Shown here: positions 1 to 64,000 of the stretch, piece after piece | Layout of the letters: every line of letters begins with the position of its first letter | Position numbering within the stretch: the first letter of the stretch is position 1 | Source: Fulvivirga lutea | GTDB lineage: Bacteria > Bacteroidota > Bacteroidia > Cytophagales > Cyclobacteriaceae | Reading direction: 5' to 3' | Length of the DNA stretch: 64,000 nt | Assembly: GCF_017068455.1 (NCBI RefSeq) | Contig: NZ_CP070608.1 | Location: forward strand, 482,501 to 546,500 | Made by a program: the position numbers and the translations under genes | The notes under the pieces: model-generated | What the model saw: the letters and a program-made list of their open reading frames with translations, nothing else | What the model was told of the DNA's origin: nothing | Database searches by the model: none

Positions 1-102
1 TTTCTAACCCCTCCTTCCAACACCTCAAACCCCTTTCTTCTAAAGAGGACTGCAAAGGTAACACCTTATACATTACCCGCAACTATTTAGAAGAAAATAA
101 AT

Positions 103-615
103 TTATTTCTTTGGCTTTTTGTAAAGTGGCACTGTGCTACAAGGCTCACCGTACATAATACTGGAAGCAACTGGCCTCAATAATTTTGTAATCTCTACAT
201 ATGCATTATTGGGCACAGGGTATTTACTGCAGCCTTTAACAACTACTCTGGCATCTACAAAATCATTAATATTAACCTGACGTAACGCTTGATTGAAGAG
301 GTAAATGCTTAAATCTTTTTCACCACCCAAAACTATGTTTTTGGCATAAGGCTCCAGCGCAATAGTAACTAGCATGTAAGCCCATGTTGGTATTATAGCG
401 TCAGCAGAACAATGTACGGCTACATTTTTATCTTTATACTGACTCCAATCATGCTCTTTAACAAACTGCCTAAATTCTTTTTCCTTTAATATCATTTCCT
501 GAAAAAGCCAATCTTTTAGATCTAGCAATTTAGATTCAGATGTATCAAAATAATCTTCCAGGTTAAAGGTTATTAATCCGCTATTAGCAACTCTATTTAC
601 AATTTCTTCTTGCAT
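103..615 (-). CDS. DUF2480 family protein
   Basis: This 170-residue soluble protein has no signal peptide or membrane segment. It matches, from memory of the family, the DUF2480 proteins found across Bacteroidota, whose function is not known. Visible features are an acidic N-terminal half, a run NVAVHCSADAIIPTWAYML near residues 65-83 and a C-terminal part with GCSKYPVP and YGEPCSTVPLYKKPKK. It is the last gene of the rpmH-rnpA-protease-tsaB series, starting 13 bp after tsaB ends, so it is probably cotranscribed. The two spaced cysteines in the C-terminal half could bind a metal, but that is a guess. Confidence 0.75.
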   Translation of the reverse strand: MQEEIVNRVANSGLITFNLEDYFDTSESKLLDLKDWLFQEMILKEKEFRQFVKEHDWSQYKDKNVAVHCSADAIIPTWAYMLVTIALEPYAKNIVLGGEKDLSIYLFNQALRQVNINDFVDARVVVKGCSKYPVPNNAYVEITKLLRPVASSIMYGEPCSTVPLYKKPKK

Positions 616-628
616 ATTTTGATGAACA

Positions 629-1306
629 CTAAAGCATCGATTTTGGTTTGGTTGCCTTGAACTCTTTTAAATAAAAGGGTTCAAAATAAGCAACATCTTC
701 AAACACGTTATTCTGAAATTTTTCAAATGCTAAGGATCCAATATATTCTGCGTCTGGATAAACAGAATCAATAAAGAGTGCATTAAGGCTTTTAGTAATT
801 TCCCGGAATTTTTTAGCCCCATCTCCAAAAAAGATTACTTTATTATTTTGAAGATGATCAGCAAAAGAGTTTTCATCTAAAATAACCGGTGATATTGGGT
901 TTAAAACATGAAGGTCGGAAGTAAAAACAGAGGCATATACTTCCATTCTTCTTGCGTCTAACATTGGACAAAGTAAATGCTTATGAATATTGATAACGCC
1001 TTTGGCCATAGCTGTAAGTGTTTCTACTGAAATGAGAGGTATATCCAAAGCATAACATAATCCCTTAGCTGTAGAAGTGCCTATTCTTAACCCTGTATAT
1101 GAACCTGGCCCTTTGGAAACGGCAACTGCTGACAAATCTTTTAAAGAAATATTAACAAGGTTAATAAGGTTATGTATGGCCTCATTTAAAACAGAAGAGT
1201 GGCTCTGTCCCTTTTGAATTGAAATCTTACCGATTAGCATATCATCAGCATGCAATGCAACTGAACATATTGGGGTAGCTGTTTCTATACTCAGAATTAT
1301 GCTCAT
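629..1306 (-). CDS. tsaB: tRNA threonylcarbamoyladenosine biosynthesis protein TsaB
   Basis: TsaB is the inactive ASKHA-fold partner of TsaD in the cytoplasmic complex that makes the t6A37 modification on ANN-decoding tRNAs. The 225-residue length is normal for TsaB and too short for TsaD. The start MSIILSIETAT gives the first phosphate-loop strand, and the hallmark KGPGSYTGLRIG lies at residues 65-76. The HxxxH metal motif of TsaD is absent, as expected. Its ATG overlaps the stop of the upstream S41 protease by 4 bp (ATGA), which points to translational coupling. Confidence is high. Confidence 0.93.
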   Translation of the reverse strand: MSIILSIETATPICSVALHADDMLIGKISIQKGQSHSSVLNEAIHNLINLVNISLKDLSAVAVSKGPGSYTGLRIGTSTAKGLCYALDIPLISVETLTAMAKGVINIHKHLLCPMLDARRMEVYASVFTSDLHVLNPISPVILDENSFADHLQNNKVIFFGDGAKKFREITKSLNALFIDSVYPDAEYIGSLAFEKFQNNVFEDVAYFEPFYLKEFKATKPKSML

Positions 1307-2943
1307 TTTTTTGTTAGAGTATAGTTGTATTTATCCGGATTCTGCAATCTAGATTTTGCCGTTAAAATAACTTGATCGTCAACTATCGCTCTTTTAATAG
1401 CACCTTTACCAAGCTCATTACGAAGTGCTATCTCTTTCTCTAGCTCTTTCTTGATTTGATTTTTATGGATGATAATATCCCTGTTTTTATTAAGTCCAAC
1501 ATCTGATTTCAATTTTTGAATATCTGATTTAATATCATTGAAGTATTTTTCATTCTTTGAATTCGCTATCAACTCATTTAATTCATCTTCTACATTCGTT
1601 GAATACTGAAGCTTCATGTTATCTATCCATTCTCTGAATTTAGTATACTCTTCTTCACTTAAGATGTAATCTTGCTTACCAGTATTTTGACTGACATATT
1701 TATTTGCGTAATGAAATATAAAGGCTTCTGAAATTAATTCAATTGTAATAGCAGAGTAAGTATCCCCTTTAACTTTTACATCCGGTTTCAACCCCCCTCC
1801 ATCATACACAATTCTTCCTGCCCTAGTTCTAAATTCCAATTTAAGTGAATCGGGTGTTTTTACAGCCTCACCATTTTCATCTCTATGAACATAATCAAGG
1901 GCTTGAATACATCTGCCACTTGGAATGTAGTATTTGGCCGTTGTAATTTTTACCTGACCCCCATAAGATAATGGACGAGTTGTTTGCACCAACCCTTTAC
2001 CAAATGTTTGGCCCCCCACTAAAATACCTCTGTCGTAGTCTTGAATTACTCCCGCCACAATTTCTGATGCTGATGCGCTTTCTCCATTAATTAGAACTGC
2101 TAGTGGAATATCTTCATCGATTGAGTTATTCAATGTTTTATACTTGCGGTTCCATTCTTCAATTTTACCTTTCGTTTCAACTACAAGCTTATTTTTGGGA
2201 ATAAAAACATTCGTAACGTTTACTGCTTCACTTAATAAACCTCCAGGGTTATTTCTTAAATCAAGAATTAAAGATTTTGCCCCAATAGATTTTAAATTTT
2301 TCAATGCCTCCTCTACTTCTTTTCCGGCACCTGAGGTAAAATCCTCTAAGTAGATATAGCCAACATGATCATCAACCATACCATAATAGGGCACATTATT
2401 AACCTTGATTTTTTCGCGCTGAACTGTAAAGGATAGAGTGTCTTTATTACCGACTCTTAGCGCCTTAATTTCGGCTCCTGTTCGTGGTCTTCCCTTCAAT
2501 AAATTACTAATCTTTTCAACAGTGGCATTCTTAACTAATTCTTCATTTATTTTAACAATGCGATCTCCGACCTTAAGACCTGCCCGATGTGCTGCAAATC
2601 CTTCATAGAGCATGGAAATATAAATGCCGCTATCTAAGGAGCTAATCTGGGCGCCAATTCCAGCATATTCTCCGGTTGTAGTAGTTCTAAATGATTCAAC
2701 TTCTTTTTGCGGAATATAATTAGTGTACGGATCTAATGACTCTAACATACCATCAACAGCTACATTTAGTAATTCTTCAGGGTCTGTTTCGTCTACATAA
2801 AATTTATCTACTTCCCTGAAAAGAGATGCGAATGTGTCTATGTTTTTAGCTATTAAAAAATATCTATCCTCTACTTGAATAAGTGCGGTTAGCAAAACCG
2901 AAATGATTATGAGTGAACCTATTATGTATTTTTTCTTACTCAT
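1303..2943 (-). CDS. S41 family C-terminal processing peptidase (CtpA-like) with PDZ domain
   Basis: A serine protease that trims C-termini of exported proteins. An N-terminal hydrophobic helix (residues 7-22) acts as a signal anchor, so the enzyme sits in the periplasm. A PDZ domain covers about residues 90-165 (GIGAQI, AGLKVGDRIVKIN). The peptidase core follows, with DLRNNPGG near 228-235, the catalytic serine in SASASE (289-294) and the catalytic lysine in TFGKGLVQ (Lys316). The C-terminal 140 residues are charged and helical, as in the Bacteroidota members of about 550 residues. Its start overlaps the 3' end of rnpA by 8 bp, placing it in the rpmH-rnpA operon. Confidence 0.93.
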   Translation of the reverse strand: MSKKKYIIGSLIIISVLLTALIQVEDRYFLIAKNIDTFASLFREVDKFYVDETDPEELLNVAVDGMLESLDPYTNYIPQKEVESFRTTTTGEYAGIGAQISSLDSGIYISMLYEGFAAHRAGLKVGDRIVKINEELVKNATVEKISNLLKGRPRTGAEIKALRVGNKDTLSFTVQREKIKVNNVPYYGMVDDHVGYIYLEDFTSGAGKEVEEALKNLKSIGAKSLILDLRNNPGGLLSEAVNVTNVFIPKNKLVVETKGKIEEWNRKYKTLNNSIDEDIPLAVLINGESASASEIVAGVIQDYDRGILVGGQTFGKGLVQTTRPLSYGGQVKITTAKYYIPSGRCIQALDYVHRDENGEAVKTPDSLKLEFRTRAGRIVYDGGGLKPDVKVKGDTYSAITIELISEAFIFHYANKYVSQNTGKQDYILSEEEYTKFREWIDNMKLQYSTNVEDELNELIANSKNEKYFNDIKSDIQKLKSDVGLNKNRDIIIHKNQIKKELEKEIALRNELGKGAIKRAIVDDQVILTAKSRLQNPDKYNYTLTKK

Positions 2944-3310
2944 TTATTGATTCTCGCACTAACTTTTGGATTGATGATAAAACGGCTCTTTCTATCGGAT
3001 CGTACGTTACTAATTTTTTAGCCGTATAAATATAACCAATAAGAAATTTGTTGTTATTCAATAAAAGATGTTTGTGATTGCGATAAGCTTCTCGAGTTCT
3101 TCTTTTCAGCTTATTTCTTTCCACCGCCTTCTTGAATATTTTCTTTGGAACAGAAACCAGCATCTGATTAGTTTCCACTTCGCTGGAAACAGAATAATAA
3201 ACCTTAAATGGGGGTAAATAAAAATAGGAGCCCTTGCTGAAGAGCTCCTCTATTAATTTTTTCTTATGAAGCCTTTCGGCTTTTTTAAAGGTTTTTTTCA
3301 TTTTCGGCAA
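2936..3310 (-). CDS. rnpA: Ribonuclease P protein component
   Basis: The basic protein cofactor of RNase P, which matures the 5' ends of tRNAs. The 124-residue length and high Lys/Arg content fit. The family motif RNKLKRRTREAYR lies near residues 65-77. It begins LKKAERL-like with KKAERLHKKKLIEELFSKG, which aligns with the usual start of RnpA, so the ATG at 3310 is plausible. The gene follows rpmH in the standard rpmH-rnpA order after a 48-bp gap and overlaps the S41 protease gene by 8 bp. Confidence 0.95.
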   Translation of the reverse strand: MPKMKKTFKKAERLHKKKLIEELFSKGSYFYLPPFKVYYSVSSEVETNQMLVSVPKKIFKKAVERNKLKRRTREAYRNHKHLLLNNNKFLIGYIYTAKKLVTYDPIERAVLSSIQKLVRESINE

Positions 3311-3358
3311 CTAACGTTTATGCCGAGATGAAGTAATCAACCTCTGCTTTTAAACAGT

Positions 3359-3514
3359 TTATTTGTGCGACTTTTCGCTAGAAACAGTAAGCTTCTTTCT
3401 TCCCTTAGCTCTTCTTCTAGCTAATACTGCTCTTCCGTTCGGAGTAGACATTCTTTCTCTGAACCCGTGCTTATTTTTTCTTTTTCTCTGCGATGGTTGA
3501 AATGTTCTCTTCAT
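3359..3514 (-). CDS. rpmH: 50S ribosomal protein L34
   Basis: A 51-residue basic protein beginning [20 protein letters not shown] and ending in SSEKSHK. It has the L34 signature [11 protein letters not shown]...HGFR.RM.T..GR.VL..RR.KGRKKL almost residue for residue. The protein belongs to the 50S subunit. It is the first gene of the rpmH-rnpA-protease-tsaB-DUF2480 operon and has a good promoter just upstream on the same strand. Confidence 0.97.
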
Positions 3515-3574
3515 CTTCTTATAATTTAACCTTTTTAAAAGGCTCTAATTCCACATTCGATTTTTAATGGGGTG

Positions 3575-3605
3575 CAAAGATAATTAGCTTTTTATTAATT
3601 GCAAA
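3575..3605 (-). promoter_or_regulatory. Bacteroidota-type promoter of rpmH operon
   Basis: Read on the minus strand, TTTG (3602-3605) is followed by exactly 19 bases and then TATCTTTG (3575-3582). This is a perfect match to the TTTG-N19-TAnnTTTG housekeeping promoter known from Bacteroidota. It lies about 60 bp upstream of the rpmH ATG. Confidence 0.75.
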
Positions 3606-3638
3606 TAAGAATATATTTTTGTTTACTACAATTCCACT

Positions 3639-5342
3639 ATGAAATACTCTATAAAACCTGAATCGCCATTATCACATATTCTCATTATTGAATTAGAGTT
3701 ACAGATAACTCAAAATTCAATGATTGATTTTAAACTTCCAATTTGGAGGCCTGGAAGATACGAAGCTGCAAATTACTCAAAGAATATACAGAAAATAGCT
3801 TTTGAGGATGAAGATGGTAATGTTTTAAGCTATCAAAAGAAGAATGCAAGTACTTGGAGCATTTCTGCACCAAAAGGAAAAGTGAAAGCAAGGTACAGGT
3901 ATTTCGCATATCAAATGGATGCTGGCAATTCCTTTTATAATGAAGATCAGCTATACATCAATTTTGTGAACTGCATACTTTATTCTGAACAGCACTTAGA
4001 AGAAGAATGTATAGTTACTATAGAATTACCTTCGGATTACAAACTAGCTTGTGGCCTCAATAAACGAGGTGACAATTTAATTGCAGAAAATTATCATGAC
4101 CTAGCGGATAGTCCTTTAATTGCAAGCACAACATTACAGTGCTGGAATTATGATGTTAACGGTTTGCCCTTTGCTATTTGGTTTCAAGGAAATCATAATT
4201 TAGAGAAAGATAAAGTGGTATCAGACTTCAAAAAATTCTCTGAATATCAGGTGAATGTTATGGGTGATTTTCCTAGAAAAGAATATCATTTTTTGAATCA
4301 AATTACATCCTACAAGCATTATCATGGAGTAGAACATGGGAACTCTACTGTTATATGCATTGGGCCTGGAAATGAATTGGCTAAGCCTAACCTGTATAGC
4401 GAGTTTGCTGGTGTAAGTTCTCATGAACTCTTTCATGCGTGGAATATTCTGAAAATACGGCCGAAAGAAATGATGCCCTACGACTTTGGCAAGCCTCCCG
4501 TTTTCCCAACTGGTTTCGTGGCTGAAGGGTTTACAACTTACTATGGAGATTTATTTCTTGTTCAATCTGGCGTATTTGACTACGAATGGTATTTCAATGA
4601 ACTGAATACCCTGTTTCAGCGCCATTTTCATAACGGAGGACGACTAAATAATTCTGTGGTAGATTCTTCACTTGACTTATGGGTAGATGGGTATCAAGTA
4701 GGCGCCCCTAATAAAAAGAGTTCTATTTATGTGGAAGGAGCAATGGTGGCACTTACACTTGACCTTATGATAAGGACAAAATTCAGCAGTGAAAAAAGCC
4801 TAAATAATGTGATGAGGGTTCTGTGGAATGATTATGCAAAGAAGAATATAGGCTATAGTATTGATGATATTCAGAAGATTAGTGAAGATGTATATGAAGA
4901 ATCTTTGGAGCAGTATTTTCAGGATTACGTTTATGGAGTAAAGGATAAGACAACATTAATTTCTGATTTATTAAAAGAATTAGGCTGTGAATTATCTGTA
5001 AAGCCTAATCAAAATTTTCTTGAAGGCTGCCTTGGATTAAAAACTACAGAGCAAGATGGGGCTTTGGTTGTAATGTCTATTGAAGAAAAATCATTGGGAG
5101 AACAATTCTTTTCATTTAAGGACAAGATAAAGAAGATTAACAATGAAAATGTTTCGAAGGAATCAATAAAAGAGTTGAAACCTGGTACTTATAAATTTTT
5201 AGTGGAGAGACAAAATGAAGAGATTGAGTTTGAAATAAATGCTACAGATAGTTCTTATTTGAAAGTGCGGAAAATTGAGAAACTAAAAAATCCTTCCGCA
5301 AAGCAGAAGGATTTATTTGAGAATTGGCTAAACCTTTCTTAA
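3639..5342 (+). CDS. M61 family glycyl aminopeptidase-like metallopeptidase with PDZ domain
   Basis: A 567-residue zinc peptidase of family M61. The N-terminal beta domain covers roughly residues 1-170, and the catalytic domain holds the zinc motif HELFHAWN (His262, Glu263, His266), with the downstream glutamate in VAEGFTTYYGD (Glu296) as third ligand. A C-terminal PDZ-like segment (about 455-540: KIKKINNENVSKESIKELKPGTYKFLV) follows. No signal peptide is seen at MKYSIKPESPLSH, so it is likely cytoplasmic or exported by another route. Its stop overlaps the stop of the convergent adenosine kinase gene by 4 bp, and its 3' coding end contains that gene's apparent terminator. Confidence 0.9.
   Translation: MKYSIKPESPLSHILIIELELQITQNSMIDFKLPIWRPGRYEAANYSKNIQKIAFEDEDGNVLSYQKKNASTWSISAPKGKVKARYRYFAYQMDAGNSFYNEDQLYINFVNCILYSEQHLEEECIVTIELPSDYKLACGLNKRGDNLIAENYHDLADSPLIASTTLQCWNYDVNGLPFAIWFQGNHNLEKDKVVSDFKKFSEYQVNVMGDFPRKEYHFLNQITSYKHYHGVEHGNSTVICIGPGNELAKPNLYSEFAGVSSHELFHAWNILKIRPKEMMPYDFGKPPVFPTGFVAEGFTTYYGDLFLVQSGVFDYEWYFNELNTLFQRHFHNGGRLNNSVVDSSLDLWVDGYQVGAPNKKSSIYVEGAMVALTLDLMIRTKFSSEKSLNNVMRVLWNDYAKKNIGYSIDDIQKISEDVYEESLEQYFQDYVYGVKDKTTLISDLLKELGCELSVKPNQNFLEGCLGLKTTEQDGALVVMSIEEKSLGEQFFSFKDKIKKINNENVSKESIKELKPGTYKFLVERQNEEIEFEINATDSSYLKVRKIEKLKNPSAKQKDLFENWLNLS
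5284..5314 (-). terminator. Intrinsic terminator of adenosine kinase, inside M61 gene
   Basis: On the minus strand AAATCCTTC (5306-5314) pairs with GAAGGATTT (5288-5296) around a 9-base loop and is followed by a run of T. It sits about 25-55 bp past the adenosine kinase stop, within the last codons of the convergent M61 gene. Confidence 0.65.
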
Positions 5343-6334
5343 GGATTTAAATGCTTAAATACTTCTTTTGCCTCATGCCATTCCAAACGAGGGCCAAATT
5401 TTGAAACAACCTTAGATGAAGCCAAACTGGCCAATTTACCAGCATCAGCATATGAATGGCCGTTGGTTATTCCATAAAGGAATGCTCCTGCGAACATATC
5501 GCCTGCGCCATTTGTATCTATTGCTGAAACTTTATATGGTTCAATATCTATATAGGTATCACCATCAAAAATCATAGCGCCATTGGCACCTTGTGTGATG
5601 GCAAACCTTTTAGCTACTTTTTTTAATTCTTCTCTCGCCTCATCCAAACTATCTTTTCCAGTGAATAGCATAGCCTCTTCTTCGTTACAGAAAAGTAAAT
5701 CCACACTTGCCCCTACAATTTCTTCCATCTGTGGTTTGAAATATTTTACCATACTTGGGTCAGAAAATGTCATGGCAACTTTAACTCCATTTTCCTCTGC
5801 TAACTTTTTAGCATATTTCATGGCCTCTTGCCCGGATTCTCCCGGAACTAAATAACCCTCCATGTAGAGATATTTAGAATCTTTCAGCGCAGCCTCGTTT
5901 ACCTGATCTTTAGAGAAAGTAGATGTTATACCAAGAAAAGTATTCATTGTTCTATTGGCATCCGGGGTTGTCATTACCAAGCATTTGCCAGTAATTCCTG
6001 CTGGGGCTTTTTCAAAGATTAGTGTCGTATCAACTCCATTTTCTTTTAAATCATCCAAGTAAAATTTACCCATATCATCTTGAGCTACTTTACAGGAATA
6101 ATAACTTTTCCCACCAAACTGACTCACAGCTATGATAGAGTTTGCGGCAGACCCACCGCATTGCATATTACTAGTAGGTAAATGTATCGCATTCACCAGC
6201 TCATGCTGTCTGGCCTCATCTACAAGAGTCATTAACCCTTTTTCAACGTTAAACTCCTTTAAAAAATCGTCCTGAACTTCAGTTACTATATCTACCAAGG
6301 CATTGCCGATGCCATAAACGTCATACTTCTTCAT
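5339..6334 (-). CDS. Adenosine kinase (PfkB family sugar kinase)
   Basis: A 331-residue ribokinase-fold kinase. The N-terminal YGIGNALVDIV strand and GGSAANSI (about residues 61-68) form the substrate site, and DTNGAGDMFAGAFLYG near residues 271-286 is the PfkB signature with the catalytic aspartate in the anion hole. Bacteroidota proteins of this type are normally annotated as adenosine kinase, which makes AMP from adenosine in purine salvage; other nucleoside or sugar substrates cannot be excluded. A TATCTTTG -7 element lies at 6359-6366 on the same strand. Confidence 0.85.
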   Translation of the reverse strand: MKKYDVYGIGNALVDIVTEVQDDFLKEFNVEKGLMTLVDEARQHELVNAIHLPTSNMQCGGSAANSIIAVSQFGGKSYYSCKVAQDDMGKFYLDDLKENGVDTTLIFEKAPAGITGKCLVMTTPDANRTMNTFLGITSTFSKDQVNEAALKDSKYLYMEGYLVPGESGQEAMKYAKKLAEENGVKVAMTFSDPSMVKYFKPQMEEIVGASVDLLFCNEEEAMLFTGKDSLDEAREELKKVAKRFAITQGANGAMIFDGDTYIDIEPYKVSAIDTNGAGDMFAGAFLYGITNGHSYADAGKLASLASSKVVSKFGPRLEWHEAKEVFKHLNP

Positions 6335-6401
6335 TTTCTAATATTAAAAATTGAGGCGCAAAGATAGGTTTGTTCGTCAACTAATGAAATGAAAACCATA
6401 G

Positions 6402-7283
6402 TTATGGCTTTGTAAGGCCGATTGATTTAGCTCGATTTGGATAATCAGTTATGAGGCCGTTAACCCCCAAACCAACAAGCTTTTTCATATCATCGATTTC
6501 ATTCACAGTCCAAGGTATCACTTTCATTCCCAATTGATGAATTGCTTGGATTGAATTTTTACCTATCAACTTATAATAAGGACTGTAAATTTCCGGAGTA
6601 AAACCAAGTTCCTTTATATTGGCTTTGGGTGTCCTTATATTTTCTATTAGAACTGCTAACTGAACTTCCGGGTACTTATCATTCCAATATCGTAATGTTC
6701 TGAAATCAAAAGATTGGATAGTTACCCGCTCCCAAGGCAGGTATTCATCAATTAACTGGTAAACAATATCAGAAAATTCAGAAAACGGAGGATGATATTT
6801 ATTATCCCCTTCCTCCGTACTTTTTATTTCGATATTGTAATTGATTTGTTTATGAGTAACACCTTTTGAATGCCTTTCGGCCAATTTAATTACTTCAGCT
6901 AGTAGTGGTTTTGAAACTTCCATTTTCACTTGTTCAGGGAAACGCCCATTACCCATGGAGCCACAATCGAAGTCTTTGATCTCATAATAAGTGAGATTGT
7001 AAATGTTATACTTCTCTTTATCATCAGTAAGTTTTTGTCCTTCTTTATTCATGCATATTTCATGTGACATCCAAGGCTCATGCGAGACTAGTACCTGTTT
7101 ATCTTTTGTAATCACAACATCGAGTTCCAAAGTAGTAACTCCCTGATCCATAGCATATAAAAAAGCCGGAATGGTATTTTCAGGCATTATGCCTCTTGCG
7201 CCACGATGTCCTTGAATATCAATGCTTTGACTCATTGTAGTATGAAAAAACAATATTGAAAATAGTAGTGCTGGAATTCTCAT
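6402..7283 (-). CDS. Secreted glycerophosphodiester phosphodiesterase
   Basis: A GDPD-family TIM-barrel enzyme of 293 residues that splits glycerophosphodiesters into glycerol 3-phosphate and an alcohol. A signal peptide covers residues 1-18 (MRIPALLFSILFFHTTMS). The catalytic motif HRGARGIMPENTIPAF begins near residue 26, followed by ELDVVITKDKQVLVSHEP with the metal-binding Glu/Asp and the second His. The C-terminal GVNGLITDYPNRA is typical. It should act in the periplasm on phospholipid head groups. The gene appears monocistronic. Confidence 0.92.
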   Translation of the reverse strand: MRIPALLFSILFFHTTMSQSIDIQGHRGARGIMPENTIPAFLYAMDQGVTTLELDVVITKDKQVLVSHEPWMSHEICMNKEGQKLTDDKEKYNIYNLTYYEIKDFDCGSMGNGRFPEQVKMEVSKPLLAEVIKLAERHSKGVTHKQINYNIEIKSTEEGDNKYHPPFSEFSDIVYQLIDEYLPWERVTIQSFDFRTLRYWNDKYPEVQLAVLIENIRTPKANIKELGFTPEIYSPYYKLIGKNSIQAIHQLGMKVIPWTVNEIDDMKKLVGLGVNGLITDYPNRAKSIGLTKP

Positions 7284-7291
7284 TCAAATAA

Positions 7292-7322
7292 ACGTTTCGG
7301 TAAATCTAAACTAACGAAACGT
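7292..7322. repeat. 8-bp inverted repeat upstream of the GDPD gene
   Basis: ACGTTTCG (7292-7299) and CGAAACGT (7315-7322) form a perfect inverted repeat with a 15-bp spacer, starting 9 bp upstream of the GDPD start codon. It could be an operator or an mRNA leader hairpin. No factor can be named. Confidence 0.4.
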
Positions 7323-7361
7323 GAAGCATGAATTTTTGAGATTAATCTTTTATTAAAGAAG

Positions 7362-7418
7362 TGGGATATACTGGATTCGAACCAGTGACCTCTGCCCTGT
7401 CAAGGCAGCGCTCCCAGC
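7362..7418 (-). pseudogene. tRNA-Val(GAC), 3' 57 nt of an interrupted gene
   Basis: On the minus strand this stretch begins GCTGGGAGC and holds the end of the D-arm, the whole anticodon arm (CTGCC-TTGACAG-GGCAG, anticodon GAC), variable loop, T-arm (ACTGG-TTCGAAT-CCAGT) and the acceptor strand ATATCCC plus discriminator A. The 5' 18 nt are missing here but lie 127 bp upstream at 7546-7563. Joining both gives a perfect 75-nt tRNA. No CCA is encoded. Confidence 0.8.
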
Positions 7419-7426
7419 CTGCAATG

Positions 7427-7501
7427 TAGGAAGTACCGGATTCGAACCGGTGACCCCCGCCCTGTCAAGGCGATGCTCTAAACCAACTGAGCTAACTTCC
7501 T
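7427..7501 (-). tRNA. tRNA-Val(GAC), complete, lying inside another tRNA-Val
   Basis: A 75-nt cloverleaf on the minus strand: acceptor AGGAAGT/ACTTCCT (7 pairs, discriminator A), D-arm GCTC/GAGC, anticodon arm TCGCC-TTGACAG-GGCGG with anticodon GAC, variable loop GGGTC and T-arm ACCGG-TTCGAAT-CCGGT. GAC reads valine GUC/GUU codons. CCA is not encoded. An A1-U72 first pair is unusual but the stem is fully paired; starting one base later would give a U-U mismatch. It sits in a 127-bp segment that interrupts the D-loop of a second tRNA-Val(GAC). Confidence 0.88.
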
Positions 7502-7525
7502 ATAAATTTCGGCTGGCAGGTAAAC

Positions 7526-7545
7526 CCTGTCTGCCGACAGGCAGG
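7526..7545. repeat. 20-bp hairpin element in the tRNA insertion
   Basis: CCTGTCTGCCGACAGGCAGG folds into an 8-bp stem (one G-T pair) with a CCGA loop. It directly borders the 5' fragment of the interrupted tRNA-Val. Short C/G-rich hairpins of this kind recur between genes in many Bacteroidota, so it may be a dispersed repeat; copies outside this window cannot be checked here. Confidence 0.5.
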
Positions 7546-7563
7546 CAACTGAGCTAATATCCC
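7546..7563 (-). pseudogene. tRNA-Val(GAC), 5' 18 nt of an interrupted gene
   Basis: On the minus strand GGGATATTAGCTCAGTTG is the acceptor strand, positions 8-9, the first D-stem strand and the start of the D-loop. GGGATAT pairs perfectly with ATATCCC at the end of the 3' fragment (7362-7418). The break falls after AGTTG in the D-loop. Confidence 0.75.
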
Positions 7564-7594
7564 TTTAATACCTTGAAGTTAAAAAATTGGGCAT

Positions 7595-7625
7595 AAAAAA
7601 AGACAGTCCTTTAACTGTCTTTTTT
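7595..7625. terminator. Bidirectional-looking intrinsic terminator in the tRNA cluster
   Basis: AAAAAAGACAGT and ACTGTCTTTTTT form a 12-bp stem around a 6-base loop, with A and T runs on both sides. It stands between the Val(TAC) gene and the interrupted Val(GAC) locus, so it may insulate the two. Confidence 0.7.
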
Positions 7626-7673
7626 GTGTTCGAACCTTAGGTCCACATCTATTTCTTGGTTCGATGTATTGTA

Positions 7674-7707
7674 AAATAAAAAAGGCTATCAATATTTGAT
7701 AGCCTTT
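7674..7707 (-). terminator. Intrinsic terminator of tRNA-Val(TAC)
   Basis: On the minus strand, starting 6 bp after the tRNA, AAAGGCTATCAA pairs with TTGATAGCCTTT (12 bp, 3-base loop) followed by a T-rich run. This is a clear Rho-independent terminator. Confidence 0.8.
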
Positions 7708-7712
7708 GAATG

Positions 7713-7787
7713 TGGGCGCTGAGGGATTCGAACCCCCGACCCCCTCGGTGTAAACGAGGTGCTCTGAACCAACTGAGCTAAGCGCCC
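7713..7787 (-). tRNA. tRNA-Val(TAC)
   Basis: A canonical 75-nt cloverleaf on the minus strand: acceptor GGGCGCT/AGCGCCC with discriminator A, D-arm GCTC/GAGC, anticodon arm CCTCG-TTTACAC-CGAGG with anticodon TAC (reads GUA/GUG), T-arm GGGGG-TTCGAAT-CCCTC. CCA is not encoded. An intrinsic terminator follows directly. Confidence 0.95.
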
Positions 7788-7958
7788 TATTCTTAATAAT
7801 TACGCGCTTTTGCGTAAGGGAATGCAAATGTAATATAGTTTTGTTTTTATGCAAACACTTTTTAATTGAAAACATAAAAATTTCTTTGTCATCGTATCGT
7901 TAGACCATAACAATTATATTAGTCTAAAATTTAAACGACCTAATTCTTTTATCCCAGA

Positions 7959-10442
7959 TTGTCTATTCTCAAAATTTTAAGAAAAGCCCTCATTGTTTCT
8001 ACGCTGCTATTCGTAGCTATAATTTCTATAGGTTCGATTTATATTTATTACAATCAAGATAAGATCATTCAAAAATTTATCGCACAGATTAATCAGCACC
8101 TTAACACAAAGGTTGAAGTTGGCAAAATTTCAGTTTCACTAATAGAAACTTTTCCCAGACTCACGGTTCAATTTGATAATGTTAAAATGCATGGTAGTCT
8201 GATGAGTGACAAAAAGTTACTAGATGCCGAGAAATTAAGCTTTACTCTTGATCCGATCCAAATAATAAACAATCACTATGTAGTTGAAGGTATTTGGATT
8301 AAAAATACAAGCTGCAATATCGAGATAAACTCAAAAGGAGAAGTTAATTATTCCGTACTTAAAAAGTCTGAAAACACTAATAGCTCTTTTAAAATCGAGT
8401 TGTCTTATGTGCATTTAAGTAACGTGAATTTTTCTTACCTCAATGAGCAATCACAGAATGAAGTTTTGCTTAAAACAGATGAGATGAAAGCAACTATAAT
8501 TGCTGAAAATAACCTCTATGATATTTCTGCCGAAGGCAACTTAAATATTGATCATATAACCATTAATAGAACGGATTATCTAAATGGAAAATTGGTTAAC
8601 GTCAATTCCAAATTACTTTATGATGATTCTCAAAAATCATTGGAAATAAGCCCGAGTAATTTAACCATTCAGAATTCAGAATTTGAAACATATGGTAACT
8701 ATCAGTTTAAAGATAATCGTAACCTAAAGCTTTTTCTGGAAGCCAAAAACACCGATATAAAATCTATTGCCAACTTATTGCCAGAAAAAGCATCGAAACA
8801 ATTGGCTCAATATCATTCCAATGGTAATGCATACTTCGATCTTTCATTAATAGGTGACTTAAATAGTAAAAGTGGCCCTGAATTAACCATTCATTTTGGA
8901 CTTACCGATGCTCAGATTGATTATGAAGCAAAAAATGTATCTATTACAAATACCAATCTAGAAGGTTTTTATAGCCAACCTAAACTTTATGATAACAAAA
9001 CGGCATTACTAGAGCTGAAAAATGTAGACGGGAATCTTGATGGAAGGCAGTTTAAAAGTAACGTCATTATTAAAGATTTAAATGATATACATCTGAACCT
9101 GGATTTTGATGGATCGCTGGCAACACCGGAATTATTCGATTTTCTAAAAATAAAAGGAGTTTCTTCAAGCAGTGGATTATTGGATGTAGATATTCATTTC
9201 GATGGAAAATTAAGTGACTTAAAATCAAAGGAATTAACCAAAAGAGTAAAGACAAATGGTCAAATTGAACTAAATGATATTACTCTTGACTCCGGTTTAT
9301 TCAAATATCCAGTCAATAAATTAACCGGCTTGCTATTAATTAACCAAAATGACATTGCCATCAACAATTTGAGCGGTTTATATGGGGGCTCAGATTTTAA
9401 GCTTAATGGTTATTTTAGAAATATTATGGCATATCTATTACTGCCAAATGAGCCAATTGGTATAGAGGCAACTTTTCTCTCACATCAATTAGATTTAAAT
9501 GAACTTCTCGCCAATAAAGATAATTCTGCCAGTAACTATACCTTTAAATTATCACCAAAACTTAGACTCAACCTTAATTGTAAGGTAGATGAGTTAAACT
9601 TTAGAAGGTTAGAAGCAAAAGATATCAATGGGTCAGTTTTGATTAAAGATCAAATGCTAAGCACAGATAATATTTCGCTAAAAGCGTTAGGTGGCAATAT
9701 AACATTGGCGGGCTTAATAAATACTCAGAGCCAGAATCAAATAACGATTGATAGCGAAATAGGCCTAAAAAATGTAGCTATCGACAGTGCATTTTATGTG
9801 TTTGAAAATTTTAATCAGAATTTTCTAGAAGAAAGACATTTAAAGGGCTTAGTAGATGCCCAAATTTCTGCATCGCTGGCACTTGACACTCTACTCAGTC
9901 TGGACTCCAAAAGTCTTGTTAGTAAAATAACTACCACAATTAAAGGCGGTGAGTTAAATAATTTTGATCCATTACAGAAGTTAGAAAAGTATGTAGATGC
10001 TGAGAAATTGAATCATTTAACATTTTCAGACATTTCCACGGAAGTACTGATAAAGGATGAAACGGTTTATTTGCCGGAAATTGAAGTGAATTCTAATATT
10101 AGTTCTTTTAAAATATCGGGTACCCATACATTTGACCAACATATTAATTACAAGGTTGTAACTCCACTAAGAAGAAAAGAGAAACATGATAAAGATGAGG
10201 CCTTTGGTGCTATTGAAGAAACAAATACAGGCAGAACATTATTGCATCTCAAAATTACTGGAACCACAAGCAATTATGAAGTAGGTTACGACAAAGAGGC
10301 TGTAAAGAATAAAATCGTTTCGGACCTAAAAAAAGAATTTGAGGAGCTAAAAGAGGCCTTTAAAAACAAAGGATTAAAAGAAAAGAAAAAAGTAGAATTA
10401 GAAGAAGATGATTATTTCGATTGGGAGGAAAATAACAATTAG
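7959..10442 (+). CDS. AsmA-like family protein
   Basis: An 827-residue envelope protein of the AsmA/TamB-like superfamily, whose members form long beta-grooves bridging the periplasm and are linked to lipid transport and outer-membrane homeostasis. One N-terminal membrane helix (about residues 10-30, ALIVSTLLFVAIISIGSIYIYYN) anchors it, followed by the typical start of AsmA (INQHLNTKVEVGKISVSLIETFPRLTVQFDNVKM) and a long beta-rich region, ending in a charged KKKVELEEDDYFDWEENNN tail. The start is TTG at 7959; an in-frame stop lies 16 bp upstream and no ATG occurs before the membrane helix. It ends directly beside the convergent decarboxylase gene. Confidence 0.85.
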   Translation: MSILKILRKALIVSTLLFVAIISIGSIYIYYNQDKIIQKFIAQINQHLNTKVEVGKISVSLIETFPRLTVQFDNVKMHGSLMSDKKLLDAEKLSFTLDPIQIINNHYVVEGIWIKNTSCNIEINSKGEVNYSVLKKSENTNSSFKIELSYVHLSNVNFSYLNEQSQNEVLLKTDEMKATIIAENNLYDISAEGNLNIDHITINRTDYLNGKLVNVNSKLLYDDSQKSLEISPSNLTIQNSEFETYGNYQFKDNRNLKLFLEAKNTDIKSIANLLPEKASKQLAQYHSNGNAYFDLSLIGDLNSKSGPELTIHFGLTDAQIDYEAKNVSITNTNLEGFYSQPKLYDNKTALLELKNVDGNLDGRQFKSNVIIKDLNDIHLNLDFDGSLATPELFDFLKIKGVSSSSGLLDVDIHFDGKLSDLKSKELTKRVKTNGQIELNDITLDSGLFKYPVNKLTGLLLINQNDIAINNLSGLYGGSDFKLNGYFRNIMAYLLLPNEPIGIEATFLSHQLDLNELLANKDNSASNYTFKLSPKLRLNLNCKVDELNFRRLEAKDINGSVLIKDQMLSTDNISLKALGGNITLAGLINTQSQNQITIDSEIGLKNVAIDSAFYVFENFNQNFLEERHLKGLVDAQISASLALDTLLSLDSKSLVSKITTTIKGGELNNFDPLQKLEKYVDAEKLNHLTFSDISTEVLIKDETVYLPEIEVNSNISSFKISGTHTFDQHINYKVVTPLRRKEKHDKDEAFGAIEETNTGRTLLHLKITGTTSNYEVGYDKEAVKNKIVSDLKKEFEELKEAFKNKGLKEKKKVELEEDDYFDWEENNN

Positions 10443-11432
10443 CTATTTCCTAATATACCCTTCAAAATCATTGTGTTCTTTCGAGTAAAGCTCTTCTTCC
10501 GATAGTGATTTAAAATAGTCGTAAGTAATTTTCAAACCCTCCGCTCTACTAACTTTAGGTTCCCAACCTAATATTTCCCTGGCTTTATCAATGTTTGGTT
10601 GGCGCTGCATTGGATCATCCTTTGGAAGATCTTTATAAACCACTTTTTGCTTTGTGCCTGTTAATTTAATTATCTCGTCAGCAAACTGAGAGATGGTTAT
10701 TTCATCAGGGTTACCAATGTTTACCGGATAGACATAATCACTGAAAAGCAGTCTGTAGATGCCCTCAATTAAATCATCAACATAACAAAAAGAACGTGTT
10801 TGTGATCCATCTCCAAATACGGTTAAGTCTTCACCACGAAGTGCCTGGCCGATAAATGCAGGAAGTACCCTACCGTCATTGAGTCTCATTCTTGGACCGT
10901 AAGTATTGAAAATCCTTACAATACGTGTTTCTAAATCATGATAGGTATGATAAGCCATCGTCATTGCTTCTTGAAAGCGCTTTGCTTCGTCATACACACC
11001 TCGTGGGCCTATTGGATTCACGTTACCATAATACTCCTCCGTTTGCGGATGCACCATAGGATCTCCATAAACTTCTGAAGTTGAAGCAATTAGCATTCTT
11101 GCGCCTTTTGCCTTTGCCAGACCCAACAAATTATGAGTGCCTAATGAGCCAACTTTTAAAGTTTGGATTGGTATTTTGAGGTAATCAATAGGACTGGCAG
11201 GAGAAGCAAAATGAAGTATATAATCTACCTCACCAGGAACGTGAACGTATTTCGAAACATCGTGATGATAAAATTCAAAATTTTTGTTACCAAACAGGTG
11301 CTCAATATTTTTGATATTGCCCGTGATAAGATTATCCATGGCAACAACATTAAAACCTTCAGCAATAAATCTATCGCAAAGGTGCGAACCAAGAAATCCT
11401 GCAGCTCCTGTTATAAGTACTCTCTCAGCCAT
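10443..11432 (-). CDS. UDP-glucuronate decarboxylase (UDP-xylose synthase), SDR family
   Basis: An extended SDR enzyme of about 329 residues that makes UDP-xylose from UDP-glucuronate using bound NAD. The start [18 protein letters not shown] at 11432 puts the GxxGxxG NAD motif at the N-terminus as in the family; a further-upstream Met at 11465 would only add 11 unconserved residues within ugd. Catalytic YDEAKR (YxxxK) is near residue 147, and the decarboxylase-like region [19 protein letters not shown] follows. It overlaps the end of ugd by 8 bp, and that gene supplies its substrate. A UDP-glucuronate epimerase role is a less likely alternative. Confidence 0.88.
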
Positions 11433-12738
11433 TAATTGTTGTTCTCCCGATGCTATAATAAGCAAATCCTAATTCACCCATGTCATCTGGATTATAAAGA
11501 TTTCTGCCGTCAAAGATAACTTTATTTTTAAGTGCGGAATGAACCCTATCGAAATCAGGGGTTCTGAAAACAGGCCATTCGGTTGCAATAAGTAATGCAT
11601 CCGCATTTTCCAAAGCGCTATATTGATCATCACAATAGACTATTTTATCTCCGATCTGCCCTTTCACATTTTCCATTGCCTCAGGGTCATAAGCTTGAAC
11701 TTTAGCCCCTGCTTTTACTAGTTCATCAATATTATACAATGCTGGAGCCTCTCTAATATCATCCGTGTAAGGTTTAAATGATAGCCCCCATAGTGCAATG
11801 GTTTTTCCTTTAAGGTCACCCGCGAAATAGTTCTTAATCTGAGGAATAAGTTTTGTTTTCTGCTTGTCGTTAACATTCATAACTGCGTTAAGAATGTCAA
11901 AATCATAATTAACTTCTTGTGCAGATTTTGCGAGGGCCTGAACATCTTTAGGGAAACAACTACCACCATATCCAATACCAGCAAATAGGAACCTTTTACC
12001 AATTCTAGTATCAGTTCCCACACCTTTTCTTACTGCATCAACATCTGCTCCAAGAAGCTCACACATGTTGGCAATTTCATTCATGAAAGTAATTTTCGTA
12101 GCAAGAAAAGAGTTTGCTGCATATTTTGTTAGTTCGGCAGATTTCTCATCCATATAAATTACCGGATTGCCTTGTCTAACCAATGGCGCGTATAGCATAT
12201 CCATAATTTTCTTCGCTTTTTCCGATCTTGTGCCCACTACCACTCTATCAGGTTTCATGAAATCCTCAACAGCTACTCCCTCTCTTAGGAACTCAGGATT
12301 AGAAACTACATCGAAATCAACTTTAGCATTTTGCTTTATCTTCGCTGTTACTTTTTCAGCGGTACCAACAGGAACTGTACTCTTGTCTACAATAACAGCG
12401 TAATCCTTTAATAACGGACCTAGGTCATCCGCCACTTTTAAAATATATTTTAAATCAGCCGATCCATCTTCACCAGGAGGTGTAGGGAGAGCAAGAAAAA
12501 TAACTTTTGCTCCTTCAATGCCTTCCTTTAAATCTGTAGTAAAATGTAGGCGATTCTGTTTAATATTTCTCTCAAATAAAGCTTCAAGACCTGGCTCATA
12601 TATTGTTATTTTACCATTATTTAAGCTTTCTACTTTCTTTTCATCTATATCAATACAAGTAACAGTATTGCCCGTTTCAGCGAAGCAAGTTCCCGTTACT
12701 AATCCTACATATCCTGTTCCTACTACAGCTACTTTCAT
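11425..12738 (-). CDS. ugd: UDP-glucose 6-dehydrogenase
   Basis: A 437-residue NAD-dependent enzyme that oxidises UDP-glucose to UDP-glucuronate in two steps. N-terminal [16 protein letters not shown] is the Rossmann NAD motif; [10 protein letters not shown] and SNPEFLREG are family signatures, and [10 protein letters not shown] near residue 270 carries the catalytic cysteine. [18 protein letters not shown] marks the C-terminal UDP-binding domain. It lies first in a two-gene unit with the decarboxylase, forming a route from UDP-glucose to UDP-xylose for surface polysaccharide. Confidence 0.96.
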
Positions 12739-12844
12739 AAATTTTCAATTTTATAAACGGCTGCAAAAATAGGTTTTTAAATGTATAAATGCCCTTAAGT
12801 GGAGCAACTTTTCTGTCTTCATTTCGTTACCAAACTAACATTCG

Positions 12845-12875
12845 TTTGGGTAAGTGTTGAGATTCTTTAATTTTG
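12845..12875 (+). promoter_or_regulatory. Bacteroidota-type promoter of acyl-CoA dehydrogenase gene
   Basis: TTTG (12845-12848), a spacer of exactly 19 bp, then TAATTTTG (12868-12875). This matches TTTG-N19-TAnnTTTG fully and lies 24 bp upstream of the start codon. Confidence 0.8.
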
Positions 12876-12899
12876 CAGACCTAAATAACATAATTAGCA

Positions 12900-14069
12900 A
12901 TGAATACTGTTTTAGAAGCACCTAACGGAATAGCCTTCCAAGAAAATGAAAATCAAAAAATGATCGCTCAGATGATCAAAGATTTTGGTGAGAAAGAAAT
13001 TAAGCCATATATGATGGAATGGGATGAATCACAGGAGTTTCCTGTGGAACTGTTTCATAAACTTGGTGAGCTTGGATTAATGGGAGTGCTTGTGCCACAA
13101 GAATATGGGGGCTCAGGATTTGGTTACCATGAATATGTAACCGCCATTGTTGAACTTTCTAAAGTAGATAGCTCCATTGGTCTTTCTATGGCGGCTCATA
13201 ACTCTTTATGTACAGGACATATTTTGCAGTTTGGTAATGAAGAACAAAAACAAAAATATTTGCCAAAACTTGCCAGTGGAGAGTGGATTGGTGCCTGGGG
13301 CTTGACCGAGCCAAATACTGGGTCTGATGCTGGTAATATGCGTACAGTTGCTGAGGAAGATGGTGATTACTACGTACTAAACGGAGCAAAGAATTTCATT
13401 ACTCACGGTAAATCAGGAAATGTCGCTGTAGTAATTGCCAGAACAGGTAATGTTGGTGATTCTCATGGGATGACTGCATTTATTGTAGAAAGAGGAACGC
13501 CCGGTTTTTCAGGCGGCAGAAAAGAAAACAAGCTTGGAATGCGAGCTTCAGAAACGGCTGAGATGATATTTGAAAATTGCCGCGTTCATAAAGATCAAAT
13601 TTTAGGAAAGGTTGGTGAAGGCTTTATCCAATCTATGAAAATATTAGATGGTGGTAGGATCTCAATTGCTGCACTCAGTTTGGGTATCGCTCTTGGTTCT
13701 TATGAGGCTGCCTTACAATACTCTAAAGAAAGAGAACAGTTTAATCAGCCGATATCAAAATTTCAGGCAATTGCCTTTAAGTTGGCAGATATGGCCACAA
13801 AGATTGAGGCTGCCAAATTATTAATCATGCAGGCATCTGAATTAAAGAATCATGGAAAGCCTATGACTAAAGAATCTGCGATGGCTAAATATTATGCTTC
13901 CGAAATTGCTGTTGAGGCGGCTAATGAGGCGGTACAAATCTTTGGTGGTTATGGCTTTACGAAAGATTACCCAGTAGAGAAGTTTTATAGGGATGTGAAG
14001 CTTTGTACTATAGGTGAAGGAACATCAGAAATACAGAAACTCGTCATATCGAGAGACCTTTTAAAATAA
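12900..14069 (+). CDS. Acyl-CoA dehydrogenase
   Basis: A 389-residue FAD enzyme that introduces the alpha-beta double bond into acyl-CoA in beta-oxidation or branched amino acid breakdown. Signatures seen: [14 protein letters not shown] near residues 130-145 (FAD/substrate site), [21 protein letters not shown] near 275-295, and [20 protein letters not shown] then [19 protein letters not shown] at the C-terminus. The catalytic glutamate is most likely the one in GEGTSEI, as in short/butyryl-CoA dehydrogenases. It is transcribed alone from a clear promoter, and a terminator follows. Chain-length specificity cannot be told by eye. Confidence 0.93.
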
Positions 14070-14101
14070 CTTACCTTTTATTAAGCAATTAGGTTTTATA
14101 G

Positions 14102-14133
14102 ATAAGTGGGGTGCATGCTCCACTTATTTTTTT
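14102..14133 (+). terminator. Intrinsic terminator of acyl-CoA dehydrogenase gene
   Basis: ATAAGTGG (14102-14109) pairs with CCACTTAT (14120-14127) and is followed by a run of T (14127-14133). Confidence 0.7.
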
Positions 14134-14162
14134 GATTATTTTCTAATTACATACAAAAGCTC

Positions 14163-14193
14163 TAAGTTTGCAGACCAAAATGAAGGGAGGTGG
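14163..14193 (+). promoter_or_regulatory. rpsU -7 element and strong Shine-Dalgarno
   Basis: TAAGTTTG at 14163-14170 fits the TAnnTTTG -7 element; no good -33 element is seen. GGAGGTG at 14186-14192 is complementary to the 16S anti-Shine-Dalgarno and ends 10 bp before the rpsU ATG. Other genes in this window mostly lack such a site. Confidence 0.65.
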
Positions 14194-14202
14194 TAATATA
14201 TT

Positions 14203-14397
14203 ATGATAATTATTAACGTAAAAGAAAACGAATCTATTGACAAAGCTCTTAAGAGATTCAAGAAGAAGTTCGAAAAAACAGGTGTTTTGAAAGAACTTAG
14301 ATCTAGAACTTTCTACGAAAAACCTTCCGTAAAGAGACGATCTGAAATTATTAAAGCAAAATACATTCAGGATAAATACGCTGAAGAAAATTACTAA
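14203..14397 (+). CDS. rpsU: 30S ribosomal protein S21
   Basis: A 64-residue basic protein. It begins [20 protein letters not shown], has the S21 motif [27 protein letters not shown] and ends KYAEENY. It belongs to the 30S platform next to the 3' end of 16S rRNA. In Bacteroidota ribosomes S21, with S6 and S18, is reported to hide the anti-Shine-Dalgarno, and rpsU itself often keeps a strong Shine-Dalgarno, as here. It leads a unit with xer and the hibernation factor, separated from them by a terminator-like hairpin. Confidence 0.97.
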
Positions 14398-14431
14398 TCT
14401 TCGCAGCATTCCTGCATTAATTAATTAAATT

Positions 14432-14467
14432 AGTACTACCACGATTGGAGTTGGTAGTACTTTTTTT
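14432..14467 (+). terminator. Intrinsic terminator after rpsU, abutting xer start
   Basis: AGTACTACCA (14432-14441) pairs with TGGTAGTACT (14452-14461) around a 10-base loop, followed by seven T (14461-14467). The T-run ends directly before the ATG of the recombinase gene, so expression of the next genes from rpsU would need read-through. Confidence 0.8.
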
Positions 14468-15349
14468 ATGCAGGAAACTTTTGTCAAATACCTACAGTAT
14501 GAGAGGCGATACAGCCGCCATACAATCCAATCTTATGAGACTGACCTCTCACAACTTGCTTCGTTTTTATTAAAAGAATTTGAGCTATCTGATCTTTCGG
14601 AGGCTAATCACTCACTGATACGATCCTGGATTGTCAATCTTGTTGAATCAGGCATACAACCCAAGTCCATAAATAGAAAAATCGCATCTATTCGTGCCTA
14701 TTATAAATTCCTTTTGAAGCAAGGTGTAATAACTAAAGACCCTACATCGAAAGTTAAAGTATTAAAGACAAGTAAGAAACTTCCGCAGTTTGTAAACGAA
14801 CAGGATATGAACTTACTGCTAGATAATTGTGAATTTGAAGAAGGGTTCGCTGGATTGAGAGATAGACTGGTTCTGGAATTACTTTACGGGACAGGAATTC
14901 GGTTATCTGAATTAATTGAACTCAAATCTCGTGATATAAATCATGAAAATGGTACTATTAAAGTGCTTGGTAAGAGAAATAAGGAACGCATTATTCCATT
15001 TGCCAAAAATCTAGGTCATCTAATGAGGGATTTTACAGTAGAAAAAAAGAAACTGTTTAATACAGAATTAGAAAGCACTCTGATCGTTACAGATCAAGGA
15101 GTGAAGGTTTACCCAATGTTTATTTATAGATTGGTTAAAAAATATTTAAATTTATTTACAACGATAGATAAGCGTAGCCCGCATGTGTTGCGTCACACAT
15201 TTGCTACGCACCTTCTCAATAAAGGAGCAGAGTTGAACGCTGTTAAAGATTTACTTGGACATACAAGTTTAGCCGCAACACAAGTTTATACTCACAACTC
15301 CCTTGAGAAGCTGAAGAAGGTCTTTGACCAGGCGCACCCTAAAGCTTAA
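14468..15349 (+). CDS. Tyrosine recombinase XerC/XerD
   Basis: A 293-residue site-specific recombinase that resolves chromosome dimers at dif. The N-terminal SAM-like core-binding domain (about 1-90) begins FVKYLQYERRYSRHTIQSYETDL, typical of XerC/D. All catalytic residues are present: Arg145 (GTGIRLSEL), Lys169 (LGKRNKE), His239 and Arg242 (HVLRHTFATH), His265 (LLGHTS) and Tyr274 (QVYTH). Length and neighbourhood (rpsU before, hpf after) are those of the housekeeping Bacteroidota Xer rather than a phage integrase. Whether it is XerC or XerD is not settled by the sequence alone. Confidence 0.92.
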   Translation: MQETFVKYLQYERRYSRHTIQSYETDLSQLASFLLKEFELSDLSEANHSLIRSWIVNLVESGIQPKSINRKIASIRAYYKFLLKQGVITKDPTSKVKVLKTSKKLPQFVNEQDMNLLLDNCEFEEGFAGLRDRLVLELLYGTGIRLSELIELKSRDINHENGTIKVLGKRNKERIIPFAKNLGHLMRDFTVEKKKLFNTELESTLIVTDQGVKVYPMFIYRLVKKYLNLFTTIDKRSPHVLRHTFATHLLNKGAELNAVKDLLGHTSLAATQVYTHNSLEKLKKVFDQAHPKA

Positions 15350-15377
15350 ATTATTATTAACCCTAAAAAGAACGATT

Positions 15378-15674
15378 ATGAAGCTACAGATTCATTCTAT
15401 CCATTTTGATGCAGATCAAAAACTTATTGACTTCATACAAAAAAAGACTGATAAACTAGAAACTTTCTACGACCGTATTGTTGACGGTGAGGTCTTTCTA
15501 AGAATAAATAATACGGGAATTGAGAATAAAACAGTTGAAATAAAATTAAACATACCGGGCAACCAGTTATTTGCTAAAGAAGAAGCTAAATCTTTTGAAG
15601 AGGCTACTGATGAGGCTGTAGAAGCCCTGCGCAGGCAAATACGAAAAATAAAGGTGAAGCAAATGGCTCACTAA
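15378..15674 (+). CDS. hpf: Ribosome hibernation-promoting factor, HPF/YfiA family
   Basis: A 98-residue short-type HPF that binds the 30S decoding site in stationary phase and stops translation. The start MKLQIHSIHFDADQKLIDFI at 15378 aligns with the family; an in-frame Met at 15324 lies inside the xer gene and adds non-homologous residues. The beta-alpha-beta-beta-beta-alpha pattern is visible, with KTDKLETFYDRIVDGEVFLR and the C-terminal helix EATDEAVEALRRQIRKIKVKQ. It follows xer by 28 bp, and a terminator follows. Confidence 0.93.
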   Translation: MKLQIHSIHFDADQKLIDFIQKKTDKLETFYDRIVDGEVFLRINNTGIENKTVEIKLNIPGNQLFAKEEAKSFEEATDEAVEALRRQIRKIKVKQMAH

Positions 15675-15675
15675 A

Positions 15676-15710
15676 CAAAAAGGCTTCCAAATTGGAAGCC
15701 TTTTTTTATA
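15676..15710. terminator. Bidirectional intrinsic terminator between hpf and metK
   Basis: AAAAAGGCTTCC and GGAAGCCTTTTT form a 12-bp stem around AAATT, with A and T runs on both sides. It serves hpf on the plus strand and metK on the minus strand. Confidence 0.85.
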
Positions 15711-15725
15711 CTCTTTAGTATTTAA

Positions 15726-16979
15726 TTAAACCCCAAATGCAGATTTAACCTTATCTACGTAGTCAAGCTTTTCCCATGGGAATAGCTCCACTTCCATTTC
15801 AATCTTTTCGCCACTTGCCGAGATAAATTCTTTCTTTACCACTTCATTTTCTCTGCCCATATGGCCATAAGAAGCTGCTTCAGAATATATAGGGTTTCTT
15901 AGCTTCAGTCTGGTTTCAATGGCGTAGGGTCGCATGTCGAATATTTCACTTATTTTCTTAGCTATCTCACCATCAGTCATTTCTACCTTGGCCGAGCCAT
16001 ATGTATTAACAAATATTCCCATTGGCTCTACAACACCAATCGCGTAAGATACCTGAACTAAAATTTCATCAGCAATACCTGCAGCAACCATATTCTTGGC
16101 AATGTGTCTTGTTGCGTAAGCTGCTGATCTATCTACTTTCGATGGGTCCTTACCAGAAAATGCACCTCCACCGTGAGCTCCTTTTCCTCCATAAGTATCA
16201 ACAATTATTTTTCTGCCTGTTAAGCCTGTATCACCATGAGGCCCGCCAATTACGAACTTGCCTGTTGGGTTGATGTGATATTTAATCTGATCATTAAATA
16301 ACTTTTGAAGCTCAGGCTTCAATTGAGCCTTAACTCTCGGAATTAATACGTCAACAATATCTTTTTTAATAGTCTTTAGCATTTCAGCTTCAGAAGCAAA
16401 ATCATCATGCTGAGTAGAAACAACTATAGCCTCGATCCTTTGAGGTGTATTATCATCTGAATACTCAATCGTCACTTGAGATTTGGCATCTGGGCGTAAG
16501 TAGGTCAATTCTTTCCCTTCTCTTCTCAGCTTGGCCAGCTCAATCAAAATCTTGTGAGACAAGTCGAGCGCTAAAGGCATATAATTCTCTGTCTCGTTGG
16601 TAGCATAACCAAACATCATTCCCTGATCACCAGCACCTTGCTCTTCAGGATTTGACCTGTCAACACCTTGATTAATGTCAGGGGATTGTTCGTGAATGGC
16701 AGAGATAACCCCACATGAATTACCATCGAACATATATTCGCCCTTAGTGTATCCAATTTTATTAATCACCTCCCGAGCGATTTTTTGAACATCTAAATAT
16801 GCATTGGATTTAACCTCACCACTTAACACTGTTAACCCTGTGGTTACCAACGTTTCGCAGGCTACTTTCGAATCTTTATCAAATGCTAAAAAATTATCTA
16901 TTAGGGCATCTGAAATTTGATCTGCAATTTTATCAGGATGGCCTTCTGAAACTGATTCTGAGGTAAATAAATATGGCAT
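15726..16979 (-). CDS. metK: S-adenosylmethionine synthase
   Basis: A 417-residue enzyme that makes S-adenosylmethionine from methionine and ATP. Signatures are [28 protein letters not shown] at the N-terminus (methionine/ATP site, shown here in part: [13 protein letters not shown]), [12 protein letters not shown] near residue 120, and the ATP loop [16 protein letters not shown] near residue 272. Length is slightly above the roughly 385-residue enterobacterial form, as usual in Bacteroidota. A TAAATTTG -7 element lies about 50 bp upstream; no SAM riboswitch is seen in the 86-bp gap. Confidence 0.97.
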
Positions 16980-17065
16980 CTATTTTTTATTAATTGTTAT
17001 CATTATTTGAAGTGCGCAAATTTAGACCAATTAGCACTGATAATAAAATCAATTATCGGCTAAAG

Positions 17066-17773
17066 TTATTTGCCCGCGTAAAGAAGAAATACTGTGGGTA
17101 TTTTATGAAGATCAATTTCTCGTTTCTGCCAGTTGGCGGCTGTGTCTGTTACTACAAACTCATCTTTCCCTGAAATATCCTTTGCTACACAAATTTTGGT
17201 TGAGGGATGGCACGTCTTGCTTAGCGCAGTAAGCAATTGGTTGTTTCGATAGGGTGTTTCAATGAAAATTTGTGTTTGATTCTTTTTACTGGATTCTGCC
17301 TCTAACGCTTTTATTTCCTTTTCTAGTTCTTTCTTATCTATCGGCAGGTATCCATGAAAACAGAACTTTTGCCCATTGAATCCAGAGCCCATTAATGCCA
17401 TAAGTATCGAAGAAGGGCCAACTAAAGGCACCACTTGAAAGTGATTTTTTTGTGCCCATTCAACAGCCAAAGCTCCAGGGTCAGCCACCCCTGGGCAACC
17501 AGACTCGCTTATTATACCAACATTCGTTCCTTTCGATAAAGGTGCCAACAGTTTACCCAACTTTTGGTAATCGGTCTTTTTATCAAGTATCTCAAAATTT
17601 AGATCTTCGATAGTAAGCCCTAACTTGAGAGAGCTTATATATCTTCTTGCAGTCCGAACATTTTCAACTAGATAATACTCTGTGTTTTTAATTATCTCTT
17701 TTACCTGTTCCGGTATGGTATCTTGTTCAGATTCCGCAATAACCGTAGGTATCAAAAACAACTTGCCTTTCAT
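17066..17773 (-). CDS. SAM-dependent methyltransferase, RsmI/tetrapyrrole methylase family
   Basis: A 235-residue protein of the tetrapyrrole methylase fold. It starts KGKLFLIPTVIAES, and shows the RsmI-type GIISESGCPGVADPGA near residues 88-103, VVPLVGPSSILMALMGSGFNG, and QIFIETPYRNNQLL. RsmI 2'-O-methylates C1402 of 16S rRNA, but this protein is about 50 residues shorter and has GCP in place of the usual GTP. Bacteroidota often carry this short paralogue in addition to RsmI, so the exact substrate is uncertain. It is separated from the upstream hydrolase gene by a single base and is probably cotranscribed. Confidence 0.8.
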   Translation of the reverse strand: MKGKLFLIPTVIAESEQDTIPEQVKEIIKNTEYYLVENVRTARRYISSLKLGLTIEDLNFEILDKKTDYQKLGKLLAPLSKGTNVGIISESGCPGVADPGALAVEWAQKNHFQVVPLVGPSSILMALMGSGFNGQKFCFHGYLPIDKKELEKEIKALEAESSKKNQTQIFIETPYRNNQLLTALSKTCHPSTKICVAKDISGKDEFVVTDTAANWQKREIDLHKIPTVFLLYAGK

Positions 17774-17774
17774 A

Positions 17775-18536
17775 CTACTGATTTAAAAAGGCTGTAAGTG
17801 TTTCCATAAATTCTTCTGGTTTTTCGGCATGTACCCAATGCCCTGCATCTTTAATGGTAACAACTGTAGCACCAGGAAATTTCTCATCGATTAAGGAATA
17901 GTCCTTTTCTTTAATATAGCCTGATTTCTCGCCATTGATAAAAAGTACTGGCTTCGACTCAGAAAGGCGGCCATCTAAGCCGGCACCAATTATTTCAATA
18001 TTTTTAGTTAGTACTGGAAGATTAATTTTCCAGCTAAATCCACTATTATCTCTATTTAAGTTTTTTAATAAGAATTGTCTAACTCCAAGCTCAGGCACGT
18101 ATTCACTTAGTTCTTTATCCGCATCACCTCTAGATTTGAGGTTGTCTAAATCAAGACTATTTAATCCTTCTAATATTTGATCGTGGTGTACCTCATAACT
18201 CTTTGGAGCAATATCAACCACAATTAGTTTTTGCCAATTCTGAGGATTGTTAACTGCATATTGCATTGCTACTTTCCCTCCCATCGAATGACCTATGATA
18301 ATCGGATCTTCTATTTCGTGCTGATCAATAAAATCACTCAAATCTTTGGCCATAGTTGGGTAATCAAAATCATCACTATGTGGTGATTGCCCATGGTTTC
18401 TCTGATCTACAGAATAGACATGATAATCTTCGGCCAAAAGTTTGGCAATTGAGAGCCAGTTATCAGATGAGCCAAACAGACCGTGTAAAATAATTAGCGG
18501 TTGCCCCTCACCCAATTCACGATAAAATAATTCCAT
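17775..18536 (-). CDS. Alpha/beta hydrolase (YbfF-like esterase)
   Basis: A 253-residue cytoplasmic hydrolase. The oxyanion region LHGLFGSSDNWLSIAK is near residue 18, the nucleophile elbow GHSMGGKVA near 92-100, and the catalytic histidine in DAGHWVHAEKPEEF near 228. The order and sequence resemble the YbfF/abhydrolase-11 esterases acting on acyl-CoA or small esters. Substrate is unknown. Confidence 0.85.
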   Translation of the reverse strand: MELFYRELGEGQPLIILHGLFGSSDNWLSIAKLLAEDYHVYSVDQRNHGQSPHSDDFDYPTMAKDLSDFIDQHEIEDPIIIGHSMGGKVAMQYAVNNPQNWQKLIVVDIAPKSYEVHHDQILEGLNSLDLDNLKSRGDADKELSEYVPELGVRQFLLKNLNRDNSGFSWKINLPVLTKNIEIIGAGLDGRLSESKPVLFINGEKSGYIKEKDYSLIDEKFPGATVVTIKDAGHWVHAEKPEEFMETLTAFLNQ

Positions 18537-18633
18537 GCGATAAAAATATTTTTGTAAACTTAATAGAATAAAGATTAACTCTTAATTGGATATACTTTTC
18601 ATTAATGTCTATATTGAAACAAACCCTGTAAAC

Positions 18634-20343
18634 ATGAAATTAGTTAACATAATCCTCTCTTTCGGTCTAATTCTTTTTGGCTTTTTTACAACTGTTGGTC
18701 AGGAGCAACTACGAAAGCTGCCACCTAACATTAATCAACCATCGGTGAACTTATATGCGCCCGTAGTGAGCGGAGATGGAGAAACTTTAGTTTACCTCTC
18801 TGACTATACAGATGATGGTAGCCTTTCAATGAATTTTACGACAAGAAAGACTATTTCCTCTTGGAATGAACCCACGGAAGTCTCAAAAGTGGTAAATCGT
18901 CCTACATTAAATTACCAAGGGGGTTATTGTCTTTCTTTTGATGGGCAATTGCTCATTTTCACTTCCCGCAAATCCGGGCTGGGAGGCTTTGAATTATGGT
19001 ACTCTGAAAGACAAGGAAACAATTGGGGAGCACCTGTGAACTTTGGAAGACCTATCAATTCAGCAAGCAATGAAGGTACACCGAGTTTATCCCCTGATGG
19101 TGAAAAACTATACTTTATGCGTTGTGATGGAATGACTGAGCTCAAAGGTGCAAGGGGATGTCAAATATATGTTTCAACCAAAAAATATGGTAAGTGGCAA
19201 GAACCTGAGCCTTTACCTGCCACCATTAATACAGGCAATTCTCAAAACCCTAAAATTCTAGCTGATGGCGAAACTCTTATCTTCTCTTCTGACCAAATGG
19301 GAGGTAAAGGCGGACTCGATTTATTCATGAGTAAAAACCAAGGCGGCACATGGACAAAACCTGTTCCTATGGATTTCATGAATACACCTCAAGATGATCA
19401 GTTTATAAGCATCCCTTCGAAGGGTAGATATGCATTCGCAGCACAAAACACGGGCAAGGATCATCAATTAGTTGAAGTGTTGTTACCCGATGAGTTTAAG
19501 CCTAAGAAAGTAATGAGAATTGAAGGCATTGTAACTGACAAAAGTAGTGGAGAACGTGTGAACGCAAAACTAGTGGCCTTTAATGTAGACCTAAGAGACA
19601 GAATCTGGAACGATAACATTGGTGAGAATGGCGAATTTGCCTTGGTTTTAAATGAAGGTAACACCTATGATTTATCTGTATTACACCCTAACGCAAGCTA
19701 CCAGTATTATTCTAAGATTTACGATTTAGAAACCGTAGGTAGACGAGACAAAGAAAGGCTGAAGATTGAGTTAGTTCCACTGACAAAAGGTTTGGAGTTT
19801 CAATCAGATATTTTCTTTAAGGACGCTTCCAGCGAAATTGATGACCGCTCTACGTATGAATTAAGAAGGTTAAGTGATATGATTCGTAGAAATGAATCTA
19901 TCAATCTCGAAATCATACTGCATCAAACGAATTACAAGGAAGACTCGGTTATGTCTAGCGATGATCTGACAGAAGTGATTGTTGATTCGACTTATATTGA
20001 AAAAGTGGTCGCTATTCCTGTTTCGAGTGATGTCTCAAATTCTGATGTCGACAGTTTATTAACAGTTCTTAATGAACCAGATTCATTACACACACCTGTT
20101 AAAAATGATAGCATTGGCAGCATTTCTAAGCCACAGACAAAAATTGTGAAAGAATTAGTTATCAATAAAACATACCACAATGACAGAACTAAGGCTCAAG
20201 GAGAAAGCATTAAAGCTTACTTTGTAGAAAAAGGTGCTGATGAATCAGCAATAAAAATTAAAACTAAGAAAAGCAAAAGATCAGACGAGCCAGAGGAGGG
20301 AGAACAGGATGTAAAAGTGACTATTAAAATTCTTTCGCTTTAA
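18634..20343 (+). CDS. Exported PD40-repeat protein with an interrupted OmpA-like domain
   Basis: About 569 residues. The start at 18634 (MKLVNIILSFGLILFGFF...) gives a normal signal peptide; a Met at 18586 would add 16 residues before it. WD40-like PD40 repeats fill residues 25-270 (SFDGQLLIFTSRKSG, SPDGEKLYFMRC, ADGETLIFSSDQMGGKGGLDLF). A carboxypeptidase-regulatory-like strand set follows (about 300-375). The C-terminus looks like an OmpA peptidoglycan-binding domain split by some 75 polar residues between HQTN and the helix DRTKAQGESIKAYFVEKGA. The layout resembles the PorE/OmpA-like proteins of the type IX secretion system, but the domain is degenerate and the role is unproven. Confidence 0.75.
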   Translation: MKLVNIILSFGLILFGFFTTVGQEQLRKLPPNINQPSVNLYAPVVSGDGETLVYLSDYTDDGSLSMNFTTRKTISSWNEPTEVSKVVNRPTLNYQGGYCLSFDGQLLIFTSRKSGLGGFELWYSERQGNNWGAPVNFGRPINSASNEGTPSLSPDGEKLYFMRCDGMTELKGARGCQIYVSTKKYGKWQEPEPLPATINTGNSQNPKILADGETLIFSSDQMGGKGGLDLFMSKNQGGTWTKPVPMDFMNTPQDDQFISIPSKGRYAFAAQNTGKDHQLVEVLLPDEFKPKKVMRIEGIVTDKSSGERVNAKLVAFNVDLRDRIWNDNIGENGEFALVLNEGNTYDLSVLHPNASYQYYSKIYDLETVGRRDKERLKIELVPLTKGLEFQSDIFFKDASSEIDDRSTYELRRLSDMIRRNESINLEIILHQTNYKEDSVMSSDDLTEVIVDSTYIEKVVAIPVSSDVSNSDVDSLLTVLNEPDSLHTPVKNDSIGSISKPQTKIVKELVINKTYHNDRTKAQGESIKAYFVEKGADESAIKIKTKKSKRSDEPEEGEQDVKVTIKILSL

Positions 20344-20892
20344 TTAATTGGCTTCATGCATTGGCACAACAACAAGAGTTTGATCCCACATAAGGATCAT
20401 GTCTATTTCGTTGTGCATTTGTTCAAAGTCAATAGTAAACTGCTCAAAAGTGCTCTTGGTTGAGATGGCAGATACTTCTACATTTACTACGTCAGTTGAA
20501 GGCTCTCTAGCTGCTTCGCCTGAAAAATTCACTCCCCAACCAGGGATGTTGCTATTAAAAATGATGTTCCAGCTATCTTTTTCAGGAATGGTAAACAACG
20601 AATAAGTTCCTTTAGGCAACTTCTCACTTCCAATCATCAAATCTACATTGGTGGTGAAGGTGGTTGGCTCATTGGCTCCGGTTCTCCAAACTTCACCGTA
20701 GGGCACAAGTCCACCAAAAATCTGCCGATTCTTTTTATAAGGCCGGCCATAACTCACCTCAATATTTATTGAATCCTGACTATATACTGCATTACCTTCA
20801 GGGCTGAAAGACTTAGTATAGATTCTCATACCAATAAATGCAGCTGCTACAACAGCAATTAAAACACCTGCAACAACAATAAGCTTTTTCAT
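20344..20892 (-). CDS. DUF2911 domain protein
   Basis: A 182-residue exported protein with an N-terminal membrane segment (KKLIVVAGVLIAVVAAAFIGM). The start at 20892 is chosen because it directly precedes this segment; a Met at 20949 would add 19 unlikely residues. The DUF2911 features are visible: SINIEVSYGRPYKKNRQIFGGLVPYGEVWRTGANEPTTF, KLPKGTYSLFTIPEKDSWNIIFN and a C-terminal MILMWDQTLVVVP. Function is unknown; these proteins are common in Bacteroidota envelopes. Confidence 0.88.
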   Translation of the reverse strand: MKKLIVVAGVLIAVVAAAFIGMRIYTKSFSPEGNAVYSQDSINIEVSYGRPYKKNRQIFGGLVPYGEVWRTGANEPTTFTTNVDLMIGSEKLPKGTYSLFTIPEKDSWNIIFNSNIPGWGVNFSGEAAREPSTDVVNVEVSAISTKSTFEQFTIDFEQMHNEIDMILMWDQTLVVVPMHEAN

Positions 20893-21030
20893 AAATTCTT
20901 TCTCGTGAAATACAGTTACGCCAATTATAGCCTTTTTGTTGCAATGCAACTATTTAGATGCAATGAAATGGTTATTTTCAACAAAATTTAAAAATTTCAT
21001 AACTTCAAGGCCCATAAATCTAACTTAACT

Positions 21031-22662
21031 ATGAAGAAATTTTATCTGATTGTTTTATCCGCATTTATTTTCTCGTGCGGGCAGAATCCGAATTTTGAGG
21101 AAGCTTACAACAGCATTAATGAGGAAAGTATTAAAGAAAGAGTTTCAAGACTTGCTTCTGATGAATTTTTAGGAAGGAAACCTTTCACGGAAGGAGAAAC
21201 TAAAACCATCAACTATATAAAAAGTGAGTTTGAAAAAATTGGGTTAAAACCTGGTAACGGTGATAGTTATTTTCAAGAGGTACCCATGGTAGAGCTAACT
21301 GCTTCTGTCAAAGATTCTTTAATGACTTTCAAATCCGAAGATTCCAATATAGATCTTACCTATTGGGATGATTTTGTGGCTTTAACAAGAAGGGTTACTG
21401 ATTCAATATCTGTTATAGATTCTGAGATGGTTTTTGCTGGTTACGGAATAATTGCCCCGGAATATGATTGGAATGACTACGAAGGCATTGATGTAAAAGG
21501 TAAAACTGTGGTTGTTTTAATTAATGATCCAGGATTTGGAACCGAGGATAAATCATTTTTCAAAGGCAATGAAATGACCTACTATGGAAGATGGACATAC
21601 AAATATGAAGAAGCTGCCAGACAGGGTGCTGCCGCACTTATCATCATTCATGAAACTGCCCATGCCAGCTATCCATTTGAAGTGGTGCAAGGTGGTTGGA
21701 GTGGCGCCAACCTTTATTTAGAAAGTGCAGATGGTAATATGAGTCGTTGTGCTGTAGAGGGTTGGATTTCTTCTGAAAGTGCCAACAAAATGTTTGCTGC
21801 CGCTGGTAAAGAAGGTTATGACTATTATGAAGAAGCGAGAAAAAGGGAGTTTGAGCCTTTTGCACTAAATCAAAAAATGTCTGTTTCATTGAAAAATTCT
21901 ATCAAAAAATCTGTTTCTAACAATGTTGTGGGCTTATTTGAAGGAACGGAACGCCCTGAAGAAACTATTATTTATTCGGCTCATTGGGATCACTTTGGAA
22001 TAGGGAAGGCAGTTGATGGTGATTCTATTTATAATGGTGCAGTTGATAATGGAACTGGCGTAGCCGCCATTATTGAAGTAGCTGAAGCATTCACAAAACT
22101 AAATACAGGCACACAGAGATCTGTTGTTTTCCTAGCTGTTACTGCCGAAGAACAAGGCTTGTTAGGCTCAGAGCATTATTCTGCTAACCCTATCTATAAT
22201 CCAGATAAAACAGTGGCTAACATTAATGTTGATGCGATTCGACCCATAGGTAGAGTAAACGATTTTTCGATCATAGGTTATGGACAATCTGAGTTAGAAG
22301 ATTATGCTGAGGTTGCTGTAAAGAATCAGGGCAGGTACATTACTCCTGATCCACATCCAGAAGCTGGTTCGTTCTTCCGCTCAGACCATTTCAATTTTGC
22401 GAAAATAGGAATACCTGCTTTGTACGGAAAAGGTGCATCTGATAGTGATGCCAATGGAAAAGAATGGGGTGAAGAGCAATATGCATCTTACACCAAAAAT
22501 CATTATCACAAACCTTCAGACGAGTATAGCGATAGCCTTAACCTAGAAGGAGTAGTACTTGATGCGCAAGTATATTTTGAAGTTGGCTATAAGCTAGCTA
22601 ACGAAGCCACATATCCTAAATATAAAGAAGGATCTGAGTTTAAAGCAATAAGAGAAAACTAA
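21031..22662 (+). CDS. M28 family zinc aminopeptidase, lipoprotein
   Basis: A 543-residue exported peptidase. The signal MKKFYLIVLSAFIFSCGQ ends in an SPII cysteine, so it is a lipoprotein. A PA-like insert lies near residues 130-235. Zinc ligands of M28 are seen as HWDHFG (near 320), DNGTGVAA (near 337), AEEQGLLGSEHY (near 373), NVDAI (near 393) and the final His near FRSDHFNFAKIGIPAL/HKPSDEY. It should release amino acids from peptides outside the inner membrane. Confidence 0.92.
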   Translation: MKKFYLIVLSAFIFSCGQNPNFEEAYNSINEESIKERVSRLASDEFLGRKPFTEGETKTINYIKSEFEKIGLKPGNGDSYFQEVPMVELTASVKDSLMTFKSEDSNIDLTYWDDFVALTRRVTDSISVIDSEMVFAGYGIIAPEYDWNDYEGIDVKGKTVVVLINDPGFGTEDKSFFKGNEMTYYGRWTYKYEEAARQGAAALIIIHETAHASYPFEVVQGGWSGANLYLESADGNMSRCAVEGWISSESANKMFAAAGKEGYDYYEEARKREFEPFALNQKMSVSLKNSIKKSVSNNVVGLFEGTERPEETIIYSAHWDHFGIGKAVDGDSIYNGAVDNGTGVAAIIEVAEAFTKLNTGTQRSVVFLAVTAEEQGLLGSEHYSANPIYNPDKTVANINVDAIRPIGRVNDFSIIGYGQSELEDYAEVAVKNQGRYITPDPHPEAGSFFRSDHFNFAKIGIPALYGKGASDSDANGKEWGEEQYASYTKNHYHKPSDEYSDSLNLEGVVLDAQVYFEVGYKLANEATYPKYKEGSEFKAIREN

Positions 22663-22666
22663 GAGA

Positions 22667-23716
22667 TTAACTCTTTTCATTAATATTCGCCCTGAAAGTT
22701 GGAAGACTTTCAGGGTGATTTTTTTGAATATATTTCACCATTTCTTCACGCACGAAGCACCTTAAATCCCACGCTTCCGGAGAGTTTCTGGCGGTCATTA
22801 GCATACGCACTTTAATGGTTTTTTCACTAGCATCTGTTACCTGTAAAGATTTCTTATCCTTATCCCAATGCTCACTTCGTTCCAGTATTTTATCGAATTC
22901 CTCCCTTAGTTTATCAATGGGTGTAGTATAATCAAGATAAAGAATTGTTGCGCCTAAAATCTGTGATGAGCTTTTTGTCCAATTTTGAAAAGGTGTTTCC
23001 GTAAAATAGGTAATAGGCAATACCAATCGCCTTAAATCCCATATTCGAACCACCACATACGTAAGATTAATTTCTTCAATCCAACCCCACTCATCCTCTA
23101 CCACAACTGCATCATCAATTCTTATTGGTTGGGTAAAGGCTATTTGGATTCCTGCAAGAAGATTTGACAACGTTTTTTGAGCAGCAAAACCTACAATAAT
23201 ACCCGCAACACCTGCTGACGTTAAAATGGTTGCACCATATTTTCTAACACTATCGAAGCTTAATAAAACTATAGCCATTGCAATTAAAGCAACAACCACA
23301 ATAACCAACTTTCTAATAAAAATAATCTGTGTCAGCGCTTTTCGTTCCTTGATATTATCATCCTTATTCATATCAAACTGTTCGAAAAGAACATCTTGAA
23401 TAACATAGATCAGCTTAATGATAAGTATGGTAATACTCACCACCACCAAAATCTCTACACAACTCTTTAGCCAGCCTAGTTGATCAGGATACTCAACATC
23501 AAGAATAATTCGCATTGCCACGAATGGAATAAAAAGGAAAATAGAATTGTTGAGGCGATTTTTTAATGCCTGAATAAATAAAAGGTCATCGTTTTCAGCA
23601 TATCGATTAATTATTTTGAAGAACGCCCATCTAATAATAATGGCGCCTATAAACGCAATAATACTGACCAACGCCACCCTGAAATAGGATAATTGAATAA
23701 GTTCGTTCCAGCTCAT
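22667..23716 (-). CDS. MscS-type mechanosensitive ion channel
   Basis: A 349-residue inner-membrane channel that opens on membrane tension to release solutes. Four hydrophobic segments are seen in residues 12-190. The pore helix and following beta domain are recognisable as GVAGIIVGFAAQKTLSNLLAGI and FTQPIRIDDAVVVEDEWGWIEEI (about residues 170-215). The C-terminal cytoplasmic part follows (ILYLDYTTPIDKLREEF). The gene lies 43 bp downstream of plsY on the same strand. Confidence 0.92.
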   Translation of the reverse strand: MSWNELIQLSYFRVALVSIIAFIGAIIIRWAFFKIINRYAENDDLLFIQALKNRLNNSIFLFIPFVAMRIILDVEYPDQLGWLKSCVEILVVVSITILIIKLIYVIQDVLFEQFDMNKDDNIKERKALTQIIFIRKLVIVVVALIAMAIVLLSFDSVRKYGATILTSAGVAGIIVGFAAQKTLSNLLAGIQIAFTQPIRIDDAVVVEDEWGWIEEINLTYVVVRIWDLRRLVLPITYFTETPFQNWTKSSSQILGATILYLDYTTPIDKLREEFDKILERSEHWDKDKKSLQVTDASEKTIKVRMLMTARNSPEAWDLRCFVREEMVKYIQKNHPESLPTFRANINEKS

Positions 23717-23759
23717 TGGTGAAAATTACTGAAAGAAAGATGCAAATGAAAAATAGAGG

Positions 23760-24410
23760 CTAGTCCTTTTTCTGGCTTTTGATTATGTAGGTTTTGTTTT
23801 CTTCGCCATCCGCAATCCTTTTAATGTTTTTGTTATGTGTCCAAACAATCACTATGAAAAGGAAAAAGCCAAAAATGATTAAAAGGGGTTCGTTGGTTTG
23901 AAAGCGAGGAATGAACAGTAAAAATGTAGGAAAAGCTAATGCACTGATAATAGAAGCTAAAGACACGTACTTAGAAATCAATAGTGTTATTATGAATACA
24001 ACTATGCACAAAAGCGCTACTTCGTAGTGTATAGCTATCATCATACCTAATAAAGTGGCCACGCCTTTGCCTCCTTTAAAATTTAAGAAAGCGGAGAATA
24101 TATGCCCTTTTACAGCAACAACACCCAATATTAATTTGGCAGTTACTAAATTTTGCTCTTCGATAAAGTTCAGTCTAAACAAAAGAATAGCAATTGAAGT
24201 AGCCACCATACCTTTAATGATATCAGCCAGCATAACAATAATGCCTGCACGTTTACCAAGAACTCTAAATGTATTGGTTGCGCCAGAGTTACCACTACCA
24301 TGCTCTCGCACATCTATCCCATACATTGAACGACCTAACCAAACGGCAGTAGGAATTGAACCTAATAAATAGGCGAGAATAACGGCAATAATTAGTGGAG
24401 CTATAATCAT
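23760..24410 (-). CDS. plsY: Acyl-phosphate glycerol-3-phosphate acyltransferase
   Basis: A 216-residue polytopic inner-membrane enzyme for the first acylation in phospholipid synthesis, using acyl-phosphate. The three PlsY motifs are visible: GSIPTAVWLGR (near 17), HGSGNSGATNTFRVLGKRAG (near 37-56) and FKGGKGVATLLG (near 112). Five or so hydrophobic stretches are seen. A TAAATTTG -7 element stands about 20 bp upstream of the start. Confidence 0.95.
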   Translation of the reverse strand: MIIAPLIIAVILAYLLGSIPTAVWLGRSMYGIDVREHGSGNSGATNTFRVLGKRAGIIVMLADIIKGMVATSIAILLFRLNFIEEQNLVTAKLILGVVAVKGHIFSAFLNFKGGKGVATLLGMMIAIHYEVALLCIVVFIITLLISKYVSLASIISALAFPTFLLFIPRFQTNEPLLIIFGFFLFIVIVWTHNKNIKRIADGEENKTYIIKSQKKD

Positions 24411-24461
24411 TCAGAATTATAAATTGATAGGCTGCAAATTTACGAAAAATAGGGCAATTGG

Positions 24462-27400
24462 CTAAAAGCCTTCGTCATCATCTTCCTCTTCCTCCTCTTC
24501 TTCGGTAGCGCCTCCAAAACCATCGTCAGGTAGTTCTTCTTGCACTTCTTCTATCTCTGAATCGAGTTCGTAAATTTCATCGATACCGTAATATTGAAGC
24601 CTAAAACGATTAATAAAATTCAATGTTTCGGCCTTATCGGCTGGCGCAAAAATAAGTTCACCAATTTTGGCTTTGCCGCCATTGCTTTTCTTGCTTACCA
24701 AATCGTTAACTGCATTGTTTGATGAGTAAATAAGCAGGCGATTATCTTCATAACTGAAGAAATACCATGAATCTGGTGATGCCTTTATGAATAAGTTTAA
24801 AACAGGAACACCATCATCCATTCGTCTAATTTCCAAAAATCCATCGAATGCTCCATTGATATCTGCTCTACCAAAATTGGAAATCCCGAGTTTCCCTTCA
24901 CTATAAAAGGCCTTATAATCCACCGACCATTTCATGTCTACATCGGTTAAAACAATTGAAGCAGATGTTTCTTTCGTAAATCCTGCCAAAGGTGTATACC
25001 CTTGTAACGATCTGTCTTCATATTCCTTCGCGGCTCGCTCTCCTGCCAAATCTGCCAGTTTGTAAAGCAATTGCGTTGGATCTCCTAACCCTTCAGGTGC
25101 CCCCAGGTTATTGATGATATCCAGAAAATCATAGGCCATTTGATCAAATACTTGTGTAGGAACTGGGGTCATATTGATAGACAAAAGTGCATTCAGGTCG
25201 TACTTTTGCTCGTTTAGATTGGCTGTTCCAATAACAGAAGAAAGCACTTCAAAATCTTTTTGATAAGGAATGAAAGAAGCCTTGCCTTCATATTGGAGGC
25301 TGGCTGTTCGGTGGTTATATCTATAAATCTGACCAGCAAGTTTAGAGCCTGAAGCTTTAGCAGTGTCTTCAATCACAAATTCTCTTTTTATCTTATCATA
25401 AAATAGGTGGCCTGCCGGTAAGAAAAAGTCGTCATCATCAGGACTAAATTTCTCTTGTATGAAAGTATTGTAAAGGCTATTATCCCCAGCTGAAAAATGG
25501 ATCCCTGCTTCTAATTTTCTTCCTTCTTCAGTAGTTGAGTTGTCAAAATCAATGACTACTTCTTCCTGATCGGCACTACTTGAGTATTTTATCCAGGTAT
25601 TATACCCGGGTTCTTCCATATCCAGTTTTACATAGCCGTTCAGTTCCATTGCTGGTTGGTGCGCATATAAAATCATATCGCCTTTGAAAAACATACCAGG
25701 TGAGACTAAAAGGTTTTGGCCTTCGGTTACAGACCCATTGGCTACTGTATGCGTTGTAAACTGAGGCTCATTTTTTCGAGCGTTCGGGTTTGGAATTTGC
25801 TCCAGTCGGAAGTTTTCCATTTTAATAGGAATGGTATCATTCTCACTGTTCACAAACTGATAGGTAGCAAAGCCACTAAACTCATTTCGGGATTTAATAT
25901 TAATGACCCCTTCTGTAAGTCTGTGATAGCCGTTCAAAGTATCAAGGATTATAGTAGTATTTAACAGCTGACCAATTTTAGCGTTTTCAAGGATAAGTAC
26001 TTCGTTGTTTTCTGGGGTAATCTTAGCATCAGCAACGATAATGTATGGAATACCACTAACTTTTAACTCCAGTGTATTAATGTCATAAACAGCTTCAGTG
26101 GCCATGAATGCAAGAGAGTCTAAATCCTCACGGGTAGTGTAGAAATACGAATTTTCCAGAGGCACATTCTGTGGTTTTTTCATCGTTATCTTCTGGGCAT
26201 TTAAATCCCATCTCGCTTCCGTAATGGATGTATTAAACTGCGCATAAGGAAATTGAATGGCTGCTTCACCTTCCACCTCAGGGCTTATCAACGCATAATT
26301 ATCATTTAAATCGAAATTTACTCTTACATCATCTCCATAAAGCGCTGGTTTTTCTGGGTTATCAGATTTAAGCTCAAACTGTGTGTGTCGAGAACGGAAG
26401 CTATCATGTTCCAGTGTTATTTCTTTAGATTCGGATTCTGACCCTCTGGTAGATAATAAACCAGAACCAAACACTCCACCACCACTTACTATGGTAGTGC
26501 CGTCAAGTGATGCTGATTGATTATAAAACTGGAATGGTTCATCAACACTGTTGATATACATGCTATCCTTCTTTGGAAGCCAGTGCATTTCATAATTATT
26601 AATAGAGGCCTGTGGGAATATTACACCACCATACTCCTCCTCTCTTATTTCAAAGTAATTACCAGAGCCAGTCACTGAATCGGGATAAAATACAAAGTCT
26701 TTAGATTCTAAGCTTGAGGTTAAAAAATCGATTTTGCCATCACCTCTAATACCATTCTTATTGAGCGTGAGGTTATTATAAAAACGCCCCTCGCCTTCAT
26801 ACAACTGATACCCTTCCTTTGGTACGTTATGGTTAAAACCTAATGAGAAATCTTTTTGAATGGTTAGTTTTTCTTTAAAAGTAGGGAACATCCCACTTGA
26901 GACGAACGTACCCTCAAAGGCAATGGCCGAGGCGTCTGCTCCTCCCAAACTATCCAAATCGAAAGGTGGCACCAGGAAGTACATTGATTTATCGTAGACT
27001 CCACCAAGTACCTGTTTACGATCAAAATAAACTACCCCGCCTTTTTCCGAATCGAATTTTGGATAATTAGGCAGCTTTACTTTAGCAGATTTATTATTAG
27101 GTCTATTAATAAAAAGTGTACCGGAAGATCCTTGCAAATTATTCGTAAGTGTACCGTCTGAGGATAGAGAATCTGCTCCCACTAAAGAGTTGTCTACCTT
27201 TCTTCTTCCATTCCCTCCTCTGCTATTTTCATCGCGTACATAAAATCGAATGGAATCAATTTCGTTCAGATAGATTAGAAATGAGTCGTATTTAAAAGTA
27301 AAATCACGGCCTATATACTCAAAATTACCAGCCGATACTTTCCCATTAAAAGTGAAGTCCCGATCCTTTAAGAAGGTGATTTCACTGCTATCGGGCTGAA

Positions 27401-29327
27401 TAATTACATTCAATGAATCACTCAACTTAAACACCTCTACCCCGCGTACTGTCATTTCCCTCTTACTAAAATTGAGCGTAGCATTTGGCTTAGCGCTAGT
27501 TACCGATGCAAGAATAATGTTGTCATAGTCTTTATCCCTAAACTTGGAAGTATATAGGTGACGTGCCTTCTCCTTGACGGTAATCAGGTTAGTTTGCGTA
27601 TTAAATCCAATTAAACCCTTTTGGGCCAGGCCTATCATGGCACCTCTAATAATCTGTTTATCTTGTTTGTAAAACTTTGCCAGCTCTTCTACATAAAACT
27701 CATCAAGGCCTTGCTTGCTGGAATAATTTACCACGATAGTGAGCGGATTGAACGTATACACGCGATCGCCCAGAGAACTATAATCTTCTTCATTATAATG
27801 ATCGGATGACTCGAAATACGCGGGGACAATGTTTCTCGCTTGTAAAATTGAGGCATCCAGGCTGTCTGATTTTAAATCCCACCTGAGGATGTCAGCTGTA
27901 AAATCGATGTTAAAAAATGTAGATGTGAACGGAGTATTTCTAAATCCACCTTTATCTTTTTGTACCGTTAAGTTTTGATTCTTAATATCATATTTGAGTC
28001 GAACAGCAGGATGATAAATGGAGTCATTGCCCTGATATATTACTAAAGAAGCTCTTTCAGTGGTGATGATTGAATCCTGAAATTCAAATACTTTGGCTCG
28101 TGCCCGATATTTTTTAGCGCTTTTATCCTGAACTTCAATTTGAGAATACTCGCCCACGACAGATGCACTCTTCATTTTGGCTCCGTCCAAAGCAAAACCA
28201 CCCTTATAAATAAAACCCGGTCCTAAATTTTTAAGCCTAATGTTACTTAGGTACGACATAAACCTAGGATAGCGCGCATCGGTGGTGGTATCATGCCGAA
28301 TACTTTTGTATTCAAATACACCGTTTATAGGATCTGTGATTTTCCCTACATAATTCAGTTTGGTTTCCTCAGCTTTCACAGCCGGGTAGTTTACATCAAA
28401 ACTGTATTTGGAAAGGTTCGCGTAAACGCTATCAGCTGGTAAACCGGCCATAGACCAATCAAATTTACCGCCATCACCTACGAATGTATTTGAAAGAATG
28501 AGATAATCTCCTTTGGTATCATGAATAAACACAGAATCATATGGGGTTACAAAATTGAGGTTAACACTTTCAAACCTCACTACCGCGCCTTCAATAGCTG
28601 GCATGGGAAGCATCGCTACAGGATCGTCAAATGATTCTTCTTCATAAGACTGTTCTTCATAATCGTCCTCGTAGTAAGAATCATCATAATCTTCATAGTA
28701 GTCATCGTTATAATCATCGTTCCACTCTGTATTCCAATCGTCTTCTTCATAGTCCTGATCCATATCATCAAACCATTCGTCATCTGAAGTTTCTTCAACT
28801 TCGGGTTCAGGCTCTTCATAAACTGGGGCTTCAACATACTCGAAGTAATAATTAGCATCTTGGGTGAATAACTTGTTAGAGCGCTCAAAATGGAGGGCCT
28901 TATTCTTAAAAAATGAAGCAGAAAAATTTAGAAATTTTAATGTTTGGTCTTTGTTAGCATTTGCAATTACCTTCTCTGCGGTGTTAAGATATTCTGTAAT
29001 TTTTGTAGCATCGGCACCTTCTATTTGAACTGCGTTCGCAATTACCGCACAATATGACTGTAAGAAAGGACGCAATTTCATGCCCTTATCCTCCAGTGAC
29101 TTCATCTGTGCAATAATCTTTTGCTGCTGGTCAAGGCCTAATTGTGACCAACTTAAAGCAAAATTGTCCCCAATTTCCATTGCTGAATTAGCCCTGGTTT
29201 CATTGAGTAACGTACTCACCGAATCAGCAAATATGGCCGGATCATCAGGCAGAACCTTGTTCTGTCCAATTGCCTGGGTGCAGACAATAAGCAAAACGGT
29301 GAATATGGATGTTGCCCTAGTGAACAT
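24462..29327 (-). CDS. Giant secreted protein of unknown function
   Basis: About 1621 residues. The start at 29327 (MFTRATSIFTVLLIVCTQAIGQ) gives a signal peptide; a Met at 29366 would add 13 residues before it. I do not recognise a named family. The N-terminal 150 residues look helical, residues about 165-235 are a very acidic, Tyr-rich linker (EDDY/DDYYED repeats), and the rest is beta-rich with repeated short strands such as VVGEYSQIEVQDKS, LKYDIKNQNLTVQKDKGG and a GxIYRYNHRTASLQYEGK pattern reminiscent of OstA/LptA-like repeats. It ends with a helical part and EEEEEEEDDDEGF. No C-terminal T9SS domain is apparent. It stands alone between plsY and prmA. Confidence 0.8.
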   Translation of the reverse strand: MFTRATSIFTVLLIVCTQAIGQNKVLPDDPAIFADSVSTLLNETRANSAMEIGDNFALSWSQLGLDQQQKIIAQMKSLEDKGMKLRPFLQSYCAVIANAVQIEGADATKITEYLNTAEKVIANANKDQTLKFLNFSASFFKNKALHFERSNKLFTQDANYYFEYVEAPVYEEPEPEVEETSDDEWFDDMDQDYEEDDWNTEWNDDYNDDYYEDYDDSYYEDDYEEQSYEEESFDDPVAMLPMPAIEGAVVRFESVNLNFVTPYDSVFIHDTKGDYLILSNTFVGDGGKFDWSMAGLPADSVYANLSKYSFDVNYPAVKAEETKLNYVGKITDPINGVFEYKSIRHDTTTDARYPRFMSYLSNIRLKNLGPGFIYKGGFALDGAKMKSASVVGEYSQIEVQDKSAKKYRARAKVFEFQDSIITTERASLVIYQGNDSIYHPAVRLKYDIKNQNLTVQKDKGGFRNTPFTSTFFNIDFTADILRWDLKSDSLDASILQARNIVPAYFESSDHYNEEDYSSLGDRVYTFNPLTIVVNYSSKQGLDEFYVEELAKFYKQDKQIIRGAMIGLAQKGLIGFNTQTNLITVKEKARHLYTSKFRDKDYDNIILASVTSAKPNATLNFSKREMTVRGVEVFKLSDSLNVIIQPDSSEITFLKDRDFTFNGKVSAGNFEYIGRDFTFKYDSFLIYLNEIDSIRFYVRDENSRGGNGRRKVDNSLVGADSLSSDGTLTNNLQGSSGTLFINRPNNKSAKVKLPNYPKFDSEKGGVVYFDRKQVLGGVYDKSMYFLVPPFDLDSLGGADASAIAFEGTFVSSGMFPTFKEKLTIQKDFSLGFNHNVPKEGYQLYEGEGRFYNNLTLNKNGIRGDGKIDFLTSSLESKDFVFYPDSVTGSGNYFEIREEEYGGVIFPQASINNYEMHWLPKKDSMYINSVDEPFQFYNQSASLDGTTIVSGGGVFGSGLLSTRGSESESKEITLEHDSFRSRHTQFELKSDNPEKPALYGDDVRVNFDLNDNYALISPEVEGEAAIQFPYAQFNTSITEARWDLNAQKITMKKPQNVPLENSYFYTTREDLDSLAFMATEAVYDINTLELKVSGIPYIIVADAKITPENNEVLILENAKIGQLLNTTIILDTLNGYHRLTEGVINIKSRNEFSGFATYQFVNSENDTIPIKMENFRLEQIPNPNARKNEPQFTTHTVANGSVTEGQNLLVSPGMFFKGDMILYAHQPAMELNGYVKLDMEEPGYNTWIKYSSSADQEEVVIDFDNSTTEEGRKLEAGIHFSAGDNSLYNTFIQEKFSPDDDDFFLPAGHLFYDKIKREFVIEDTAKASGSKLAGQIYRYNHRTASLQYEGKASFIPYQKDFEVLSSVIGTANLNEQKYDLNALLSINMTPVPTQVFDQMAYDFLDIINNLGAPEGLGDPTQLLYKLADLAGERAAKEYEDRSLQGYTPLAGFTKETSASIVLTDVDMKWSVDYKAFYSEGKLGISNFGRADINGAFDGFLEIRRMDDGVPVLNLFIKASPDSWYFFSYEDNRLLIYSSNNAVNDLVSKKSNGGKAKIGELIFAPADKAETLNFINRFRLQYYGIDEIYELDSEIEEVQEELPDDGFGGATEEEEEEEDDDEGF

Positions 29328-29427
29328 ATTATGCTTGAAATTCTCAAATAAAAGCGAATAAACCAATTAACCACAATGGGATAGGCTTTTATTTAAACGA
29401 CAGCCAGATTAAATTGATTGTTTGGCT

Positions 29428-30264
29428 TTAATTTTTTTGAAATATCAGCGAAGACCAATCATTTCTATCGCTCCCTTTTACAAACTTCAGACCCAAATCA
29501 GTTGCTCTCTTGGTGATATCTTCATTATCCGGAATATAGAAACCGCTGAATATTATTGTACCACCACTGGAAAGGCGATCGTAATATTTATCCATTTCAT
29601 CGAGCAGGACATTTTTATTGATATTGGCCAATATAAGATCATACTCACCTTCTTTTTTTATGGTATCAATAGTTCCTTCCTGGATTTCAACATTTTTGCA
29701 ATTATTGAGTTCTATATTTTCAGGCGCGTTTTCCGTACTCCAGCTATTATTGTCGTATGCCAGCACCTCGGTAGCTCCTAATTTTTCAGCCATCACCGCT
29801 AAAATAGCAGTACCACAACCGGCATCTAACACTCTTTTACCCTTATGGTCTGTTTCTAACTGATGCTTGAGCATTAAATATGTGGTGGCATGGTGCCCTG
29901 TGCCAAATGACATTCTGGGGTTTATTACCAAATCGTATTTGAAGCCTGGCTCAGGCTGATGAAATGTAGCCCGAACCATGATGGTATTTTCTACACGAAT
30001 GGGGTCATAATTTTTTTCCCACTCTTCATTCCAATTGCGTTCACGCACTTCCTCAATAGAAAAAGTAATGTTGGCTTCTGAATATCTTTCCTGAAGCTCC
30101 AATATTTCCGCTTCCTTATAATCTTCTTTGTTGATATAGGCCTCGAGTCCATCTTCAGTCTCCATCATCGAGTCGTAATCTCTGACGGATAATTCAGCCA
30201 CCAAAATTTCTGTAAACTCCGGTTTACATTCAATTTTTACACTTAGATACTCTACCTTATCCAT
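29428..30264 (-). CDS. prmA: Ribosomal protein L11 methyltransferase
   Basis: A 278-residue enzyme that trimethylates ribosomal protein L11. The N-terminal ferredoxin-like domain covers residues 1-100, with RNWNEEWEKNYDPIRV as linker. The Rossmann domain has NPRMSFGTGHHATTYLML, the SAM motif VLDAGCGTAILAVMAEKLGA near residues 143-161 and the ANINKNVLL motif near 212. The ATG shares one base with the stop of tpiA (TAATG), so the two are translationally coupled. Confidence 0.93.
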   Translation of the reverse strand: MDKVEYLSVKIECKPEFTEILVAELSVRDYDSMMETEDGLEAYINKEDYKEAEILELQERYSEANITFSIEEVRERNWNEEWEKNYDPIRVENTIMVRATFHQPEPGFKYDLVINPRMSFGTGHHATTYLMLKHQLETDHKGKRVLDAGCGTAILAVMAEKLGATEVLAYDNNSWSTENAPENIELNNCKNVEIQEGTIDTIKKEGEYDLILANINKNVLLDEMDKYYDRLSSGGTIIFSGFYIPDNEDITKRATDLGLKFVKGSDRNDWSSLIFQKN

Positions 30265-31025
30265 TAGAAGGATTTAACGATATCGACAAAGTCTCTTGAT
30301 TTTAAAGATGCACCGCCAATAAGACCGCCATCTACATCAGCACAAGCAAATAGCTCCTTCGCATTCGAAGGTTTACAACTTCCACCATAAAGTATCGAAG
30401 TATCATCAGCCACATTCGCGCCATATTTTGAAGCTATAAACTTTCTGATAGCTGCATGTACTTCCTGAGCCTGTTCAGAAGAGGCAGTTTTACCTGTTCC
30501 AATAGCCCATATTGGCTCATAGGCAATTACAACTTTTTGGAATTGCTCTTCTGATAAATGAAAAAGACTTTCTTTAATCTGATTACAGATGAAGTCAATA
30601 AAGTTACCAGACTCCCTGATTTCTAATGATTCGCCACAGCAGAAAATTGGTAACAGATTGTTTTCCAAAGCCAAATTAACTTTAGCAGCTAGCTGAGCAT
30701 TGGTTTCATTAAAATATTCCCTTCGTTCACTATGACCGATGATCACATATTCAACACCTACAGAATTTAACATAGAGGCAGAAACCTCTCCGGTAAATGC
30801 TCCTGAAGGGTTATGATTACAATTTTGCGCACTCAAATGAACGTTTTTAGCCCCTTTTATTAAACTCTTTACTTGAGTTAAGTGAATGAATGGTGGTGCT
30901 AGAATTACTTTTGCATTTCCGCGCACTTCATCTGCCACCATATTCATTATCTCAGTAGTAAGTTTAAGCCCCTCATTCAGAGAGTTATTCATCTTCCAGT
31001 TTCCTGCTACTATGTGTTGTCTCAT
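30264..31025 (-). CDS. tpiA: Triosephosphate isomerase
   Basis: A 253-residue TIM-barrel enzyme that interconverts dihydroxyacetone phosphate and glyceraldehyde 3-phosphate in glycolysis. Active-site residues are visible: Asn/Lys in GNWKMN (about 8-13), the electrophile His in IIGHSERR (about 97-103) and the catalytic Glu in VIAYEPIWAIGTGKTAS (near 169). The phosphate loop ILYGGSCKPSNAKEL is present; the usual GGSV is GGSC. The gene is coupled to prmA downstream. Confidence 0.97.
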   Translation of the reverse strand: MRQHIVAGNWKMNNSLNEGLKLTTEIMNMVADEVRGNAKVILAPPFIHLTQVKSLIKGAKNVHLSAQNCNHNPSGAFTGEVSASMLNSVGVEYVIIGHSERREYFNETNAQLAAKVNLALENNLLPIFCCGESLEIRESGNFIDFICNQIKESLFHLSEEQFQKVVIAYEPIWAIGTGKTASSEQAQEVHAAIRKFIASKYGANVADDTSILYGGSCKPSNAKELFACADVDGGLIGGASLKSRDFVDIVKSF

Positions 31026-31091
31026 TCTAATTATCCGTTTTCAGTAAGTTGACAAAGATATTGATTAAAGCTTTATTTCGTTTTTAAATGC

Positions 31092-33185
31092 CTAACTAAT
31101 CCTGCTCCAGTTCACAGCTGTTTTTTTCATAGATGCAATTTGTGTTTTAATTACTGAGTTCTTAGGCTCACTAAGGTTAGGGTCATCGTTTAAAACTGCC
31201 TGAGCAGCTTGTCTTGCCGATTGCAGTATTTTCCCATCCTTGCCTAAATCGGCAATGAGTAAATCAAGCACACCACTTTGTTGCGTGCCCATTAAATCGC
31301 CTGGGCCGCGTAGTTGTAAATCCGTATCAGCTATTTCAAATCCGTTATTTGTGCGCACCATTGTTTCAATTCTTGTTCTGGCTTCCTTAGAAAGTTTAAA
31401 CCCTGAAATTAAAATACAATATGATTGATCAGCTCCTCTACCTACTCTTCCTCTCAGCTGATGTAATTGTGCCAACCCAAAACGCTCCGCATTTTCTATG
31501 ACCATCACTGAAGCATTTGGCACATTTACTCCTACTTCTATCACTGTGGTGGCTACCATTATTTTAGTTTCGCCTTTTACAAAACGCTGCATTTCCCACT
31601 CTTTGGCATCGGGCTTCATTTTACCATGAACAATGCTCAATGGTATTTCCGGAAATGCCCTGGCTATGCTTTCATAACCATCCATCAAATCTTTTAAATC
31701 TAATTTTTCTGATTCCTCGATGAGGGGATAAACCACATAGACTTGTCTGCCAAGATCAATTTGCTCTTTTAAGAAGCTGTTTACTTTTAGTCGGTTTGAG
31801 TCATAGCGATGAACGGTTTTGATAGGTTTCCTGCCGGCTGGCAACTCATCAATAACAGAAATGTCCAAATCCCCATAAAGAGTCATGGCTAGCGTTCTAG
31901 GAATAGGAGTGGCCGTCATCACCAATACATGTGGATAAACATCTGTATTTTTTTGCCATAATTTAGACCTCTGTGCTACACCAAATCGGTGCTGCTCATC
32001 TACGATAGCTAACCCCAGTTTTTTAAATTGAACAACCTCTTCTAAAAGTGCGTGTGTACCTACCAAAATATGCAGTTCACCTGATTTTAAATATTCGTGG
32101 ATGATTTTGCGTTCGCTCTTTTTTGTGGAACCAGTTAAAAGTGCAATGCGCAGCCCCATTTTATCTGCAAACTCTTTTAGCCCTGTGTAGTGCTGGGTAG
32201 CCAAAATCTCCGTGGGAGCCATGATTGCACCCTGCGTATCGCTGCCAATGGCTATTAATAGACAAATGAAAGCCACAATGGTCTTTCCACTACCTACATC
32301 ACCCTGGAGCAAGCGATTCATTTGCTTTCCAGAGCGCATGTCTTTATAAATTTCTTTGATTACGCGCTTTTGAGCGTTTGTTAAATCAAAAGGCAGGTGA
32401 TTAGTATAGAACTCATTCAATAGATCCGCATTATCAAAAGAGATGCCCCTGAATTTATCAATTCGAGTTAATTTGAGTTTGAGTAATCGTATTTGCACAT
32501 AAAATAATTCCTCAAACTTGAGCCTAAACTGGGCATTATTCAATAATGCCAAATTCTTCGGAAAATGAATATTAGCGATGGCGTTTTGCTTATCGAGTAA
32601 GGCGTATTGTTCTAATAACACTGCGGGCATTGTTTCCCTTAATTTTGGCAGTGCAGAATCTAACAATGTTTTAATGAGCTTAGATATGGCCTTACTGTCA
32701 AGGTATTTTCTCCTTAGTAAATCAGTAGATGAATATACGGGTTGTAAATACCCGCCAGCTGTATTGGCTTGAGTTGCCACTTCTATTTCGGGATGTGCCA
32801 GATTTAGCTTGGAACCAAAAACTGTAGGTTTTCCGAAAACAACATACTCTACACCCGGTTGAATTTTTTTTAGCATCCATTGCGCACCTTTGAACCAAAC
32901 CAATTCTAATTCGCCAGTACCATCATTTATATAAACAATTAAGCGCTGTTTCCGTGGTGGCCCTTTTAGCTCGTAATGCCTTACCTTCCCCTTCACCTGG
33001 ATGTACGGCATACTACCATTTACTTCTTTTATGTCATAAAATTTGGTGCGGTCCTCATGACGAAAGGGGTAGTATTGAATTAAATCACCATAAGTGAAGA
33101 TGTTTAACTCTTTATTAAGAAGTGCTGCTTTTTGCGGGCCAACGCCCTTGAGAAATTCTATTTTGGTATCGAAGAAACCTTGCAC
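31092..33185 (-). CDS. recG: ATP-dependent DNA helicase RecG
   Basis: A 697-residue helicase that remodels stalled forks and branched DNA. It has the N-terminal wedge/OB domain (DLIQYYPFRHEDRTKFYDI, residues near 32-50), Walker A GDVGSGKTIVAF (near 293), DEQH box (near 395), motif III MTATPIPRTLAMTLYGDLD, and the C-terminal motifs MVATTVIEVGVNVPNA and QLRGRVGRG, then LRGPGDLMGTQQSG. Length is normal. It is the first gene upstream of the tpiA-prmA pair on this strand. Confidence 0.96.
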   Translation of the reverse strand: MQGFFDTKIEFLKGVGPQKAALLNKELNIFTYGDLIQYYPFRHEDRTKFYDIKEVNGSMPYIQVKGKVRHYELKGPPRKQRLIVYINDGTGELELVWFKGAQWMLKKIQPGVEYVVFGKPTVFGSKLNLAHPEIEVATQANTAGGYLQPVYSSTDLLRRKYLDSKAISKLIKTLLDSALPKLRETMPAVLLEQYALLDKQNAIANIHFPKNLALLNNAQFRLKFEELFYVQIRLLKLKLTRIDKFRGISFDNADLLNEFYTNHLPFDLTNAQKRVIKEIYKDMRSGKQMNRLLQGDVGSGKTIVAFICLLIAIGSDTQGAIMAPTEILATQHYTGLKEFADKMGLRIALLTGSTKKSERKIIHEYLKSGELHILVGTHALLEEVVQFKKLGLAIVDEQHRFGVAQRSKLWQKNTDVYPHVLVMTATPIPRTLAMTLYGDLDISVIDELPAGRKPIKTVHRYDSNRLKVNSFLKEQIDLGRQVYVVYPLIEESEKLDLKDLMDGYESIARAFPEIPLSIVHGKMKPDAKEWEMQRFVKGETKIMVATTVIEVGVNVPNASVMVIENAERFGLAQLHQLRGRVGRGADQSYCILISGFKLSKEARTRIETMVRTNNGFEIADTDLQLRGPGDLMGTQQSGVLDLLIADLGKDGKILQSARQAAQAVLNDDPNLSEPKNSVIKTQIASMKKTAVNWSRIS

Positions 33186-33221
33186 ACACCAAACTAATTA
33201 AAAAATAAAAAATGTTTGTTT

Positions 33222-33539
33222 TTAATAGTGGATTCCTTCTTTACCCATAATAGAAATTAAATCCCTTTTATTCTTTGGCAAATCCTCTTTAGCTATCTGC
33301 CACAAGGTGTGATAATCAACTCCAAAGTATTGATGTGCAATAATGTTTCTCAATCCGGCCATATTCTTCCATGGGAGTTCAGTGTGTCTCTTCTTAATTT
33401 CATCGGGCACATTTTTAGATGCTTCACCTATCACTTCAAAATTTCTCACAACAGCATCTGAAACAAGGTAATTTGATTGAAACTCTTCGAATGAAAGCCC
33501 AGAAATATACTCTGAAATTCTGTTCATAGCTGTGAGCAT
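33222..33539 (-). CDS. HepT-like HEPN toxin (DUF86), probably N-terminally shortened
   Basis: A 105-residue HEPN-domain protein. The RNase motif RxxxxHxY is intact (RNIIAHQYFG, near residues 65-74), and VRNFEVIGEASKNVP is typical of HepT. HepT cuts RNA or tRNA and is neutralised by the MNT partner. The first usable start is ATG at 33539, but the 12 codons upstream, in the same frame and right after the mntA stop, read RDSRRFDFYLKD, which matches the usual HepT N-terminus and has no start codon. The original start seems lost, so the product may be shortened or poorly made. Confidence 0.85.
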   Translation of the reverse strand: MLTAMNRISEYISGLSFEEFQSNYLVSDAVVRNFEVIGEASKNVPDEIKKRHTELPWKNMAGLRNIIAHQYFGVDYHTLWQIAKEDLPKNKRDLISIMGKEGIHY

Positions 33540-33575
33540 ATCCTTTAAGTAAAAATCAAATCTACGGGAGTCACG

Positions 33576-33866
33576 TTAGTCAATAAACTTTGTTGATTCA
33601 AGTATTTCATTCTTGAGAGAGGGAATAAGAGCATTATATGATACCAGATCAATATTCATTGAAAGTCTTTCTTCTAAAATATTTTTCAATTCGAAAAAAT
33701 CCCAGCCGAGTGGTTTTTTGAAATACACAAGAATATCTACATCCGAAGCAGACGTTTGCTCACCTTTAGCATAAGACCCAAAATAACCGAGCTTCTCAAT
33801 TTGATAACGCTCTTTAATTTCAGGCAAAATAATCCTAAGCTTTTTGTCTAACAGAGAACTCTCCAT
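33576..33866 (-). CDS. MntA-like nucleotidyltransferase antitoxin
   Basis: A 96-residue minimal nucleotidyltransferase. The catalytic pattern GSxxxxxxxxxxDxD is present as GSYAKGEQTSASDVDILVYF near residues 30-49. In HEPN/MNT pairs (type VII toxin-antitoxin) the MNT protein adds AMP groups to the tyrosine next to the HEPN motif of the toxin and blocks it. That tyrosine is present in the neighbouring toxin (AHQYF). The gene precedes hepT on the same strand and lies between recG and gldD. Confidence 0.9.
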   Translation of the reverse strand: MESSLLDKKLRIILPEIKERYQIEKLGYFGSYAKGEQTSASDVDILVYFKKPLGWDFFELKNILEERLSMNIDLVSYNALIPSLKNEILESTKFID

Positions 33867-33888
33867 CTTATAAAATTAACTAAACTTA

Positions 33889-34479
33889 TTAATTTTCTCG
33901 CCACTCGAGTGTATTCATCATATGAACCACATCAATTTTTACAAATTCGATCGCTGGCCTCAGTGAGTCGTTTTGAACTTTAGTATCAAAATAAAGCGCT
34001 CCTCTTAAAAAGTGCTCCGTTGAATCGGTAGTAAAAAATTGAAATTGACTGGGTACTTCGCCTTCTAATTCTGCATACACCACTGTTTTACCCAATGGCG
34101 TTTTCGTTATGCTCTCATCAATGGCATATGCTTTTATTTGATGTTTGGCTGTAAGAAAATAGGCATCATCTAAATACTCTTTCAACGAATCCTGATTATA
34201 CACGGTCTTATACGTCAAGTGTACATTCGCTCTGTATTTTGGATAATAGATTTCCACCCAATACTTATCAGATATCCACGATGTATCCCTTAACAACTTT
34301 GCATGTTTTGAGTATTCAAAATCGTAAGGCAACGAATCCGGTAAACTTACATATTCATGGGCCGGCATATCAAAGCGATTATAACCTTTAGGTTTTGGCA
34401 GGTAGTCTCTCCCACAGGCAGAAGCTACTAAAACGATTAAAAATAATAGTATATCAATCCTCAGGTTCCGGTGTATCAT
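33889..34479 (-). CDS. gldD: Gliding motility lipoprotein GldD
   Basis: A 196-residue lipoprotein (signal ending LVASAC). It reads [22 protein letters not shown] after the cysteine, which is the characteristic start of GldD, and the downstream region [19 protein letters not shown] also fits. GldD is required for gliding and type IX secretion in Flavobacterium johnsoniae. The gene overlaps the end of gldE by 26 bp, the usual gldE-gldD order in Bacteroidota. Confidence 0.92.
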
Positions 34480-35809
34480 CTGTTTTATTGATATGAACTT
34501 TTACTCTTTTTATTTTCTTGGCATCTACTGCTACCACAGTAAACTCAATATTTTCATAGGTTACTGATTCTCCAGCCGATGGCAACTTTGTATTAATCTC
34601 CAATATCAGTCCTCCTAACGATTCACTTTCGCCTTTTATTTGCTCAAATCGGGCTGGTGATTGTTCTGTTATCTTGCAAAAGTCGTTGAGTGTCGTTTTT
34701 CCCTCGAATATATACGTGTTATCATCCACCTGATCATACGGAATCTCTTCATCATCAAACTCATCATTTATCTCCCCTACAATCTCTTCAATGATATCCT
34801 CCAAAGTAATCAAACCGGATGTTCCACCATATTCATCTACAACAATGGCCATGTGCACCCGTTTCTCCTGAAAATCCCGTAGCAACACATCAATTTTCTT
34901 TGTTTCAGGAACAAAAAAACCAGGCCTTAGTAATTCAGTCCAGGCAAAAGTTTCATCGTTTTCGATGTAAGGCAGTAAATCCTTGATATATAAAATACCA
35001 TCAATCTTATCAATGGTCTCAGTGAAAACTGGCACTCTCGAAAAGCCTGACTTGTTTACTTTGTCCATCAGATCATGGAAATCCATTTCCGTATCAAAAG
35101 CGGTAATATCCATTCTGGATTTCATCACCTGCTTTACTGTGAGTGTACCAAAATTTACAATGCCACGGAGAATATCTTTTTCTTCCTCAGTAGTCTCCTC
35201 ATTAGTAGTTGTAAGCTCCAATGCGTGATGCAGCTCTTCTACAGAAATATCATAGCCCTTCTTTTCAAAGCGGTTTTCGATGATATTGCTCAGTGTCATC
35301 AGAATAAAAGAAAGTGGCCTAAAAATACTTTCACAAATCTTTAATAACGGTGATGTTAGTCTTGCAAAGCTCAAATTATTAGGTGTGGCATAAACCTTTG
35401 GTAGAACTTCACCAAAGAATAGTATAGTCATTGTTACTACTACAGTAAGTACGGCTATCACTGTTCCTTCCGTGGTTTTTGAACCAGTTATCTCCCAGGT
35501 TAAGAACGTAGATAGCGTTACAATTGCCACATTCACGAAATTATTCATGATGAGTATTGTAGCAAGAAGCAACTTGGGGTTGTGGATTAGTGCTACCAGC
35601 TTTTGATCTACAGGACGGTTTCTTTCCTTGCATTCAGCAATGTCCTTTGCTGTTAAAGAAAAGAATGCCACTTCAGACCCACTAATTAATGCTGATAAGA
35701 AAAGAAGCACAATGAGTGATACTCCACTTATCAAGAAAAACATGGATTGCCCTGAAAAAAGTACTTCTAGTAAAAGCTGACTGGGAGGTTCGTCTATCGT
35801 TGTTTCCAA
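34454..35809 (-). CDS. gldE: Gliding motility-associated CNNM/CBS protein GldE
   Basis: A 451-residue inner-membrane protein of the CorC/HlyC (CNNM) family. Residues about 15-190 form the DUF21 membrane domain ([19 protein letters not shown]). A CBS pair follows ([12 protein letters not shown] to [24 protein letters not shown], about 225-355) and then the CorC/HlyC C-terminal domain ([10 protein letters not shown] to SLGGLILE). Paralogues move Mg2+ or other cations. Its place directly before gldD supports the GldE name. Confidence 0.9.
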
Positions 35810-35830
35810 TACTTTTGGTTTAGTCCAACA

Positions 35831-36292
35831 TTAGAAGGGTAAATCATCCGATTCATCCTCCAAAGCAATATCACCTGCCGGTGTAGAGGCTACATTCTGT
35901 TCCTGTTGAGATGCACTGCTGCTCATACTACCACCCGTTGATTGGCCTCCATCATTGGAGCCTTTTGGGCTTAGCATAGTCATATTATCACCTACTATTT
36001 CAGTAGTATATCTTGTAATACCGTCTTTTTCCCATGAACGAGTTCTCAGTTTACCTTCTATATAAACCATATCTCCTTTGTTCAGGTACTTTTCAGCAAC
36101 ATCTGCAAGACCTCTCCATAACACTACATTATGCCACTCAGTCTGCTCTTTGCGCTCTCCGGTATTTCTATCTTTATATGTCTCGGAAGTAGCTACAGGA
36201 AAATTCGCTACACTTGCTCCGTTTTCTAAATGTCTTACTTCAGGATCTTTCCCTAACCTACCAACAATAATTACTTTATTTACTCCTGACAT
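35831..36292 (-). CDS. ssb: Single-stranded DNA-binding protein
   Basis: A 153-residue protein with an N-terminal OB fold ([47 protein letters not shown]), a Gly/Ser/Gln-rich linker and the acidic tip DESDDLPF that recruits repair and replication proteins. It sits between gldE and mutY, a common Bacteroidota arrangement. A TAACTTTG -7-like element lies at 36317-36324 on the same strand, though without a well-spaced -33 element. Confidence 0.96.
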
Positions 36293-36346
36293 AATTCAAT
36301 TCCTTTAATTCTGATGCAAAGTTATATAAACTGTATTTAAAACTAG

Positions 36347-37414
36347 TCAAAAAATGTAATCCTTCAAATAACTGGAGATGAGTACTGGTTTTGGCAGATC
36401 AAGGATTTCTTCATAGCTAAAGAATCTGCCTTTATCTAGTGGTAAATTATCTGCGGCCCTTTCCACAAGAAAAAAACGAGTATAAAGGTGTTGATGACTC
36501 AGTATATGTTTGTACTCATGACTATCAGAAACTGCTTCGCTATAAATATTAAAAGGCTTCAATTCATCAGCTATCAACAACTCCTTTTTTGACAGAGGCT
36601 TTTGCGATTCTATAAGTGGAAAATCATACATGCCTTTCCAAATATCTTTAGCTTGCCTTTCCTGCATAAAAAGTGCATTGCCTTTTTTAAATACTAGATA
36701 ATTAAAGTATCGCTTTTTGATTTTGACCTTTTTTACTTTGACAGGAAGGCTTGACTGCAAATCATTTTTATAGGCGAAACATTCACTTTGAAACACACAT
36801 TCTTCACAATGAGGATTAGTTGGAGTGCATTGTATAGATCCAAATTCCATCAACCCCTGATTAAATTCTGCCGGCTTATTGGCAGGTATTAATTCGTTTG
36901 CCAGTGCTCGAAACGTCTTTTGCCCTTTACCCGAATTAATGTCATCCTCTATCCCGAAAATTCTCGATAGGGCTCTGAAAACATTACCATCTACCACAGC
37001 AGTGGCTTCTCCAAATGCAAAGGATGCAATAGCAGCCGCAGTGTATGGGCCTACCCCGGGCAGCTTCACTAGTTCATCATAGGTTTTTGGAAACATTCCT
37101 ACATAATTTTGAACTATCACTTTGGCACAGCGATGTAAGTTTCTGGCGCGAGAGTAATATCCTAGCCCCTGCCAGGCGCGTAAAACCTTACTTTCATCAG
37201 CTTGAGCTAAGTCTTCCACAGTAGGGAAAAGCTCTACGAATTTGTGGTAGTAAGGCATCCCCTGATTTACCCTGGTTTGCTGCAAAATGATCTCAGAAAG
37301 CCATATTTTGTATGGATCGGAAACATTACGCCATGGTAAATCGCGTTTATTTTGTTCGTACCAATTGATTAGTTTTTTAGAAAATGAACCCGTGTTAACC
37401 ATATTCTGCATCAA
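36347..37414 (-). CDS. mutY: A/G-specific adenine glycosylase
   Basis: A 355-residue base-excision enzyme that removes adenine opposite 8-oxoguanine. Catalytic Glu in SEIILQQTRV (near 45), helix-hairpin-helix LPGVGPYTAAAIASFAF (near 120-136), catalytic Asp in VVDGNVFRALSRIFG (near 147), and the 4Fe-4S ligands C-X6-C-X2-C-X5-C in CTPTNPHCEECVFQSEC (near 200-216). The C-terminal NUDIX-like 8-oxoG recognition domain is present. A Met at residue 2 leaves a one-codon doubt about the start. Confidence 0.96.
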   Translation of the reverse strand: MMQNMVNTGSFSKKLINWYEQNKRDLPWRNVSDPYKIWLSEIILQQTRVNQGMPYYHKFVELFPTVEDLAQADESKVLRAWQGLGYYSRARNLHRCAKVIVQNYVGMFPKTYDELVKLPGVGPYTAAAIASFAFGEATAVVDGNVFRALSRIFGIEDDINSGKGQKTFRALANELIPANKPAEFNQGLMEFGSIQCTPTNPHCEECVFQSECFAYKNDLQSSLPVKVKKVKIKKRYFNYLVFKKGNALFMQERQAKDIWKGMYDFPLIESQKPLSKKELLIADELKPFNIYSEAVSDSHEYKHILSHQHLYTRFFLVERAADNLPLDKGRFFSYEEILDLPKPVLISSYLKDYIF

Positions 37415-37551
37415 ATGCTGTCTGTTTAGTACGATGTGAGTTTTTTTGAATTTTTGATTTTTAATTGCGTATATACACAGTAAATTTGCTCATTAACAAG
37501 CAGTTACGTGTAATTGCTTTTAACCTACGTCCACCTAAAAACATAAAACCA

Positions 37552-37854
37552 GTGACAAAAGCAGATGTAATATCGGAAATAGCTGATAAAACGGGGATTC
37601 CCAAAGAAGATGTTTCCGTAACAGTAGAAGCTTTCTTTAATATAGTGAAATCTTCTATGGCTGACGGAAGTAACATATACGTAAGAGGGTTTGGAAGTTT
37701 TGTCAACAAAAAGCGTAAAAAGAAAATAGCTCGAAACATATCTAAAAACACAGCTATCGTAATTGACGAGCACTATGTGCCAAGCTTTAAGCCATCAAAA
37801 GTATTTATTGATAAAATAAAGTCGAGCTCAAAAGTAAAAGAAATTAATTCTTAA
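37552..37854 (+). CDS. HU/IHF-family DNA-binding protein
   Basis: A DNA-bending nucleoid protein of about 100 residues. A GTG start at 37552 gives (M)TKADVISEIADKTGIPKEDV, which aligns with the N-terminus of HU; the longer in-frame extension upstream to 37465 is not conserved. The beta-arm region reads YVRGFGSFVNKKRKKKIARNISK and the end is SFKPSKVFIDKIKSS. A TAAATTTG -7 element lies at 37481-37488. It is divergent from mutY and heads the plus-strand series HU, TPR protein, small basic protein, RNase G. Confidence 0.92.
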   Translation: MTKADVISEIADKTGIPKEDVSVTVEAFFNIVKSSMADGSNIYVRGFGSFVNKKRKKKIARNISKNTAIVIDEHYVPSFKPSKVFIDKIKSSSKVKEINS

Positions 37855-37914
37855 TTCGCTCTATTTTTAAAAGACACCCTGATACTTGATCTTTGCAGTC
37901 TTTAATTCAAGGAT

Positions 37915-38739
37915 ATGCTTAGAACAAGAATTATATTGCTTATAAGTGCAGCGGTGTTAGTGGTCCTACTATTTAGCTTACCACGTGTAGTTGTAGACAA
38001 TAAGAAAGAAGAAGTTGCCCAAACAGAGGAGGCAGCAGAGACACCATCTGCCAAAGATGAGTCTATGCACAACGATACTTTTGACGAAAAGACTGAAGAA
38101 AAAGTCGCACAGCTGAAGGAAAATTTAGCAGTTGCTAAAAATATTGAAAAAAGTATTACCTTTGCAGACTCTTTAGCCGAGCTGTACCTAGCGGCTAATA
38201 AATACGATAGTGCAGCAAAGTTCTTTGAAATTATTGCCGAAAAACAACCTAATAAGGCTAACTGGTTAAAAACAGGTAATACTTATTATGAAGCATACGG
38301 TTTTGCAATGGATAAAAACAAGCAAGAAATGCTTGGTGCCAAAGCACGAGAATACTTTAACAAAGTACTCACAGAAGATGCGAGCGATTTAAGTGCAAAA
38401 AATAAATTAGCGATGACGTATCTGAGTACATCTAATCCCATGCAGGGTATTATGATGCTTCGTGATATTTTAGAAACCGATCCGAAGAACGAGGAAGCAA
38501 TGTTCAATTTAGGAATACTTTCAATGCAATCTGGCCAATATGATAAAGCAGTAGAACGCTTTTCAGGACTAGTTGCAGTATATCATAATAACACACAAGC
38601 CCAGTTTTTTTTAGGAGTTAGTTATTTGGAAGTAGGCAATAAAGAAAAAGCTAAAGAGCAGTTTAATTTGGTTAAATCCATGGATAAAGATCCATCAGTA
38701 CAAGCTACTGTAGATAGTTATCTGGAAGACTTAAAATAA
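37915..38739 (+). CDS. Membrane-anchored TPR protein
   Basis: A 274-residue protein with one N-terminal membrane helix (residues 5-22, RIILLISAAVLVVLLFSL), an acidic linker and three to four tetratricopeptide repeats in residues 85-260 (AKYYDSAAKFFEIIAEKQPN-like unit, NEEAMFNLGILSMQSGQYDKAVERF, TQAQFFLGVSYLEVGNKEKAKEQF). TPRs bind protein partners; none can be named. Its fixed place between HU and RNase G in this phylum suggests a general envelope role. Confidence 0.85.
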   Translation: MLRTRIILLISAAVLVVLLFSLPRVVVDNKKEEVAQTEEAAETPSAKDESMHNDTFDEKTEEKVAQLKENLAVAKNIEKSITFADSLAELYLAANKYDSAAKFFEIIAEKQPNKANWLKTGNTYYEAYGFAMDKNKQEMLGAKAREYFNKVLTEDASDLSAKNKLAMTYLSTSNPMQGIMMLRDILETDPKNEEAMFNLGILSMQSGQYDKAVERFSGLVAVYHNNTQAQFFLGVSYLEVGNKEKAKEQFNLVKSMDKDPSVQATVDSYLEDLK

Positions 38740-38792
38740 ATATAAAAAATTGTTGAACCGTCTGCCTTAGGGTGGGCAAAAATCAAAAAATT

Positions 38793-38882
38793 ATGCCTTG
38801 CGGTAAAAAAAGAAAAAGACATAAGATCGCTACTCACAAGAGAAAGAAGAGACTTAGAAAAAACAGACACAAGAAGAAGTAA
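38793..38882 (+). CDS. Small basic AURKAIP1/COX24-like protein, possible ribosomal subunit protein
   Basis: A 29-residue, very basic protein: it starts MPCGKKRKRHKIATHKRKKR and ends LRKNRHKKK. The pattern resembles the C-terminal domain of mitochondrial mS38 (AURKAIP1/COX24), and such short proteins are annotated in Bacteroidota with that name. A place on the 30S subunit is inferred from that resemblance and from the RNase G neighbour. It is followed by a hairpin, and its short length means it is easily missed. Confidence 0.75.
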   Translation: MPCGKKRKRHKIATHKRKKRLRKNRHKKK

Positions 38883-38889
38883 TCTGAGT

Positions 38890-38915
38890 CCCTTGTAACA
38901 TACAAGGGCACTTTA
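38890..38915 (+). terminator. Likely terminator after the small basic protein gene
   Basis: CCCTTGTA (38890-38897) pairs with TACAAGGG (38901-38908) around ACA, followed by CACTTTATTT. The T-tract is weak, so partial read-through into the RNase G gene is possible. Confidence 0.5.
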
Positions 38916-38952
38916 TTTCGCGTCCTATTTTTTTAATCTAAAATTTAAAGTT

Positions 38953-40509
38953 TTGAGTAACGAATTAATTATTAATTCAACTCAGAATGGATGTCGAATA
39001 GCCCTATTAAAAGATAAGAGTTTAGTTGAGTTCCATCATGACGAAGATGGAACACAGTTCACCGTTGGTGACATATATCTTGGTACTGTAAAGAAAGTTG
39101 TTCAAGGCTTAAATGCCGCTTTTATAGACATTGGCTATGAAAAAGACGCTTTTTTACATTATCTAGATCTTGGTCCCAAGTTTAATTCTTTGAGAGATTT
39201 TACAAAAAAAGCATCTCTTAAGAAAAACAACATTAACGGCAAACTGGATAAGTTTCAGATAAGACCTGACATTGATAAGCACGGGAAGATTACAGATGTA
39301 CTTTCCAAAAATCAACAAGTGCTTGTGCAGGTTGTTAAAGAACCAATTTCAACAAAAGGGCCCCGACTATCCTGTGAGTTGTCTATACCAGGCAGGTACC
39401 TGGTATTGGTACCATTTTCTAATACAGTTAATGTGTCCAAAAAAATTACCAGCAGCGATGAACGTAAACGTTTATTGCGCTTGGTATCTTCTATTAAGCC
39501 TGACAATTTCGGTGTAATTATTCGTACCGTTGCTGAAGGTAAGGAAGTAAAAGAACTAGATACAGACCTCCGTAACCTTGTCGAACTCTGGCAAGAAGGT
39601 ACTAAGAAATTAAAATTTGCGAAGCCAAGAGACAAAGTCATTGGCGAAATGAGTAGAGCATCTTCTATTCTAAGAGATGTGCTGAATGAGTCTTTTGATA
39701 ATATTCACATAGATGACAAGGAAATCTATGATGAAGTAAAAAGCTACATTCATAAAATTGCCCCGGATAAGGAGAAAATTGTTAAGCACTTTAACAACAA
39801 AGCCAAGATTTTCGAAGTATTTGGTATTGAAAAGCAGATTAAATCAGCTTTTGGTCAATCTGTTAGTTTAAAAGGTGGTGGTTATTTAATTATTGAGCAC
39901 ACTGAAGCACTTCATGTAATTGATGTGAACAGTGGCAACAAATCCAATAAAGAAGATGACCAGGAAGCCACTGCCGTTTCAGTAAATATTGAAGCTGCCA
40001 AAGAAATTGCGCGCCAGTTGAGGCTACGTGATATGGGCGGAATCATCGTTGTTGATTTCATTGATATGAAACGTGCAGAAAACAAGCGTATGATTCAAAA
40101 AGTGATGAAGGACGAAATGAATTCAGATCGTTCTAAATTCACGGTGCTTCCGCTTTCTAAATTTGGTTTGATGCAGATCACTCGCCAACGTGTGAGACCT
40201 GAGATGAACATTACTACCAAGGAGGTATGCCCTACATGTAATGGAACAGGTAAAATCAGTGCTTCGATTCTTGTTTCTGATCAAATTGAGCAACATATCG
40301 ATCATTTAATGCTTCAGCAGAATGAGCGTAATATAACTGTAGTGGTGCACCCATTCATTTACGCTTACTTTACTAACGGAACCCTTTCAAGAAGATTGAA
40401 GTGGTTTATGAAGTACTTTAAGTGGATTAAGCTGGTACAAGATTCTTCTATAGCCGTCACGGAATTCCAATTCCTGAATAAGTTTGGAGAACAGATAGAA
40501 TTACAATAA
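38953..40509 (+). CDS. rng: Ribonuclease G (Rne/Rng family)
   Basis: A 518-residue endoribonuclease for rRNA maturation and mRNA decay. TTG is the start (SNELIINSTQNGCRIALL follows, as in the family). An S1 domain covers residues 30-130, the catalytic core holds HVIDVNSGN (near 318, Asp) and GGIIVVDFIDMK (near 362, second Asp), and the zinc-link CPTCNGTG is near residue 427. There is no long RNase E-type C-terminal scaffold. It follows the small basic protein gene. Confidence 0.94.
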   Translation: MSNELIINSTQNGCRIALLKDKSLVEFHHDEDGTQFTVGDIYLGTVKKVVQGLNAAFIDIGYEKDAFLHYLDLGPKFNSLRDFTKKASLKKNNINGKLDKFQIRPDIDKHGKITDVLSKNQQVLVQVVKEPISTKGPRLSCELSIPGRYLVLVPFSNTVNVSKKITSSDERKRLLRLVSSIKPDNFGVIIRTVAEGKEVKELDTDLRNLVELWQEGTKKLKFAKPRDKVIGEMSRASSILRDVLNESFDNIHIDDKEIYDEVKSYIHKIAPDKEKIVKHFNNKAKIFEVFGIEKQIKSAFGQSVSLKGGGYLIIEHTEALHVIDVNSGNKSNKEDDQEATAVSVNIEAAKEIARQLRLRDMGGIIVVDFIDMKRAENKRMIQKVMKDEMNSDRSKFTVLPLSKFGLMQITRQRVRPEMNITTKEVCPTCNGTGKISASILVSDQIEQHIDHLMLQQNERNITVVVHPFIYAYFTNGTLSRRLKWFMKYFKWIKLVQDSSIAVTEFQFLNKFGEQIELQ

Positions 40510-40510
40510 G

Positions 40511-40536
40511 AAAAGCCCCGAATTCGGGGCTTTTTT
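40511..40536. terminator. Bidirectional intrinsic terminator between rng and the M14 peptidase gene
   Basis: AAAAGCCCCGAATTCGGGGCTTTTTT is a near-perfect palindrome with A and T runs on both sides. It lies one base after the rng stop and just before the stop of the convergent gene. Confidence 0.88.
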
Positions 40537-40537
40537 A

Positions 40538-43054
40538 TTAATTCCCCACCATAAACACAGCATTGGAAAACAGCAGTTTCCCGTTCTCCCAAAATCCGCG
40601 GAATAAAGGGTTATCTACCAAATAAACTACTTCACCTCTGCCCTTTGATTGTACACCAAAAACAAGGCTTTTATCAAGTTTGGATACAGCCTTAGACCCC
40701 GCAAAACCACTCACAGGTTTACTATCTTCTTTTATGACGCCCACATTTGAGCCATCTTCTAAATAGCTCCAGCGAGTTGATGATGTTTTTAGGGAGTAGT
40801 AATTTTTGGAATAACCATACGCCAAAGGGTGCGTATTGTCTAACTCAATTTTAAAAATTGCACCAAATATTGAACTGCTCAAATTATCACGTTCTAGTTC
40901 AGTATAAGTTCTAAGAAGTTCTTCCTCAGTTGGTTCTTTTTTCTTTTTCTTGTCATCACTATCCAGGTATTCCTTCACTGCAAAACCCGATTTTTCTTTG
41001 AATGACGATATCGCATTTCCAATAAGAATAAGCCGTCCGCCACCAGAAACCCATTCTCCTATACTTTTAACCAAATTATCATCAAACATGCTGTAGAACC
41101 CGTTCGGAACTATCAGTACATTGTAATCATCTAAATCTATTCTTGAAAAATAGTCCGTGCTAATTGATGTAATTGGATAATTGATTTGTTGTTCGAAAAA
41201 GTGCCAAATCTCACCGTAACTTAATGATGAGGTTTGTGGACCAGTAATTACAGCAATTTCAGGCTTGTTCAGTTTGGCTATTTTCGAGGAGCCTAAATCC
41301 ACTCCGCTGTCAGAAAAACCCGTCTGTACAGCAATTACGTTAGCCTCATATTTTTTTACTGATTCTTTAATCAGATTATCTAAGCCTCCTTTAATATGTT
41401 CATTATTCCGCTGGGTAATTACCAAGCTCCCTCTCTCGAATGAATCACCGTTGATTGTAAATGGTTCATGAGCCAGACGAACATTAACGTCCTTTTTAAG
41501 CAAGTAGCCAAGCCATTTAACGTCTTCCAAAGCATTGTATTTGGCAATGTAGGCATATGGAGATTCTGCCTCTATTTCAGAAACTGTCTCCTTCTTGAAT
41601 TCATTAGAGTTCGAGAGATTTTCGGTTAGTGCATAAGCATCCAGACCATACGCATATGGTAACGACCAGGCGGTAATGTCATAAGTTAACGTATCTGAAA
41701 GCTTAGTTTCCGGCTCAAATAAAGCTTTGATCAGTCGAGACGCTGGCTGATTCGTGTTGATTACTAAATCATTGCCAGAGACTGTAAAACTTTTCGTGTT
41801 CCGAGTTAAATAACTATACCCTTTCAGACTCTTGGAGGAACTGACTGACCCATATTGAATCATGTGCTTATCTAAAAACTTGCTCAATGCATCAAGCTTA
41901 TCCTGATTGTTATTTTTAACTACAAACGATTTATACGTGCCGATTGGAGAAGTAACATTTTTACTGAAGTAGGCCTTAAATTCTTCACTTAGTTTAGCTG
42001 CATTTTTCGATGCTATTTCTACGGTTGATATTCCTGTTGTATAATGGCGTTCAATTCTATCCTTGAGTGTGAGCGTATCCCCATATTCTGTGATAATCCC
42101 CAGGCCAGCGTACCCATGGCCGGCTTGTTCGTAAGTCATGCCAATGGCTCCATTGTAGGTTGGGTAGGTATCTCCATAACTAGGATATAAAAGGTCGAAG
42201 TTTTCTCTGGTAAAATAAAGCCAGTTTTCTTTATCAAAGTACTTAGCGTGATTCTTACCAATTTGAGATTGAAACTCACGTTGCCAGGAAGTAATCACTT
42301 CATGAAAAGGTTCCGCTGCAGGGGCAAAATAATAGGGATTATTTACAAATTGCTCATGGTAATCTACATGCACATGCGGCATCCACTCATGGTAAATCTT
42401 AGACCTACTTGCCGATTCCGTTTGTGTTTGCCAGGCCCAATCTCTGTTCAGATCAAATAAGTAGTGGTTCGGTCTGCCCCCCGGCCATACTTCATGGTGC
42501 TCAATGTCGTCTCCATTAGGATTAAAGTTTTTGTTGCCATATTGGTTATAGAAATTCGCATAGCGATCTCTACCATCAGGATTGACGCAAGGATCGATAA
42601 TTACAACCGTATTTTTAAGCCATTCTTGCGTGCTTTTATTATTCGCATCAGCAAGAGCATACATGGTTTTCATAGAGGCTTCAATGGAAGAAGCTTCGTT
42701 ACCGTGTATATTATAACTCAGCCAAACGATCGTAATGTCATCTTCAGTAACATTACCTTTAACCAGTTGAGTCCTTCGAAGGTTGTTTAACCTTATTTCT
42801 TCAATGTTTTTAATGTTTTCAGTGCTACTGATAATTGCATATGTAAGCGGCCGATGCTCATACGTTTCTCCGTAGGTTTTATAAAGCACATTTTCCTTTA
42901 CATCTGCCACATGCTTAAAATATTCCACCACACGATGGTGTCGGGTAAATCTAGACCCCAATTCATATCCTAAAAATTCTGATGGTGTTTGTAAATTTTT
43001 TTGACCTAATGCGACATTAACAATGCAAATAAAGCCTAGCAACAAATATCTCAT
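40538..43054 (-). CDS. Secreted M14 family zinc carboxypeptidase
   Basis: An exported peptidase of about 838 residues with a signal peptide (MRYLLLGFICIVNVALGQ). The start at 43054 is preferred over a Met three codons upstream because it directly begins the signal. The M14 domain spans residues 30-340: zinc ligands in HGNEASSIEA (near 117-126), DPCVNPDGRDR, and the His in HVDYHEQF; the LFDLNRDWAWQTQ segment fits. The C-terminal 450 residues form an extra domain with a class I amidotransferase-like part (SEIDDYNVLIVPNGFYS). Substrate is unknown. Confidence 0.88.
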   Translation of the reverse strand: MRYLLLGFICIVNVALGQKNLQTPSEFLGYELGSRFTRHHRVVEYFKHVADVKENVLYKTYGETYEHRPLTYAIISSTENIKNIEEIRLNNLRRTQLVKGNVTEDDITIVWLSYNIHGNEASSIEASMKTMYALADANNKSTQEWLKNTVVIIDPCVNPDGRDRYANFYNQYGNKNFNPNGDDIEHHEVWPGGRPNHYLFDLNRDWAWQTQTESASRSKIYHEWMPHVHVDYHEQFVNNPYYFAPAAEPFHEVITSWQREFQSQIGKNHAKYFDKENWLYFTRENFDLLYPSYGDTYPTYNGAIGMTYEQAGHGYAGLGIITEYGDTLTLKDRIERHYTTGISTVEIASKNAAKLSEEFKAYFSKNVTSPIGTYKSFVVKNNNQDKLDALSKFLDKHMIQYGSVSSSKSLKGYSYLTRNTKSFTVSGNDLVINTNQPASRLIKALFEPETKLSDTLTYDITAWSLPYAYGLDAYALTENLSNSNEFKKETVSEIEAESPYAYIAKYNALEDVKWLGYLLKKDVNVRLAHEPFTINGDSFERGSLVITQRNNEHIKGGLDNLIKESVKKYEANVIAVQTGFSDSGVDLGSSKIAKLNKPEIAVITGPQTSSLSYGEIWHFFEQQINYPITSISTDYFSRIDLDDYNVLIVPNGFYSMFDDNLVKSIGEWVSGGGRLILIGNAISSFKEKSGFAVKEYLDSDDKKKKKEPTEEELLRTYTELERDNLSSSIFGAIFKIELDNTHPLAYGYSKNYYSLKTSSTRWSYLEDGSNVGVIKEDSKPVSGFAGSKAVSKLDKSLVFGVQSKGRGEVVYLVDNPLFRGFWENGKLLFSNAVFMVGN

Positions 43055-43117
43055 GATTAACAATTTAGTCAGCGAAAATAGTGAATAAGCCAGTTAATTA
43101 GGTTTATCAACCGTAGT

Positions 43118-43654
43118 TTACGCCTGAATGTTTGACAAAAGGCGTTTTATCTGAGCCAAATGGTGCTTATGGTGCGCTTTGATAAATTCTATTGTTTGAA
43201 TCAGGTTGAGATATCCTACTCTAGGATGTTTGAATAGCTTTAGTTCCAACTGGCTGTCTGTTTGAATGCTTAACAGTAAACGAAATGATTCTCGAAGATT
43301 TGCCCAGTCCGATTTTAATTCTTCTAAATTTACCACTTCAGGAATAGGCTCACTAACTGTTCTAGGTGCCTTGTATTTTATTGGAAGTTTAAGGAAAAGT
43401 TTCAACAGGCTGTGCCGAAACTTTTCTTTTATACCGACATTTTCTGCTTTCTGATTATTCTTTATTCGTTTAGAAATATCTTCAAATGTTTTTTGCTCTA
43501 CCAAGTATAAATGGAATAGCGTTTGAGCCAACGACCATTGCCCTTCGTCAAACTTTTTATTGGCCTGAGCCTCAGACACATCAGCAGTCATTACTAAAAG
43601 ATATTCTTTTTGATATTCTAAGGATTGAAACTTTTCTTTAACTTTTGCATTCAT
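43118..43654 (-). CDS. DinB-like four-helix protein
   Basis: A 178-residue soluble helical protein of the DinB/YfiT superfamily. The first His is in LAQTLFHLYLVEQKTFEDI (near residue 48), and a C-terminal FIKAHHKHHLAQIKRLL provides the HxxxH-type ligands of the metal site. Family members act in stress responses or as thiol-dependent transferases, but the activity here is unknown. The gene is divergent from the patatin gene with 24 bp between starts. Confidence 0.78.
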   Translation of the reverse strand: MNAKVKEKFQSLEYQKEYLLVMTADVSEAQANKKFDEGQWSLAQTLFHLYLVEQKTFEDISKRIKNNQKAENVGIKEKFRHSLLKLFLKLPIKYKAPRTVSEPIPEVVNLEELKSDWANLRESFRLLLSIQTDSQLELKLFKHPRVGYLNLIQTIEFIKAHHKHHLAQIKRLLSNIQA

Positions 43655-43678
43655 AGGTGTTAAAATTAATCAAAACTC

Positions 43679-44536
43679 ATGGGTAAATCAGTAGCGCTAG
43701 TACTTTCTAGCGGTGGTGCGCGCGGTGTGGCTCATATTGGCGTAATAGAAGGACTTTTAGAAGAAGGATTTGAAATTACTTCCATCTCCGGCAGTTCAAT
43801 GGGAGCTGTTGTTGGCGGAGTATATGCAGCAGGTAAGTTAAAAGAATATAAAGAATGGATTTGTAATCTGGATCGGTTTGATGTTTTCAAGCTACTCGAT
43901 TTCACATTGAGTACCCAGGGCTTTGTAAGAGGCGAAAAAGTATTTAATGAAATGAAGAAATTCATTGAAGAGCAAAATATCGAGGATTTAGGAATACCTC
44001 TTTCTGTTATAGCCACAGACATTGTTAATAAAAAAGAAGTTGTGTTTAAAAAGGGTTCCCTTTATCAAGCTTTAAGGGCCTCTGCGGCAGTTCCGTCTGT
44101 ACTTAAACCGAGCCTAATAGATGATATTGAACTTGTTGATGGTGGTGTCATCAATCCATTACCGGTAAAGCATGTAAAAAGAAAAAAAGGCGACATTCTG
44201 GTAATCAGCGATGTAAATGCCAATATTAAAAATACTATGAAGAAGCCAGAGCCTAAAAAAGGTAGTGCACTGGCTGATTTGCTTGAAAAATGGAATAGTT
44301 TCTTCCCAGAGAAGAAAAAGAATAAAAGGCTAAGCTATTTCGACCTGATTACCTATTCAGTGGATTTAATGCAGGATAGAATATCTGACTATATCATTGA
44401 AGAAAGTAAGCCTGAAATGGTCGTTAAAATTTCTCGCGATACATGCGGAACGTTCGAGTTTCATAGAGCGGAACAAGTACTGGAACATGGCAAAAAACAG
44501 TTTAAAAAAGCACTGAATGATTCAGGACTTAAATAA
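43679..44536 (+). CDS. Patatin-like phospholipase
   Basis: A 285-residue lipid acyl hydrolase with a Ser-Asp dyad. The oxyanion loop SSGGARGVAHIGVIEGL is near residue 10, the nucleophile is in GSSMGAVVGG (near 38-47), and the Asp is in VDGGVINPLPV (near 158). Length matches the RssA/YlbK type. No signal peptide. It overlaps the next methyltransferase gene by 20 bp. Confidence 0.92.
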   Translation: MGKSVALVLSSGGARGVAHIGVIEGLLEEGFEITSISGSSMGAVVGGVYAAGKLKEYKEWICNLDRFDVFKLLDFTLSTQGFVRGEKVFNEMKKFIEEQNIEDLGIPLSVIATDIVNKKEVVFKKGSLYQALRASAAVPSVLKPSLIDDIELVDGGVINPLPVKHVKRKKGDILVISDVNANIKNTMKKPEPKKGSALADLLEKWNSFFPEKKKNKRLSYFDLITYSVDLMQDRISDYIIEESKPEMVVKISRDTCGTFEFHRAEQVLEHGKKQFKKALNDSGLK

Positions 44537-45083
44537 GCAATTTGGCAATATTGACATCTATCTGCTCGATCAGATACTAAAAGGCAGATTCGAAAACTGT
44601 AGCAACCTCTTAGATGCAGGCTGTGGTGAAGGAAGAAATTTAACCTATTTTGAAAATCGTGGACTCAATATTTATGGTTGCGATACAAATCTTATGGCCA
44701 TTAAAATGGCGCGGATGTCACACAAGAATATTCCTTCAGAGAATCTTTTAAATTCCAGCATTGAAGATTTAGAACTACCAGAGCAGTATTTTGATGCAAT
44801 TATATGTACAGCAGTTATGCACTTTGCCAAGGATGAAAAGCACTTTCATCAAATGCTGGATAAGCTCGTGTTACTGCTAAAAAATGAAGGAATACTATTT
44901 ATTCGTATGGCTACTGATGTAGGTATTCAATCTAAGCAAAGCAATGGCTTTACCTATCTACTCCCAGAAAGTGACATAGAAAATACATTTACCAAGCGAG
45001 GACTTCAGTTTATAGAACCCTGGAAGTCGGTAGTGGTAAAAGGTGAACGCTCGATGGGTGTTTTTACATTACTAAAAACTTAA
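44517..45083 (+). CDS. Class I SAM-dependent methyltransferase
   Basis: A 188-residue Rossmann methyltransferase. Motif I is LLDAGCGEGRNLTYF (near residues 29-43), followed by GCDTNLMAIKMAR and FDAIICTAVMHFAKDEKHF. Substrate is unknown. Its start lies inside the patatin gene and its stop overlaps the convergent lipid kinase by 20 bp; the ATG at 44517 gives the N-terminal helix before motif I. Confidence 0.85.
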   Translation: MIQDLNKQFGNIDIYLLDQILKGRFENCSNLLDAGCGEGRNLTYFENRGLNIYGCDTNLMAIKMARMSHKNIPSENLLNSSIEDLELPEQYFDAIICTAVMHFAKDEKHFHQMLDKLVLLLKNEGILFIRMATDVGIQSKQSNGFTYLLPESDIENTFTKRGLQFIEPWKSVVVKGERSMGVFTLLKT

Positions 45084-45957
45084 TTTTTCGTTCATCAATC
45101 GAAATGGTGGCAGGCAATTGCCCAATATATTCACCATCTGCCTCAATGCCACACGTTTCATTAGAAGTTAATTCCAGTTGCTTAGCAGTTTTGTATTGAA
45201 CTTGTGGGTGATCTAAGATCTGTGCTTTTTTTATTTTGTTCACATTCTTAAGATAGTCGGATATGCTTATGTCTCCTGATATTACAACAGAGAAGGAGCC
45301 GTCTGATGGATCTGCGTTTGGGGCTATACACAAACCGCTACCAAAGTATTTTCCATTAGCAGCTACTATAGAGTTCACTTTTCCTTCATACTCCCAGTCA
45401 TCTGCCTTACAGTTGACCGATACATTTTTATACGTAAAAAATGTTCTGATAATCGCTGTGAAAAAGGTAAAGTTAGAACCAAACCATTTGCTGGAGCTGT
45501 TCACTCTTTTCACCACTTCGGCACCTATTCCTATATCTGCAATATTCAAAAAGTACTTAACCCCTCCTTCATGTTCAATTTTACCAATATCTAACAATTG
45601 GTGTTTGTCTTTACTAATGGCCTCGAATAAATCCGCCAGGTTTGTTGGGGTTGACAATGATTTTATAAAGTCATTCGCGGTACCAAAAGGGAGTAAACCT
45701 AACACCACTTCAGAGGTGTAATTTTTAATGATGCCATTAATAGCTTCGTGTAATGTGCCATCACCCCCTACTGCAATAATATGTGTGAAGCCGTCTGTGA
45801 TAAACTCTGAAGCCAAAGAAGTAGCATGCCCCTGTTGCGAGGTTTCTACCACATTAAATTCAATATTTCGTAACTCTTGCCGGGCTTGTTGTAACTGTTT
45901 ATAGAATCGCTTTTTTCTGAGACTCTTCCCATGAAGGATAAATGCGACTTTATACAT
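45064..45957 (-). CDS. Diacylglycerol/lipid kinase family protein
   Basis: A 297-residue YegS/DgkB-type kinase. The signature AVGGDGTLHEAINGI near residues 81-95 is the ATP-binding loop, followed by LGLLPFGTANDFIKSLSTP. The C-terminal domain ends with TCGIEADGEYIGQLPATISI, the typical last beta region of this family. It phosphorylates diacylglycerol or a related lipid in the inner leaflet. Confidence 0.9.
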   Translation of the reverse strand: MYKVAFILHGKSLRKKRFYKQLQQARQELRNIEFNVVETSQQGHATSLASEFITDGFTHIIAVGGDGTLHEAINGIIKNYTSEVVLGLLPFGTANDFIKSLSTPTNLADLFEAISKDKHQLLDIGKIEHEGGVKYFLNIADIGIGAEVVKRVNSSSKWFGSNFTFFTAIIRTFFTYKNVSVNCKADDWEYEGKVNSIVAANGKYFGSGLCIAPNADPSDGSFSVVISGDISISDYLKNVNKIKKAQILDHPQVQYKTAKQLELTSNETCGIEADGEYIGQLPATISIDERKIKFLVM

Positions 45958-46063
45958 GATGTTGTTGATTTTTGACCACTGGAAAGTTACTCAACTGTCA
46001 GAATTGGGACAAATCTTTTCGTTAAGTTGCCTGTTATTAAAAGCGTAATAAAAACAACTTGAT

Positions 46064-46345
46064 ATGAAAGCTATTTGGAATGGCGAGGTAATCGCTGAAA
46101 GTGACGATACCGTAGTTATTGAAGGGAATCATTATTTTCCGCCCAACACCATCAAAAAAGAATACTTTAAAGCTTCTGACACAAACACTGTGTGTCCATG
46201 GAAAGGCACTGCTTCTTACTATACTTTAGAAGTCAATGGCGATAAAAACGAAGATGCTGCGTGGTACTATCCTGAAGTTAGTGAAATGGCCAAACCTATT
46301 AAAGGGCATGTGGCGTTTTGGAAAGGGGTAGAAGTAACAAAGTAG
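46064..46345 (+). CDS. DUF427 domain protein
   Basis: A 93-residue protein with the whole DUF427 pattern: MKAIWNGEVIAESDDTVVIEGNHYFPP, TVCPWKGTASYYTLEVNG and AAWYYPEVSEMAKPIKGHVAFW. The Cys-Pro-Trp-Lys-Gly motif is the family hallmark. Function is unknown. It stands alone and ends one base before the convergent gene. Confidence 0.92.
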   Translation: MKAIWNGEVIAESDDTVVIEGNHYFPPNTIKKEYFKASDTNTVCPWKGTASYYTLEVNGDKNEDAAWYYPEVSEMAKPIKGHVAFWKGVEVTK

Positions 46346-46699
46346 TTACCTCTTCCTATTTCTCACTCTTCCCAGATACTTAAAGGCATCTACCAACATA
46401 TAGGTACCTATTCCTCCAGTTGCTCCGCCTGCAACTAAAAGCGCTTGTCCGAGTTCATCATTCTCGCGGCCCAGCATTAAGCCTCCGGCAATAGTAATGG
46501 AATAGCCTAATGTAGCTACAAATATTCCGCGCTGGAATTTACTTTTGGCCGTTTCTAAGTTCAAAACGATGTGATCCACATCAGTTCTGATTGAAAGTAT
46601 CTCCTGTTTTAACGAATCATAATTGGGCGACTGTGCCAATGTTTCAGAAATAGCACATGAAAAAATAATAGCAAGAACAGCGATGAGTTTTTTATGCAT
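46346..46699 (-). CDS. Small exported protein of unknown function
   Basis: A 117-residue protein with a signal peptide (MHKKLIAVLAIIFSCAISETLAQ), a short coiled region (YDSLKQEILSIRTDVDHIVLNLETAKSKF) and two Gly-rich hydrophobic stretches (YSITIAGGLMLG, ALLVAGGATGGIGTYMLV) that may be membrane hairpins. The start at 46699 is chosen because it begins the signal. It lies 8 bp after the LytTR regulator on the same strand and may belong to that unit. I do not recognise a family. Confidence 0.65.
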   Translation of the reverse strand: MHKKLIAVLAIIFSCAISETLAQSPNYDSLKQEILSIRTDVDHIVLNLETAKSKFQRGIFVATLGYSITIAGGLMLGRENDELGQALLVAGGATGGIGTYMLVDAFKYLGRVRNRKR

Positions 46700-46707
46700 A
46701 ATGGTGT

Positions 46708-47478
46708 TTATCTGTCTATCCATGATTTGAAATCAGATACTTTACTTCTGCTTACCTGCAGCTTCTCCTTGAAAGGAAAATTAAGCTGTATTTCAAGTTT
46801 CTGATCTTTAGTGTTTAATTCTTTAATAGCATCAAGGTTGAGAATGTATTGCCTGTTAATTCTAAAAAACTGCTCCGGATTTAACAACTGGGTGTCAAGC
46901 TCTTCAAGAGTATGATCAATCACATATTTTCTACCTGCCTCGTACGAATGTAAATGGCAAATTTTATCTTCAGCAGAAAATACCGCAGCTTCTGTTGTAT
47001 TCTTGAACATAATCTTACTCCCATACTTAACCAAAAACCGCTTTTTAAATGCCTTGGCGCTTCCCAAAAGCTCCTTTATGAATTCAGCATCTAATGTTGG
47101 ATTTTCAGAAGTGGAGTTTTTATTTAGCTCATGATATTTGTTCAATGCAGCTTCTAGCTGCTCATACTTAATGGGTTTTAGTAGATAGTCAATGCTATTT
47201 AATTTGAAGGCATTGATGGCGTATTCATCGTAGGCAGTGGTGAAAACAACAGGCTTGTTATAGCTTATCTTGTTAAAGATTTCGAAGCTTTTTCCATCGG
47301 CTAGCTGAATATCCAGAAAGACTAAATCCAGATCTTCCCTGTGTTTATCAATGAATGGTGCCGCTTCGTCCACTGTATCAATGACAGATAAAATGCGAAT
47401 GGAGGAATCATAATCTTGTAAAAGAGATTCCAATCGCTCGGCTGCCAGCGGTTCATCTTCTACAATTAATACATTCAT
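46708..47478 (-). CDS. LytTR-type response regulator
   Basis: A 256-residue regulator. The receiver domain (1-120) has the acidic pair EDEP at residues 7-10, the phospho-acceptor in LVFLDIQLADG (near 57) and KPI near 105. The C-terminal LytTR DNA-binding domain (about 150-255) shows CHLHSYEAGRKYVIDHTLEELDTQL and FFRINRQYILNLDAI. Its start overlaps the stop of the histidine kinase gene by 4 bp, so the two form one system. Confidence 0.93.
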   Translation of the reverse strand: MNVLIVEDEPLAAERLESLLQDYDSSIRILSVIDTVDEAAPFIDKHREDLDLVFLDIQLADGKSFEIFNKISYNKPVVFTTAYDEYAINAFKLNSIDYLLKPIKYEQLEAALNKYHELNKNSTSENPTLDAEFIKELLGSAKAFKKRFLVKYGSKIMFKNTTEAAVFSAEDKICHLHSYEAGRKYVIDHTLEELDTQLLNPEQFFRINRQYILNLDAIKELNTKDQKLEIQLNFPFKEKLQVSRSKVSDFKSWIDR

Positions 47479-48521
47479 AACTCAGGAATTATCGGAATTT
47501 TAACTGTAAAAACGCCATTAGAATTTGTAATAATGGCATCATCACCACACAAATAGTTGTATCTACTTCTTATATTTTTCAACCCTATTTGTGTAGACTC
47601 TTCTTTAACCGATTTGAGATTTAAACTGTTTTCTACAACAATGAAATTATTTTGATTTTTTATCACCACCTGTAATGGGTTTGACTTGGATACCACATTA
47701 TGTTTTATCGCATTTTCAATGAGCAATTGAAGTGTAGCAGGTGCTACGTAGGTATCAAGAATTGTATCATCAAGCTTAATGGTAATGTCTAGGTTATCTT
47801 GAAATCGTATTTTTTGTAAAAAGATATACGACTGTAAAAATTTGAGCTCATCGCGTAGACTAACCACCTTATTCTGCTGATTTTGAAGCAAATACCTATA
47901 CACCTCGCTTAACTGATCTATGAACTTGGAAGCTGTGTCAGCATCTTTGTAAACTAATGTGGAGAGTACATTGAAACTATTAAATAAGAAATGCGGGTTT
48001 ACCTGATTTCTAAGGGCGGCAAATTGTGCTTCTGCACTTTCCTTCTTTAATTTTTCTGCCAGTAGCTGCGTAGTGTTGTATTGATTTATGAAAAAGTAAA
48101 TCGCATTAATGCAGTGTAGAAATAAATTCACTCTGAATGTAAACCCTAAGGTTAACTTAAATGTGAGTATTTGGTGTGTAGTATCTGAAAAAACCCTACT
48201 CAAAATAAATGTTGATGCAAGTGATAATATCGCCACATAAACCACACTTAATAAGAAGAAAATGATGAGCGGATGTACTTTTTTACTTAGAACGGGCTGA
48301 ATTAAATACTTTTCTACAAGGCGATTACCTTCCCATATAAAAGCAACAAGCACAAGTATTACTGCAAAAAAAGTGACGTTTGAAATAGAAAAGCCAAAAA
48401 GCTTATTGCCCTCCGTAAATAATATATTCAGGAATGAATACACTGAGAGAAGCAGTATAAATAAATATCTCAGGCGGTGGGTAAACATCATCTTAAATTT
48501 AGTTAAAGTAGGGGTTACCAA
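47475..48521 (-). CDS. LytS-type sensor histidine kinase
   Basis: A 348-residue membrane kinase. Four hydrophobic segments lie in residues 15-150. The His_kinase signature LRNQVNPHFLFNSFNVLSTL (near residue 190) carries the phospho-accepting His, and the ATPase domain follows with LLIENAIKHNV (N box) and GLKNIRSRYNYL. There is no periplasmic sensor domain of note, so it probably senses within the membrane. The first Met may not be the true start; MMFTHRLRYLF ten residues on is an alternative. Confidence 0.9.
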   Translation of the reverse strand: MVTPTLTKFKMMFTHRLRYLFILLLSVYSFLNILFTEGNKLFGFSISNVTFFAVILVLVAFIWEGNRLVEKYLIQPVLSKKVHPLIIFFLLSVVYVAILSLASTFILSRVFSDTTHQILTFKLTLGFTFRVNLFLHCINAIYFFINQYNTTQLLAEKLKKESAEAQFAALRNQVNPHFLFNSFNVLSTLVYKDADTASKFIDQLSEVYRYLLQNQQNKVVSLRDELKFLQSYIFLQKIRFQDNLDITIKLDDTILDTYVAPATLQLLIENAIKHNVVSKSNPLQVVIKNQNNFIVVENSLNLKSVKEESTQIGLKNIRSRYNYLCGDDAIITNSNGVFTVKIPIIPEL

Positions 48522-48552
48522 CTAACCCCTACTTACATTACAATATGAATTA

Positions 48553-49989
48553 TTAAAGTGTTGGTAATAGAACTCCATCAATTACGTGCACTACGCCATT
48601 TTCTATGGTTACATCGGCAGTAGTTACATTAAATGTGTTACCATTTACATCTGTCACTGTTACATCAGTACCACTCACATTTACTGTTAACATTTCGCCA
48701 TCTAACGTTTCGAACATAGCTCCATCTGTTAAATCACCAGAATATGCTACCGCTGGCACAACGTGAAATTCTAACACGTCTGTAACGGCTTCTGCACCAA
48801 GCTTATCAATCAACTCTTCTAATGTAGTTACTGACTGTGCAGCCAATAGGTCAGCAAAAGCATCATTTGTTGGTGCAAATACTGTAATGGCATCAGCTCC
48901 TAGCAAAGCATCACCTAAAGCTGCTGCTGTAACTGCATCTAAAAGTGTAGTTAGCCCAGCATCAGTTGCTGCAGTTACTACTGTAGGTCTGTCAATTGGA
49001 AGTACAACTCCATCAATTACGTGCACCACACCATTTACGATGGCTACATCTGCGGCAGTAACATTGTAAGTCAATCCGTCTTGGTCTGTAAGCGACACGT
49101 TCGCACCATCAACATTTACAGTTAGCATTTCACCTTGCAAGGTTTCCAACATCATACCATCTGATAGGTCGTGTGAAAAAGCGACTGATGGAACAACGTG
49201 ATATTGCAATACAGCAGAAACTGTTGCAGCACCTAAACGATCAATTAAGCCATTTAAGTCTGACACTCCATATTCCGCTAAAAGCTGAGCAAAAGAATCG
49301 TTAGTTGGTCCAAAAACAGTAATTGCTTCAGCACCGGTTAATGCATCTCCCAAATCGGCAGCAGTTACAGCATCTAATAAAGTAGAAAGACCTGCGTCAG
49401 TGGCTGCTTGCACTACAGTAGGTAATGTTAATGTTGGCAATAACACACCATCAATAACATGAACAACACCATTATCAATAGCTACATCAGCAGTAACTAC
49501 ATCAAATGTATTACCCGCTGCATCAGTTACAGAAACGCCAGCCGCAGATTTAGTAACGGTAAGGCTTTGTCCACTCAATGTAGTTAGTTCCTGCTCACCA
49601 TCGGCCAGGTCGTTAGCAAAAGCAACTGCCGGCACAACATGATAGCCTAGAACAACCTCTAAGTTTTCAATTCCACCAATTTCTGTTACCAATTGGTCAA
49701 GGTTATCTACGTTTAGTGCAGATAATAAATTAGAGAAAGCAGTATTGTTTGGAGCAAATACTGTTATCTCAGCAGCGCTTTCCAAGTCTGACACAAGACC
49801 TGCAGCTGTTACCGCTTCGTTTAAAGTAGTTAAGCCGGCATCAGTAGCTGCTTGCGTTAGGGTTGGATTGGTGACATTGGAATTACCATTGTCATCGTCA
49901 TCATCGCACGATGTGGCAACCATCGCAAACAAAGTTAAGCCGAACAATAGACGTAAAAATTTCGAGTTTACTAACATTCTATTTTTCAT
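48553..49989 (-). CDS. Lipoprotein with three fasciclin (FAS1) domains
   Basis: A 478-residue protein. The signal ends in VATSCDDDDDNGN, an SPII cysteine followed by acidic residues. Three FAS1 domains of about 135-140 residues follow (roughly 45-185, 190-330, 335-478), each with AEAITVFAPTNDAFADLL-like H1 and ending in NGVVHVIDGVLLPTL (H2). The repeats are similar enough at DNA level to suggest recent duplication. FAS1 proteins serve cell-surface adhesion. The gene lies upstream of the LytS/LytR pair on the same strand with a 31-bp gap, so it could be its partner or target. Confidence 0.93.
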   Translation of the reverse strand: MKNRMLVNSKFLRLLFGLTLFAMVATSCDDDDDNGNSNVTNPTLTQAATDAGLTTLNEAVTAAGLVSDLESAAEITVFAPNNTAFSNLLSALNVDNLDQLVTEIGGIENLEVVLGYHVVPAVAFANDLADGEQELTTLSGQSLTVTKSAAGVSVTDAAGNTFDVVTADVAIDNGVVHVIDGVLLPTLTLPTVVQAATDAGLSTLLDAVTAADLGDALTGAEAITVFGPTNDSFAQLLAEYGVSDLNGLIDRLGAATVSAVLQYHVVPSVAFSHDLSDGMMLETLQGEMLTVNVDGANVSLTDQDGLTYNVTAADVAIVNGVVHVIDGVVLPIDRPTVVTAATDAGLTTLLDAVTAAALGDALLGADAITVFAPTNDAFADLLAAQSVTTLEELIDKLGAEAVTDVLEFHVVPAVAYSGDLTDGAMFETLDGEMLTVNVSGTDVTVTDVNGNTFNVTTADVTIENGVVHVIDGVLLPTL

Positions 49990-50116
49990 GATTTTAAAGT
50001 TTAATGTTTGACCTTAAAACTTGAATGAATGGATAGTGTTAGCCCTAAAACGAGTGAATGGTTAAGTTTTCAGAGTGAAATGCAGATTTATGAACGCGAA
50101 TGAAATAGAGCAAATC

Positions 50117-51226
50117 CTATTTACATAATTCTTTTATTGAGTCTTTCGCCTCCTCTGAGCCAAGTTCAACAGCCGTGTTTAAATCAAGGCAGCCATCGTA
50201 GTTATCGCCCATATTAATTTTGGCTAAGCCGCGTTGATGAAATGTTTCAGGGTCTTGAGGATATAACTCGATAGAAAAGGAGTAGTCTTTCACTGCGCCT
50301 TTGTAATCTTCTTTGGCGGCTTTTGCCAGGGCTCGGTTGTCGTAATACACTGGATTATAAGGATCTAACTCTATCGCCTTGTCATAATCAGCAATTGCAT
50401 TGTCATAATCTTCCAGGTTGTAATAGATAACCCCTCTCAAATTGTAAGTGTCCGGATCTTCAGAATATAATTCTATGGATTTAGTGTAATCGGCCAGAGC
50501 GCCTTCAAAATCTTCTTTATCTGTTTTCGCCAATGCCCTGTTTTCATACATTACAGGATCTTTAGCTTCCATAGAAATGGCCTTATCATAATCTTTAATG
50601 GCCTCATCTATCTGCCCGATACCATACTTTGCCACACCTCTGAAATTGTAAGAATCGGCACTGCTACCATCTAGCTCTATAGCTTTATTATAATCATCGA
50701 TTGCACTGATATACTCTTCCAGCTCTGCCTTTATTACCGCTCGGTTAAAATATTTGTCAGCATCCTTTGGGTCTAATTCAATGGCTTTAGAGAAATCAAA
50801 ATACGCGCCTTGCAAATCTTCAATATTGTATTTGGCAAAGCCACGGTTATTATACGCTTCCGCTGATTTTGGATCATGCTTTATCGCTTTATCAAAGTCT
50901 TCAATAGCACCATAATCATCGCCTAAGTTAAATTTTGCTTCACCCCGGTTATTCAATGCATCTGAATAGGTAGAGTCCAATTCTAACGCAAAATTGTAAT
51001 CGCCAATGGCGCCATAGAAATCACCCAGTTGATTTTTTGCATAGCCTCTTTTGTTTAGAACTTCTTTGTTATTGGCATTCGAATTAAGAAATGCAGAAAG
51101 CTCTGCTACTGCCTCCTTAAACTTATTATTTGCAATTTTTGCATCGGCTGACTTAAGCACTTCCTCAGCACTTTGTGCAGCCAAAAAGGTAGGAAGACAA
51201 ATAAAAAGAATGGCTATAATTCTCAT
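50117..51226 (-). CDS. Secreted tetratricopeptide repeat protein
   Basis: A 369-residue protein with a signal peptide (MRIIAILFICLPTFLAAQS) followed by about nine 34-residue TPRs. The units carry the pattern YNNRGxAKYxxxDxxGAIxDFxKAIELDPKxA, so the protein is a regular superhelix for protein binding. A C-terminal disulfide is possible (DGCLDL, IKELCK). Partners cannot be named. Confidence 0.9.
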   Translation of the reverse strand: MRIIAILFICLPTFLAAQSAEEVLKSADAKIANNKFKEAVAELSAFLNSNANNKEVLNKRGYAKNQLGDFYGAIGDYNFALELDSTYSDALNNRGEAKFNLGDDYGAIEDFDKAIKHDPKSAEAYNNRGFAKYNIEDLQGAYFDFSKAIELDPKDADKYFNRAVIKAELEEYISAIDDYNKAIELDGSSADSYNFRGVAKYGIGQIDEAIKDYDKAISMEAKDPVMYENRALAKTDKEDFEGALADYTKSIELYSEDPDTYNLRGVIYYNLEDYDNAIADYDKAIELDPYNPVYYDNRALAKAAKEDYKGAVKDYSFSIELYPQDPETFHQRGLAKINMGDNYDGCLDLNTAVELGSEEAKDSIKELCK

Positions 51227-51337
51227 GTGGTTTAGATTCGTTTGAATGGCACCAAATATAACGATGAAGTGCGGTATTATTAAAAACCTTGGCAGATATT
51301 AGTCGTTAGTAAAGTTTTATTGATTAAAACATAGTGC

Positions 51338-52450
51338 ATGATGCATAAAATATTACCAATAACAACGCTATTTTCTATCCTTGTATTATGCTCAAGAGCG
51401 CAGGAATCTGATACTGATAACCTAATAATGGACTGGGAAAAATACGACCCGCCCAGCACATTGGTGGTACCTGAACACGAAGTTAAAAAAGCCAAGTTTC
51501 CGTTTATAGATGTGCATAACCATCAGTTTTCTATGCCTACTCAAGATTTAAATGAGTTGGTAGAAGAAATGGATAAGTTAAATATGGCTGTGATGGTGAA
51601 CCTTAGCGGAAGAGGAAGGGGTAGTGATGAACATTTGAAAGGCTGTTTAGATAATGTGAATGAAAATGCCCCAGAACGGTTTATCATTTTCACCAACATC
51701 AGTATTGGTACAATTAACGAACCTAATTGGACAGAAAACACTGTAAAACAAATAGAAAATGACGTAAAGTTAGGCGCCAATGGTCTGAAAATATATAAAA
51801 GTCAGACCATGGCAGAAGTAGATGGCAAACGAATTAGCATCAATGACCCAAGAATTGACCCGGTTTGGGCCAAATGTGGCGAATTAGGAATACCGGTATT
51901 GATCCATGCAGCAGACCCTAAACCTTTTTGGGATAAACATGATGAGAACAATGAGCGATGGTTGGAATTAAAAGTAAGGCCTGGCAGAAAAAGAGCAGAT
52001 GATAATCCTGCTCCATGGGAAACCATTATTGCCGAGCAGCACGATATATTTAAGAAACACCCGAATACCAAATTTATAAATGCACATCTGGGCTGGTATG
52101 GAAATGATCTTGCCAAGTTGGGCGAGCTGATGGACAAATACCCAAACATGTATTCTGAAATAGGAGCTGTAATTGCCGAGTTGGGTAGACAACCAAGAAT
52201 GGCCAAAGAATTTTTAACGAAGTATCAGGATCGAGTAATGTTTGGAAAAGACTCATGGAACCCGGAAGAGTATTATACTTATTTCCGCGTGTTGGAAACG
52301 GCTGATGAATACTTTCCTTACTACAAGCGCTACCATGCCTTTTGGCGGATGTATGGGCTGGATTTAAGTGATGAAGTACTTCGGAAAATTTATTATAAAA
52401 ATGCGCTGGAAGTAATTCCAAATATCGATCGATCGTTGTTTCTGGAATAA
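51338..52450 (+). CDS. Exported amidohydrolase-family (TIM-barrel) enzyme
   Basis: A 370-residue protein with a signal peptide (HKILPITTLFSILVLCSRAQ). The amidohydrolase_2 pattern is visible: FIDVHNHQF (HxH, near residue 56), the metal ligand His in VLIHAADPKPFW (near 188), HLGWYGND (near 248) and an Asp in MFGKDSWNPEEYY (near 305). Members include decarboxylases and lactonases; substrate is unknown. It is likely periplasmic. A Met one codon on is an equal start. Confidence 0.85.
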   Translation: MMHKILPITTLFSILVLCSRAQESDTDNLIMDWEKYDPPSTLVVPEHEVKKAKFPFIDVHNHQFSMPTQDLNELVEEMDKLNMAVMVNLSGRGRGSDEHLKGCLDNVNENAPERFIIFTNISIGTINEPNWTENTVKQIENDVKLGANGLKIYKSQTMAEVDGKRISINDPRIDPVWAKCGELGIPVLIHAADPKPFWDKHDENNERWLELKVRPGRKRADDNPAPWETIIAEQHDIFKKHPNTKFINAHLGWYGNDLAKLGELMDKYPNMYSEIGAVIAELGRQPRMAKEFLTKYQDRVMFGKDSWNPEEYYTYFRVLETADEYFPYYKRYHAFWRMYGLDLSDEVLRKIYYKNALEVIPNIDRSLFLE

Positions 52451-52456
52451 CTTAGA

Positions 52457-52531
52457 GTTTGTCAGACTGAGCCTCTCGAAGTCTTTTTACTAAAAGTTTG
52501 TCTGCATTTCGACAAGCTCATTGTGACAAAC
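52457..52531. repeat. Imperfect inverted repeat of the GTCA..TGAGC..TCGAA type
   Basis: The arm at 52457-52483 begins GTTTGTCAGACTGAGCC and runs on to CTCGAAGTC. The reverse complement of 52504-52531 begins GTTTGTCACAATGAGC and runs on to TTGTCGAAATGC. The arms of about 27 bp are separated by 20 bp. Elements of this wording are common between Bacteroidota genes as dispersed repeats; here it follows the amidohydrolase stop and may act as a transcript end. Confidence 0.6.
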
Positions 52532-52636
52532 AGAAAATTGATTTAATCCTATTGAAATTATTCCAGTAATTCTTCGGTTCTGATAGTGTCAATTTTTTAT
52601 ATTCACTTTTTCAACTACTACTTAAAATTTTTAGCC

Positions 52637-52804
52637 ATGACATTAGAAGAGGTTCAAGCAGAAATCACAGAATTAGAAGGAAAACTCACTGGCGATATGT
52701 TCGCAGATATGGAGATCAAAGATAAAATCCATAATCTTAAAATGAAGCTAAACGGCACCAAGCCGATGGATCAAAGTATTGAGTGCGAAGGGTGTGGGTC
52801 GTAG
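52637..52804 (+). CDS. Small hypothetical protein with C-terminal CxxC
   Basis: A 55-residue protein. The start at 52637 (MTLEEVQAEITELEGKLTGD) is preferred because the upstream in-frame extension to 52586 is a hydrophobic, unconserved-looking leader. It forms one coiled helix-turn-helix (residues 2-40) and ends QSIECEGCGS, where the two cysteines could bind metal. I do not recognise a family. Confidence 0.6.
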   Translation: MTLEEVQAEITELEGKLTGDMFADMEIKDKIHNLKMKLNGTKPMDQSIECEGCGS

Positions 52805-52901
52805 GGAGTTTTAGATAAATTCTTGTTAGTTCAATAGAAAATATCAAACTCTCGATGCTTAACTTATCATATGGGTGACAAAGTGCACTAAAAATATCCA
52901 A

Positions 52902-53441
52902 ATGAGACAACTACTCATAATAGCACTAATATTTATTGGGGCTTGCAATCAACGAACTACTGATGAAGAATTATATGACCAATACATGAGGATTTACTAT
53001 AACTCATGGAAGCAACCTAGAACAAAAAACTGGACTTCTGAGCAACTATTTAATCCAAATATTGGAGACACAATAATTTTAAATTTAGACCAATACATAT
53101 TGACAAATTATTCAGACTCGGTGGTCCAAGGTGGAATTGGATTTAAGTTACTCTCTGGGACTCAAATTTACATTACCGATATATCTGATCATTTTGTTGA
53201 GGTAAAAACGCAGACTGATTCATTAGGCCTCATAGAAATTGACAGACTCAAAGATGATTTAACGAACAAAGGTTATTTGCAGCTCTTTAAACAAAATTAT
53301 GAGCAGATAAATAAAGAAAGAATAAAAAGAGTTGAAGAACTAATGAGTCAGAATAATTTATCACCAGAGGATTTCTATAATAAATTAGCAGAAGAACATT
53401 CAAAGAGAACTGGTAAACCAATTTTTGATGCAAGCGAATAA
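52902..53441 (+). CDS. Hypothetical lipoprotein
   Basis: A 179-residue protein. The start at 52902 gives the SPII signal MRQLLIIALIFIGACNQ; an earlier Met at 52875 would add nine residues before it. The mature part has a beta region (GDTIILNLDQYILTNYSDSVVQGGIGFKLLSGTQIYITDI) and a charged helical C-terminus ending EEHSKRTGKPIFDASE. No family is recognised. Confidence 0.65.
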   Translation: MRQLLIIALIFIGACNQRTTDEELYDQYMRIYYNSWKQPRTKNWTSEQLFNPNIGDTIILNLDQYILTNYSDSVVQGGIGFKLLSGTQIYITDISDHFVEVKTQTDSLGLIEIDRLKDDLTNKGYLQLFKQNYEQINKERIKRVEELMSQNNLSPEDFYNKLAEEHSKRTGKPIFDASE

Positions 53442-53812
53442 AGAAAAAACACTTTCTAGCAATAGCTAAGCACAATGAGGAAGATTGTGAGTTAGATTCT
53501 TACAATCGTTTTACGCTACTTTTCCTGCAAAGAACATTTAATTTACATAGATCATCCCCTCTGAGTACAGTCTGAGTGTCAGATGCAATGATTTATATGA
53601 AAAAATAAGACTATCAACTTTAATGACATCCCTATTGGAATTCGTTTTCTCTTCAAACTGGATTGCTTTGGTATAAGTGCAATTTTTCAATTTGGTAAAG
53701 ATATAGGTGGTCTACCAATTTTGGTTTTAGCGAAAGTGTTTATTAACTTCCTTACAGCCATATAAACTCGTTTTAGAATCATACCTATCAAGATGTACTT
53801 ACGTTACGGACA
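53442..53812. other. Intergenic stretch without recognised feature
   Basis: About 370 bp. I see no tRNA, no clear hairpin with T-tract and no sizeable coding frame on either strand. It must hold the promoter of the glycosidase-like gene that follows, but no TTTG-N19-TAnnTTTG match stands out. Confidence 0.5.
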
Positions 53813-54889
53813 ATGAAAAATCTGACCTGCACATTTTTGCTATTGCTGATTAGCTTACTCGCCTGTGATGACGATAATAGCACAGAAACTACTATCCCAG
53901 ACTCAGTTGAGCCTATAGAAAAAGGAAATAGAGAGTTTGGTATTAACATGTCTAATAGTGTTTTTGGATTTGAAGCTTCGTTTGCTGAAGCACAAAAGGC
54001 CGGTATTGAGGTGCTAGAATTAAATATCCCTTGGAATGCCATTGAAACAGCAGAAGGTGTTTATCAAGATCCGTTTGGTATCCTGCAAGCCACCTCGTTT
54101 TATGGTGCAAATGATATTAAGGTTTCATTTAGTCTGGCTGTGATAAACACCGTGCAATGGGAGGTGCCTGCATATTTAGAAAGCACAGCGCCTGATTCAC
54201 CTGAGTTTGCTCAGGCATTTAATAATATGGTTGACTGGTTTGTAAATGAAGTGCCCGACAATGTAGAAATTCATAGCATTAGTGTCGGGAATGAAGTGGA
54301 TCTCGTATTAAATGGTGCGGCAGACTGGAGTGCTTATACTGCATTTTATCAAGCTGCTAAAAATCATATTTCTGCCAATTATCCGAGCATTAAAGTAGGA
54401 GTAAAAACTACTGTTGCAGGCGGCCTGTTTGGAGCCGAACAGAATAAAATCGTTAACATCAATCAGTTCAGCGATGTGATTATGCTCAATTATTATCCAC
54501 AGAATGCAAGTTTTGAGGTTCAAGACCCTGAATCTGTATTTGACGATTTTGAAAGAATGGTATCTTTCTTCCCCAATGATGATATATGGATCACTGAAAT
54601 TGGCTATCAGTCGGGTGAAGAGTTTTGTAAGAGTAGTGAGGCCCAACAGGCCGAGTTCTATGATCAGATGTTTGCTGCGTGGGATGTTTATAGAGACAAT
54701 ATAAGTTTTTTAGTCATCAATTGGCTGCATGATCAATCACCAGAACAAATTAACGAATGGAAAGAGTACTATGGAGATGATCCAGCGCTAGTGGAGTATT
54801 TATCTACACTAGGTTTAAGAAATTACGATGGCACTGATAAAGAAGCCTGGCTACAGGTGATGAAGGAAGCCAATGCCCGAGGTTGGTAG
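53813..54889 (+). CDS. Lipoprotein glycoside hydrolase-like TIM barrel (clan GH-A type)
   Basis: A 358-residue protein with an SPII signal (MKNLTCTFLLLLISLLACDDDN). The mature part looks like a clan A glycosidase: FGINMSNSVFGFEASFAEAQKAGIEVLELNIPWNAIE, the acid/base Glu after Asn in SVGNEVDLV (near 163), VIMLNYYPQN near 225 and the nucleophile Glu in WITEIGYQS (near 263). GH53-type beta-1,4-galactanases are one possibility; the exact family is unsure. It would act at the cell surface or in the periplasm. Confidence 0.75.
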   Translation: MKNLTCTFLLLLISLLACDDDNSTETTIPDSVEPIEKGNREFGINMSNSVFGFEASFAEAQKAGIEVLELNIPWNAIETAEGVYQDPFGILQATSFYGANDIKVSFSLAVINTVQWEVPAYLESTAPDSPEFAQAFNNMVDWFVNEVPDNVEIHSISVGNEVDLVLNGAADWSAYTAFYQAAKNHISANYPSIKVGVKTTVAGGLFGAEQNKIVNINQFSDVIMLNYYPQNASFEVQDPESVFDDFERMVSFFPNDDIWITEIGYQSGEEFCKSSEAQQAEFYDQMFAAWDVYRDNISFLVINWLHDQSPEQINEWKEYYGDDPALVEYLSTLGLRNYDGTDKEAWLQVMKEANARGW

Positions 54890-54942
54890 TGATTCAAAAA
54901 TAATTCTTAATATCGTAATCATATTTAAACCTCTTGTTACGA

Positions 54943-56247
54943 ATGAAATACATTCTATATTCTACACTTTTATCCGTACTATTTATTGCATGCACTCATG
55001 AGCAAAAGCCAGCATCATTGGACGATCTGGCAGAAAACTATGTGAAACTTGTGTTAGAAATTGGTCAATATAATAGCGATTTTGTTGACGCCTATTACGG
55101 GCCGGAGGAATGGAAACCGACAGCTAAAAAGCAAGACAGTATTCCTGTTCAGGATTTTATAGTGCGAGCTGAAGAATTGATACAATCTGTATCTGATATT
55201 AATGTAAACGATAGTTCTGTGTTGATAAAAAATAGAAAAGCCATGTTTACAAAACAGCTGACTGCCATTAAAACCAAGCTGGAGATGATAGCCGGAAAAA
55301 CCTACGACTTCGACAAAGAAGCGCAACTACTCTATGATGCCGAGCCTCCACAATATACAGAAGAACATTTCGATCAGTTGCTAAGTAAATTAGATAGCCT
55401 TGTGCCGGGAGAAGGTACATTAACAGAGCGTTTTAATTTGTTTGCGGATAAATTTATTATCCCTAAAGCTAAGCTTGATACTGTTTTCAGAGTGGCTATC
55501 GCTGAGGCAAGAAAAAGAACGCTGGCCAACGTTTCCCTTCCAGGGAATGAAAACTTTGTACTGGAATATGTAACCAATAAAAATTGGTCGGGCTATAACT
55601 ACTACCAGGGCAATTATGAAAGTCTGATTCAAATAAATACCGATCATCCTATTTACATTGAGCGGGCGATAGATTTGGCTTGCCATGAGGGCTATCCGGG
55701 GCATCATGTGTTTAATGCACTGCTCGAAAAGAATTTGGTAGTAGACAAGGGTTGGAAAGAATTCTCAGTGTATCCGTTATTCTCGCCACAGTCGCTAATA
55801 GCAGAAGGCAGCGCCAATTATGGAATAGATGTGGCCTTTCCCGGAGAAGAACGTGTGGATTATGAAAAAGAAGTGTTATTTCCAATTGCGGGGCTTGATA
55901 GCTCCAAAGCAGATTTGTATTATCAAATTTTAGAGATTAAAGGGAAATTAAATTATGCTGGTAACGAAGCCGCACGCAAGTATTTGAATGGAGAATTTAC
56001 CAGGGAAGAAGCTGCCAAATGGTTGGAAAAATATTCACTGAATACACCAGAAAGAGCATTACAGCGCACAGGATTTTTCGACCAGTATAGAAGCTATGTG
56101 ATTAATTACAACTTAGGAAAAGATATCGTTGCCACCTATGTGGAGGCGAATGGTGGAACGGCTGACAACCCTGAAAAACGTTGGGAGGTGTTTAAAGAGT
56201 TGCTAAGCAACCCCAATACGGCTAGTGATTTGAAGGTGGAAGAATAA
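54943..56247 (+). CDS. DUF885-like metallopeptidase lipoprotein
   Basis: A protein of about 434 residues. ATG at 54943 begins a lipoprotein signal (MKYILYSTLLSVLFIAC); a TTG three codons upstream is less likely. The zinc motif HEGYPGHH near residue 249 matches the HExYPGHH signature of DUF885 proteins, and the downstream Glu in LIAEGSANYGIDVAF (near 284) could be the third ligand. The N-terminal 150 residues are helical. Members are thought to be metallocarboxypeptidase-like; activity here is unproven. Confidence 0.82.
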   Translation: MKYILYSTLLSVLFIACTHEQKPASLDDLAENYVKLVLEIGQYNSDFVDAYYGPEEWKPTAKKQDSIPVQDFIVRAEELIQSVSDINVNDSSVLIKNRKAMFTKQLTAIKTKLEMIAGKTYDFDKEAQLLYDAEPPQYTEEHFDQLLSKLDSLVPGEGTLTERFNLFADKFIIPKAKLDTVFRVAIAEARKRTLANVSLPGNENFVLEYVTNKNWSGYNYYQGNYESLIQINTDHPIYIERAIDLACHEGYPGHHVFNALLEKNLVVDKGWKEFSVYPLFSPQSLIAEGSANYGIDVAFPGEERVDYEKEVLFPIAGLDSSKADLYYQILEIKGKLNYAGNEAARKYLNGEFTREEAAKWLEKYSLNTPERALQRTGFFDQYRSYVINYNLGKDIVATYVEANGGTADNPEKRWEVFKELLSNPNTASDLKVEE

Positions 56248-56310
56248 TAATAAGATATAGCAAATACAGGTGTTTATATTAGAATTGTTTTAAGCAATTT
56301 AATGTACAAT

Positions 56311-56910
56311 ATGAAATATCTCTTAACTATTATTTATACCACGATAAATATTTTTGGATGTAGTCAAACTATTGATAGAATGCCCAATGAATCACCAGAA
56401 CAGTTTGTGGAAAGAACTATTCCTGACACTCTTAAACTTGCACATTCAATAATTGAATCAACTGAATGGTCTAAAGATTCCAAGGCAATTATCGCGTTTT
56501 ATGGATATGACCAACCAGATGCAAACCAAGGTTTTAATACAATATTTGGATATATCTACTTACCAGTATCAAAAGATAGCTTTAAACGAATTGAGTTGGA
56601 ACCTATTTATGAAGATGCCGGGCTACCTGAAATAATATCCATTTTTTACGTAAACGCTGATAATGATACTCCAAGAGAACTAGGTGTATTATGTAGGTAT
56701 TGGACACGTAGTTATGAGCATATGGGTCATCAATATTATACATTCATATATGACAACCCTGACACCGAAAAAGGCCTGCTGGAGTACGACCAAAAACTTT
56801 TCAATCATTTTTCTGGTTGTGACTGTGATTTCCGAGAGGGCGAATCAACTAAGGCTGCTTTTAAAACTGTTTTTGATGTCAAAACTGAATTAAAAAAACT
56901 TGGCTATTAA
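56311..56910 (+). CDS. Hypothetical lipoprotein
   Basis: A 199-residue protein. The start at 56311 begins MKYLLTIIYTTINIFGCSQ, an SPII signal; a Met three codons upstream is also possible. The mature part contains MPNESPEQFVERTIPD, several aromatic strands (FNTIFGYIYLPVSKDSFKRIEL) and a CDCDF pair near residue 175. No family is recognised. A poor Bacteroidota promoter leaves its expression unit unclear. Confidence 0.65.
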   Translation: MKYLLTIIYTTINIFGCSQTIDRMPNESPEQFVERTIPDTLKLAHSIIESTEWSKDSKAIIAFYGYDQPDANQGFNTIFGYIYLPVSKDSFKRIELEPIYEDAGLPEIISIFYVNADNDTPRELGVLCRYWTRSYEHMGHQYYTFIYDNPDTEKGLLEYDQKLFNHFSGCDCDFREGESTKAAFKTVFDVKTELKKLGY

Positions 56911-56957
56911 ACAGCCTAAAAGTTGCTTTTAAAGCACATTTGGTCATCAAGGAACAA

Positions 56958-57587
56958 CTACCCCAAAAAACTCAATTCAATATACTGATCCAGCATCCAG
57001 CCTGTGAGGCTATAACGATGAGCATGGCTTAACAGGACTTCATGTTCTACCACATCACTTCTAAAACAAGCTAATCGGCCTGCAATAGGCGCAACATCGA
57101 TATCACCATCTGGTAGATAGAGACGTAGTTCGCCTCCATGTTCTGGTTGCCAATCCTGGTTCAAATAACAGATAAATGAAATTTTACGATGATCACTCGT
57201 AGTAAACTGATCTAAATGGCGCTTGTAAAACGCTCCGGGAGGATAAATGGTAAAATGAGCTTCATATTCTTTGATTCCTAAGAAGCAGGTTCTATTTAGG
57301 TAGTTTTTTACTTCATCAATTTTCTCTAGAAATTCTTGCACTGCCGGTCTGGCATTGTCTTCATCAATCCACTTAATTAAATCCTTTCTCACAGATTTAT
57401 TAATTTCCTGGTTATCAGAATCACCAATAGCAGCCTGTTTAAAACGCCCATGTTCACGATGAATATCAAAAACAGCTAATATAGCCTCCACTTCTTTCGC
57501 AGAAAGAAAGTCATCAATAACGGCATAGTCGCTGGTAGCTAACTGATCCGCAATTTGCTCCAACAGATGTTCATTCACACTTAGCAT
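56958..57587 (-). CDS. 2OG-Fe(II) oxygenase (prolyl 4-hydroxylase-like)
   Basis: A 209-residue cytoplasmic dioxygenase. The iron ligands HxD are in KRHLDQFTT (near residue 131) and the distal His in VVEHEVLLSHAHRYSLTGW (near 183), with the 2-oxoglutarate-binding Arg in HRYSLTGW. ISFICYLNQDWQPEHGGELRLY is typical of the SM-20/prolyl hydroxylase group. Substrate is unknown. It lies 55 bp downstream of the ABC permease on the same strand and could be read through from it. Confidence 0.88.
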   Translation of the reverse strand: MLSVNEHLLEQIADQLATSDYAVIDDFLSAKEVEAILAVFDIHREHGRFKQAAIGDSDNQEINKSVRKDLIKWIDEDNARPAVQEFLEKIDEVKNYLNRTCFLGIKEYEAHFTIYPPGAFYKRHLDQFTTSDHRKISFICYLNQDWQPEHGGELRLYLPDGDIDVAPIAGRLACFRSDVVEHEVLLSHAHRYSLTGWMLDQYIELSFLG

Positions 57588-57642
57588 TCTTTCAAAGAAT
57601 AATGGTGCGAAGTACGCTCTTTTTCTAAATTAAATGCTGTAT

Positions 57643-60021
57643 TTACTCTTCTTTTAATATAGAAGCTGGATTAGTTTTTGCCGCAGTATACGATTGAAAG
57701 AATACCGACATAAGAGCTATAAAAAGGGCTAAAATCATCCCGACAATGAAAAACCCTATTCCTAAATCGATTCGGTTAACGAAATCTGCCAGCCACCAGT
57801 TAGATAATGTGTAGCTCACCGGCCAGGCTATGAGGTTGGCAATTATCACCAATTTGAGATATTCTTTGGCAAGCAAACCCGATATGCCAAATACTGTAGC
57901 ACCCATCACTTTCCGAACGGCCACTTCTTTTCTTCTCTTAGTTGCTGAGTAAGAGGCCAAGCCAAAAATTCCTAAGCTGGCGATGAAAATAGAAATGATG
58001 GCGAAGAAATTAAATAACCTACTTTGCAATTGCTCATTTTCATAAAGCTGATCTAATGTATCATCCAGGTAATTATAATTGGGCTCAAATGGAACGTATT
58101 TACCCCACTCTGCTTCTATCAAATTATTAGCTTCACGTATGTTAGATCCAGAGGCCAACTTAATTGACATCAAGCTTGGTGTATCCGACATCTGTATAAC
58201 AAGCGGCTCTATCTCGGTTTTGAATGATCCAAAATAATAATCGTTAACAACACCAACCACATTACGATACGTGCTATCAGAAAATGAAAGGTACATTCGC
58301 TTATTAATAGCTTCCTCTTTTGTCCATCCTAATTCGTTAACGGCTCGCTCATTTAATATAACGGCATCGGTAAAATCCGAAGGTCTATCTTTTGAAAAGT
58401 TTCGTCCGGCTACTATGTTCAAACCATAGGTTGTAATAAAGTTCTCATCGGCAAAAAGAGTTCTAAATCTGGGCTGGTCCTCCAACCCTTCCACTTTAAC
58501 GGCATAGGTATCATGATAGCCCCCAGGATATCCCGAAGAAATGGATATATCCTTAACAATAGCGTTAGAAATTAATGCTTCTTTAAATGAATCTATATGT
58601 TTATTGATGGTATTGTAATTGAGTTCCAGCAGCACAACTTCATCTTTATCAAAACCCAAATTTGCATTGGTAATAAACTGCAACTGCTTATTAACAACCA
58701 AAGTGAAAATGATTAGAAAGATGGATATGCCGAATTGAAGTATGACAAGTGCTTTACGAATATTAAGCCCACCTTTTATCGATGTTCCCTTCCCTTTTAG
58801 TACTTCTACAGGTTTAAAGCCTGATAGTACCATTGCAGGATAAATACCAGATACTATGCCTGTTACTAAAGTTAATGCAACAGCAATTGAAATAACATGA
58901 AGCATATTTCTGTCAGGCTCCAATTCAAGCGAGAAAACACTATTCAAGGTTGGCAAGGTAATTTCTGTTATTGTAAATGCCAGCACAACAGAAATTAAGG
59001 CTATGCTTATCGATTCAGTAAAAAATTGGATTGATAACTGTGTTTTAGATGAGCCCAATGTTTTTCGCACGCCTACTTCTTTTGCCCGTTGCATGGACTT
59101 AGCAGTGGCCAAATTCATAAAATTAACACAGGCTATAATGAAGATGAATATTCCAATGGCTGAAAATATATATACCACTTGTATATCCCCATGCTGAACA
59201 TTATCGTATCGAACTTCTTGTTGAAAATAAATATCTTCCAGAGGCTGTAACGTAATGTCTGTTCTATTTTGCATGCGAGTAAAGTCATCGCCAAAATACT
59301 TATCCATAAACGCAGGAAATTGGCTTTCCAGATTGGCACGATCGGACCCCTCTTCTAACACGACATAGGTATATAATCCATTCGACCACCAATCGCTCAT
59401 AAATCCAAGGTCTCTTAAAGGCGTAAAATTGCCCACCAGATTAAAATCCAAATGACTTTTAGAAGGCAATTCATCAAAGATTCCCGTAACCACATAATCT
59501 AATTTATCATCAACTCGAATGACTTTGTTGATAGGATCTTCATCCCCAAAATATCGCTTAGCGGTTTCTTGAGTTAAAATAATACTGTTGGGCATACTTA
59601 ATGCCGTTTTCGGGTCTCCCGATTTTAATGGGTAAGAAAATGTTTGCAAGAAGTTAGAATCAGCGAAAGCCAATTTATCTTCAATGAGTGTCTTTTCACC
59701 AAAAGAAATGACACTACTGGCCACAAACGCTCTGGTTGTTTGTTTAATATCCTGACTAAAATCATTGGCCAGGGCATGAGCAAAAGGGCCGGAGGTTACG
59801 CCTATCAAATACTTCTCTCCATTTAAATCGCCTATTCGGAGCAGGCGATAGGTATTTTCTAAATTTTCATGAAAACTATCATAGCTCGTTTCAGTTTTTA
59901 CGTAGAGATAAATTACCAGGCAGACTGAGATGCCAAGTGTAAGCCCCACTATATTAATGGCAGAGAAAACTCTGTTGCGCCAAAGATTTCGGATCGCTAT
60001 TTTAATGTAATTTTTTAGCAT
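57643..60021 (-). CDS. FtsX/MacB-type ABC transporter permease
   Basis: A 792-residue inner-membrane protein of the Bacteroidota-type permeases. It begins MLKNYIKIAIRNLWRNRVFS, followed by TM1 (about 20-42), a MacB-like periplasmic domain (43-270), three TM helices of an FtsX domain (280-400), a second TM/MacB domain (415-650) and the last FtsX domain (670-792, ending AAKTNPASILKEE). No ATP-binding domain is fused, so an ATPase must be encoded elsewhere. It is divergent from an NtrC-type regulator and has a sigma-54-like promoter directly at its start. Confidence 0.9.
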   Translation of the reverse strand: MLKNYIKIAIRNLWRNRVFSAINIVGLTLGISVCLVIYLYVKTETSYDSFHENLENTYRLLRIGDLNGEKYLIGVTSGPFAHALANDFSQDIKQTTRAFVASSVISFGEKTLIEDKLAFADSNFLQTFSYPLKSGDPKTALSMPNSIILTQETAKRYFGDEDPINKVIRVDDKLDYVVTGIFDELPSKSHLDFNLVGNFTPLRDLGFMSDWWSNGLYTYVVLEEGSDRANLESQFPAFMDKYFGDDFTRMQNRTDITLQPLEDIYFQQEVRYDNVQHGDIQVVYIFSAIGIFIFIIACVNFMNLATAKSMQRAKEVGVRKTLGSSKTQLSIQFFTESISIALISVVLAFTITEITLPTLNSVFSLELEPDRNMLHVISIAVALTLVTGIVSGIYPAMVLSGFKPVEVLKGKGTSIKGGLNIRKALVILQFGISIFLIIFTLVVNKQLQFITNANLGFDKDEVVLLELNYNTINKHIDSFKEALISNAIVKDISISSGYPGGYHDTYAVKVEGLEDQPRFRTLFADENFITTYGLNIVAGRNFSKDRPSDFTDAVILNERAVNELGWTKEEAINKRMYLSFSDSTYRNVVGVVNDYYFGSFKTEIEPLVIQMSDTPSLMSIKLASGSNIREANNLIEAEWGKYVPFEPNYNYLDDTLDQLYENEQLQSRLFNFFAIISIFIASLGIFGLASYSATKRRKEVAVRKVMGATVFGISGLLAKEYLKLVIIANLIAWPVSYTLSNWWLADFVNRIDLGIGFFIVGMILALFIALMSVFFQSYTAAKTNPASILKEE

Positions 60022-60032
60022 ACATATTCATT

Positions 60033-60048
60033 AGCTAAGTACATGCCA
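60033..60048 (-). promoter_or_regulatory. Candidate sigma-54 (-24/-12) promoter of the ABC permease gene
   Basis: On the minus strand TGGCATGTACTTAGCT has GG and GC exactly 10 bases apart, as the -24/-12 rule for sigma-54 demands, and TGGCAnG matches the -24 box. The -12 box is TAGCT instead of TTGCT. The predicted transcript would begin about one base before the permease ATG at 60021. Confidence 0.55.
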
Positions 60049-60119
60049 TTAATAAAAATACGTCAATATTAGCTGTAATTGGCCTATTGAAATAAATTTT
60101 ACTTTCAAGTGTTTCATAT

Positions 60120-60149
60120 CGGAACACATTTTTGTTCCGAAACGGAACA
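60120..60149. promoter_or_regulatory. Palindromic operator, likely binding site of the NtrC-type regulator
   Basis: TGTTCCGAAACGGAACA (60133-60149) is a perfect 7-bp palindrome around AAA, and a third half-site CGGAACA lies at 60120-60126. It is about 100-125 bp upstream of the predicted permease transcription start, the normal range of a sigma-54 enhancer, and 28 bp from the ATG of the regulator, so it may also autoregulate. Confidence 0.65.
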
Positions 60150-60177
60150 ATTAAAATAATTATTCTACCTTCGATTT

Positions 60178-61548
60178 ATGACCAATAAAGAAGGTAGCTT
60201 ATTAATTGTAGACGATGACTTAGATGTACTACACACTGCAAGAGTAATTCTCAAGCCCTACTTTCAAAAGATTACCGTTGAGAGTAATCCGCAGCAACTC
60301 AACTATCTCATAAATAACGAAGCTTTCGATGTTATCATCTTAGACATGAATTACACCAACGGTGTTACCACTGGTAAGGAAGGTCTTTATTGGTTGAAGT
60401 ATATCATTGAAAACATTCCAGACCAGCTGGTGATAATGATGACTGCTTATGGCGATATAAAACTAGCAGTTGAGGCCATGAAATATGGAGCCAATGATTT
60501 TGTTGTTAAACCCTGGGAGAATGAAAAATTTATAGCCACCGTTAACTCAGCCTACTTACATAGCAAGTCTAAAAAGGAGCTTAAAGACATTAAATCGAAG
60601 CAAGAGTCTGTTAACAAAATATTCTCTTCAACCCACAATACGATCATAGGAGAATCTAGATCGTTAACAGAGGTTTTGTCAATTGCCGGTAAAGTAGCCT
60701 CAACCGATGCAGCCGTTCTGATACTTGGCGAAAATGGTGTAGGTAAGGAAGTAATAGCACAGCACATTCATAATTTATCTAACAGAGCAGGTGAGCCATT
60801 TATTAAAGTTGACCTTGGTTCCATTTCTGAATCATTATTTGAATCTGAATTATTCGGTCACGTAAAAGGTGCCTTTACGGATGCCAAAACGGACAAGGAA
60901 GGACGACTTTCAATAGCAGGTAACGGGACTCTATTTCTCGATGAAATAGGGAATTTGTCAATGGCTATGCAATCTAAATTACTGTCTGTTCTTCAGAACA
61001 AACAAGTTATACCCGTTGGCAGTACTCAACCAAAATCCATCAATGCACGCATTATATCAGCTACTAATAGCTCGCTATCACAGATGATAGAAGAGAAAAC
61101 ATTTCGTGAAGACCTACTTTATCGTCTAAATACTGTCGAAATTAGAATACCTGCATTGCGAGAAAGACCCGATGACATTGCGTTACTCTCAAAACACTAC
61201 TTACAGACTTTTAGTAAAAAGTACAATAAGACTCTTCAGTTTGAAGAATCAACACTGAACTATCTTTCCAACTATGATTGGCCTGGAAATGTAAGGGAAC
61301 TTATGCACTCCATTGAGCGGGCTGTTATAATGAGCGATTCGAAGGAAATTACCAAAGATGACTTTATTCTGAAGAGTGTAAATAAGGTAAAAAGAACTGA
61401 TTCATTGAATATTGATGAGGTAGAAAAAGAATTAATTGAAAAGGCTCTATTGAAACACGATGGCAACGTAAGTAAAGCGGCCAAAGAGTTAGGCATGGGC
61501 AGAACTACGATTTATCGTAAAATGGATAAGTATAATATCAACTATTAA
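60178..61548 (+). CDS. NtrC-family sigma-54-dependent response regulator
   Basis: A 456-residue activator. The receiver domain (1-125) has VDDD at 11-14 and the phospho-acceptor Asp56 in IILDMNYTNG. The AAA+ domain has Walker A GENGVGKE (near 183), the sigma-54 contact loop GAFTDA (near 234, a variant of GAFTGA), Walker B FLDEIGNL and the arginine region RLNTVEIRIPALRERPDD. The C-terminal Fis-type helix-turn-helix reads NVSKAAKELGMGRTTIYRKM. The kinase gene follows after 4 bp, and a permease gene diverges, which it most likely controls. Confidence 0.94.
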   Translation: MTNKEGSLLIVDDDLDVLHTARVILKPYFQKITVESNPQQLNYLINNEAFDVIILDMNYTNGVTTGKEGLYWLKYIIENIPDQLVIMMTAYGDIKLAVEAMKYGANDFVVKPWENEKFIATVNSAYLHSKSKKELKDIKSKQESVNKIFSSTHNTIIGESRSLTEVLSIAGKVASTDAAVLILGENGVGKEVIAQHIHNLSNRAGEPFIKVDLGSISESLFESELFGHVKGAFTDAKTDKEGRLSIAGNGTLFLDEIGNLSMAMQSKLLSVLQNKQVIPVGSTQPKSINARIISATNSSLSQMIEEKTFREDLLYRLNTVEIRIPALRERPDDIALLSKHYLQTFSKKYNKTLQFEESTLNYLSNYDWPGNVRELMHSIERAVIMSDSKEITKDDFILKSVNKVKRTDSLNIDEVEKELIEKALLKHDGNVSKAAKELGMGRTTIYRKMDKYNINY

Positions 61549-61552
61549 TTTT

Positions 61553-62878
61553 ATGATTAAAAATTATCGGTTTAACATCATTGTTAGAGTACTATTCTTG
61601 CTCTTGTTCAGTATTCTTTTGGCTTGGGTGTTGGTCAATAAAGAATGGTTTTTTACTCCATTAGTACTTTCCATTTTAATTGTATCCATAGTTATTAGCC
61701 TTATATATTATGTCGAGAAAACAAGCAGAAACCTATCGCTCTTCCTGCTAAATATTAAGCAAGGCGGTTTTTCGAATACATTTAAAAATCGCAATGATGC
61801 AACACACAGCCTGTATAAAGTATTTGATGATGTAATTGATGAGTTTCATAAAGTAACAATTGAGAAGGAATCTCATTATCAATACTTGCAAACGCTCAAT
61901 GAGAATATTGGCGTGGGGTTAATTAGTTATGATAACCACGGTAAAGTTGACTTATATAATCGTGCGGCTAAATTATTGCTTAAAAAACCCAGTTTAATTT
62001 CCATCAATGATTTAAATAAGATTGATTCAGATTTGCATAAAGCAATTGAAGAACTAAAGTCAGGTGAGCGAAAAATTATAAAAACAATCATTGACCATGA
62101 ATTGATAGAATTGTCTGTTCTTTCAAAGAAATTCATCGTCCAAGAAAAGGAATTTACCTTACTAATCCTTCAGAACATTCACGCTGAACTAGAGCAGAAA
62201 GAGCTGGAAGCCTGGCAAAAACTAATTAGCGTACTTACTCATGAAATAATGAATTCCGTCACCCCAATAGCCTCTTTGAGTGAAGCATTAAATAAGGAAT
62301 TAGAAGAAACTTCCATTCATAAAATGAGTAAAGAGGATATCGATGATTTTAAGATAAGCCTTTCAACTATTGAGTTACGCAGTAAGGGTCTCATGCGTTT
62401 TGTGAATGCCTACAAAGAATTCACCAAAAGTCCGGAGCTCAATATCTCCGAATTTGATCTAGCAAATACTCTTGAAAGAATTACCAAGCTCCTGGAAAAT
62501 GATTTCGAATCGAGGAATATACAATTCGCATTGAAATGCGAAAAGAACTTATTAATTAAAGCTGACAGTGAATTATTAGAACAGGTGATCATCAATCTTT
62601 TAAAAAATGCTATTGAGGCTGTGGAGCATACCAATGAGCCATCCATTAGTGTAAAGGCTTCTAAAAAGCAGACCCAAACTGAAATAATTATATCCGATAA
62701 TGGTTCTGGAATTTCAAAAGAACAATTAGATAAAATCTTTGTGCCTTTCTTTACCACTAAGAAAAAGGGGTCTGGCATTGGGCTAAGTTTTGCGAAGAAG
62801 GTAATGCGGTTGCATAATGGTGGTATTAAATTTTATTCCAATACCAATGATGGGACTTCATTTACTTTGAAGTTTTAA
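61553..62878 (+). CDS. Sensor histidine kinase of the NtrB/AtoS type
   Basis: A 441-residue membrane kinase. Two close hydrophobic segments (about residues 10-27 and 31-52) leave almost no periplasmic loop. A PAS-like part follows (YLQTLNENIGVGLISYDNHGKVDLYNRAAKLLL, near 108-145). The H box is LISVLTHEIMNSVTPIASL (near 225), and the ATPase has VIINLLKNAIEAVEH (N), DNGSGIS (G1), FFTTKKKGSGIGLSFAKKV (G2). It should phosphorylate Asp56 of the regulator encoded 4 bp upstream. Confidence 0.93.
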   Translation: MIKNYRFNIIVRVLFLLLFSILLAWVLVNKEWFFTPLVLSILIVSIVISLIYYVEKTSRNLSLFLLNIKQGGFSNTFKNRNDATHSLYKVFDDVIDEFHKVTIEKESHYQYLQTLNENIGVGLISYDNHGKVDLYNRAAKLLLKKPSLISINDLNKIDSDLHKAIEELKSGERKIIKTIIDHELIELSVLSKKFIVQEKEFTLLILQNIHAELEQKELEAWQKLISVLTHEIMNSVTPIASLSEALNKELEETSIHKMSKEDIDDFKISLSTIELRSKGLMRFVNAYKEFTKSPELNISEFDLANTLERITKLLENDFESRNIQFALKCEKNLLIKADSELLEQVIINLLKNAIEAVEHTNEPSISVKASKKQTQTEIIISDNGSGISKEQLDKIFVPFFTTKKKGSGIGLSFAKKVMRLHNGGIKFYSNTNDGTSFTLKF

Positions 62879-62983
62879 CCTGTTGTTTGTCAGTTAATTG
62901 TGAAATTGAGTTTTGATATTGCTTATAATTCAAGAAATAGGGATTATATTTAAGGTTTTCTACACCTTAAACCAAACCAAGAG

Positions 62984-63385
62984 ATGCTTAAGAAGCTTGT
63001 ATTGTTTTCTTCAATACTCCTATCCTGTCAAAGTCAATCAAACCTAAATGAAAGCAAAAGTGAGTCCGAAACACTTGAAGAAGCTTCGTTAAGGTTAATT
63101 GGCAAAAAAGGTACATGTACCTCTAATAATTCTGAAACATATTCACTCTGCTATATTCATAAAACTGAAAACAATGTGAAGCTAGTTGAGTTTTTTATTT
63201 ACGATGTTGAAAACAGCAAAGTAATTTATGAATCCAAAGGGAAAAATATTAACGCCTCTTGGTTGAATAATGAAGAAGTTAAAATTCAACCATTAATTGG
63301 CATGCCAACTGGTGATGGAACAAAAGATTATAAAATATATAACGTAATTTCTAAAAAAGAATCAACTCCAAATAGTAAACCATAA
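62984..63385 (+). CDS. Small hypothetical lipoprotein
   Basis: A 133-residue protein with SPII signal MLKKLVLFSSILLSCQS. The mature part has two Cys in GKKGTCTSNNSETYSLCYIH that may form a disulfide, and several short strands (VKLVEFFIYDVENSKVIYES). It ends one base before the next ATG, so it is cotranscribed with the BNR-like protein and may be a partner of it. No family is recognised. Confidence 0.65.
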   Translation: MLKKLVLFSSILLSCQSQSNLNESKSESETLEEASLRLIGKKGTCTSNNSETYSLCYIHKTENNVKLVEFFIYDVENSKVIYESKGKNINASWLNNEEVKIQPLIGMPTGDGTKDYKIYNVISKKESTPNSKP

Positions 63386-63386
63386 A

Positions 63387-64000
63387 ATGAAAAAGTTAAA
63401 ATTTTCCGTATTGCTGGCTTTTGCTGGCACAATCTGCTTTCTAATTAGTAATAACCTCGAATTTCAAAATGATTTTCAAGAAAAAAAGCAGGCAAAAATT
63501 AAAACTGTCAAAAAATCCATCACTGTAGGTGAAACTAGATACGATGGGCCTGAAAAATTTGCATACTACCATTCTGCTGTAAGGGCTGGGCAAGATGATT
63601 TGAATCAGCCTTTAGAATACCCACAGTATGAACCTAATCATAAAATTAAAGAGTTATTGAAAGCAAAAAGAAATGTTTCCAATAAATCTAATGCACGAGC
63701 AGCAGATGCTACATTCACAGAACGAGGACCGTCAAATGTTCCTGGTCGTACGAGGGCAATATTAATTGATCCTGACGATCCAACGCAAGCAACATGGTTT
63801 GCGGGTAATGTGAGTGGTGGTATCTGGAAAACCACTAATAGCGGGGAATCATGGACTGAAATTGCTCCGGACTTAGATAACATGGCTATAGTTACATTAG
63901 CTATGTCGGAAGCCAATACCGATGTCATATATGCCGGTACTGGAGAAGGGTTTGTTTTTGGTGGAACGTTTATCTTGAATGGCGATGGAATATATAAAAC
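63387..64000 (+). CDS. Secreted BNR/sortilin-like beta-propeller protein, 5' part
   Basis: The first 204 residues of a protein cut by the window end. A hydrophobic signal MKKLKFSVLLAFAGTICFLIS is followed by a charged linker and then the start of a BNR/sortilin (VPS10) propeller: TFTERGPSNVPGRTRAILIDPDDP, VSGGIWKTTNSGESWTEIAP, and VIYAGTGEGFVFGG. Such proteins are large, usually exported by the type IX system and carry a C-terminal sorting domain that is not in view. The gene starts one base after the small lipoprotein gene. Confidence 0.85.
   Translation, partial: MKKLKFSVLLAFAGTICFLISNNLEFQNDFQEKKQAKIKTVKKSITVGETRYDGPEKFAYYHSAVRAGQDDLNQPLEYPQYEPNHKIKELLKAKRNVSNKSNARAADATFTERGPSNVPGRTRAILIDPDDPTQATWFAGNVSGGIWKTTNSGESWTEIAPDLDNMAIVTLAMSEANTDVIYAGTGEGFVFGGTFILNGDGIYK

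Follow-up and report, generated by a model that had tools for sequence, protein, structure and literature searches.

Nested tRNA-Val(GAC) genes in Fulvivirga lutea: the probable footprint of a mobile element dwelling in tRNA genes

Interrupted and split tRNAs are well known from archaea, where an insert lies within the tRNA gene, sometimes in the D-loop, and is spliced. The locus described here, in which one tRNA-Val(GAC) of Fulvivirga lutea encloses another, departs from the archaeal cases in that its insert carries a further tRNA and nothing points to splicing. The presence of a GIY-YIG homing enzyme beside tRNAs is already known from phages: SegB is encoded in the tRNA clusters of T-even phages, has been suggested to cleave within tRNA-containing sequence, and belongs to a tRNA-segB segment that undergoes tandem amplification (PMC13096335). 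The element proposed below is like SegB in the adjacency of nuclease and tRNA genes and in its tandem amplification, but SegB is phage-borne and the passages of that account considered here name no duplication of half tRNAs with loop palindromes, whereas the nucleases considered here are bare domains of about 80 amino acids in cellular genomes; the two are set apart by description, not by sequence. Among REP elements, GTAG repeats have an IS200/IS605-type tyrosine transposase (RAYT) as their partner, and CGTC repeats seem to be without one (PMC3733652). REP elements share with the present case short palindromes spread across many genomes, possibly as non-autonomous units with a partner enzyme, and differ from it in that the palindromes here occupy tRNA loops and have a GIY-YIG nuclease gene as neighbour. 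No description of an element combining half a tRNA with a loop palindrome was found among the matches listed for the open-access literature of PMC, which is weak evidence of absence as most subscription papers lie outside that scope, and a mobile element of this kind on bacterial tRNA genes is seemingly undescribed.

The window, a stretch of 64,000 nucleotides, is part of a genome represented by one 4.14-Mb contig. On its minus strand an outer tRNA-Val(GAC) extends from 7563 to 7362 around an intact tRNA-Val(GAC) (Table 1), and the order of outer start, intact gene and outer end given in a preliminary description is confirmed. The outer gene holds two inserts, both imperfect palindromes, one of 20 bp following nucleotide 18 and the other following nucleotide 23, the latter with arms CCAGCC (7516-7511) and GGCTGG, between which lie a spacer of 9 nt, then the inner tRNA, then CATTGCA; the structural position of its left arm matches that of most insertions in the pattern-selected loci discussed below. 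It had been proposed that the first 18 and the last 57 nucleotides join without loss or gain, a join that is off by 5 nt and has been dropped, because the intact relatives L254 and L257, from two other genera of the family, carry a GTTTA that here sits between the inserts. The GCTGG at 7418-7414, read earlier as part of the D-loop, belongs to the insert, and its restoration of a 75-nt length is a coincidence.

Table 1. Components of the nested tRNA-Val(GAC) locus and its neighbour, in window coordinates.
Feature	Position	Strand	Basis or remark
Outer tRNA-Val(GAC), nt 1-18	7546..7563	-	Identical to intact gene L254; sequence shared by L257
First D-loop insert, 20-bp imperfect palindrome CCTGCCTGTCGGCAGACAGG	7526..7545	-	Occurs three times exactly in the genome, once within a nested tRNA-Arg (D-loop)
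Outer tRNA, nt 19-23, GTTTA, between the two inserts	7521..7525	-	Comparison with L254
Second palindrome, left arm CCTGCCAGCC, an insertion that separates the D-loop from the GAGC strand of the D stem	7511..7520	-	Comparison with L254
9-nt spacer 5' of the inner tRNA	7502..7510	-	Piece-by-piece comparison
Inner intact tRNA-Val(GAC)	7427..7501	-	ARAGORN and Rfam RF00005, 65.4 bits
CATTGCA and right arm of the second palindrome (GGCTGG, 7419-7414)	7414..7426	-	Comparison; pairs with CCAGCC in the RNA fold
Outer tRNA-Val(GAC), nt 24-75	7362..7413	-	52/52 identical to L254 and L257
Adjoining tRNA-Val(TAC), locus context	7712..7787	-	Also beside tRNA-Val(GAC) in G005 and G010

The piece-by-piece check of the outer gene was made against L254. 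As both L254 and L257 carry outer nucleotides 1-18, GTTTA and nucleotides 24-75 as one uninterrupted sequence, the outer gene is complete; it equals the genes of the genomes G318 and G329, its stems pair perfectly, and its sequence is without decay. The preliminary description had suggested seeking an uninterrupted GGGATAT...ATATCCC gene at this locus in relatives; such genes exist, but at other loci. Its reading of the outer copy as a pseudogene made by insertion is supported, in that a complete gene has been broken by inserts and similar broken pieces lie beside intact tRNAs in other bacteria. In the predicted RNA fold of the region (z -4.17) the inner cloverleaf is surrounded by the acceptor, anticodon and T stems of the outer tRNA, whose D stem does not form, but two tRNAs with palindromes are expected to fold well regardless. 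At gathering score the Rfam scan of the window returned tRNA alone, with no group I intron match in the insert. By eye, neither the GTAG nor the CGTC tag of REP elements lies beside the palindromes at 7545-7526 and C1:3262195, and the open reading frames around the window tRNA include none resembling an integrase and no GIY-YIG nuclease gene. Downstream of the tRNA-Val(TAC), between two terminator-like hairpins, GGTTCGAA on the minus strand (7629-7636) is a possible T-loop remnant, and at the corresponding place in G010 (L016) there are about three tandem 3' pieces of tRNA-Val(TAC).

The two nested genes belong to distinguishable lineages. Identity between inner and outer tRNA extends to 62 of 75 positions, the two differing by paired changes, and among 78 genomes of the same family searched with the inner tRNA, 60 of which matched with intact genes from other genera among the matches, its nearest relative was in G319 (72/75). 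Given an undecayed outer gene, 13 differences in 75 positions can hardly reflect slow change of the inner copy beside the outer one, and the absence of decay together with the paired nature of the changes suggests, on sequence comparison, that the inner gene most likely came from elsewhere. It is the sole intact tRNA-Val(GAC) found in the F. lutea genome, the whole-locus search having given no second one elsewhere, which answers the question of gene number that the preliminary description had raised. Within the genus, ARAGORN applied to those matches that were fetched as loci found a single tRNA-Val(GAC) per genome in 14 of the 15 and no copy in G013, and the acceptor stems vary; in G005 and G010 the flanking genes of the window locus are kept and one tRNA-Val(GAC) stands at the site.

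A second nested gene occurs in the same genome. Two of the three exact copies of the 20-bp palindrome lie in tRNA D-loops, the copy at C1:3262195 being in that of a tRNA-Arg(TCG), and copies of the palindrome are also found outside tRNAs. That the same 20-mer recurs in another nested tRNA, again in its D-loop, indicates that the window arrangement is more than chance. The outer tRNA-Arg(TCG) (C1:3262173-3262413) carries the palindrome after nucleotide 22, in the D-loop, and after nucleotide 57, in the T-loop, a second insert, whose palindrome-like ends flank an intact tRNA-Arg(TCG). Its pieces, too, make one complete gene without overlap or gap, identical at 72 of 74 positions to the plain gene of G005, to which the inner tRNA-Arg is identical at 69 of 74. 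The flanks of the Arg site align with those of G005, G010, G013 and G007, each of which has a single plain tRNA-Arg. Common to the window and the Arg locus is a tRNA piece with a loop palindrome adjoining an intact tRNA of the same kind. One-sided pieces also adjoin tRNA-Lys and tRNA-Met: in the F. lutea genome a 17-nt 3' piece lies 90 nt after tRNA-Lys (L052) and a 19-nt piece 57 nt before tRNA-Met (L060), each beside apparent inverted repeats.

Related structures are widespread in other bacteria. Genome contigs were scanned for the D-arm TAGYTCARYTG followed by 0-6 bases and CCTGCCTGNCGGCAG, and the 100 stretches listed came, by record title, from Bacteroidota, Patescibacteria, Omnitrophota, WOR-3 and others, many of them metagenome-assembled genomes. 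At 72 of the 92 sites in the 80 loci fetched there is an intact same-strand tRNA within 2 kb downstream; 17 of the remaining 20 are no more than 700 nt from where the fetched stretch ends. Of the 72 sites, 32 have less than 100 nt between the palindrome and the intact tRNA, 36 have 100-400 nt, and 37 have an open reading frame of at least 60 amino acids there. Insertion falls after tRNA base 22 in 32 of 56 cases and after base 21 in 8, within the range of seven positions that the pattern permitted. The palindrome sequences differ from genome to genome, and in some genomes there are tandem copies or arrays of several units. At site 555 of L113 (minus strand) the 3' part equals tRNA-Ile(TAT) over 53 nt and the 5' acceptor strand does not, so that the halves joined across the D-loop palindrome look chimeric, and near 4457 of L115 (minus strand) a tRNA-Arg piece has palindromes in both its D-loop and its anticodon loop. 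The notion that the palindromes aim at hairpin loops generally was not supported and has been set aside. In a test of 72 palindrome sites, flanks pairing over at least 6 bases were found at 2 of 69 tRNA-like sites against a shuffled mean of 24%, and at none of the 3 outside that class, which by eye are tRNA pieces too.

All 27 of the in-between proteins that were scanned match the GIY-YIG domain of Pfam (PF01541), and 12 also match T5orf172, a GIY-YIG-like domain. Loci with a nuclease of this group include ones in Thermoflavifilum thermophilum (L111) and Flavobacterium tiangeerense (L124). They are bare domains of about 80 amino acids encoded on the strand of the tRNA, and their alignment has 11 invariant columns. 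By sequence their nearest relatives of solved structure are UPF0213 and SLX1 proteins (PDB 1ywl, 1zg2 and 7cq2; E 3.3e-12, 4.9e-12 and 5.2e-6), which are not known as tRNA-linked mobile genes. A PHROGs search with one of the proteins returned no family, and of two searched against NCBIfam one had no match and the other a single match below the cut-off. Three phage records have weak matches to one of the proteins, and two IMG/VR loci were matched; in one of these, L271, on a contig filed as viral, the GIY-YIG match ends 8 nt before a tRNA-Arg(ACG). The reading frames of L167 and L169 appear to continue at their ends into sequence resembling a palindrome, with PAGRQ and CRQAG as examples of the resulting tails.

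A palindrome-independent test of the association is provided by a search with the protein itself, over the 15 genomes of the genus and 247 genomes drawn from the phylum. Some match was found in all 15 of the former and, at E 0.001 and with other GIY-YIG proteins included, in 165 of the latter. Fifty loci were fetched, and 35 of them score at least 85 bits. In 32 of the 35 a tRNA on the same strand lies no more than 250 nt away, and in none does one lie that near on the opposite strand; the count of 32 becomes 30 if one array copy is taken per locus, other copies in L218 and L238 lying 33 and 22 nt from a tRNA. The others are L236, which has no tRNA, and L193 and L206, which by eye have tRNA-Met-like pieces upstream. 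Below 85 bits a tRNA lies within 250 nt in 5 of 15 loci. Some of the nuclease genes follow a 5' piece and precede the intact tRNA; others come downstream of the intact tRNA, in some loci ahead of a 3' piece. Insertions in tRNA pieces number 28, spread over 17 of the 50 loci: the T-loop has 9, the D-loop 8, the anticodon loop 3 and other positions 8. In a simple gapless test, 14 of the 28 reach a self-complementarity of 60% or more.

On the basis of these observations the window locus is probably a nuclease-free footprint of a mobile element that dwells in tRNA genes, in which the outer gene would be dead and the inner gene, alone expressed, would serve the cell. A full element, of the form seen elsewhere, would consist of a half tRNA, often with a loop palindrome, a same-strand GIY-YIG nuclease gene and an intact tRNA of the same kind. 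The putative nuclease would cut intact tRNA genes, perhaps near the anticodon, as the end points of many pieces suggest by eye, and repair of the cut from an element-bearing copy, as in homing, would then copy the element in, yielding half tRNA, nuclease gene and whole tRNA. The palindromes of the spare half may, speculatively, shield it from cutting or from recombination with the intact copy. In the window, a complete tRNA-Val(GAC) would have taken palindromes into its D-loop through the machinery of such an element, and a tRNA-Val(GAC) of another lineage, of outside origin, would have come to lie between the arms of the second. No autonomous copy of the element is seen in the F. lutea genome, as its five GIY-YIG matches are all weak (best E 3.6e-15) and none lies within 40 kb of any of the 33 tRNAs listed, with 150 of 300 candidates scored. 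Further observations run counter to the element reading: palindromes vary between genomes, only half of the 28 insertions in the protein-selected loci pass the self-complementarity test, pattern-selected pieces often equal their intact tRNA (43 of 61 comparable pieces are identical in all of the 18-24 nt compared, 11 of the 72 without an exact D-arm match being left out), unlike the window, and the motif of D-loop plus palindrome, TCARYTGRNTACCYGCC, is rare in the phylum sample, occurring in 7 of 247 genomes against 4 of 247 for a control motif. Six of those seven have a GIY-YIG match (E at or below 1e-20 in four, 1.2e-16 in one and 3.6e-15 in F. lutea) and one has none, an association by genome too thin for a claim when 165 of the 247 have some such match anyway.

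Several other histories can be imagined for the locus. The most serious is that of two separate one-sided events, a 5' piece arising upstream and a 3' piece downstream of a resident tRNA that was later replaced or converted, which we regard as unlikely, if not negligibly so. One-sided pieces are the common form in related loci. Of 155 tRNAs examined, 15 are flanked by pieces on both sides, and these belong to 13 of the 130 loci (some of the pieces being short, weak matches, E up to 0.01); in G250 (L218) one tRNA-Leu follows a 5' piece and is itself followed by an array of 3' pieces. Yet independent duplications would be expected to overlap, and the outer pieces of the Val and Arg loci each sum to exactly one gene. 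The scarcity of both-sided pieces argues against the quite improbable idea that the outer tRNA is still made, its halves assembling or being joined once RNase P and RNase Z have released the inner tRNA, because at most loci there would be nothing to assemble. The undecayed sequence and perfect stems of the outer gene are consistent with such a product, and the CCAGCC and GGCTGG arms could tie its halves together, but the locus already has an intact tRNA of that kind, and the outer gene carries two separate D-loop inserts. We know of no bacterial enzyme for joining such halves.

Ordinary tRNA duplication followed by decay, with REP-like repeats entering dead copies by chance and GIY-YIG proteins irrelevant to this genome, would fit the lack of a visible tRNA-linked nuclease gene in F. 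lutea and the palindrome copies that lie outside tRNAs there. It is nonetheless a very doubtful account in view of the concentration of exact palindrome copies in tRNA D-loops, the preference for insertion after bases 22 and 21 within the seven positions allowed, and the tRNA neighbours recovered by the protein-based search, which is free of pattern bias. An error of assembly is the least credible explanation of all, given a genome in one contig, two loci that share one logic, and similar structures in many other assemblies.

The reading of the window as an element footprint bears on a more general proposal, to which we assign an even chance: that there is a widespread class of selfish elements on tRNA genes, in Bacteroidota, Patescibacteria, Omnitrophota and others, in which a co-oriented bare GIY-YIG nuclease spreads by duplicating half of a tRNA while leaving one intact, palindromes occupy the loops of the spare half, and nested forms swap the tRNA of the host for a foreign one. 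If this is true, a parasite that has its own means of sparing the essential gene sits on many tRNA genes across several bacterial phyla, and a target is supplied for a large set of small GIY-YIG proteins that are at present recognised chiefly by their domain. The fragments of tRNAs found in bacterial genomes, and the tRNAs there that seem to be interrupted, would be accounted for, foreign copies could replace tRNA genes by way of the element, and such swapping of tRNAs could help to explain the divergence of tRNA-Val(GAC) acceptor stems between related species.
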